This document shows, piece after piece, positions 1 through 39,497 of a stretch of 39,497 nt of DNA; positions within the stretch are counted from its first letter, which is position 1; each line of letters opens with the position of its first letter. Where the stretch lies: assembly GCA_002787095.1 (NCBI GenBank), contig PCVW01000003.1:16777-56273 (forward strand), in the 5' to 3' direction. Under the pieces are notes generated by a model. That model did no database searches and was not told the DNA's origin. It worked only from the letters and a program-made list of their open reading frames with translations. Position numbers and translations under genes: made by a program. This DNA comes from Candidatus Omnitrophica bacterium CG11_big_fil_rev_8_21_14_0_20_64_10. GTDB taxonomy: Bacteria > Omnitrophota > Gorgyraeia > 1-14-0-20-64-10.

Positions 1-2
1 TG

Positions 3-1051
<1,049 letters not shown>

Positions 1052-1059
1052 TCCCCGGC

Positions 1060-1088
1060 TTGTCTGGAGCACTTTTTAGCTGTATAAT
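1060..1088 (+). promoter_or_regulatory. Putative sigma70-type promoter of the interrupted tRNA-fMet gene
   Basis: TTGTCT (1060-1065), 17-nt spacer, TATAAT (1083-1088), 12 nt upstream of the tRNA 5' end. Confidence 0.7.
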
Positions 1089-1133
1089 GTCACCACAATT
1101 GCGGGGTGGAGCAGTCCGGTAGCTCGCCAGGCT

Positions 1134-1802
1134 TGGAAATGGATACCAAGCTCAAAGCAGATATCGCAGAATCAGCTGTTGTCACGGAGCTTCTAAAGCG
1201 CGGATTCCGGGTACTCAGGCCGGTCGGTGATCGGCTTCCGTATGATCTGGCTCTGGATCTCCAAAGTAGGCTCTGCCGCATTCAGGTGAAGTCGGCTTGG
1301 TTCGATCGGTCGAGCGGCTCGTATGCCGTGGACGCCCGCCGGACCAAAACCAATCGCCGGGCGATGCGCAGAGCGAAGTATGACGATGGTGATTTTGATT
1401 TTGCGGTGATTTATCTCGATGACCGCCGGGTTTTTTATGCGATGCCGGCCGCCGTATTTAACGCTTACGGAAGCACGGTCGGCATTGTCGAGGACGAGAA
1501 GCGGCAGCGCAAGCCTCGTTCGGCGGAATATCGGGAGCGCTGGGACTTGGTATCCCACTGGGCCGCTCAGTCGGTAACGGCTGAGGCAATACCCGTCAAA
1601 TTCGGGGAAGCCTTTCCCGGTTCTCAGAAGGAGCCGGTTGGCAATCCCGAGCCAAACCTTGTGCCGGTGGTTGGTGCAGGGGAGGTGTAGAGACTAGACG
1701 GCGGGCATCCATGGAAGCATGTGGATGAAGGGATAGTCCAGACCACAAATTCGTTCGTTGGATGATGTCGGCGGGCGGAGCAGCGAAAGCTGTGGTGGTA
1801 TG
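1134..1802 (+). ncRNA. Group I intron (IC3-like) inserted between tRNA positions 33 and 34
   Basis: Core P/Q/R/S elements after the ORF body: P4 TCGGG(1602-1606)/CCCGA(1646-1650); P3 CCGTC(1593-1597)/GACGG(1697-1701); P7 GACTA(1692-1696)/TAGTC(1734-1738); P8 CATCCA(1706-1711)/TGGATG(1722-1727); P2 CTCAGTC(1566-1572)/GGCTGAG(1579-1585); P9 CAGC-GAAA-GCTG(1781-1792); terminal G at 1802. GGCAATCCCGAGCCAAACC and GGTGTAGAGACTAGACGG closely match cyanobacterial tRNA-Leu intron core segments from memory. Confidence 0.93.
1139..1690 (+). CDS. Intron-encoded PD-(D/E)XK homing endonuclease, I-Ssp6803I-like
   Basis: 183 aa from ATG 1139: MDTKLKADIAESAVVTELLKRGFRVLRPVGDRLPYDLALDLQSRLCRIQVKSAW...; E/D/QxK nuclease arrangement; located inside the group I intron; stop TAG lies in the R region of the ribozyme. 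Confidence 0.9.
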   Translation: MDTKLKADIAESAVVTELLKRGFRVLRPVGDRLPYDLALDLQSRLCRIQVKSAWFDRSSGSYAVDARRTKTNRRAMRRAKYDDGDFDFAVIYLDDRRVFYAMPAAVFNAYGSTVGIVEDEKRQRKPRSAEYRERWDLVSHWAAQSVTAEAIPVKFGEAFPGSQKEPVGNPEPNLVPVVGAGEV

Positions 1803-1861
1803 CATAACCTGGAGGTCCCTGGTTCAAATCCAGGCCCCGCTAGCTTTGATGATTCGTTTTC

Positions 1862-1900
1862 AGGCCGGGGCGGCTTCACCAGCCGTCCCGGCCTTTTTTT
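1862..1900 (+). terminator. Intrinsic terminator after tRNA-fMet
   Basis: AGGCCGGGGCGGCT-tcacc-AGCCGTCCCGGCC followed by TTTTTTT. Confidence 0.9.
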
Positions 1901-2099
1901 GGGCGGCGGAGATCCGGGCCGCCAGCCCGACCCCCGCGCCGTTTTGACCGCCTGCCGTTGCCTGGGATCCTTTGGAAGCTCCGTTTTTTGGAGCGGCTGA
2001 CAAATTTCTTACAACCCGTTCAAAGTTTCAAGAAACGGTTTTGGTGCTTTTGATGTGGAAAAGAAAAGTGTCGGTAATTCGTTCTGTGAGCGGAGGATC

Positions 2100-5000
2100 A
2101 TGAAGAGCAGGCATTTTCAAAAATGGCTTCGTTGCGCCATTGCTGAGATGCTGGCGCTGGCCCTTCTTTTTCCCTCTCCCGCTTTTTCTCTCCGCGCGCA
2201 AACCATTGATCAGAGCGCCGGCTTGGAGGATCTGCAGCAAGCGCTTCAAAATCCACTCCCGGCCCGGTGGGGAAGCGGTCCGCTGGCCGGACTGGAAAGC
2301 TCGGATTCACCTCCTGGCGACGATGATTCCCGGCGTCGGACTCAGACGGGCCATCCGGACCCCGGCTCCGCGAGGGGCTCGAGCGATTTCAGCGGCGTTG
2401 TGAGGGAACGGGCGGGCGAGAGGGGTCTCACCGCCCAAGCCAGCCGCCGCGGTCTTCGATTGGGTCGGGAGACGGGACTGCAGACGACCGCCCCCCGCCC
2501 GCCCGTTTCGATCCCGACGGCCGTTTTCAACGATGCCGCTTCCGGCTGGGCCGATCGGGCCGCCGCTTGGCTGGCCGAGACGCTGGAAAAGGCGGGATTT
2601 CTTTCCCCCAAGATGCGGCAGAGGTTCCATGATTTCCGACGCGTGCTTGGTCTTGAAATCCTTGAGTCCCGCTATGAGTACACGGGAGACGGTTTCGGCG
2701 ATCAGGATCTTCTCGCGGCCGATTTTGGGGCGGCCGACCATGCGGTTCTCCCGCAGGGCCCGCAGCAGAGAGGCGTCGTTGGGAACCCGTCGGCCGCTCC
2801 GCTGCAGGAACGGTTTGAGCGGACGGCGCAATATCAGCAGCTTCCCACCCGGGATTACCTGTCGATCGCCACCGATTGGTACCATCCCGCGGGGGAGCCG
2901 GACCAGGTTTTTCGGTCCGAGAGTGTCTCCTACGGCTTTGCCGGGCGGGACATGAGCCATCTGCAGGTGGTCGGCCGGCGCTCCCTGTTGGCGGAATGGG
3001 ACGGCGTTTTTGGGTCGGTTCGGCCGATCTCCGCAGAGGAGATCGGATATCTCAGACAGGATGAAGACCACCCCGATCGGATCACCGGCTTCACCGGGAC
3101 CCGGATCGACCGGAACCAAACCTTCGATCTGCGGGGAGAGTATGCGTACGACGATCAGGGGCGCTATGTCCGGCTGACCGTCCATGTCCGGACCCGGGGA
3201 GCGGCGGAATTCGATCCGGCCGACGACGAGATCTCTCTCTTCGACCATGCCCAGCCGCTTCAGGTCGTCGAACGGCGGTATCTGCCCCGGACGATTGACG
3301 GGGAGCGGGTTCCGGCCGCCCGATTGATCGGCGACGATCCGGCCCGTCCGGATCACCCGCCGACCGAAGAGATCACTTCCGAGATTCCGTCGGCGGAGGC
3401 CCGAGAACACCCGAACCGGCGGATTATGGTCGAAAGAGTCCGAAACCGTTTCGACTCCCATGGGAACCTGGTCGGCCAGGAGACCGAGTCGTTCGCGAAC
3501 CGGCCGAAGCGGCGAAAGGAGGAGGGCAGGAAGGAAACCGCCCCGTCGCGGACGACATCTCCGCGGCTCCCGAGACTGGTTGATTACGATGGAAGGATGA
3601 AGCATCCGAAGTTCCGGCCGTTCAAATTTGAGGCTGGACTGAAGATTCAGACGACGGATTTCGTCCCTCTGGAAGTTTCCTTTCGGCCGGATGATCCGGA
3701 TGAGCCGGACGGGACCGGGACCGTCTCCTTCGCGGGGAGGGAGTTCGCCCGCCTGGCCCCCCGAGCGGAGGGGGAGCCGATCGTTTTGGAGGTTGACGGC
3801 CGGGAGCTCCTCCGCTTCACCCCGCCGGAGTTGGGCCGGCCTTCCGACGCGGAACTGAACGAAATCTTTTCGCCGTTGAGGGAAGATTGGATCTCGGTCT
3901 TCGGACGGAGCCCCTGGTGGAAACTGCTCAACGAGCGGGCTTTCGGTAATTTCATCTACGACATCCTCATTTCGCAGAATCTGGAAGATTTGGTCTGGCG
4001 CGTCGCGATCCAGCGGGAGGGGTGGGCCTTCTGGGCGATCGGTTTCGGAGGGGATGTGGACATCCCGGAGCCGACCGGCCCCCAGATCGATCGGGAAGCC
4101 CTCCTGACCGTTGACCAGGTTGCCGATGTGGTGCCCCTGCGTCAACTGACCCGGCGGGGTTCCGCATACGATGAGCATGGGATTCATGTGGAAGAGGAGA
4201 GTCTCTTCAGATATGGTCCGGACGGGGCGGTCACCAGCCGGCGGAAACAGGTCTTGTTTTCTCGAGCCGGCGATCTGAGCGCCCCGTCGGAGCCGGCCTT
4301 CTACGAGAAGGTCGTGATTTCCCGCGACTCGAGGGATCTTTATGGACGGGTGATCGGCTTCAGGGGCTACCGCGTTCTGCCGGACGGAGAGACCCAAATC
4401 AGTTTGTCCGGTGAATTCTTCTACGATCAGGCAGGGCAGCCGATCGGCCGGGTTCTCCACCTCTCGACTCCCCATTCGCCCCAGGGGGACCCGTACCTGC
4501 ATGACGAGGTGACATTGGTGCGGGAATTGCCGGATGGTTCGGCCCGCAGGGAGGTTTACCGAAGCCGGACGATCGACGGAGAGCATTGGAATCCCTACGC
4601 CTTGATCGCCACCGGTCAGCTCCCTGCGAGCGTGATCACCTCCGATTTCTTCCACGATCCGAGGGAGCCGGTTGTTCAGGTGCGGACCCAGGAAGTTGAC
4701 TTCGAGTTCGACGAAGCGGGCAACCTTCTGGCCGATCGGAGCAGCCGGGTCGTGATCCGTAATGTCGTCGTCGATCCCGACCGAAATCGGCTCGGCCTCT
4801 GGCGGGCGGACGGTGATTTGGGGGAGATGCTGGCCGCCTCTCCGGTGGTGCAGGCTCGATCGGTCTCCGAAGAGACATTCGCTTCCTCGATCCCTTCTTC
4901 CTCCGCCGGCCGGCCGGCGCTCAGCCCCACCTCTCCGCTTTGGGCGACCGCTGTTGACGGTGCGTTTCATGTCGAGCCGGTCGCGGATGACCTGCATCCT

Positions 5001-5699
5001 CGCCACACCGATCAAAGACTTGGATTGCGCGCAGGATCTGCACCGGCCACCGCCCCTGTTTTGGCTTCGGCAGCCGATTCCGAAAACTCGCCGGCTGTTG
5101 CTCGGCAGCCCCAGCCGGCGGCGGAGTCGGTCGCCACTTCTTTGGACGCGGCCGAGACGGCCGCGGAGCGGGATCGGTTGGAGGCCGCGATTCAACGGGG
5201 GGTCGCCGCTTTGGCCAACCGGTTGGGCAGTCAGATCCGACAGGAAACCTTCGTCGCCCTCAGTCCTCACCTGTTGGATTCCTTTGGGTCGGTGGTGGTG
5301 GAGGCGGCCGATCGCTTGAAGCGGGAGCGGCCCGAGATCCCGCCGTTCCTCATCTTGATTGGGGCGGGAGCGGCCCGGTACGAAAACCACGCCTCGGTTC
5401 TGGTGACCGCTTCGAACCCGCAGGCGGTGGCGGCGGCCATGCGGGAGTTCGGTTTCTCCGGCCGGCTGGTGGTGTTGGCTTCCCGGAGTTCCCTTTATGA
5501 CTCGGAAGTGACTGCTTTCCAGGTCGCCTTTGGAACCACCGTCCAAATGGATTTGGAGATTCACAGGATCGACACCATCACCGAGTTGTTCCAACGGGTT
5601 TTCCAGGGGCTCAGCCCGGCCTCGGACGCGACGGGTCTTCACGAGACGGTGGCGGAGTTGCAGGCCAACATCCAGCGGCTGTATCAGCTGGGTGTTTAA
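2100..5699 (+). CDS. Large secreted protein of unknown function (~1199 aa) with signal peptide and internal YD/RHS-like duplicated modules
   Basis: MKSRHFQKWLRCAIAEMLALALLFPSPAFSLRAQ signal peptide from ATG 2100 with GGAGG at 2092-2096; two diverged copies of a module (RITGFTGTRI...YDDQGRYV...RTIDGE...FDSHGNLV and RVIGFRGYRV...YDQAGQPI...RTIDGE...FDEAGNLL). Confidence 0.75.
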   Translation: MKSRHFQKWLRCAIAEMLALALLFPSPAFSLRAQTIDQSAGLEDLQQALQNPLPARWGSGPLAGLESSDSPPGDDDSRRRTQTGHPDPGSARGSSDFSGVVRERAGERGLTAQASRRGLRLGRETGLQTTAPRPPVSIPTAVFNDAASGWADRAAAWLAETLEKAGFLSPKMRQRFHDFRRVLGLEILESRYEYTGDGFGDQDLLAADFGAADHAVLPQGPQQRGVVGNPSAAPLQERFERTAQYQQLPTRDYLSIATDWYHPAGEPDQVFRSESVSYGFAGRDMSHLQVVGRRSLLAEWDGVFGSVRPISAEEIGYLRQDEDHPDRITGFTGTRIDRNQTFDLRGEYAYDDQGRYVRLTVHVRTRGAAEFDPADDEISLFDHAQPLQVVERRYLPRTIDGERVPAARLIGDDPARPDHPPTEEITSEIPSAEAREHPNRRIMVERVRNRFDSHGNLVGQETESFANRPKRRKEEGRKETAPSRTTSPRLPRLVDYDGRMKHPKFRPFKFEAGLKIQTTDFVPLEVSFRPDDPDEPDGTGTVSFAGREFARLAPRAEGEPIVLEVDGRELLRFTPPELGRPSDAELNEIFSPLREDWISVFGRSPWWKLLNERAFGNFIYDILISQNLEDLVWRVAIQREGWAFWAIGFGGDVDIPEPTGPQIDREALLTVDQVADVVPLRQLTRRGSAYDEHGIHVEEESLFRYGPDGAVTSRRKQVLFSRAGDLSAPSEPAFYEKVVISRDSRDLYGRVIGFRGYRVLPDGETQISLSGEFFYDQAGQPIGRVLHLSTPHSPQGDPYLHDEVTLVRELPDGSARREVYRSRTIDGEHWNPYALIATGQLPASVITSDFFHDPREPVVQVRTQEVDFEFDEAGNLLADRSSRVVIRNVVVDPDRNRLGLWRADGDLGEMLAASPVVQARSVSEETFASSIPSSSAGRPALSPTSPLWATAVDGAFHVEPVADDLHPRHTDQRLGLRAGSAPATAPVLASAADSENSPAVARQPQPAAESVATSLDAAETAAERDRLEAAIQRGVAALANRLGSQIRQETFVALSPHLLDSFGSVVVEAADRLKRERPEIPPFLILIGAGAARYENHASVLVTASNPQAVAAAMREFGFSGRLVVLASRSSLYDSEVTAFQVAFGTTVQMDLEIHRIDTITELFQRVFQGLSPASDATGLHETVAELQANIQRLYQLGV

Positions 5700-5738
5700 A
5701 CGCTCGGCGCATGGCGGTTTTAAGATAAGATAATCGTC

Positions 5739-6293
5739 ATGAAGCTGACCATCATGCGTCACGCGATTGCTGCTCCCCGCGGGATGCCGGGGCAGGGCCG
5801 GGATGCCGACCGCCCGTTGACCGAAGAGGGGATCGAGCAGGCTCGGGAGGTGGCCCGGGGGCTCGAGCGGCTCAAGCTGGATTTCGATCTGATCCTGACC
5901 AGTCCCTACCGGCGGGCGGCCCAGACCGCGGAGCTGGCGGCCCACGAACTGGACATTGAGTTGGAGGTCCGCCCCTGGGAGGCTCTGGAGCCGCAGGTTT
6001 CCCCGGCGGAAACCTCCAAAGGGCTTAAGAAGTTCGCCGGCAAGGAGCGGCTGCTGCTGGTGGGGCATGAGCCCCATCTGAGCGGATGGATCGCCGAGTT
6101 GACCGCCTCCCCGGGCGGGGTGGACTGCGTCATGAAGAAGGGGGGGGTCGCCTGCGTGACGATCGATCAGGTGCCGCCCCAGACGGGAAGCGGGTCCCTC
6201 CGCTGGCTGATGACGCCGAAACAGTTGGCCTTGATCGGCAAGTCCGGCGGGAAGAAGAAAGCAGCCCTCGCGGATGACCCTGGGGATCATTGA
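5739..6293 (+). CDS. sixA: SixA-like phosphohistidine phosphatase (histidine phosphatase superfamily)
   Basis: MKLTIMRHAIA...RPLTEEGIEQAREVARGL...ILTSPYRRAAQTAE...LLLVGHEPHLSGWIAEL. Confidence 0.93.
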   Translation: MKLTIMRHAIAAPRGMPGQGRDADRPLTEEGIEQAREVARGLERLKLDFDLILTSPYRRAAQTAELAAHELDIELEVRPWEALEPQVSPAETSKGLKKFAGKERLLLVGHEPHLSGWIAELTASPGGVDCVMKKGGVACVTIDQVPPQTGSGSLRWLMTPKQLALIGKSGGKKKAALADDPGDH

Positions 6294-7320
6294 CGTCGGG
6301 ACCAACTCGATCCACCTGTTGATCGGGGTGGTCACCCTCCAGGGGGGGTTCCATGTGATCCTGAAGGAGCGGGACATGACCCGTCTGGGGGAGGGGGGAC
6401 TGCGGCGGGGGATGTTGACCCGGGCGGCGATGGACCGGGCGATCCGGATCCTCAAGCGGTATGCTTCGACGCTGCGGCACTCCGGCGTGGATCATGTGGA
6501 AGCGGTCGCGACGAGCGCGGCGCGGGGGGCCAGGAATGGGCGGACCTTCGTCCGGCGGGTCCGGGAGCGGACGAAGATCCCGCTCAGGGTCATCACTGGG
6601 CGGGAGGAGGCCCGGCTGACCTACCTGGGGATCTACCAGGCCCATAATTTTCGGCACCCGGTCAGCATCGTCACCTTTGGGGGCGGTTCGGCCCAGGTGA
6701 TCTGCGGCAGCGGCTTCAAGATGGGGTACGCGGCCAGCGTCCCGCTGGGGGGAGCGCGGCTGAAGCAGATGTTCTTTCAGAATGATCCGCCCCTGCCGGA
6801 GGAGGTGGTGGCGCTGCAGCGACATGTGCAGAGGGTTTGGCGCCCGGTCGTCAAGGAGGCTCGGCGGCACCGTTGGGCGCAGGCCTTCGGGGCCTCCGCG
6901 ACGGTTGGGCAGGTGATGCTGGCGGCCCGTGTGCGGGCAGGCAAGCGGTTGCCGAACGCCCCGGAGGAGCTGTCGATCACGCAGCCGCAATTGAAGAAGC
7001 TGATCGACTGGCTCTGTCATGCCGACGCCCGGGCCCGGATCCAGGAAGCGGAGCTGGATCCCCGGCGGGAGGATTTGGTGCTGGGGGTCGCGATCGCGCT
7101 TCAGGCCTGGATGACCGGCTGCGGGATCCGGACGCTGCGGTTCACTCCCGGCTCGATCCGGGAGGGGTTGGTCGTCGATTTTCTGATCCGTCATTATGAG
7201 AGGAGGATCCGGAAGGTGGAGAACCCGCTGATGCAGCTTTTGGCGATGCAGGAACTGGACGGGATGCGCCTCTCGGTGCGGCGCGGGAGACCGGTCCGGG
7301 TGGTCCGGCGTCTCCGATGA
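6274..7320 (+). CDS. Ppx/GppA phosphatase family protein (exopolyphosphatase-like), single two-lobed domain
   Basis: IDVGTNSIHLLIG, AVATSAARGARNG, VITGREEARLTYLG, GGGSAQV; overlaps the SixA 3' end by 20 nt. Confidence 0.9.
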   Translation: MTLGIIDVGTNSIHLLIGVVTLQGGFHVILKERDMTRLGEGGLRRGMLTRAAMDRAIRILKRYASTLRHSGVDHVEAVATSAARGARNGRTFVRRVRERTKIPLRVITGREEARLTYLGIYQAHNFRHPVSIVTFGGGSAQVICGSGFKMGYAASVPLGGARLKQMFFQNDPPLPEEVVALQRHVQRVWRPVVKEARRHRWAQAFGASATVGQVMLAARVRAGKRLPNAPEELSITQPQLKKLIDWLCHADARARIQEAELDPRREDLVLGVAIALQAWMTGCGIRTLRFTPGSIREGLVVDFLIRHYERRIRKVENPLMQLLAMQELDGMRLSVRRGRPVRVVRRLR

Positions 7321-8012
7321 GCGACATGTCGGCCGCCAAGCACCCCTACCCGGGCCGGTTGGTCATCGTTGAGGGGATCGACGGCTCCGGCAAGAGCACA
7401 CAGTTGCAGCTGCTGCACAAATGGCTCATCTCGGAGGGGTACACGGTCTTCTTCACCGAGTGGAACTCCTCGAAGCTGGTGCGGGAGACGACCAAGCAGG
7501 GGAAGAAGAACAAAACGCTGACTCCGCTGACCTTCAGCTTGATCCACGCGACCGACTTCGCAGACCGCCTCTTCTACCAGATCATCCCGCCGCTCAAGGC
7601 CGGGATGATCGTTCTGGCCGACCGGTACTTCTACACCGCCTTCGCCCGGGATGTGGCCCGCGGCTGTCCCAGGCCCTGGGTCCGGAAAGTGTACGAGTTC
7701 GCGGTCCGGCCGGACATCGCCTTCTACTTCAAAGTGCCGGTGGATGTGTCGCTGGGACGGATCCTCTCGGGCCGGTCGAAGATCAAGTACTACGAGGCGG
7801 GGATGGACATGAACATGAGCAGTGATGTGGTCGAGAGCTTCAGCAAGTTCCAGGGGAGGATTCTGGAGGAGTACGACAAAGTCGTCGAGGAGTGCGGTCT
7901 GGTGGTGATGGACGCGACCGCCGAGATCGACGAGCAGCAGGAGGCGGTCCGGGAAGTGGTCGGCAAGATGCTGGCCGATTACCGGCCGGGGGTGCGCAAT
8001 GCCCAAGCCTAA
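7317..8012 (+). CDS. Thymidylate kinase-like P-loop kinase, copy 1 (canonical Walker A)
   Basis: LVIVEGIDGSGKSTQLQLL, DFADRLFYQIIPPLKAGMIVLADRYFYTAFARD. Confidence 0.85.
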   Translation: MSDMSAAKHPYPGRLVIVEGIDGSGKSTQLQLLHKWLISEGYTVFFTEWNSSKLVRETTKQGKKNKTLTPLTFSLIHATDFADRLFYQIIPPLKAGMIVLADRYFYTAFARDVARGCPRPWVRKVYEFAVRPDIAFYFKVPVDVSLGRILSGRSKIKYYEAGMDMNMSSDVVESFSKFQGRILEEYDKVVEECGLVVMDATAEIDEQQEAVREVVGKMLADYRPGVRNAQA

Positions 8013-8736
8013 GTTCCTCGGGGAGGGAATCCCTTATCTGGACGCCTCGGCCCTGAACCTGAAGGGAAAACTGTTGGTCGTCGAGGGGACCGACGGGGTC
8101 GGCCGCTCGACGCAGGTGGAGGCGCTGCGGGACTGGCTCGAGGTTCAGGGGCACGGGGTCGTGGAGACCGGCTGGACCCGGTCGGACCTGATGGCCAACC
8201 TGATCCAGCTGGCCAAGGAGGGGAACACCCTGACCCGGGACATCTTCGGTTTGCTCTACGCGACCGATTTCGCCGACCGGCTGGAGAACCAGGTGATCCC
8301 GGCGCTGCGCTCCGGATTCATCGTGATCTCCGACCGGTATGTGTACACCGCTTTCGCCCGGCATGTCGTGCGGGGGGGAGGCCGGGACTGGATCCAGGGG
8401 ATTTTCGGGATGGCGATCGTTCCGGACATCGTCGTGTATCTGAAGACCGATGTGGCTTCCCTGATCCCGCGGGTCATCGGTTCCAAGGGGATGGATTACT
8501 GGGAGTCGGGGATGGACATGCATCTGGCCCCTGATTTGTACGAAAGCTTCTGCGCTTATCAGAAGATGCTGTTGGCGGAGTACGACCGGATGGCGGAGGA
8601 ATTCGGGTTCAAGGTCGTGGATACCATCGGCCGCTCGCCGCAGAAGATCCAGGAGGACTTGCGGACCCACATCGAGCCGCTGGTCCGGCGTCCCCGCCGG
8701 GTGGATCCCAAGAAACTGGAGATCAAGCGGACTTAA
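7999..8736 (+). CDS. Thymidylate kinase-like protein, copy 2 (Walker A K to R)
   Basis: LLVVEGTDGVGRSTQVEAL, DFADRLENQVIPALRSGFIVISDRYVYTAFARHVVRGG; overlaps copy 1 by 14 nt. Confidence 0.83.
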   Translation: MPKPKFLGEGIPYLDASALNLKGKLLVVEGTDGVGRSTQVEALRDWLEVQGHGVVETGWTRSDLMANLIQLAKEGNTLTRDIFGLLYATDFADRLENQVIPALRSGFIVISDRYVYTAFARHVVRGGGRDWIQGIFGMAIVPDIVVYLKTDVASLIPRVIGSKGMDYWESGMDMHLAPDLYESFCAYQKMLLAEYDRMAEEFGFKVVDTIGRSPQKIQEDLRTHIEPLVRRPRRVDPKKLEIKRT

Positions 8737-8975
8737 ACCGGCCGTTCCGGGGCTTTTTTCTTGGGAGCGGGGGTCTTGCCGAGCTGCTGGCGGTTCATCT
8801 CATTGGAAAGCCATTCGTCCAGCATGCTCTTCTTGAATCGCCACTGTCCACCCAGTTTCATCGCTGGGATGTCCGATTCATGGATGAGAGCATAAAGGGT
8901 CATCTCGTGGATCGCAAGATACTCAGCGACCTCCTTGATCGTCATCAGCCGGTCTTCAGAATTTTCTTCAGACAT
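8733..8975 (-). CDS. Small excisionase/MerR-type helix-turn-helix protein (HTH_17)
   Basis: RLMTIKEVAEYLAIHEMTLYALIHESDIPAMKLGGQWRFKKSMLDEWLSNEM. Confidence 0.9.
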   Translation of the reverse strand: MSEENSEDRLMTIKEVAEYLAIHEMTLYALIHESDIPAMKLGGQWRFKKSMLDEWLSNEMNRQQLGKTPAPKKKAPERPV

Positions 8976-9004
8976 ACGGATTCCTCGGGTTATCTGGTTG
9001 GCTG

Positions 9005-9034
9005 ATTATGCCAAACAAATCCAATTAGAGTCAA
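9005..9034 (-). promoter_or_regulatory. Putative promoter for the HTH gene
   Basis: Reverse strand TTGACT (9034-9029), 18-nt spacer, CATAAT (9010-9005), ~30 nt upstream of ATG. Confidence 0.55.
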
Positions 9035-9056
9035 TCTGAATATAACAAAAGAGAAA

Positions 9057-9596
9057 TCAGAGGGATCGGTCGAGGAGATGAATTACTTCAAGGCGAGAGA
9101 GGATTTTTTGAACGTTTTCATCCGGAGTGCAGTCGGCACCCACCAGCCGCAGGTCCGGTTCGACGGGAGGTTCGTAAGGGTCGCTGACCCCCGTGAAATG
9201 GAGGATCTCCCCCCGTCGCGCCCGGGCGTACATCCCCTTCGGGTCCCGCGCCTCACAGACGGCCAGCGGCGTGTCGATGTGGACCAGCAGAAACCGGTCG
9301 GGACCGATCCGTTCCTTCACCCTGCGCCGGCCGGCTTCGTAGGGGCTGATGACCGCGCAGAGGACGATCTCCCCCCGCCGGGCCGCCTCCAATGCGACAT
9401 CGGCGATCCGAAGAAGATGGGTTTCCCGGTCGGCTTTGGAGAAGCCGAGATCCTTGGAGAGGCGGGTCCGGACCGCGTCTCCGTCCAGCAGGGCAACGGT
9501 CCGGCTCCGCGCCTCCAGTTGTTCCTTCAGGATGTTGGCGGTCGTGCTTTTCCCTGAACCGGGCAGTCCGGTGAACCAAACGCAGCAGCCACGCAT
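9057..9596 (-). CDS. cysC: Adenylylsulfate kinase (APS kinase)
   Basis: MRGCCVWFTGLPGSGKSTTANILKEQLEARSRTVALLDGDAVRTRLSKDLGFSKADRETHLLRIADVA...AVISPYEAGRRRVKERIG...GMYARARRGE...FTGVSDPYEPP. Confidence 0.95.
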   Translation of the reverse strand: MRGCCVWFTGLPGSGKSTTANILKEQLEARSRTVALLDGDAVRTRLSKDLGFSKADRETHLLRIADVALEAARRGEIVLCAVISPYEAGRRRVKERIGPDRFLLVHIDTPLAVCEARDPKGMYARARRGEILHFTGVSDPYEPPVEPDLRLVGADCTPDENVQKILSRLEVIHLLDRSL

Positions 9597-9658
9597 GGCC
9601 CTCAGTATACCGGGAATTGCTCCATACCCGACCGGCCGTGTGTGGTAAAACAGGGAAC

Positions 9659-10630
9659 ATGCAGGATCCCGGTTTGCGCTTCTCCAATCCTTCGGATGGT
9701 CTGATCCGGGGCTTAAGCGGCCGCCCCAAGGAAATTCGCCGATCCGATTTTCCATCGGACCGGGAGTGGGCGTTTCGGGCCGAGTTGTCCGGCTTGCCGG
9801 AGTGGACCCTGGATCGCCAGGAGCGCTCCATTCTGGAAACCTTCTCCGAGGGGATCGCGGCGCTGCTCGGCCCCCGCCCCTTTCTGGTCGCCTGCGGCGG
9901 GTTGAACACGGGGGTTCTGTTGGCGCGGTTGGATCGGCCGTCCGCCTGCGCCCCGGTGGCCCCTTCGGAAGCCGTCCTGGATGGAATGGTTCACCGGCTT
10001 CGGTCCGACTGTCCCCAACTGCCGCTTTTCCCGGTCGTCGGGGATCCGGCCGGGATGTTCCCGTTCCCGTCCGCTCCTCCGGAGACCGAGCGGACGGTCG
10101 GTTTCATCGGAGGCGGGATCCTGGGGGGGGTGACGCCCCCCCGGGCCCGGGCGTGGCTCCGGGAGTGGTCCCGCCGCTTCGGCCGGGGCGGAGGGCTCCT
10201 GGTCGGCGTCGATCTGAAGAAGCCGGTCCCGATGCTGGAGGCGGCCTACAACGACGGCCGGGAGATCCGGAAACGCCTCGTCTTGGATCTGCTGCCCCGG
10301 ATCAACCTTCAGGTGGGGACCAATTTCGATCCGGCCGGTTTCCGTTATTCCGCCTTCTTCAATCCGATCGACGGCCGGGTCGAGGTGACGCTGGTCAGCA
10401 GCCGTCCCCAGACCGTCACGCTGCAGGGTCGGGAGATCTTCTTCGAAGCGGAGGAGCGGGTCCTCACCGAGGTCGCCTACCAGTACGATCTGGAGGGGTT
10501 TCGTATCCTGGCTGAGAGTTCCGGTTGGAGCGTCGGCGCGGTCTGGTCCGACCCGGAGGAATTCTTCGGCCTTCATTACCTGATCAGTCGGGGGATGGGC
10601 GGCTTTTCTGAATTGCCGGACGCTCCATGA
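9659..10630 (+). CDS. EgtD-like (histidine-specific) SAM-dependent methyltransferase family protein
   Basis: LVGVDLKKPVPMLEAAYNDGREIRKRLVLDLLPRINLQVGTNFDPAGFRYSAFFNPIDGRVEVTLVSSRPQTVTLQGREIFFEAEERVLTEVAYQYDLEGFRILAESSGW matches the EgtD family C-terminal half. Confidence 0.8.
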   Translation: MQDPGLRFSNPSDGLIRGLSGRPKEIRRSDFPSDREWAFRAELSGLPEWTLDRQERSILETFSEGIAALLGPRPFLVACGGLNTGVLLARLDRPSACAPVAPSEAVLDGMVHRLRSDCPQLPLFPVVGDPAGMFPFPSAPPETERTVGFIGGGILGGVTPPRARAWLREWSRRFGRGGGLLVGVDLKKPVPMLEAAYNDGREIRKRLVLDLLPRINLQVGTNFDPAGFRYSAFFNPIDGRVEVTLVSSRPQTVTLQGREIFFEAEERVLTEVAYQYDLEGFRILAESSGWSVGAVWSDPEEFFGLHYLISRGMGGFSELPDAP

Positions 10631-11343
10631 GGATCGCCCGGGCGCTGGCCTTGGCCGGCGTGGATTCCCGTCGGAAATGCGAGGTCTTGGTGTCGGCGGG
10701 CCGGGTCACGGTGGACGGTGAGCCGGTGACCGACCTGGCGCGACAGGTGGATCCGGCCGTCCAGGAGATCCGGCTGGACGGGCGCCCGCTCTCCTTCGGC
10801 CAGGCGATCTACTACCTGTTCCACAAACCGGCCGGCGTGACGACCACCGCCGCCGATCCCCATGCGGCCCGGACCCTGTACGACGCGTTGCCGGCCGGTC
10901 TGCGGGCGAAGGGGGAAGGCCGGGTTTTCCCGGTTGGTCGGCTGGATCGGGAGACGACCGGCCTGCTGCTGCTGACGAGCGACGGGGAATTGGCCAACCG
11001 GATGACCCACCCCCGGCATCAGGTGGAGCGGGTCTATGAGGCCCGGTTGGATCGGCCGCCGGCGCCGGCCGATCTGGAACGGTTGGCCCGGGGCGTCCAA
11101 CTGGAAGACGGTCCGGCCCGGCCCAAGACGGTCCGCCGGGGGGCCGGCGGGACCGTCCGACTGACTCTTTGCGAGGGACGCAAGCGGGAGGTGCGGCGCC
11201 TGTTCGAGGCGATCGGCTACTCGGTGACCCGGCTGAAGCGGACCGCCTTCGGCCCGTTGGAACTGGGAGATTTGCCGGAAGGGGCGGGGAGATTCCTTTC
11301 GGAGGCGGAGGTGGCTTGGCTCAAGCGGGAGGTCAAGGGATGA
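10627..11343 (+). CDS. rluB: RsuA/RluB-family pseudouridine synthase (S4 domain plus catalytic domain)
   Basis: MRIARALALAGVDSRRKCEVLVSAGRVTVDG, YYLFHKPAGVTTTA, FPVGRLDRETTGLLLLTSDGELANRMTHP, LCEGRKREVRRLFEAIGYSVTRLKRTAFGP. Confidence 0.95.
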   Translation: MRIARALALAGVDSRRKCEVLVSAGRVTVDGEPVTDLARQVDPAVQEIRLDGRPLSFGQAIYYLFHKPAGVTTTAADPHAARTLYDALPAGLRAKGEGRVFPVGRLDRETTGLLLLTSDGELANRMTHPRHQVERVYEARLDRPPAPADLERLARGVQLEDGPARPKTVRRGAGGTVRLTLCEGRKREVRRLFEAIGYSVTRLKRTAFGPLELGDLPEGAGRFLSEAEVAWLKREVKG

Positions 11344-12011
11344 AACAATTTCCATGGAAGCGGATCACGGCGACCGCCGTCGGGTTGGCCCTTCTTTCTG
11401 GAGCGTTCTTCTTCCCCCATGCCGGCCGTTTCCTGGTCGTCTCCGACCCCTTTGAACGGGCGGACGCCGGGTTGGTCCTGTCGGGACAGCCGATTCAGCG
11501 AATCCTGGCCGGCCGGGACCTGCTGCTGAGCGGGCGGGTGGACCGCCTGCTGGTGATTCAGGAGCCGTCGGCCCCCCAGGTGGCCGGGGAATTGGTCCGG
11601 CTGGGTCTTTTGGACGCCGAACGGCCGGAATGGTCCTACCGAATCCTCCAGCTTTCGGGCGCTCCGATGGATCGGGTAGTGTTTCTCCCTCCGGCTCAAT
11701 CCACCCGGGGGGAGGCGGTCGTTCTGAGAGGGTATCTCAGAAGCCATCGGATTCGGCGGATCGTCCTGGTTACCGACAAATTCCATACCCGCCGGGCCAG
11801 GCTGCTGTTCCGGTGGATCCTGAAGGGGGAGGGGGTGGAGATCCTGTCGTTTTCAAACCCCTACGATCCCTTTGAGCCGGATGGTTGGTGGCGCCGGCCG
11901 CTGGATCTGAGGCCGGTCCTGATCGAATATGTCAAACTGGGGGTCAATGCCGTGGTGGTGGGGCTGGGCGCGGTGCCCCGGGAGGGACCGGCCGCTGTAA
12001 CCGACTCTTAA
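11340..12011 (+). CDS. YdcF/SanA-like DUF218 membrane-anchored protein
   Basis: N-terminal TM, AGLVLSGQPIQRILAGRDLLLSGRVDRLLVI, STRGEAVVLRGYLRSHRIRRIVLVTDKFHTRRARLLFRWIL. Confidence 0.8.
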   Translation: MKQFPWKRITATAVGLALLSGAFFFPHAGRFLVVSDPFERADAGLVLSGQPIQRILAGRDLLLSGRVDRLLVIQEPSAPQVAGELVRLGLLDAERPEWSYRILQLSGAPMDRVVFLPPAQSTRGEAVVLRGYLRSHRIRRIVLVTDKFHTRRARLLFRWILKGEGVEILSFSNPYDPFEPDGWWRRPLDLRPVLIEYVKLGVNAVVVGLGAVPREGPAAVTDS

Positions 12012-12171
12012 CCTTTGATTTCCATCATCCCCTTGTGCTACCTTAAAATGCTGTCCCCCCATTCCCCTGGAAGAAGGGGTTTATGGGGGAGATGTAAATC
12101 TCCCTCATGGAGACCTTGCCTTTGGTTGAAGGTTCACAGGAATGGCGAGCTTTTGGAAGAGGTGGCTCATT

Positions 12172-12245
12172 GCGCCCGTAGCTCAACTGGATAGAGTGAC
12201 AGGCTTCGAACCTGGAGGTTGGGAGTTCGAGTCTCCCCGGGCGCG
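12172..12245 (+). tRNA. tRNA-Arg(TCG)
   Basis: GCGCCCG/CGGGCGC acceptor, anticodon loop CTTCGAA, T-arm GGGAG-TTCGAGT-CTCCC. Confidence 0.92.
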
Positions 12246-12279
12246 CAAAGGTTCCTGAGATTGAGATTTTTTTGGTTTT

Positions 12280-12352
<73 letters not shown>

Positions 12353-12372
12353 CGATTCGGACCGCTCTGAGA

Positions 12373-12454
12373 GGGCGGATGGCGGAACTGGTAAACGCGC
12401 GGGATTTAGGATCCCGTCCCGAAAGGGTTGGAGGTTCGACTCCTCTTCCGCCCA
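12373..12454 (+). tRNA. tRNA-Leu(TAG), class II
   Basis: GGGCGGA/TCCGCCC acceptor, anticodon loop TTTAGGA, long variable arm, T-loop TTCGACT. Confidence 0.95.
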
Positions 12455-12603
12455 CGCTTTCGTAGGGGAAGAGGAGTCGAAGGGAGCCGCGACTTTATTG
12501 AGGAGGGACCGACGGATAGGAGGTCCCGACTTCCTTAGGAGCGGCGGGTGGCCGACCCGGAGCCCCGAAGGGGCGAAGGGCGCCGACTCCTCTTCCGCCC
12601 ACG
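12437..12603 (+). repeat. tRNA-tail element 1: tRNA-Leu 3' end, inverted copy, structured core, direct copy of tRNA-Leu 3' end
   Basis: CGACTCCTCTTCCGCCCACG at 12437-12456 and again at 12584-12603 (20/20); inverted GGAAGAGGAGTCG at 12467-12479. Confidence 0.9.
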
Positions 12604-12626
12604 GCTTTCCTTCGGAAAGGGGGGGA

Positions 12627-12655
12627 TTCGGGGGAAACGGGAAATTTCCCCCGAA
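12627..12655 (+). repeat. 11-bp perfect stem hairpin
   Basis: TTCGGGGGAAA ... TTTCCCCCGAA; further hairpins CTTTCC-TTC-GGAAAG (12605-12619) and AAAAATCC-TCC-GGATTTTT (12671-12689) flank it. Confidence 0.75.
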
Positions 12656-12691
12656 GGGACCGACTTAAAGAAAAATCCTCCGGATTTTTCT

Positions 12692-12764
12692 GCGGGTGTA
12701 GCTCAGTTGGTAGAGCGCCACGTTGCCAACGTGGTTGTCGTGGGTTCGACTCCCATCACCCGCT
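12692..12764 (+). tRNA. tRNA-Gly(GCC)
   Basis: GCGGGTG/CACCCGC acceptor, anticodon loop TTGCCAA, T-arm GTGGG-TTCGACT-CCCAT, discriminator U. Confidence 0.95.
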
Positions 12765-12929
12765 CAGTTTTGGAATGTTGGTGAGGGGAGTCGAAGTGAG
12801 CCGCGGCCGGCCGAAGGCCGAGCTGGGCTGGTCCGAATGGTTGAGGACCAGCGAACCGAAGCCGCGGCGAGTGGCCGACCCGAAGTCAGCCGGAGGCTGA
12901 CGGAGGGCGCCGACTCCCATCACCCGCTC
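12747..12929 (+). repeat. tRNA-tail element 2: tRNA-Gly 3' end, inverted copy, structured core, direct copy of tRNA-Gly 3' end
   Basis: CGACTCCCATCACCCGCTC at 12747-12765 and 12911-12929 (19/19); inverted GGTGAGGGGAGTCG at 12780-12793 (13/14 match). Confidence 0.9.
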
Positions 12930-12987
12930 GGCTTGAGTTGCGGGATCCTTTTGTCGTTTTTACTGAGGTTTCAGAGAACAGGGGGGT

Positions 12988-13467
12988 TTGGCAAGCGTGA
13001 AGATCACCGATTTTCTGCGTGAGAAGGCGATCTCGGTCGAGATGTCGGCCGGGGACAAAGAGGGAGTGATCCGGGAGCTGGTTGAGCTTCTGGTGCAGGC
13101 AGGAGAGATCAAGAGCGCCGACGCGCAGAAACTGGTCCCGATCCTGATGGCGCGGGAGGCGCTGGGTTCCACCGGCATTGGGCAGGGGGTGGGGATCCCG
13201 CACGGCAAGTCCGATTGCGTCAAGGAGCTGGTCGGCGCTTTCGGGCTTTCCCGTCCGGGGGTCCAGTTTGATTCCTTGGACGGCGAGGCGGTGCATATCT
13301 TTTTCCTCCTGATCGCTCCGGAGGATTCCGCCGGTCCTCATTTGAAGGCGTTGGCTCGGATCTCCCGGCTTCTCAAGGACCGCTTCTTCCGGGAGAGTCT
13401 CCGGGAGTCCCGGGACATCAAACAGGTGCTGAAGGTCATTCAGCAGGAAGACCAGAAGGCTTCCTGA
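12988..13467 (+). CDS. ptsN: PTS EIIA domain protein of the fructose/PtsN family
   Basis: VIRELVELLVQAGEI, REALGSTGIGQGVGIPHGKSDCVKELVGAFGLSRPGVQFDSLDGEAVHIFFLLIAPEDSAGPHLKALARISRLLKD. Confidence 0.93.
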   Translation: MASVKITDFLREKAISVEMSAGDKEGVIRELVELLVQAGEIKSADAQKLVPILMAREALGSTGIGQGVGIPHGKSDCVKELVGAFGLSRPGVQFDSLDGEAVHIFFLLIAPEDSAGPHLKALARISRLLKDRFFRESLRESRDIKQVLKVIQQEDQKAS

Positions 13468-13473
13468 TTTTTT

Positions 13474-14169
13474 ATGATCCGGCTGGATTCCCGATATGGA
13501 TCGCTCCTGGTGGATGGGGCCGCGGGGCATCGTTTGCTCGAACTCAGCGACCGGCGCCGCAAGATCCGTCTGGGCGGCGATTGGGAGGATCGGCTTTTCC
13601 CGGTCCGGACCCGGCTGGCTCAGTTCGTCGCCGGCCAGGCCGACCGGCGCCCCGATTTGGCGGGGGCCCGCTGGCAGAGCCGGATGCGGGTTTCCCCGGC
13701 CGGCCCGCAGGCAGTCCTGCGCTGCCGGGTGGAGGGCGCTGCGCGGGGGGCCGCCTCGGGACTGGCGATCCAGAAGGTCGTGACCCTCGGGGAGGATCGT
13801 TGTCGGCTGCTCGGGGCGGTCCGGCTGAGGAACGATTCCAAGAAGGCCCGTTCCCTCCTGTTCGCCGCCGAGATGCGTTTTGAGATCAAGGACGGTTTGG
13901 TCAACCGCGTCGGGGAGACTCTTCCGATGCGGCGCTTCGCCCTGCAGGATCCCGAGCGGCGCCTGCGGCTCTTGTTCCGGCTCAGCCGGCCGGCCCGCCT
14001 CTGGCATTTCCCGCTGGAGCGGCGGGAACAAGCCTGCGATCAATGGATTCGGCGGTTTGATGGTGTTTCGTTGACCTGGCTCTGGCCGGTGGCCCTGCGC
14101 CGCGGCGGCACCTGGTCGGTTCGATGGGAGGTGGAGAGTGCCTCTCCCCAAGAGTCGTTCGAAGTCTAA
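13474..14169 (+). CDS. Uncharacterised beta-rich protein, possibly related to the C-terminal DUF1926 domain of GH57-type amylases
   Basis: Overall pattern (FEIKDGLVNRVGE, WHFPLE..., FDGVSLTWLWPVALRRGGTWSVRWEVE) resembles DUF1926; no search run. Confidence 0.5.
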   Translation: MIRLDSRYGSLLVDGAAGHRLLELSDRRRKIRLGGDWEDRLFPVRTRLAQFVAGQADRRPDLAGARWQSRMRVSPAGPQAVLRCRVEGAARGAASGLAIQKVVTLGEDRCRLLGAVRLRNDSKKARSLLFAAEMRFEIKDGLVNRVGETLPMRRFALQDPERRLRLLFRLSRPARLWHFPLERREQACDQWIRRFDGVSLTWLWPVALRRGGTWSVRWEVESASPQESFEV

Positions 14170-14512
14170 ATCCGCTGGAAAGTCCCGGCGCAAGACCGCC
14201 GCTTCGAAAGGGGTGCTGGTCCGGCGCCTTCAGATCCGGACCCGCCAGGGGCTCCATGCCCGGCCGGCGGCCCTTTTCGTCCAGGTGGCCAACCGCTTCA
14301 GGGCGGTGATCCGGGTCCGCAAGGGGCGGCGGGAGGTGGACGGCAAGTCGATCATGGGTCTGCTGACGCTGGCCGCGGCAAAGGGAAGCGCCTTGATGGT
14401 CATCGTCAAGGGGCCGGACGCCGCCGAGGCGCTGCGGGCGCTGGAGCAGGTGGTCTCCCGGACCGAGGTGCCGGCATTGGTTACCGTCGTCAAACACGGG
14501 CCGGGCCCCTAG
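14138..14512 (+). CDS. ptsH: Phosphocarrier protein HPr
   Basis: IRTRQGLHARPAALFVQVANRF...GRREVDGKSIMGLLTLAAAKGSALMVIVKGPDAAEALRAL; His and Ser sites present. Confidence 0.93.
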   Translation: MPLPKSRSKSKSAGKSRRKTAASKGVLVRRLQIRTRQGLHARPAALFVQVANRFRAVIRVRKGRREVDGKSIMGLLTLAAAKGSALMVIVKGPDAAEALRALEQVVSRTEVPALVTVVKHGPGP

Positions 14513-14527
14513 CATTCCGACGCAGCG

Positions 14528-16315
14528 ATGACCTCCCCGGCCTCGCGCAAGCCCAAATCTCCGCAGCCCAAGATCCTCCGCTTGAGCGGCATCCCGGCCT
14601 CCGCCGGGGTCGCGGTCGGTCCGGCCTTCCTGATGGACACCCACCATGTGGAGGTCGTCAAGCGGCCGCTCAAGGCGGCCCAGGTCCCTCCCGAGATCGC
14701 CCGCTTCGAGGAGGCGTTGATCCAGACCCGCCGGGAGATCCTCGACATTCAGAAGAAGATCGCCACCGACCTGGGGATCGAGCATGGGGAGATCTTCGAC
14801 GCCCACCTGATGCTGCTGGAGGACCGCTCCCTGATCGAGGAGGTGATTCAGCGCCTCAAGAAGGAAAAGCTGGGGGTCGAATGGATCTTCTCCGAGGTGC
14901 TCAAGCGCTATGTCCGCACCTTTTCCCGGATCGAGGATGAGTACATGCGGGAGCGGACCGGAGACCTGGAGGATGTCGGGCGGCGGATCCTGCGCAATCT
15001 CACCGGCGCCAAGCGGGCCTCCCTCACCGATATTCAGAAGCAGGCAATCGTCGTCGCCTACGATTTGTCCCCCTCCGACACCGCGACGATGCACCGGCGG
15101 AACATCAGCGGGTTCGTGACCGACATCGGGGGGCGGACTTCCCACACCGCGATCATGGCCAAGTCGCTGGAGATTCCCGCGGTCGTGGGGCTCGAGGGGG
15201 CGACCCGGCAGATCCATTCCGGGGACCTCGTGATCGTGGATGGGACCAGCGGCACGGTGATTGTGCATCCCGACCGGGAGATGGTCCGCAACTACGAGGC
15301 GCTGCGCAAGAAGCTGCTGGATCTTGACGAGGCGCTGCTGAAGGTCAAGAATCTTCCGGCGGAGACCCCCGACGGCCGGCGGGTCACACTGCTGGCCAAC
15401 ATCGAGCTGCCGGAGGAGATCCCATCGGTGATCGCCCACGGGGCCGAGGGGATCGGGCTGTACCGGACCGAGTTCTTCTACCTCAACCGGGAGGATCTCC
15501 CAACCGAGGAGGAGCAGTACCAGGCCTACCGGCATGTGGCCAAGGCGATCCAGCCCCATTCGGTAATCATCCGGACGATCGATCTGGGCGGGGACAAGTT
15601 CATCTCGAAGCTGAAAATTCCGCATGAGATGAATCCCTTCCTCGGATGGCGGGGGATCCGTTTCTCGCTCGGTCAGCCGGAGTTGTTCAAGATGCAGCTG
15701 CGGGCGATCCTGCGGGCTTCGGTGCACGGCAAGATCAAGCTGATGTATCCGATGATCTCCGGCGTCGAGGAACTGCGGCAGGCCAACCGCCTGCTCGATC
15801 AGGCCAGGAAGGAGCTGACCCAGCAGCGGAAGAAGTTCGATCCCGATCTGGAGATCGGCGCGATGATCGAGGTGCCCTCGGCCGCCCTGACCGTGGATCT
15901 TCTGGCCGATGAGGTGGATTTCTTTTCCATCGGAACCAACGACCTGATCCAGTACTCGCTCGCGGTGGATCGGGTCAACGAAAAGATCGCTTACCTGTAT
16001 GAGCCGGCCCACCCGGGGGTCCTGCGGCTGATCCAGAAGGTGATCGAGGTGGCCCATGAGCGGGAGCTGTGGGTCGGGATGTGCGGGGAGATGGCGGGGG
16101 AGCCGGCCCTGGCGCTGATCCTGCTGGGGATGGGACTGGACAGCTTCTCCACCTCCGCGGTGCAGGTGCCCCGGATCAAGCAGGTGATCCGGTCGGTCCC
16201 GACCTTCCTGGCCAAGGAGGTGGTCAAGGAGGCGCTCAAGATGCCGACCGGCCGGGATGTGGAAGCTTTCGCCAAGGCCCGCCTCCATCAGTTGGTTCCG
16301 GAGCTGGGGGACTGA
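14528..16315 (+). CDS. ptsI: Phosphoenolpyruvate-protein phosphotransferase (PTS enzyme I)
   Basis: GIPASAGVAVGPAF, GGRTSHTAIMAKSLEIPAVVG, GAEGIGLYRTEFFYL, GGDKF, FSIGTNDLIQYSLAVDR, GMCGEMAG. Confidence 0.97.
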   Translation: MTSPASRKPKSPQPKILRLSGIPASAGVAVGPAFLMDTHHVEVVKRPLKAAQVPPEIARFEEALIQTRREILDIQKKIATDLGIEHGEIFDAHLMLLEDRSLIEEVIQRLKKEKLGVEWIFSEVLKRYVRTFSRIEDEYMRERTGDLEDVGRRILRNLTGAKRASLTDIQKQAIVVAYDLSPSDTATMHRRNISGFVTDIGGRTSHTAIMAKSLEIPAVVGLEGATRQIHSGDLVIVDGTSGTVIVHPDREMVRNYEALRKKLLDLDEALLKVKNLPAETPDGRRVTLLANIELPEEIPSVIAHGAEGIGLYRTEFFYLNREDLPTEEEQYQAYRHVAKAIQPHSVIIRTIDLGGDKFISKLKIPHEMNPFLGWRGIRFSLGQPELFKMQLRAILRASVHGKIKLMYPMISGVEELRQANRLLDQARKELTQQRKKFDPDLEIGAMIEVPSAALTVDLLADEVDFFSIGTNDLIQYSLAVDRVNEKIAYLYEPAHPGVLRLIQKVIEVAHERELWVGMCGEMAGEPALALILLGMGLDSFSTSAVQVPRIKQVIRSVPTFLAKEVVKEALKMPTGRDVEAFAKARLHQLVPELGD

Positions 16316-16316
16316 A

Positions 16317-17384
16317 ATGGGGACGCTGCTCGACGATCTTCGGGGAATGAAGCGGATGGATCCGGACGGGATGCTGACACACTGTCTGGAGCTGCCGGAT
16401 CAGATTCGGGCCGGATGGCAATGGGGGTTGGATTGGCGCCTGCCGGCCCGCTGGCGGAATCTGGATGGGATCTGCCTGTTGGGGATGGGGGGCTCGGCGA
16501 TCGGGGCCGATCTGGCCAACGGCTTCGCCGGGGGGAAACTTGCCCGGCCGCTGCGGGTCAACCGGGATTACCGGCTGCCGGGAGGATTACACCGCCGGAC
16601 CGGGATCCTGATCTCCAGCTACTCCGGGAACACCGAGGAGACCTTGAGCGCCGCTGAGGCCGCGCTGCGGCGGGGCCTGCCGGCGGCGGCGATCACTTCC
16701 GGAGGGAAGCTGGCCGCGTTGGCCCGGCGGCGGCGCCTGCCGCTGGTTCTGATCCCCTCGGGGCTTCCGCCCCGCGGCGCGGTCGGTTACGGCACCTTTG
16801 TCCTGATGGGGCTGCTGCGCCGCCTCAAGTGGATTCCGGCGATCCCGGTTCCGTCCGCCGCGGCGGGATTGGAGCGGACCATCGCCCGGTCGTTGGCGCC
16901 CGCCGTCCCGCTTCGCCGCAACCCGGCCAAGCAGTTGGCCCGGCGGCTCGCCGGGCGCATCCCAATCCTGTACGGCGGGGCCGACGGCTGGGAAGGGGTC
17001 ACCTTCCGGTGGCGGACTCAGCTGGAGGAAAACGCCAAGACGGTCTGTTTCCACCACATCTTCCCGGAAGCGACCCACAATGAGATTTCCGGCTGGGTCC
17101 ATCCGGCTCCCGGGATTCGCCGGACCGCGGCGGTCTTCCTGACCGATCCGTCGGTTCACCCGAGGACCTTGAAGCGGATGCGGTTCGCCGCCCGGATCAT
17201 CCGGAGGGAGGGGGCCGGCTGTCTGGAGGTCGGGATGAAGGGGCCGGACCGGTTTGACCGGATGCTTCGGATGATTGCGCTGGGGGACTTCCTCTCGGTT
17301 TATCTGGCGTTCCTTTACCGGGAGAACCCCACGCCGGTCGTCCGGGTCGAGGCGCTCAAGAAATATCTGAGAAGCGGCCGATGA
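16317..17384 (+). CDS. SIS-domain bifunctional phosphoglucose/phosphomannose isomerase-like protein
   Basis: GICLLGMGGSAIGADLANGFAG, ILISSYSGNTEETLSAAEAALRRGLPAAAITSGGKLAALA, LEENAKTVCFHHIFPEATHNEISGW. Confidence 0.9.
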   Translation: MGTLLDDLRGMKRMDPDGMLTHCLELPDQIRAGWQWGLDWRLPARWRNLDGICLLGMGGSAIGADLANGFAGGKLARPLRVNRDYRLPGGLHRRTGILISSYSGNTEETLSAAEAALRRGLPAAAITSGGKLAALARRRRLPLVLIPSGLPPRGAVGYGTFVLMGLLRRLKWIPAIPVPSAAAGLERTIARSLAPAVPLRRNPAKQLARRLAGRIPILYGGADGWEGVTFRWRTQLEENAKTVCFHHIFPEATHNEISGWVHPAPGIRRTAAVFLTDPSVHPRTLKRMRFAARIIRREGAGCLEVGMKGPDRFDRMLRMIALGDFLSVYLAFLYRENPTPVVRVEALKKYLRSGR

Positions 17385-18109
17385 CCGTCCTGATTTTGGC
17401 GGCCGGCTACGGCACGCGCATGTACCCGTTGACCGAGAACACCCCCAAGGCGCTGCTGCCGATCGGGGAGGGGTCGATCCTGGCCTTCCTGATGGAGAAG
17501 ATCAAGGGGCTTGCGCCTCAACGGGTCGTGCTGGTTTCCAACCACCGGTACGCGGAGGCATTCCGCAGCTGGCTTTCGGCCCGCTCCTTTCCGTTCCCCT
17601 GCGAGGTGCTGGACGACGGTTCCACCTCCGATGCCGACCGGCTGGGATCGATCGGGGACATCGTTTTCTCGATCCGGGAAGGGAAGATCCAGGATGATCT
17701 GATGGTCCTGGGGAGCGACAACCTGTTCGACGCCGATCTGGCGGACTTTCACCGGTTCGCCGCCGGGACCGGGGAGATCACCCTGGCGGCCTACGCCCTG
17801 CCGGACCGATTCCAAGCCCACCGCTATGGGGTCCTTTCCGCCGATCCGGACGGGCGGATCACCGCCTTCGTCGAGAAACCGGCCGATCCCCCCTCGAACC
17901 TGGTCTCGACCGCGATCTACTTTTTCCCTCGCGCGGCCCTGCCGCGGGTGCTAGAATACCTTTCCTCTTCGCGGTCTTCCGACACCATCGGATCGCTGAT
18001 CTCCTGGTTGATCGCCCATGGCCGGGTTTACGCGCACCCCTTCCGGGGCCGGTGGTTCGATATCGGCGACAGCGCCTCGTATGAGGCCGCGAAAAAATCT
18101 TGGGATTGA
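17381..18109 (+). CDS. Sugar-phosphate nucleotidyltransferase
   Basis: [63 protein letters not shown]. Confidence 0.92.
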
Positions 18110-18135
18110 AAACGCCAAAACAGCGAAGGAGCATC

Positions 18136-19287
18136 ATGATGCGCAAGCAGGACAAGAGTTTGTTCACCTCCGAATCGGTCACCGAGGGACACCCCGACAA
18201 GTTGGCCGACCAGATTTCCGACGGGATCCTGGACGCGATCTACAAGGAAGACCCGGAAGGCCGCGTCGCTTGCGAGACCCTCGTGACGACCGGCCTGGCC
18301 TTCGTGGCCGGCGAGGTCACGACCTCCTGCTATGTGGATGTGCCGCGGGTCGTCCGCTCGGTCATCCATGATGTCGGCTACAACGATCCCCACATCGGGT
18401 TCGACTCCGAGTCCTGCGGGGTCGTGACCGCGATCCAGGGGCAGTCGCCCGACATCGCCCTCGGGGTGGACACCGGCGGTGCCGGTGACCAGGGGATGAT
18501 GTTCGGCTACGCGACCAACGAGACGCCGGAACTGATGCCGCTGCCGATCACGCTGGCCCACCGGCTCGTGCGGCGGGTGACCGAGGTCCGGAAGAACAGC
18601 CTGCTGCCGTACCTCCGGCCCGACGGCAAGTCCCAGGTGACCGTCGAATATGTGGACGACAAGCCGGTCCGGATCTCGGCCGTCGTCGTCTCGGTCCATC
18701 ACGGGCCGAAGGTCACGACCGCCAAGCTGCGCCGGGAGGTTCGGGAGAAGGTCATCAATCCGATCCTCCCCAAGGAGTTCCTCTCCCGGGAGACCAAGTA
18801 TTACATCAATCCGACCGGCCGGTTCGAGGTCGGGGGGCCGGTGGCCGACACCGGGCTGACCGGCCGGAAGATCATCGTGGACACCTACGGCGGGTTGGGC
18901 CGCGCCGGGGGCGGCTGCTTCTCCGGCAAGGATCCGACGAAGGTGGACCGCTCGGCCGCTTACATGGCCCGCTATGTCGCCAAGAACATCGTGGCGGCCG
19001 GGCTGGCGGAGCGCTGCGAGGTGCAGTTCGCCTATGCGATCGGGGTCGCCGAACCGGTCTCGGTCCGGGTCGAAACCTTCGGCACAGGCAAGGTGTCCGA
19101 GGCGTCGCTGACCCAGGCGGTGCGGCGGGTGTTCAACCTGACCCCGGCCGGGATCATCCGGGACCTCAAGCTGCGCCGGCCGATTTACCGGCGGACCGCC
19201 GCCTACGGGCATTTCGGGCGGGACGAGGAAGGGTTCACCTGGGAGCAGATCGACAAGGTGTCGGCGCTCAAGAAGGCGGCCAAGTGA
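18136..19287 (+). CDS. metK: S-adenosylmethionine synthetase
   Basis: [81 protein letters not shown]. Confidence 0.98.
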
Positions 19288-19361
19288 TGGCCGGCGCAGT
19301 TTTGGAAGGGGCTGAGGCGGTTGGGAAGGGATCCGCGCGCAAGAGAGGAGAAGTTTCAGCG

Positions 19362-20618
19362 ATGAAGTCCGACATCACGAATCCGAAATTGGCTGCGGCC
19401 GGGCAGGCTCGTGTGGACTGGGCCGGGCGCTTCATGCCGGTCTTGGCGCAGATCCGGGAGCGCTTTGAGAAGGAACGGCCCCTCAAAGGAATCCGGATCG
19501 CCGCCTGTCTGCATGTGACGACCGAGACGGCCCAGTTGATGCGGACGCTCAAGGCAGGCGGGGCCGATGTGGCCCTGTGCGCCTCCAACCCTCTTTCGAC
19601 GCAGGACGACACCGCGGCGGCCCTGGCGGCCGCCGGCTTCTCGGTCCATGCCCGGCGGGGAGAGGACAACAAGACCTACTACAAGCACATTGATTCGGTG
19701 CTGGATATGAAGCCCCAGGTGACGATGGACGACGGGGCCGACCTGGTCTCCCGCCTGCATACCGAGCGGCGGGACCTGGTGCCCGGTGTGTTGGGCTCGA
19801 CCGAGGAGACGACGACCGGCGTGATCCGCTTGAAAGCCCTGGAGCAGCAGAAGAAGCTGCTCTTCCCGGTGATCGCGGTCAACGACTCCCAGACCAAGTT
19901 CATGTTCGACAACCGGTACGGCACCGGGCAGTCCACGCTGGACGGGATCCTCCGGGCCACGAACATCCTGATCGCCGGCTCCGTGGTCGTCGTTTGCGGC
20001 TACGGCTGGTGCGGCCGGGGGGTGGCGATGCGGGCCAAGGGGTTTGGCGCCCATGTGATCGTTTGCGAGGTGGAGCCGGTTCGGGCGTTGGAGGCGGCCA
20101 TGGACGGCTTCGAAGTGATGCCGATCGCTCAGGCGGCCGCGAAGGGGGATCTGTTTGTCTCGGTCACCGGGGATGCGAAGGTGATCTCCGAGGCTGCTTT
20201 CAAGCGGATGAAGGACGGGGCGATCGTCGCCAACAGCGGCCACTTCAATGTGGAGGTGGACCTAGAGGCGCTTAAGAAGCTTTCCAAGAACGGCGGCCGA
20301 ACCATCAAGCCGGAGGTGGAGGAGTTTGAGCTCAGGTCCGGCCGGCGGGTTTTGGTGTTGGCCGGCGGGCGGCTCGTCAACCTCTCCTGCGCGGAGGGGC
20401 ACCCCGCCGAGGTCATGGACATGAGCTTCGCCAACCAGGCGCTGGCGGCCGAGTGGCTGGCGAAGTCGGGCAAGACCCTCGCGCCGAAGGTGCACCGCCT
20501 GCCGGAGAAGTTCGACCGGCAGATCGCGGCCCTGAAGCTCAAGGCCAAGGGGATTCAGATCGACCGGCTGACGGCCGAGCAGAAGCATTACCTCTCGAGC
20601 TGGGAAGCCGGCACCTGA
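19362..20618 (+). CDS. ahcY: Adenosylhomocysteinase
   Basis: DWAGRFMPVL, GSTEETTTGVIRLKAL, VNDSQTKFMFDNRYGTGQSTLDGILRATN, VVVCGYGWCGRGVAMRAKGFGAHVIVCEV, NSGHFNVEVD. Confidence 0.98.
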   Translation: MKSDITNPKLAAAGQARVDWAGRFMPVLAQIRERFEKERPLKGIRIAACLHVTTETAQLMRTLKAGGADVALCASNPLSTQDDTAAALAAAGFSVHARRGEDNKTYYKHIDSVLDMKPQVTMDDGADLVSRLHTERRDLVPGVLGSTEETTTGVIRLKALEQQKKLLFPVIAVNDSQTKFMFDNRYGTGQSTLDGILRATNILIAGSVVVVCGYGWCGRGVAMRAKGFGAHVIVCEVEPVRALEAAMDGFEVMPIAQAAAKGDLFVSVTGDAKVISEAAFKRMKDGAIVANSGHFNVEVDLEALKKLSKNGGRTIKPEVEEFELRSGRRVLVLAGGRLVNLSCAEGHPAEVMDMSFANQALAAEWLAKSGKTLAPKVHRLPEKFDRQIAALKLKAKGIQIDRLTAEQKHYLSSWEAGT

Positions 20619-20721
20619 CGCAAGGTTCCGTCGAAACAGAATCGTTACACGCCGTTCATTCGCCGGTAATCTGCCCGGCGATAATGATCCTTTCGCCTCT
20701 TGAAAGGAGATTTCTGTCCCC

Positions 20722-21546
20722 ATGAAACAGGGTTTTTTGATCGATATGGACGGCGTGATCACCCGCAGCGACCAGGCGATTCCGGGGGCCGCGCAATTCA
20801 TTGAGATGCTGCTGGAGCGGCAGATCCCCTTTTTGACGCTGACCAACAACAGCCAGCGGACCCGCCGGGACATTTCGATCAAACTGCAGCGGCTGGGGTT
20901 CAAGGTGCGGGAGGAGCATGTCTTCACCTCCGCGATGGCCACCGCCCGCTTCCTGGCCCGGCACAAGCCGGGGGGGACCGCCTATGTGATCGGGGAAGGG
21001 GGGCTGCTCCAGGCGCTGCACCGCAACGGCTACGCGGTCGTGGACCAGGACCCGGATTTCGTCGTGGTGGGGGAGGGGCGGGCCTTCACGATGGAGATGG
21101 TGGAGGCGGCGGTCCGGATGATCCTCAGGGGAAGCCGGTTGATCGCCACCAACACCGACCCCAACTGTCCGACCGCCGATGGCCTGGTGCGCCCCGGCTG
21201 CGGCGCGATCGTTGCGATGCTGGAGAAGGCGACCGGGGTCAAGGCCTTCAGCCCCGGCAAGCCCAGCCCGGTCATGATGCGGGAGGCCCGCAAGCAGCTG
21301 GAGCTGAAGACCGAGGAGACGGTCATGATCGGCGACACGATGGAGACCGACATCCTCGGGGGGGTGCAGCTGGGTTTCCAGACGGTGCTGGTCTTAAGCG
21401 GCGGGACCCGGCCGGAGTCCCTGGCCCGGTACGCCTACCAGCCGGACCATGTTGTGGGATCGCTGGCTGATCTGCTGGAGCGGTTTCAGGAAGACGGGTT
21501 TTGCTTGTTGCGGCAGCAGTCCGGCGTGCCGCAGTCGGTCACCTGA
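20722..21546 (+). CDS. NagD-like HAD-superfamily hydrolase
   Basis: GFLIDMDGVITRSDQAIPGAAQFIEML, TLTNNSQRTRRDI, VIGDTMETDILGGVQLGFQTVLVLSGGT. Confidence 0.93.
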   Translation: MKQGFLIDMDGVITRSDQAIPGAAQFIEMLLERQIPFLTLTNNSQRTRRDISIKLQRLGFKVREEHVFTSAMATARFLARHKPGGTAYVIGEGGLLQALHRNGYAVVDQDPDFVVVGEGRAFTMEMVEAAVRMILRGSRLIATNTDPNCPTADGLVRPGCGAIVAMLEKATGVKAFSPGKPSPVMMREARKQLELKTEETVMIGDTMETDILGGVQLGFQTVLVLSGGTRPESLARYAYQPDHVVGSLADLLERFQEDGFCLLRQQSGVPQSVT

Positions 21547-21683
21547 AGCGCGACCAGGCAGCCGTCGGGGTCCCATTGGGCGGCGAAGCGGGCGCCGCAG
21601 CCGGGACAGCGGAAGGAGCGCCCTGGCGTCTCAGCGAGGATTTCCCCGCAGAAGAAGCAGCGGAACTGCGCCGGGCCGGTCAT
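21486..21683 (-). CDS. Small zinc-ribbon protein (65 aa)
   Basis: MTGPAQFRCFFCGEILAETPGRSFRCPGCGARFAAQWDPDG; ATGA start/stop overlap with the upstream lptG. Confidence 0.65.
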   Translation of the reverse strand: MTGPAQFRCFFCGEILAETPGRSFRCPGCGARFAAQWDPDGCLVALQVTDCGTPDCCRNKQNPSS

Positions 21684-22783
21684 CCGAGCCGCTTCCACAG
21701 CTGCCTGAGTCCGAACAGGCCCACCCCGAGCGGCGCTCCCCAGGCGGCGACCGGCGGCGGCAGCCACCCCCCTTTGCCGATCGCCAGCAGCAGGGAATTC
21801 AGCGCGTAATACCCCAGCCCCACGCCGAGCCCGATCGAAAGCCCCAGGAAGGTGCTCCCCCGCGTGGATTGGATCGCGTACGGGATCCCGATCAGGGTCA
21901 GGATCAGGCAGGCGACCGCCGCGGCCGGCTTCGCGTGCCAGTCCACCCACAGTTTCGAGATCGTCCGGGAACCGGCCGATTCCAGCCGGGTGATGTACCG
22001 GCGCAGGTCGGCCATGTTCATGTAGTCGGCCTGGGATTCGGAGCGGGCCAGCACCTCCGGTCGGTCGCCGGCCTCGATGACCTTGGCCGGGAAGGGGACC
22101 GGGCGGCCGACGGTCAGTCCGTCCGGCGTGAAATGCAGGATCGTCCCCTCCAGGAACCGCCAGTTCTCGCCGGTCCAGACCCCTTTCTTGGCGGTGACCT
22201 TCCGGATCAGCCGCAGGTCCTTTCCGTGCTGGAGGATCACGATGCCGGTCAGGACCTGATCGATCGGGTCGAAGGTGTCGGCGTAAAGGAGGGTGTGTCC
22301 GTCGCCGTAGGCGGTCAGGTGCTGAATCTCTCGGATCAGGGGGTGGGGCTGGTTCGGGTCCGGTTTCTTGTCCAGGTAGTTGGCCTTGATCGCCTCGGTC
22401 GTCATTGACGCTTCCGGGGCCAGCCGCTCGCCGATTCCAAAGACGATTACCGAGAGGATCGCGGAGGTCAACAGCAGCGGCCGGGCGATCATCCAGGGGG
22501 ACATGCCGGAGGCCCGCATCGCCATGATCTCCTGATGCCGGTTCAGGTTCCCCATCGTGTAGAGGGCCGCCATCAGGCAGGCGAAGGGGGCGACCTGGAT
22601 GAAGACCAACGGCGTCATCGTCCCGTAGTAGGTCAGCAGCAGCCGGCTGTTCACATGATTGCGCAGGATTTCGTCCAGGTGTCCCATCAGGTCCAGCACG
22701 ATGAACATCCCCAGGAACAGGGTGATGCACCAGAGGACCGCCGTCCCGAATCCCTGAAAGACATACCGGTCCAGCAGCTTCAT
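21680..22783 (-). CDS. lptG: LptG/YjgQ-type LPS export permease
   Basis: MKLLDRYVFQGFGTAVLWCITLFLGMFIVLDLMGHLDE...LGVGLGYYALNSLLLAIGKGGWLPP. Confidence 0.88.
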   Translation of the reverse strand: MKLLDRYVFQGFGTAVLWCITLFLGMFIVLDLMGHLDEILRNHVNSRLLLTYYGTMTPLVFIQVAPFACLMAALYTMGNLNRHQEIMAMRASGMSPWMIARPLLLTSAILSVIVFGIGERLAPEASMTTEAIKANYLDKKPDPNQPHPLIREIQHLTAYGDGHTLLYADTFDPIDQVLTGIVILQHGKDLRLIRKVTAKKGVWTGENWRFLEGTILHFTPDGLTVGRPVPFPAKVIEAGDRPEVLARSESQADYMNMADLRRYITRLESAGSRTISKLWVDWHAKPAAAVACLILTLIGIPYAIQSTRGSTFLGLSIGLGVGLGYYALNSLLLAIGKGGWLPPPVAAWGAPLGVGLFGLRQLWKRLG

Positions 22784-22784
22784 C

Positions 22785-23879
22785 TCAACTCCGGGCCGCC
22801 CGCCACAAGAGAATGCCCCCCACCGTTCCCATCACCCCGTTGGCGAGCCACAACGCCGGTCCGGGAGGGAGCCACCCTTTTTGCCCCAACGCCTGTCCCC
22901 CGATCAGCAGCAGGTAGTAACCGACGAAGATCAACACCGAGATCCCCAGCCCGATCGACCGCTGCGCCCGCCGGGTCGTGATCCCCAGCGGCAGGCCGAT
23001 CAGGATGAAGACCAGCGGCGAGAAGGCCATCGCGATCCGGCGGTGCAGCTCCATCTCCAGGGGGGCCGGGTCGATCCCCTGCAGGGCGAGGCGGTGGACC
23101 TCGTCCCGCAGCTCCTGCAGACTCATGTCCTTCGGTTTCTTGTCGAGGGTCCGGGGGTCCTGTCCCCCCTTGAGCCGGAGGTTCATCGCGTAGGTTTGGA
23201 ACTCCAGTTTGTAGAACTTGGAGGGGATCTTCGGGTCCGGCTCATCGGCCGCCCCGTCGTACAGCTTGAGCACCACCCTGTTTTCGTCGGGAACCGGGAG
23301 GAACTCCCCCCGTTCGGCGACGATCGTCCGGGTCGGACCGTCCTCCCTCGGCTCGTAGATCCGGACCTTCGACATCTGGTTGCCGTTGATCTGATAGATG
23401 AAGAGGATATACGGTTTGAACTCCTTGATGAATCGGCCCGGCTCCAGGAAGGCGGTGGGATTCTCGGTGACCACCTTGACCCCCAGCTGGCGGGCCACGA
23501 AATGGGACCAGGGGACCGCTTCCGCGTTGATCGGAACCATGGCGAGACTCACCAGCAGCCCCACGATCAGTACCGGCAGGGCGATCGGGAACAGCCCGAT
23601 TCCGGACGCCTTCATCGCCAGGATCTCCCGGTCGCTCGACAGCTTTCCGAATGCCAGCAGGGTGCCGGTGAGCAGCGCCATCGGCACCGTGTAGATCAGC
23701 AGGGAGGGAATCAGGAGGCCGAACAGCTGCAGAATGTCCAGAGGGGAGATTCCCTTGTTCACCAACAGGTCGGCCAGCTTGACCAGGTTGCCGACCAGCA
23801 TCACGAAGGTGAAGAGAAGCAGGGCCATGGCGCTGGGCTGCAGCAGCTCCTTGAGGATGTACCCCCGCAGGATCCGCAC
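22785..23879 (-). CDS. lptF: LptF/YjgP-type LPS export permease
   Basis: MRILRGYILKELLQPSAMALLLFTFVMLVGNLVKLADLLVNKGI...LIGLPLGITTRRAQRSIGLGISVLIFVGYYLLLIGGQALGQKGWLPP. Confidence 0.9.
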   Translation of the reverse strand: MRILRGYILKELLQPSAMALLLFTFVMLVGNLVKLADLLVNKGISPLDILQLFGLLIPSLLIYTVPMALLTGTLLAFGKLSSDREILAMKASGIGLFPIALPVLIVGLLVSLAMVPINAEAVPWSHFVARQLGVKVVTENPTAFLEPGRFIKEFKPYILFIYQINGNQMSKVRIYEPREDGPTRTIVAERGEFLPVPDENRVVLKLYDGAADEPDPKIPSKFYKLEFQTYAMNLRLKGGQDPRTLDKKPKDMSLQELRDEVHRLALQGIDPAPLEMELHRRIAMAFSPLVFILIGLPLGITTRRAQRSIGLGISVLIFVGYYLLLIGGQALGQKGWLPPGPALWLANGVMGTVGGILLWRAARS

Positions 23880-23881
23880 CG

Positions 23882-24532
23882 CTATCCCTGCGCGGCGGTC
23901 GCGAGCCGAACCTCGCCCGCTCCCGCGGTGATCAGCGCCCGGGCCGCCTCGCCGGCGGTCCGGCCGGTTGTCACCACATCGTCCACCAGCAGCAGGCGGC
24001 TTCCCCGAAGCGCCGCCGGCAGCCGGGCTTCGAAAGCCGACCGGACATTGGCCGCCCGGCGGCCTCTGGGCAGGGCGGCCTGGGGCCGGGTTGGAACCGG
24101 CCGGCTCAGCAGGGCAGTCTCCATTGGGATCAAAAGCCGTTCGGAGAGCCGGCGGGCCAGCAGTTCCGCCTGATTGAAGCCCCGCTCCCGGAGGCGAACC
24201 GGATGGAGGGGGATCGGAACGATTCGGTCCGCCGGGTCGGCTCCCATCCGGGCGGCGATCGTCTCCCCCATCCGGTCAGCCAGGAACCGGAGCGCGGCCC
24301 ACCGTCCCCGGTACTTGGCGTCGGAGACTAGGCGCCGGATCGGGTCCCTATAGGGGAAGGGACTGACCACCATCCTGCAACCGGCCACCGCCCGGGGCGG
24401 GGGGGTGTCCGGAAGTCCGGCTCGGCATGGGGGGCAGAGCGGCACCCGGTCCTCGGCGACCGGAAGGCCGCATTGCGCACAGTCGACCGGGAGCAGAAGA
24501 GAGCGAACGCCGGAGAGGAGTTCTGCGATCAC
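23882..24532 (-). CDS. comF: ComF-family phosphoribosyltransferase-like protein
   Basis: DCAQCGLPVAEDRVPLCPPCRAGLP, YKYRGRW-like KYRGRWAALRFLADR, VPIPLHPVRLRERGFNQAELLARRL, LLLVDDVVTTGRTAGEAARAL; start assigned to GTG at 24532. Confidence 0.88.
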   Translation of the reverse strand: MIAELLSGVRSLLLPVDCAQCGLPVAEDRVPLCPPCRAGLPDTPPPRAVAGCRMVVSPFPYRDPIRRLVSDAKYRGRWAALRFLADRMGETIAARMGADPADRIVPIPLHPVRLRERGFNQAELLARRLSERLLIPMETALLSRPVPTRPQAALPRGRRAANVRSAFEARLPAALRGSRLLLVDDVVTTGRTAGEAARALITAGAGEVRLATAAQG

Positions 24533-24641
24533 GGCCTGAGCATAGCAGGGGGGTTGACCCTGTGTCAACGCGGGGTCCCTTCCGGCTGTTGTCGGGGGCC
24601 GGATGCGGGTATAATTGGGGGGAGTGGAAGGGGGTTTTTGG

Positions 24642-25031
24642 ATGAAACGACTTGCAGCCTTTTTCCTGATTGGGATGTTTGGGGTCCTGTCTCCGCTTCC
24701 GGCCTTCTCCGAGGAGGGGGCGGCGGCCCCCGCCGCTCCTGTGTCGACTTCGGTCCCGCCTCCCCCCGCGCTGCGGCCCATCGTGATCACCTTTTCCGGA
24801 AGTCTGAGCTCGGTCGATTCCAAATCCACCCCGCCGGTCGTTGAAGTGGAGGACCGGTACGGGGTCGAGAAGAAGATTGTCGTTCCCGACTCCGCTCAGA
24901 TCGCCGCCTCCGGCAAGGTCCGGCCTCTCAAGGAACTGAAGCTGGGGCAGGGCCTGACCGTTGAATACACCTATGATGTGGCGACCGGCACCCGGACGGC
25001 CCTGAAGATCACCGCCGAGGAATCTTCCTGA
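24642..25031 (+). CDS. Small secreted protein of unknown function
   Basis: MKRLAAFFLIGMFGVLSPLPAFSEEG signal peptide; small beta-rich domain. Confidence 0.7.
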   Translation: MKRLAAFFLIGMFGVLSPLPAFSEEGAAAPAAPVSTSVPPPPALRPIVITFSGSLSSVDSKSTPPVVEVEDRYGVEKKIVVPDSAQIAASGKVRPLKELKLGQGLTVEYTYDVATGTRTALKITAEESS

Positions 25032-25096
25032 CCCCTCCTTCCCCGAGGCCGGGGCAGACCGTTCCGTTTCAAATCCTGGAACTGGCCCCGAAAGGG

Positions 25097-26410
25097 TTGG
25101 GCCGCTCCCTTCACAACGGCCGTCCCTTCTTCGTGCGCGGGGCTCTGCCCGGAGAGACAGGAACCGCCCGGGTTGTGCGGGTCCGGCGGGGGGAGGTTGA
25201 GGCGGTCCTGGAGACTCTGCAGACTGTTTCTCCGGCCCGGGTGGAGCCCCGCTGTTCCCATTTTGGGGCCTGCGGCGGCTGTGACCTGCAGCACCTCAAC
25301 CATCGGGGCCAGATGGATTGGAAGCGGGGTTTCCTGGACCGGATCCTTCGGCGGGAGGCCGGTTTGGCCGATCTGCCGGAGATCCCGGTCGTTCATCTGG
25401 AGGAGCCCTGGCGCTACCGGAACAAGCTGGAGCTGACCTTCAGCCAGGAAGGAGGCCGGGTCATTTTGGGTTTTCATCGGCGGGGCTCCTTTCAGCGCGT
25501 GGTGGAGATCGAGGATTGCCCGATCGGCCCGCCGGGGATTGGCCGGCTTTTGCGGGAGATTCGGGCCGGGGTGGCCCCGCTTGAGCTTCCCCCTTACGAC
25601 CCCAAACGGCACACCGGCTTCTGGCGCTTCGCGGTGGTCCGCTACAGCCGACAGATGGACGGCTTCCTCTTGATGATCATCACGACCGCCGGAGAGCGGG
25701 CCCCCCTGGACCGGCTCGCTGAGCATCTCTTTTCCAAGCTGCCGGACTTAAGGGGGCTCCTCTGGGGGATCTCCGACAGCCTCGCCGATGCGGCCCAGGC
25801 CTCGGAGATCATCCCGATCCGGGGCGCCGAGCGGCTCACCGACCAGGTGGGGGCGGTCCGCTTCGAGCTTGGTCCGACCTGCTTCGTCCAACCGAACCTG
25901 ATGCTGGCCGACCGAGTCTACCGGGCCATCACGGAGGCGGCCGGCCTCTCCGGCCGGCAGGAGGTTTACGATCTCTACTCCGGGATCGGGCTGATCGGTC
26001 TGGCGCTGGCGCCGGACAGCGCCCGGGTGATCAGCGTGGAATCGGAGCCGGAGAATGTCCTCTTCGCCCGCCGCAACGCGGTGTTGAGCGGGGTCAAGAA
26101 CGCTCTGTTCATCGAAGGGAAGGTGGAGGACCTGCTCAAAGGGGGGACCCTCTTCCGGGAGAGCGCCGGGCCGGCTGTGGTGGTGCTGGATCCGCCCCGG
26201 GCCGGCCTGCATGGGGAGGTGCCGGCGCCGCTTCTGGCGGCCCGCCCGGACCGGATCGTCTACCTCTCCTGCAACCCGATGAGTCTGGCGAGGGACTTGA
26301 AGGTGATTCGGCTCAGGGACCCGGACCTCAACCTCTCGGCCCTGCGGCTGTTCGACTTCTTCCCCCAAACCAGCCACATGGAGGTCCTCGCGGTCCTCAC
26401 CCGCTCATAA
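25097..26410 (+). CDS. TrmA/RlmD-family rRNA/tRNA (uracil-5-)-methyltransferase
   Basis: FGACGGCDLQHLNHRGQMDWKR, PTCFVQPNLMLADRVY, VYDLYSGIGLIGLALA, VVLDPPRAGLHGEV, YLSCNPMSLARDL; start codon uncertain (TTG). Confidence 0.92.
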   Translation: MGRSLHNGRPFFVRGALPGETGTARVVRVRRGEVEAVLETLQTVSPARVEPRCSHFGACGGCDLQHLNHRGQMDWKRGFLDRILRREAGLADLPEIPVVHLEEPWRYRNKLELTFSQEGGRVILGFHRRGSFQRVVEIEDCPIGPPGIGRLLREIRAGVAPLELPPYDPKRHTGFWRFAVVRYSRQMDGFLLMIITTAGERAPLDRLAEHLFSKLPDLRGLLWGISDSLADAAQASEIIPIRGAERLTDQVGAVRFELGPTCFVQPNLMLADRVYRAITEAAGLSGRQEVYDLYSGIGLIGLALAPDSARVISVESEPENVLFARRNAVLSGVKNALFIEGKVEDLLKGGTLFRESAGPAVVVLDPPRAGLHGEVPAPLLAARPDRIVYLSCNPMSLARDLKVIRLRDPDLNLSALRLFDFFPQTSHMEVLAVLTRS

Positions 26411-26443
26411 CAGTCTCCGGCTGCAGCGGGGCGGGGTGGAAGT

Positions 26444-26788
26444 CTAGGAGAGGAGGCGGTAGCCCTGCTCCTGGAGAATGATCAGTTTTCCGGAGAAATC
26501 CTTTTCGGAGGGGAGTTTTTCCAAGAGCAGCGTCAGAGCGGAAATGAGTTTATCAAGCTGGGGCGGGTGAATGCTCAAGACGACGACTCCGGCCGACTTT
26601 TCCGGCGGATACATGAAACGGTTGGAGAAATCCTTGTCCCGGGTGATCAGCACTCTCGACTCGGTCCGGGCCAGGCCGATGACCTGACCATTTTTGAAGC
26701 CGGAGGGGACACGGATGGCATCATGGCCTGCTTCCTTGAGCCAGTCGATCAGTTTGACATGGACATCCTCGTCCAGAAGAAATCGCAT
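26444..26788 (-). CDS. DUF5615 PIN-like protein (putative toxin)
   Basis: MRFLLDEDVHVKLIDWLKEAGHDAIRVP...LARTESRVLITRDKDFSNRFMYPPEKSAGVVVLSI. Confidence 0.88.
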   Translation of the reverse strand: MRFLLDEDVHVKLIDWLKEAGHDAIRVPSGFKNGQVIGLARTESRVLITRDKDFSNRFMYPPEKSAGVVVLSIHPPQLDKLISALTLLLEKLPSEKDFSGKLIILQEQGYRLLS

Positions 26789-26789
26789 G

Positions 26790-27029
26790 CTACGCGGAGC
26801 GGCGGAAGGAAATGAACTGCTCGTTGTCCAGGAGCTCGGAAGCCAGATGCAGGGCGGCCTGGATGTGCTGAGGGGTCAGGCCAGGATAGGCCTCCAGGAT
26901 TTGGCGAGTGGATTGTCCCCCCTCAAAAAGTTCCAGAACGGAGGCCACCATGATTCGGGTTCCCTTGAAGCAGGGTTTCCCGTGGCAAACCTCCGGGTCG
27001 GCGGAGACATAATCTTCGGTTTTGATCAT
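26790..27029 (-). CDS. DUF433 protein (putative antitoxin partner)
   Basis: YVSADPEVCHGKPCFKGTRIMVASVLELFEGGQSTRQILEAYPGLTPQHIQAALHLASEL. Confidence 0.92.
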   Translation of the reverse strand: MIKTEDYVSADPEVCHGKPCFKGTRIMVASVLELFEGGQSTRQILEAYPGLTPQHIQAALHLASELLDNEQFISFRRSA

Positions 27030-27066
27030 CGGACGCCCTCAGGACAAGTATACCACCGATGAGATG

Positions 27067-27765
27067 TTAGGCGGAGAATTGGGCTTCCAGGCTCGAGAGG
27101 ACCTCCGGCAGGGTCAGGGACTCCATTCCGGCGTTAAAGAGACCCACATCCACAAGGAACCGGTTCCGGCCGGCTTCTTCACTCCGGGAGTAGTGGGCGA
27201 TGGCTTCGGCCGCCGCCAGCGGGATCGCCTGAGGCAGCAGCGGGGCGGCCTCGGTGCTCTCGGGGTCTCGCACCGCTTGAATTACCCGATAACCCCGCGC
27301 GGCGTAATCTTCCAAGCCGGCGGCCGTCAGCAAGTCCAGCCGAAGACTGCTGTTATCCGACCAATCAAATGCCGCGCGCAGATTTCCTTCAAGCCCGAAC
27401 AGATCCACCCGGCTGTCCAGGTCGTCCGGGGCAACCCCCAACAGGTCCGGAGCGAACAGGACCGCGATCTTGTCCTGAGCCGCCGCGGCTTCCCGAACCA
27501 AGCTCACGGTCTCCGCCTCCAGCCCGCCGGCCCGAGGCGGCCCGTCGGATTGGGCGGCTCCGGCGGCGGGAGGGGAGGCCGGAGAAGATGCCTCCCGGCC
27601 GCCGGTCAGCACCAGCGTCAGCTCGTTGACGAGGTCTGGGTTTTCCTCCATCCCGGCGTTGACAGGGCGCAGGGCTTGGGCCGGGCGGGGTACAATTAGG
27701 GAGACCGTTAGCAAAACGACGAGAAATCTCGGCGCGGGCCAACTTGGCCCAAGGGGTCGGTTCAT
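27067..27765 (-). CDS. Secreted protein of unknown function with signal peptide and ALRP motif
   Basis: MNRPLGPSWPAPRFLVVLLTVSLIVPRPAQALRPVNAGMEENPDLVNELTLVLTGG...; 232 aa. Confidence 0.7.
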   Translation of the reverse strand: MNRPLGPSWPAPRFLVVLLTVSLIVPRPAQALRPVNAGMEENPDLVNELTLVLTGGREASSPASPPAAGAAQSDGPPRAGGLEAETVSLVREAAAAQDKIAVLFAPDLLGVAPDDLDSRVDLFGLEGNLRAAFDWSDNSSLRLDLLTAAGLEDYAARGYRVIQAVRDPESTEAAPLLPQAIPLAAAEAIAHYSRSEEAGRNRFLVDVGLFNAGMESLTLPEVLSSLEAQFSA

Positions 27766-27910
27766 ACGGGAAGGTCTACCCGGCCGGCCCGATAAATTCA
27801 ACAGAGACTGTCTAAAACTTTCACACACTAACCATCGGACGAAGATTTGTCTGGGGCAAGTTGACTTTGAAGCGCCGCGGCGGGTAAGATTCACCACGGG
27901 AGCCCATTCG

Positions 27911-28459
27911 ATGACAAAGGACGGAACCGGAAGCCGATCCGGCGGGGCCGGAGCGGCGAAGGAGGCCAAGATCTTCTCGCTCGTCCTGATCCCCCTCCTG
28001 GGACAGTATGTCGTGACCCTGGAGGAGGTGGCCGGCCAGCGGTTGATCCCGATCTGGATCGGGGTCAATGAGGGCAACGCGATCGGGCTCAAGCTCCAGG
28101 AAGAGCAGCTCCCCCGTCCGATGACCCACGACCTGATGTCCAATCTCCTGGATATGTTCCGGATCAAGGTGGAGCGGATCGTCGTCACCGACCTCAAGGA
28201 GGGGACCTACTACGCGGTGCTTCACCTCATGGAGGGGAGCCGCCGTTTCAAGGTGGATTGCCGCCCCTCTGACGCGATGGCGCTTGCCGTCCGGACCCAG
28301 TCCCCGATTTTCATCGAAGAGCGGGTCCTCAAGAAGTGTCCGGTGATCATGAAACCGATCTCCGAGGATGATGTCGCCAAGTTCAAGAAGGAAATCCAGG
28401 GGTTGAAGCCGGAGGATTTCTTCAAGGATTTGGAAGGTCCCACCCCCCACAATCCCTGA
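27911..28459 (+). CDS. Bifunctional nuclease (BFN/DUF151) domain protein
   Basis: LLGQYVVTLEEVAGQRLIPIWIGVNEGNAIGLKLQEEQLPRPMTHDLMSNLL...AVLHLMEGSRRFKVDCRPSDAMALAVRTQSPIFIEERVL. Confidence 0.92.
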   Translation: MTKDGTGSRSGGAGAAKEAKIFSLVLIPLLGQYVVTLEEVAGQRLIPIWIGVNEGNAIGLKLQEEQLPRPMTHDLMSNLLDMFRIKVERIVVTDLKEGTYYAVLHLMEGSRRFKVDCRPSDAMALAVRTQSPIFIEERVLKKCPVIMKPISEDDVAKFKKEIQGLKPEDFFKDLEGPTPHNP

Positions 28460-28548
28460 AAATCCAGGTATACTTCTGACCGGGGCTTGAGAAAGCTTGT
28501 TTTTCTATCCCCTTGTCCCATTAGGGGTTAATTCTATTAGGGGGGTGC

Positions 28549-28923
28549 ATGAGGCTGGTGGAGGAAAAAGAGGCGGCAGGCAGTATCAAAAAGATTTTCG
28601 AGGAGGTCAAGCGGACCCTCCAACTGCCGTTCGTCCCGAAGATCTTCCGGGCGCTGGCGGCCGCCCCGGACCGGCTGGAGGCCGTCTGGGGGGAGCTTCG
28701 GGAGCAGGTGGGGTCCGGACACCTGGATCTGCGCTCCAAGGGGGTCGCCGCTTTCGCCGTTTCCGAGGCGATGGAAAGCGCTTACTTCTCGCCGATCTAC
28801 GCCAGCGCGCTCAAGCGCCTCGGCGTCCGGGATGAGGAGTTGGAGGAGATTCGGCGCCTGGCCGCGCTTCTCAAACAGCTCAATCGGACCGCCGCCGATT
28901 GGAAGTTGGAGCCGGAACTGTGA
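28549..28923 (+). CDS. AhpD-like fold protein without recognisable redox cysteines
   Basis: FEEVKRTLQLPFVPKIFRALAAAPDRLEAVWGELR...AVSEAMESAYFSPIYASALKRLG has AhpD/CMD-like layout. Confidence 0.65.
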   Translation: MRLVEEKEAAGSIKKIFEEVKRTLQLPFVPKIFRALAAAPDRLEAVWGELREQVGSGHLDLRSKGVAAFAVSEAMESAYFSPIYASALKRLGVRDEELEEIRRLAALLKQLNRTAADWKLEPEL

Positions 28924-31019
28924 GCCCGCCCCTGCGCAAGCATGCCGGCGCCAACCGGCGCCATCTGGAGGCAGGGGGACTGCCGGTCCTGCCGGCGTTG
29001 CCGCTGAAGAACCTTAAGCCGATCTTTCTCGACTTCGACGATTCGATGGATCCGGCCGCCTGGGCCCGCCGGATCTGGTGGGTCTCCAACGGCATCGGCG
29101 GCTACGCGGCCGGCGCGATCACCGGGATGAACAGCTGCCGCAGCCACGGGCTTTTGGCCGCCGCGCTCGATCCACCGGCCGGCCGGGTCCTGATGCTCTC
29201 CAAGTTCGAAGAGACGCTGGTGGCGGCTCCGCGGGGCCGCTACGAGCTGTCGGTCAACCGCCATCCCGGCACCTTCCACCCGGAGGGACACCGCTACCTG
29301 GTTCAATTCCGGCTGGATCCCTGGCCGACCTTCCTCTACCGGATTGGCGGGATCCTGCTGGAGAAGTGGGTCTTCATGCTGCCGGGGGAGAATGCGACGG
29401 TCGTCGGCTACGCTCTGCATGCCGCTCCGGGGCCGGTCCGTTTGAATCTCAGGCCGCTGATTCCGCTTCGTCCGCTCGACCGGTTGACGACCGAGCGGGT
29501 GGCTGACCCGCCGAAATGCGTCGAACGGCCCGGCGAGGTGACGATCGAATCGCCGGAGGTTCCGGTCCCGCTGGTTCTGCACCACAGCGCCGAATGGGTG
29601 GAGTCGGCCCCCTGCTGGGTCCGAGGAGTCGTTTATCCGGAGGACCGTTTCTCCCCGGGCGCTCGGGAGGATCTCTGGTCCTTCGGGGAGCTGGTCCACC
29701 TGCTGCGGGTGGGGGAGGCGGTCGCGGTCGTGGCCTCGACCGGACGGCAGGGGACCGCCGAGCCGGCTTTCCACCAGCGGCGGGTGGAGAACACCTTGAC
29801 GGTCGCCGCCCGGCTTCAGGATCCCCCGGGCGCCGGGACGCTGGCGGCCCGGCTTTCCTGGAGCGCCGAGCAGTTCCTGGTCCGCAAGAAACCGCTCGAT
29901 GAACGGCTCTTCCTGCAGGGGGCGGCCCCGACCGGGCCGCCGGCCGGGCGGGAAGCATTGATCGCCCTGCCGGGGCTGCTGCTGGCGACCGGCCGGCAGG
30001 AGCCGGCGCGGGCGGTCCTGGAGACCCTGGCCCGGGAGGTCAAGGACGGGCTGGTGCCGGTCCGCTTTTCGGAAGAGGGCTGCTTCCCGGAGTACGATTC
30101 GGCCGACACCTCCCTCTGGTTCATCTGGGCGGTCTGGCATTACTGGAAGAGCACCCGGGATCTCAAGTTCATCCGAAAATCCCTCCTCCTCCCGATGGAG
30201 GAGATCATCCAGGGGTACCTGGACGGGACCCTCTTCGGGATCGGCATGGAGGAGGACGGCCTGGTGGTCCTGCCCGATGAAACGCTGCCGCTGACCTGGA
30301 TGGACGCCTGGGAGCCGGGCAAGACCCGCTCCGCTCCCGGCTGCGCGGTGACCCCCCGCAACGGCTGTCCGGTCGAGATCAACGCCCTTTGGTACTGCGC
30401 GCTGAAGATCATGGAGACGCTGGAGGAGGAGATGGGGCGGCGGCGGGCCGCCACCTTCCACCGGCTCGCCCACCTGGTGCAGGGGCGCTTCCAGCAGGTG
30501 TTCGTCTCTCCGACCGGCGCGGTCTACGACCGGGTCCTCGAGGGGCTGCAGGATCCCTCGCACCGCCCCAACGCCCTGATCGCCGCCGGCCTGCCGTTCA
30601 CCCCCTTCTCCAAGGAACAGGCGGCGCGGGTTCTCGCCGACGCCGAACGGGAGCTGTTGACGCCGTTCGGCCTCAGGACCCTGTCGCCCAAGGACGGCCG
30701 GTATCAGGGCCGCTGCGCCGGGAACCTGAAGGCGCAGGCGCAGGCGATGCACCAGGGGACGGTCTGGAGCTGGCTGATGGGCCCATATGTCTCGACGGTC
30801 CTCAAAGTCCGGCGGCTGACCCGCTCGGTGCAGAGCGATCTGAAGGGAAGGATTGGGTTCTTCCTGGAGCAGATGGAACGGCGGCACCTGGGGATTGTTC
30901 CGGCTCTCTTCGACGGGGATGCGCCGCACGCGCCCCGGGCGGGGGCGGGCGCCGAGGCGGCCGCGGCCGGCATGCTGCTCAAGGGGATCCAGGAGGCCAA
31001 GCTCAGGGAGCGCGCGTGA
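28920..31019 (+). CDS. Glycogen debranching enzyme (amylo-alpha-1,6-glucosidase family)
   Basis: WVSNGIGGYAAGAITGMNSCRSHGLLAAAL, DTSLWFIWAVWHYWKSTRDLKFI, LTWMDAW, NGCPVEINALWYCALKIM, YQGRCAGNLKAQAQAMHQGTVWSWLMGPYV; GTG start overlaps the upstream TGA. Confidence 0.92.
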   Translation: MSPPLRKHAGANRRHLEAGGLPVLPALPLKNLKPIFLDFDDSMDPAAWARRIWWVSNGIGGYAAGAITGMNSCRSHGLLAAALDPPAGRVLMLSKFEETLVAAPRGRYELSVNRHPGTFHPEGHRYLVQFRLDPWPTFLYRIGGILLEKWVFMLPGENATVVGYALHAAPGPVRLNLRPLIPLRPLDRLTTERVADPPKCVERPGEVTIESPEVPVPLVLHHSAEWVESAPCWVRGVVYPEDRFSPGAREDLWSFGELVHLLRVGEAVAVVASTGRQGTAEPAFHQRRVENTLTVAARLQDPPGAGTLAARLSWSAEQFLVRKKPLDERLFLQGAAPTGPPAGREALIALPGLLLATGRQEPARAVLETLAREVKDGLVPVRFSEEGCFPEYDSADTSLWFIWAVWHYWKSTRDLKFIRKSLLLPMEEIIQGYLDGTLFGIGMEEDGLVVLPDETLPLTWMDAWEPGKTRSAPGCAVTPRNGCPVEINALWYCALKIMETLEEEMGRRRAATFHRLAHLVQGRFQQVFVSPTGAVYDRVLEGLQDPSHRPNALIAAGLPFTPFSKEQAARVLADAERELLTPFGLRTLSPKDGRYQGRCAGNLKAQAQAMHQGTVWSWLMGPYVSTVLKVRRLTRSVQSDLKGRIGFFLEQMERRHLGIVPALFDGDAPHAPRAGAGAEAAAAGMLLKGIQEAKLRERA

Positions 31020-31023
31020 TAGA

Positions 31024-31545
31024 ATGAGCCCGATGCGGAACGAGAAGGGGTTGACCCTCGTGGAGATCATTATCGCCGCCTTCCTGGTCGGCGTGGTGGC
31101 GCTCGGGATCGGGTCGCTGATGAGCACCTTCTCCTCCCAGATGGTCCAGACCGCCGGGACGATGACCGGCCAGGCCGATGCCAACTTCGCGATGGAGCAC
31201 ATGAAGCGGTACCTGGCTCAGGCGACCAGCTTCGTGCTGGTGGATGTGGACGGCAACGGCGATTTTGAGCGGATCGAGTTCACCCGGATCCCAACGGTGG
31301 GGGCGGTCGAAGCCGAGTGCGCCTATGAATGGATCACCGCCGGCGGCAGCTTCGTGCGGTACACTGAGGACACCGATGCCAACGGGACCAACGACATCAC
31401 CGAAACCTTGACGGATCGAGTGAACCTGCTGGATTTCAACGATCCGACCGCCAACGAGATCGAGGTGGAGCTGGAGGTTCAACCCGCCGCGTCGCCCCGG
31501 CCTTCCCGCATGCGGACGACGGTCAGCCCCCGGGGGATTCCGTGA
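31024..31545 (+). CDS. Type IV pilin-like minor pseudopilin 1
   Basis: MRNEKGLTLVEIIIAAFLVGVVALGIGSLM prepilin signal (G|LTLVE). Confidence 0.88.
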   Translation: MSPMRNEKGLTLVEIIIAAFLVGVVALGIGSLMSTFSSQMVQTAGTMTGQADANFAMEHMKRYLAQATSFVLVDVDGNGDFERIEFTRIPTVGAVEAECAYEWITAGGSFVRYTEDTDANGTNDITETLTDRVNLLDFNDPTANEIEVELEVQPAASPRPSRMRTTVSPRGIP

Positions 31546-31997
31546 ATCGTCCTCTCGCCAATGAGCGGGGAGCGGCGCTGGCGATGACGATCGCCGCGGC
31601 CTTGCTGATCACCGGGATGGTGGTGTTGATGTCCCGGATGACGATGCGCCGGTTTGAGTCGGCCTCTTTCCGGAGTGACCGTCTGGCGGCGCTGAATCTC
31701 AGCGAGGCGGGCACCCGCTACGCCTGGGCCCGTCTCAGCAGCGGGACCGATACCCTCGCGGCGGACGCGGAGGCCGCCGGGGACGACACCGAGTACATCA
31801 TTGCTTCGGCAACCCCCTCTCCGGTCTCCGGTTTGGTGCCGGACGAGACCGATCCCATGCTGCGGCTCAACGGCCGGGAGATTGAGGTGCGGGTGATTTG
31901 GCAGAATCCGGACGGGACGCAGGGACCGGCCCTGCCCAACGGCGCGGAGTTTGAGGTGCATGTCTACACCGACTACGGATACGGACCGGACACATGA
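31542..31997 (+). CDS. PilX-like minor pseudopilin 2
   Basis: NERGAALAMTIAAALLITGMVVLMSRMTMRRFESASFRSDRLAALNLSEAG. Confidence 0.78.
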   Translation: MNRPLANERGAALAMTIAAALLITGMVVLMSRMTMRRFESASFRSDRLAALNLSEAGTRYAWARLSSGTDTLAADAEAAGDDTEYIIASATPSPVSGLVPDETDPMLRLNGREIEVRVIWQNPDGTQGPALPNGAEFEVHVYTDYGYGPDT

Positions 31998-32557
31998 TGA
32001 TCCCGGCGAATGAGCGGGGGGTTTCCCTCATCGAGGTTCTGGTCTCGGTGGTGCTGGTGGGGCTGGTGGCCGCCGGGCTGATCGGCTCCCTCGTGCTGAT
32101 TCGCCAAGGGGGGTGGCGCTCCAACAGCGAGAGCGAGATGGGGGAGTACGCCCAGCGGATCGCCGAGGAGCTGCGGACGGTTGTCACCGGCGCCCGGGCC
32201 GACGGGCTGGACCTGGCCCCCGGCTTCTATGTCGGGAGCGATTATCAGGATTATGATTGGGATCCGGACACCGCCGGCCGGCAGGACCCGGCCAACGCCT
32301 GCGGGGCGACGATCGTCCCGATCGATGCGCTGGATGTCAGCGTCCTCAACCCGGGGTTGGTCCGGTTCAATCCCCGGATTGCCTACTATGTGGAAGACAT
32401 GGTGACCCAGGTGGCTCCCAACGGTGCGGAGGATCCCAATGATAAGACCGGCTGCAGCTTGGGGGCCGGCCGGGCCGCCGACGCCGACGGGGACGGGACG
32501 ATGGACCTGCTCTGGACCAAGATCACGATCGACTGGGACGCCCCCACCACCAACTGA
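31994..32557 (+). CDS. PilV-like minor pseudopilin 3
   Basis: MIPANERGVSLIEVLVSVVLVGLVAAGLIGSLVLIR prepilin signal (G|VSLIE). Confidence 0.88.
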   Translation: MMIPANERGVSLIEVLVSVVLVGLVAAGLIGSLVLIRQGGWRSNSESEMGEYAQRIAEELRTVVTGARADGLDLAPGFYVGSDYQDYDWDPDTAGRQDPANACGATIVPIDALDVSVLNPGLVRFNPRIAYYVEDMVTQVAPNGAEDPNDKTGCSLGAGRAADADGDGTMDLLWTKITIDWDAPTTN

Positions 32558-32646
32558 CCCCCCTTTACACCTTTCCTCCATTGGGGTAGAATACGCCTCT
32601 CGCCAAAGATTTCTCTGCGGCAATTTTTCTTCCTTAAGGGGGGGGT

Positions 32647-34002
32647 GTGAGCGCGGAAAAACAGCAGCATCCGATGGACCTTCAGGAGCCGGATCCGACC
32701 GGAAATCCGAGTCCGGCAATCGCCAAACTTTCCATTGACGGCAAGACGATCGACCTGCCGGTCGTGACCGGCACCGAGCAGGAGAAGGGGGTCGACATCA
32801 CCAAACTCCGGGCGCAGACCGGGGCGGTGACGATTGATCCGGGCTTCGCCAACACCGCTTCGTGCCTGAGTGACATCACCTTTCTGGACGGCGAACGAGG
32901 GATCCTCCGCTACCGGGGAGTCCCGATCGAGGAGTTGGCCGAGCACGCGACCTACACCGACACCGCCTATCTTCTGATCCACGGGAATCTGGCCCCCCAG
33001 CGGGAGTTGGACCAGTTTTCCGGCCGGATCAACCAGAAGGTGAATCTCCCGGCGGGGTTGGAGAAGTTCTACGACTGCTTCCCCAAGGGGACCCACCCGA
33101 TGGCGATGCTCTCGGCGATGGCGGCGGCCCTTTCGGGGTCTTATCCGGCCCTGCTGAATCCGACGCCGACCCGGGAGGAGATTGACGAGGTGATCGTCAC
33201 CCTGCTCGGCCAGTTTCCGACCCTCTGCGCCTACGGCTATCGCAAGGGACAGGGCCTGTCGTTGATCCCGCCCCGGCAGGATCTGGCCGGCGTCGCCAGC
33301 TTCCTTCACATGATGAACGGCCGCCCGGGGGATCAGCAGGATCCCAACCCGGTCGCGGTCAACGCGCTGAGGAAGATCCTGATCCTGCACGCCGACCATG
33401 AGCAGAACTGCTCCACTTCGACGGTCCGGCTCGTCGGCTCCTCCCGGGCGAACGCCTTCGTTTCAATCGCGTCGGGGGTGGCCGCCCTCTGGGGGCCGCT
33501 GCACGGCGGCGCCAATCAGGCGGTCATCGAGATGCTGGAGCAGATCCGGGCCGACGGGGGGGAGTTCTCCAAGTTCATCCGGATGGCCAAGGACAAGGAC
33601 TCCGGCTTCCGGATGATGGGCTTCGGCCACCGGGTCTACAAGAACTTCGACCCGCGGGCCAGGATCCTCAAGGCTTCCTGCGATGAGGTGCTCGGCAAGC
33701 TCGGCATCCACGACCCGCTGCTGGACTTGGCCAAGCAGCTGGAGGCGGCGGCCCTCAAGGACGATTACTTCGTCTCCCGCAAGCTTTACCCGAATGTGGA
33801 CTTCTACAGCGGCATCATCCTCCGGGCGCTGGGGATCCCGACCGAGCAGTTCACGGTGATCTTCGCCCTCGGTCGGCTGGCCGGCTGGCTGGCCCACTGG
33901 AAGGAGATGCTGGAGTCGCCCGGGTTTAGGATCGGGCGGCCCCGCCAGATTTACACCGGCCCGACCCAGCGGCGCTTCGTCCGGGTCGCTCAGCGGGGCT
34001 GA
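32647..34002 (+). CDS. gltA: Citrate synthase
   Basis: ITFLDGERGILRYRGVPIEELAEHATY, HADHEQNCSTSTVRLVGSS, LWGPLHGGANQAVIEML, GFGHRVYKNFDPRA, NVDFYSGIILRALGIP. Confidence 0.97.
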   Translation: MSAEKQQHPMDLQEPDPTGNPSPAIAKLSIDGKTIDLPVVTGTEQEKGVDITKLRAQTGAVTIDPGFANTASCLSDITFLDGERGILRYRGVPIEELAEHATYTDTAYLLIHGNLAPQRELDQFSGRINQKVNLPAGLEKFYDCFPKGTHPMAMLSAMAAALSGSYPALLNPTPTREEIDEVIVTLLGQFPTLCAYGYRKGQGLSLIPPRQDLAGVASFLHMMNGRPGDQQDPNPVAVNALRKILILHADHEQNCSTSTVRLVGSSRANAFVSIASGVAALWGPLHGGANQAVIEMLEQIRADGGEFSKFIRMAKDKDSGFRMMGFGHRVYKNFDPRARILKASCDEVLGKLGIHDPLLDLAKQLEAAALKDDYFVSRKLYPNVDFYSGIILRALGIPTEQFTVIFALGRLAGWLAHWKEMLESPGFRIGRPRQIYTGPTQRRFVRVAQRG

Positions 34003-34006
34003 CGCC

Positions 34007-34940
34007 ATGGCGAAGCCGAAAGTCGGGATCATTGGGGCCGGGAATGTCGGGGCTACCTGCGCCCAGCGGATCCTGGAGCGGGACATCGCCGATGTGGCGC
34101 TGGTGGATGTCGTCGCCGGGTTGGCGGCCGGCAAGGCGCTGGACCTGGCCCAGGCGGCGGTGCTGGAAGGGCATGACGGCAAGATCGTCGGTTCTCATGA
34201 ATACACGGGCCTGCAGGGGGCCCAGATCGTCGTCATCACCGCCGGCATGGCCCGCAAGCCGGGGATGACCCGGGAAGACCTGCTCGAAGCCAACGCCAAG
34301 ATCGTCCATTCCATCGTCCCCCGGGTGATGTCCCAGGCGCCGGAGGCGATCCTGATCTTGGTCAGCAATCCGCTGGATGCGATGGCCTACCTGGCGGCCC
34401 AGATGACGAAGTGGGGGCCCCGCCGGGTTTTCGGCATGGCCGGCGTTCTGGACTCCGCCCGGCTGCGCTGCTTCGTCGCCGAGAAACTCAAGGTCTCCGT
34501 CAAGGAGGTGCAGGGGCTGGTGCTCGGCGGGCATGGCGACACGATGGTGCCGGTGCCGGAGATGACGACCGTCGCCGGGGTCCCGATTACGAAGCTTCTT
34601 CCGAAGGAGGAGGTGGAGCAGCTGATTGAGCGGACCCGCAAGGGGGGCGCCGAGATCGTGGGGCTGCTCAAGACCGGCTCGGCCTTCTATGCTCCGGCCA
34701 GCTCCACCGCCGACATGGTGCAGGCGATCCTCCTCAACGAGAACCGGATCCTCCCGGTCTGCGCCTGGCTGACCGGCCAGTACGGGCTCGACAAGGTGTA
34801 CTGCGGCGTCCCGGCCCGGCTGGGGCAGGGGGGGCTGCGGGAGGTGGTGGAGATTCCCCTGTCCGACGCGGCCAAGAAATCCCTGAATCAGTCGGCCGAC
34901 GCGGTCCGTAAGGAAATGAAGGCGATTGACGCCTTTCTGA

Positions 34941-34954
<14 letters not shown>
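34007..34954 (+). CDS. mdh: Malate dehydrogenase (LDH-like family)
   Basis: KVGIIGAGNVGATCAQRI, VVITAGMARKPGMTREDLLEANAKIV, GMAGVLDSARLRCFVAEKL, GGHGDTMVPVPEM. Confidence 0.97.
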
Positions 34955-36100
<1,146 letters not shown>

Positions 36101-36104
<4 letters not shown>

Positions 36105-37015
36105 GCATTCTGCTGGGCAGCACCATCAAAGTCATCGTGCAGGGGATCACCGGCAAGGCGGGTGGTTTCCACGCCGCGCAGATGCTGGAGTACGGAACGC
36201 CGGTTGTCGCCGGCGTCACCCCCGGCCGGGGGGGGGAGCGCTGGGAGAAGAAGCTGCCGATCTTCGACTCGGTCGCCGAGGCGGCGGAGAAGACGGGTGC
36301 GACCGCGACCGGGATCTTCGTGCCGGCCCCCTTCGGGGCCGACGCGATCCTGGAGGCGGCCGCAGCCGGCCTGGAACTGATCGTCGTGATCACCGAGGGG
36401 ATCCCCGCCCGGGACATGGCCCGGGTCAAGCGGCTGGTCCGGCAGGTCTCGCCGCTTAAGAACGGGCCGGTCATCATCGGGCCCAACGGACCGGGGCTGA
36501 TCACGCCGGGGCAGGCGAAGATCGGCATCATGCCCGGCTACATCCACACCCCCGGCCCGGTCGGGTTGGTCTCCCGCTCCGGCACCCTGACCTATGAAGC
36601 GGTCTGGCAGCTGACGCAGCGGGGGCTCGGGCAGTCCACCTGCGTCGGGATCGGCGGGGACTCAATCCCCGGCACCGGCTTCATCGAGGTTCTGGAGCGG
36701 TTCGAGAAGGACCCGGCCACCAAGGCGGTCGTCCTGATCGGAGAGATCGGCGGCTCCGCCGAGGAGGCGGCCGCCGACTACATCCGGGAGCATTTCTCCA
36801 AGCCGGTCGTCGCCTTCGTCGCCGGCGCCACCGCCCCGAAGGAGAAGCGGATGGGGCATGCCGGCGCGGTGATCGCCCAGGGGCAGGGGACGCACGAGTC
36901 GAAGATCAAGGCGCTCAAGGCGGCCGGCGTCTCGATCGCCCGCAATCCCTCCGACATCGGCGAGACGATGGCGGAGCTGTTTCAGAACAAAGATCTGATC
37001 CCCGCCCTCCAGTAA
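36101..37015 (+). CDS. sucD: Succinyl-CoA ligase alpha subunit
   Basis: [78 protein letters not shown]. Confidence 0.98.
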
Positions 37016-37078
37016 CACAGCCGCCTGGAGTTGCCGGCGGCCATCCCCTTCCCGGAATCCCGCGCCGTGGGCCGGGGT

Positions 37079-37161
37079 TCGAGGAACGCATCGTTTTCCC
37101 CACCGTGGAAAACGACGCTTGGCTCCTCGACCTCGCTCGTCCCGCCCCAAAGAGGCGGGAC
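37079..37161. other. Structured intergenic region with two hairpins
   Basis: TCGAGGA(37079-37085)...CGTTTTCC(37092-37099)-loop-GGAAAACG(37107-37114)...TCCTCGA(37124-37130); GTCCCGCC(37139-37146)-loop-GGCGGGAC(37154-37161). Confidence 0.6.
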
Positions 37162-37390
37162 ACCATGGCCGCTCGGTCTGCGGACATCCTCTCACCCCGA
37201 CCCCCGACACAGAATTCCTTTCAGGGGATAGGGGCCGGTGACTGCTCCCCTGTGCAGCTATCTGGCCGGGGTTGTTCCCCCGAGGCCTCCGGCGAATCCT
37301 CCGCCATTCGCCAATCCCCGGCCATGGAATGCCCTCCGCGAATCCTTCGCCGAATTTTTTGAGGAATGACTGTCACGCGGTTATTTTCTC

Positions 37391-37419
37391 TTGACTATAT
37401 AACCTATAGGTTATATACT
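37391..37419 (+). promoter_or_regulatory. Promoter with a perfect 22-bp palindromic operator for the TA operon
   Basis: TTGACT (37391-37396), 17-nt spacer, TATACT (37414-37419); palindrome TATATAACCTATAGGTTATATA at 37396-37417. Confidence 0.85.
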
Positions 37420-37425
37420 TGATCT

Positions 37426-37797
37426 ATGGGAGCCAGGCAGGTTGTTTATTATGTGGATGCGCGGGGGTGCAGCCCGGTTCTTTCTCTTCTGCAGGAGCTG
37501 CCGGCCAAGGAACAACAGAAGATATTGGCCTATGTTTCTTATCTGGAGGAGAGGGGGGAAGAGTTGAGGCGGCCGATCTCCGATTATGTTGGCGACAAGC
37601 TATATGAGCTGAGACCCGGGGGGCACCGGGTGCTCTATTTCTTTATGCTGAGAGGCTGCGCGGTGATCGTTCATCTGTTTCGAAAAAAGACGGACCGATT
37701 GCCGGAGTCCGAGAAAAAGATCGCCTTAAGCCGGATGCAGGATTTTTTGAGACGCTACCGGGAAGGCGAAGTTACTTTGGAGGGAGCAGCATTATGA
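37426..37797 (+). CDS. RelE/HigB (phage Gp49-like) toxin
   Basis: VVYYVDARGCSPVLSLLQELPAKEQQKILAYVSYLEERGEELRRPISDYVGDKLYELRPGGHRVLYFFMLRGCAVIVHLFRKKTDRLPESEKKIALSRMQDFL. Confidence 0.93.
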   Translation: MGARQVVYYVDARGCSPVLSLLQELPAKEQQKILAYVSYLEERGEELRRPISDYVGDKLYELRPGGHRVLYFFMLRGCAVIVHLFRKKTDRLPESEKKIALSRMQDFLRRYREGEVTLEGAAL

Positions 37798-38105
37798 AGC
37801 CTATTCGCGCCAAAACTCATCGGGAAGTGTTGAAGCCGTTTTTGAAAGACGCGAGATTCCGAAGAGGATTTGAGGAAGAGCTGGAGAAACTTCGCATCGT
37901 GGATTCGTTGATTCGTCTCCGGGAGCGACAGGGCCTGACACAGTCTCAGCTTGCTAAGCGGATCGGTGTTAGTCAGCCGTTTATTGCCAAGTTGGAGTCT
38001 GGAGAAGCACATAACTTCAGCATGGAAACTTTGATCAAGTTGGCGGCCGCTTTGGACAGCGAATTGGAAGTTCGCTTTCATCCGCATCGCGCCAAAGCTG
38101 CTTAA
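37794..38105 (+). CDS. HigA-like XRE-family antitoxin
   Basis: RLRERQGLTQSQLAKRIGVSQPFIAKLESGEAHNFSMETLIKLAAALDSELEVRF; ATGA overlap with the toxin gene. Confidence 0.93.
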   Translation: MKPIRAKTHREVLKPFLKDARFRRGFEEELEKLRIVDSLIRLRERQGLTQSQLAKRIGVSQPFIAKLESGEAHNFSMETLIKLAAALDSELEVRFHPHRAKAA

Positions 38106-38107
38106 AG

Positions 38108-38713
38108 ATGCTGTGCGGTTTTGATCTGTTCGGTTTCTTGGGCGCCGAAGTAAGCAACGTGGTTCTGCTCTATTTCTTCAGCGCTCTCGCGCAGTCTGCG
38201 GCTGCGTTGATTGCGGTAATCGGCGTCTTTGCTGTCTTTAGATTGCAGAACAATGGTATGGAACTTAGCGATTCGTATAGGATGGCCAGGGCGTGGATGA
38301 AGCATCTGAATTTTAGTGCCGCCGACTCTTTTTCGAAAGACCGCGTGAAGGAATTGTTGCGGGGAGTCGAAACAAACAACGGGAAACTGGCTGAGGAGAT
38401 AGAGGGATGGCATTCACCCAGGGAGCCCAAAGAGAATTTTCGGTCCAGGTCGCGGGAACTGCTTGAGTTGATAGGCATTTGCGAGAGGAGACACAACAAT
38501 CTTGTGGTTCGAGCTGTTCCGTCATTTGTTGCTTGGAGCTCTGTTTTCCTGGGGTCGCTAATTGCCCTTGTGGTTATTCGGGGTGAATCAGGGTCCAGCA
38601 GTATTTTCTTGCCGGGTGTCTTTCTGATTCTTACATTGTGGTCTGGGTTCCGAACGAGAGCCTTCATGCGGATATGTTTGAGCGATTCTTGGGGGAGAGA
38701 GAATAAGGCCTGA
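38108..38713 (+). CDS. Uncharacterised membrane protein with N-terminal TM, cytoplasmic helical region and C-terminal TM pair
   Basis: VVLLYFFSALAQSAAALIAVIGVFAVFRLQ; AWSSVFLGSLIALVVI; IFLPGVFLILTLWSGF; starts 3 nt after the antitoxin stop. Confidence 0.65.
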   Translation: MLCGFDLFGFLGAEVSNVVLLYFFSALAQSAAALIAVIGVFAVFRLQNNGMELSDSYRMARAWMKHLNFSAADSFSKDRVKELLRGVETNNGKLAEEIEGWHSPREPKENFRSRSRELLELIGICERRHNNLVVRAVPSFVAWSSVFLGSLIALVVIRGESGSSSIFLPGVFLILTLWSGFRTRAFMRICLSDSWGRENKA

Positions 38714-38721
38714 TTTGATCC

Positions 38722-39495
38722 TCAGGCGGTTTGGCCGGTGAAGGTGAAGTCCCGGAGGATCATTGCCGGGCAGGTGACGCCGGCGAAGCCGTGGGCCGGA
38801 TCGGCCACCAACCGCCGCTCCTTGGAGAGGGCGACCACCTTTAAGAGGGATTCCACGACCGACTGCGTGAACCGCAGGTTCTTGACCGCCCCGGTCACCT
38901 TCCCGTTCTTCACCTGAAAGGTCCCGTCCCTCGTCAGTCCCGTCATCAGCGCCGTCTTGGGGTTCAGGAAGCCGTTCACATAATGGAAGCGGGCGATCCA
39001 GAGCCCCCGGTCGAGGGTCTGGAGCATTTCCTTCGCCGGCGTTTTCCCCGGCGCCAGGAAGAGGTGGGCCGGGGCCGGCCCCCCCTCGGCGTCGTCGTAG
39101 GGGAGGGCGTGGCCGGTGGATTTCCCGCCGGAGAACTTCGCGTAATGGTGGTCGCTGACCACCCCCCGGGCGACACCCTTTTCGATCAGGGGGACCGGCC
39201 GTTTCGGGGTCCCTTCCGGGTCGAAAGGCACCCGCAGCCCGGCCGGATCCGTTCCGTCGTCCCAGATCGAGATGTTGGTTCCGACCACCTGTTTCCCCAT
39301 CTGATCGGTCAGGAAGCTGGAGCGGTTTTCAAGCGACCTGGCGCCGAAAGCGGTGAAGCTGAGCCACTCCATCAGTTCGGCGACCGCCTCCGGCTCCAGC
39401 AGGACGGCGAATTTCCCGGGTTTGAGATCCTCCGGGTTCCGGTTGAGCCGGCAGAACTGGAAGGCGCGCTGAGCAGTCCCCTTCAGGTCCAGGTT
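38722..39495 (-). CDS. TldD/PmbA-family (TldE-like) protein, C-terminal portion; 5' end outside the window
   Basis: FGARSLENRSSFLTDQMGKQVVGTNISIWDDGTDPAGLRVPFDPEGTPKRPVPLIEKGVARGVVSD...STGHALPY...FLAPGKTPAKEML. Confidence 0.9.
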   Translation of the reverse strand, partial: NLDLKGTAQRAFQFCRLNRNPEDLKPGKFAVLLEPEAVAELMEWLSFTAFGARSLENRSSFLTDQMGKQVVGTNISIWDDGTDPAGLRVPFDPEGTPKRPVPLIEKGVARGVVSDHHYAKFSGGKSTGHALPYDDAEGGPAPAHLFLAPGKTPAKEMLQTLDRGLWIARFHYVNGFLNPKTALMTGLTRDGTFQVKNGKVTGAVKNLRFTQSVVESLLKVVALSKERRLVADPAHGFAGVTCPAMILRDFTFTGQTA

Positions 39496-39497
39496 CC

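Follow-up and report, generated by a model that had tools for sequence, protein, structure and literature searches.

A family of short non-coding units in the Omnitrophota carries, on either side of a shared core, arms that match the tRNA gene behind which each unit stands, and this observation is real and general. Our preferred reading, to which we give a probability of about 0.6 on the strength of sequence comparisons, is that these units are a mobile non-coding cassette of tRNA 3' ends with arms copied from the target, probably by fold-back synthesis from the T-loop, and that recombination amplifies or removes them. Two of the units lie in the window, the 39,497-nt stretch of a Candidatus Omnitrophica bacterium genome (GCA_002787095.1) analysed here, where the gap between tRNA-Leu(UAG) and tRNA-Gly(GCC) is 237 nt and each gene is accompanied by a unit of like design with its own arms (Table 1). 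A preliminary description had claimed an exact repeat of the tRNA-Gly tail at 12911, an inverted copy that fits tRNA-Gly, and core blocks common to both units, and all three claims are borne out. The tail, CGACTCCCATCACCCGCTC, occupies 12747-12765 and recurs exactly at 12911-12929, a 19-nt repeat for which the chance probability at such a distance is about 1e-9. The inverted arm of element 2, GGTGAGGGGAGTCGAA, can pair with 12745-12760 at 15 of 16 positions, and a single covariance model finds both units, at 12469-12594 (67 bits) and 12783-12921 (56 bits).

Table 1. Features of the two units in the window and of their host tRNA genes
Feature	Position	Strand	Evidence or remark
tRNA-Leu(UAG), host of element 1	12373..12455	+	ARAGORN
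Element 1 tail copy 1, within tRNA-Leu	12437..12455	+	tail-copy scan
Element 1 inverted arm GGAAGAGGAGTCGAA, 15/15 to tRNA-Leu	12467..12481	+	inverted-repeat match
Element 1 core	12482..12583	+	covariance model, 67 bits over 12469-12594
Element 1 tail copy 2, 19/19 direct	12584..12602	+	repeat search
tRNA-Gly(GCC), host of element 2, own 3' end complete	12692..12765	+	ARAGORN; Rfam RF00005, 72 bits
Element 2 tail copy 1, within tRNA-Gly, T-loop C56 to +1	12747..12765	+	repeat search
Element 2 spacer	12766..12779	+	native 3' flank duplicate in young insertions elsewhere
Element 2 inverted arm, pairs with tRNA-Gly T54-C69 (15/16)	12780..12795	+	inverted-repeat match
Element 2 core: GTGAGC, helix P2 with insert, conserved box, helix P3, GGCGC	12796..12910	+	alignment, covariance model
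Element 2 conserved box GTGGCCGACCCG, 5' strand of helix P3, bulged C and A	12871..12882	+	alignment
Element 2 tail copy 2, exact direct copy of 12747-12765	12911..12929	+	repeat search

The source genome (1.73 Mb in 73 contigs) was scanned by comparing the 420 nt 3' of each of its 41 tRNAs with the last 26 nt of that tRNA, leaving the core sequence unused. A unit is present behind 10 of the 41 (Gly-CCC, Leu-UAG, Gly-GCC, Trp, Gln-UUG, Arg-CCG, Ala-CGC, Ser-GGA, Leu-CAG and Leu-GAG). C56 of the T-loop, plus or minus one nucleotide, is the first position of the direct copy, which is exact over 18-20 nt in nine of the ten; the Leu-GAG unit is decayed and keeps a copy of 12 nt. The inverted arm is 10-15 nt long and lies 7-38 nt 3' of the tRNA. 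Elsewhere in this genome (G000:C5:10138-10283, or L014:1406-1551) a unit with a tail ending in CCCGTTGGGGACGCCA follows a tRNA-like sequence in an advanced state of decay, which may once have been a tRNA-Glu. The window also holds, at about 1101-1842 on the forward strand, a CAT-anticodon tRNA gene split by a group I intron (RF00028, 67 bits, 1544-1760) with an ORF of the PDDEXK_5 endonuclease family (1139-1690, E 4.6e-44), and this arrangement resembles the cyanobacterial tRNA-fMet intron with I-SspI.

The same agreement between arms and neighbouring tRNA is found across the phylum in a set of 139 non-redundant Omnitrophota units. Entry into this set required at least 12 matches out of 18 between the tail copies, and the weight therefore rests on the swapped-partner control and on the unbiased scans of 41 tRNAs and of 84,980 species. 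In 89% of the units the direct copy is free of mismatches over the 11 nt that follow the generic CRANTCC, compared to 0.3% when partners are swapped, and the 5 nt of the inverted arm beyond its generic part give 3.18 matches out of 5 compared to 1.70 after swapping. At position 57 the tRNA, its inverted arm and copy 2 all agree in 124 of the 139 units, and at position 59 in 132. The identity of copies 1 and 2 stays at 0.95-1.0 up to position 73, then falls to 0.78 and to about 0.45 in the flank, while the agreement of the inverted arm is 0.88-0.98 up to position 63 and decays beyond. Usually the inverted arm extends from T54 to about position 63, reaching the acceptor stem only sometimes, and its specificity thus lies mostly in positions 57, 59 and 61-65. 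These controls lead us to reject chance or the generic T-arm consensus as the source of the match, an objection that the preliminary description had itself raised: it fails for the direct copy and, within the inverted arm, for those positions that vary between tRNAs (57, 59, 61-65).

A unit consists, in order, of the native tail from C56, a spacer of 10-60 nt, the inverted arm, a core of about 70-115 nt and the direct tail copy, and the tRNA stays intact, its own end being duplicated. The core boundaries at T54 and C56 are exact. The boundary in the flank is variable, which could in part reflect truncated tandem units; some units are tandem (L127, L294 and L302), and their copy number varies. 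In young insertions, among them L304, L136, L151 and L297, the repeat extends beyond the tRNA by 12-23 nt of flanking sequence and ends at the inverted arm. An alignment of 43 sequences gives a single fold of three covarying helices, in which 17 of 28 pairs are kept with changes on both sides. P1 is formed by the inverted arm and copy 2, P2 is long and very variable, and P3 pairs GGCCGACC with GGCGCC, with a bulged C and A and invariant inner pairs. A T-box-like resemblance of the conserved box (GGGTGGNNNACC) was dropped, given that this stretch pairs with GGCGCC in P3. P3 is capped by a GNA triloop in 43 of 105 units, compared to 5.5% in shuffles, and d(GCGAAGC) is a famously stable DNA hairpin; for these two reasons a single-stranded DNA form of the unit is plausible, with an RNA form also possible. 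At L302:617-807 and L263:1850-2120 there are extra hairpin domains with the recurring loop motifs CGAGANGGTGAG and GCGACNNATNGGAGC, which look like modular insertions in P2.

The distribution of the units was determined with a core pattern run over 84,980 species, in which the tail part held only the generic letters CRANTC, so that it selects the T-loop consensus and not tRNA-specific nucleotides. It matched 75 stretches, and the real ones are nearly all from genomes named Candidatus Omnitrophota, with additional ones in TA06 and Ratteibacteria bins. Directly 3' of a tRNA there are 52 matches, of which 49 carry at least 15 exact nt of the tail of their own tRNA (20-21 nt where CCA is encoded), and the isotypes concerned are Ser, Pro, Ala, Arg, Thr, Trp, Met, Val, Gly, Leu, Glu, Lys, Gln and Tyr. 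The remaining matches fall at contig edges, belong to decayed copies or arose by chance in coding DNA of high GC content. A strict pattern matched 47 of 384 Omnitrophota genomes and its reversed control none. The covariance model, for which E-values are rough, matched 42 of 117 sampled Omnitrophota genomes, a patchy distribution, and gave only two weak matches (26-28 bits) in 11 unrelated genomes. All the Omnitrophota data are metagenome bins, in which contig edges and missing genes weaken claims of absence. The repeat-to-repeat length is 84-292 nt, too short for a gene, and the units contain no integrase gene, there being no room for one. A viral, phage or plasmid origin was rejected, as the Omnitrophota type of unit has no match in 2.9 million viral contigs, phages or plasmids. 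A known RNA family was rejected as well: the Omnitrophota core has no match in Rfam, and RF00391 finds nothing in the window nor, with E allowed up to 5, in five element loci. In a Ratteibacteria bin (L117, about 2000-2200) a core without a tRNA stands between copies of a longer dispersed repeat (GGCAGTGGTTAGTGATTAGTGA...), which suggests that units have recombined into other repeats.

The closest known counterpart is the rtT repeat of Escherichia coli and its relatives (RF00391). At tyrT-tyrV it consists of the tRNA-Tyr tail, a spacer, the inverted arm GGGGAAGGAT, a core and then AATCCTTCCCCCACCACCA, and it thus resembles the Omnitrophota units in having a structured core between an inverted arm and a direct tail copy, in the comparable length of that copy (18-19 nt) and in forming tandem units; the string CGACCCGAAGGGCG can occur in both kinds of core. 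The units of E. coli and Providencia score 47-138 bits with RF00391. Cores of this family also stand behind tRNA-Lys (E. coli, Providencia) and tRNA-Pro (E. coli, Klebsiella, Salmonella), and in each of these both arms, inverted and direct, are those of the tRNA in front. The two kinds also differ. The tail copy of rtT starts 2-3 nt later, at position 58-59 instead of 56, its inverted arm spans the whole T-arm with the loop GAGAA, and the core sequences are different. The design is therefore the same but homology is unproven, because the Omnitrophota covariance model has no match in the rtT locus and RF00391 misses the Omnitrophota units.

RF00391 is carried by 4710 of 5426 E. coli genomes, at 1-11 places. 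Strain M10 has exact empty sites, compared to which MG1655 is longer by 175 bp at tyrT and by 534 bp (3 x 178) at tyrV; the native flanks resume in MG1655 after the last tail copy, with one base different in the tyrT flank. A 175-bp change in rtT copy number is also on record between Salmonella Paratyphi A strains (PMC2658671). The literature further reports that rtT RNA is released from tRNA transcripts and is implicated in amino-acid limitation, and that RtT-family RNAs occur near Asn and Lys tRNAs in Pasteurellaceae (PMC4986893). At lysQ, the MG1655 record leaves a unit unannotated (L350:2184-2309, NC_000913 781683-781808, RF00391 46.7 bits), and isolate LP26-E1-261 has two tandem units. 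The annotated tpr ('protamine-like protein', L343:1088-1177) lies wholly within an rtT unit and may not be a real protein gene.

The preliminary description had argued that duplication of a single element is insufficient to explain the units and had left it open whether the arms are copied from the target or coevolve with it. The first point is upheld and simple duplication is rejected, since units with near-identical cores in one genome carry different arms that fit. The Thr-GGU and Trp units, 2 kb apart, have cores 98.1% identical over 107 nt and tails alike in only 8 of 18 positions; the Lys-UUU and Leu-CAG units have cores 96.7% identical over 92 nt, and the Leu and Ser units 96.4% over 111 nt, in both cases with different arms. 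In each of these pairs both arms of each unit fit its own tRNA. For that reason we favour copying over coevolution, and we conclude from the comparisons that each insertion remakes both arms from its target. Alleles of one locus with and without the unit, a comparison that had been proposed, exist both in E. coli and in Omnitrophota. The orthologous tRNA-Arg(CCG) locus of one genus is empty in G399, G402 and G404, filled in G395 and G401 and decayed in G403, with a further filled relative, 99% identical, cut by a contig end. Position 57 of this tRNA is G in G395 and A in G401, and both arms agree with it in each.

Several other readings have to be weighed against copying from the target. The units could be old RNA genes, inherited vertically behind tRNAs, with arms that drift together with the tRNA under selection: the core would need its closing helix P1, made of the inverted arm and copy 2, while recombination between the repeats keeps copy 2 like copy 1. 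The compensatory changes in P1 (columns 8-124 and 10-122) fit such a history, as do the homogenised tandem arrays and the Trp, Tyr and Val units that keep 21 exact nt in related species while their cores are 6-15% different. Even so we consider it improbable as the origin of the arms, given that gradual change cannot yield 2-4 differences in the core next to about 10 of 18 in the arm, with an inverted arm to match, within one genome; units are also present or absent at orthologous loci, and recent transfers of cores between tRNAs with re-made arms are found. Coevolution could still have a part in maintaining old copies. Somewhat less probable still is that the units are a useful tRNA-linked small RNA module of the host, spread by recombination, along the lines of the stringent-response claim for rtT. 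Their common orientation directly behind tRNAs, the strongly conserved core and the reported release and role of rtT RNA would suit a host function. It is harder to reconcile with the patchy occurrence in the sampled Omnitrophota genomes, the missing units at tyrT and tyrV in M10 and the many decayed copies, and by itself it leaves the re-making of the arms unexplained.

Site-specific integration of a gene-less satellite by a tyrosine integrase of the T-loop class is very unlikely in our view, though integrases of this class classically have as their att block a repeat that runs from the T-loop to the 3' end and restores the tRNA, the tail repeats of the units would serve as attL and attR, and insertion in E. 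coli is precise. A fixed attP would suit one tRNA, whereas here one core serves nearly every isotype, and the units, of about 50-300 nt without genes, also carry a matched inverted arm and in their Omnitrophota form are unmatched among the viral, phage and plasmid sequences mentioned above. About as improbable, or slightly more so, is an RNA intron or ribozyme that is spliced or processed out, which would make copy 2 the real 3' end of the tRNA. The conservation of the bulged P3 and the covarying junction could be read this way, and so could a tRNA-Ser(CGA) copy that is split at the T-loop and keeps its inverted-arm hairpin through paired changes. However, copy 1 completes the tRNA in nearly all cases, a normal tRNA is retained where copy 2 has decayed, and E. 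coli tRNA-Tyr is made with copy 1. The split tRNA-Ser(CGA) is kept in related genomes (L263:1501-2140, also L264 and L265), the changes in the arm hairpin being TTC to CTG and GAA to CAG, and in L263 and L264 it is succeeded after 47 nt by an intact tRNA-Ser that has a unit of its own, which also speaks against an intron. A self-splicing intron in tRNA-Ser at L135, L137 and L152 was rejected in the same manner: the intact tRNA-Ser and unit 47 nt downstream point to a tandem duplicate.

For copying from the target we can propose a route, in which the fold-back step is inferred from the products. These look like a hairpin of inverted X, core and X set in the flank, where X would be a stretch of the target that starts in the T-loop and has no fixed end. 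The antisense strand would be opened in the T-loop (T54-C56) and the core joined to it or primed from it. With the two ends of the folded core side by side, synthesis could turn and run back along the same target strand, and the resulting hairpin would have a stem of target sequence and the core as its loop. Joining this hairpin into the flank would then give the inverted arm, the core and the second tail in one event. Recombination between tails could subsequently produce arrays, amplification and the exact loss of units. Empty sites may be such losses through the direct repeats. Unit and tRNA would probably share a transcript, from which 3' processing would free the unit, in line with published reports on rtT RNA. 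In its most general form, the proposal is that a gene-less hairpin cassette enters any tRNA T-loop, that fold-back on the target strand builds both arms, and that rtT is a second branch, independent or very distant; we hold this version tentatively, at somewhat less than even odds. A reverse transcriptase, as in a retroelement or group II intron, was rejected as the mover, and a Y1 transposase of the IS200/IS605 or REP-RAYT kind seems improbable in that role, as their presence across carriers is inconsistent. Among the carrier genomes, which are incomplete, a profile search found no match to RVT_1 in 17 of 20, and the Y1 transposase is present in many but was not found in the element-rich G395, G397, G398 and G018.

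Comparison with other known systems helps to define what is new. The islands, prophages and satellites that target tRNAs through T-loop class integrases share with the units a direct repeat of the tRNA 3' end from the T-loop that restores the tRNA. The Omnitrophota units are unlike them in having no integrase, no cargo, an inverted arm and a very small size, and in using all isotypes; an att-type repeat specific to one tRNA family is not what we see, as one core family stands behind nearly all of them. Casposons and CRISPR adaptation (Cas1) also duplicate the target on insertion, can grow into array-like tandems and in some archaea target tRNA 3' ends. By their usual description, though, casposons differ from the units in having terminal inverted repeats of their own and no inverted copy of the target. 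MITEs, REP and BIME sequences are likewise small, non-coding, hairpin-forming and present in many copies, but their ends belong to the element, whereas both arms of the unit belong to the target. In the literature that we searched, a scope that leaves the original rtT paper outside, we found neither arms matched to the host tRNA nor an inverted arm with the target as its source, and the Omnitrophota family does not appear there. For rtT a direct copy of the tail was known before; what seems to be new is the agreement of both arms with the host tRNA and the Omnitrophota family, and possibly the insertion mechanism itself is new as well.

These findings turn the long-known puzzle of the E. coli tyrT repeat into a testable class: cassettes in two phyla with ends that are rewritten for each tRNA. 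Known tRNA-targeting integrases carry one fixed tRNA end, in contrast to the present case in which the target supplies both arms. The 'RtT sRNA' annotations may then mark mobile units and not single regulators. MG1655, with its Tyr, Lys and Pro units, and M10, with its empty Tyr sites, offer a laboratory system for the fold-back step. If this step is true it would be an undescribed insertion mechanism, one in which the tRNA is never damaged and the element is not tied to any one tRNA sequence.
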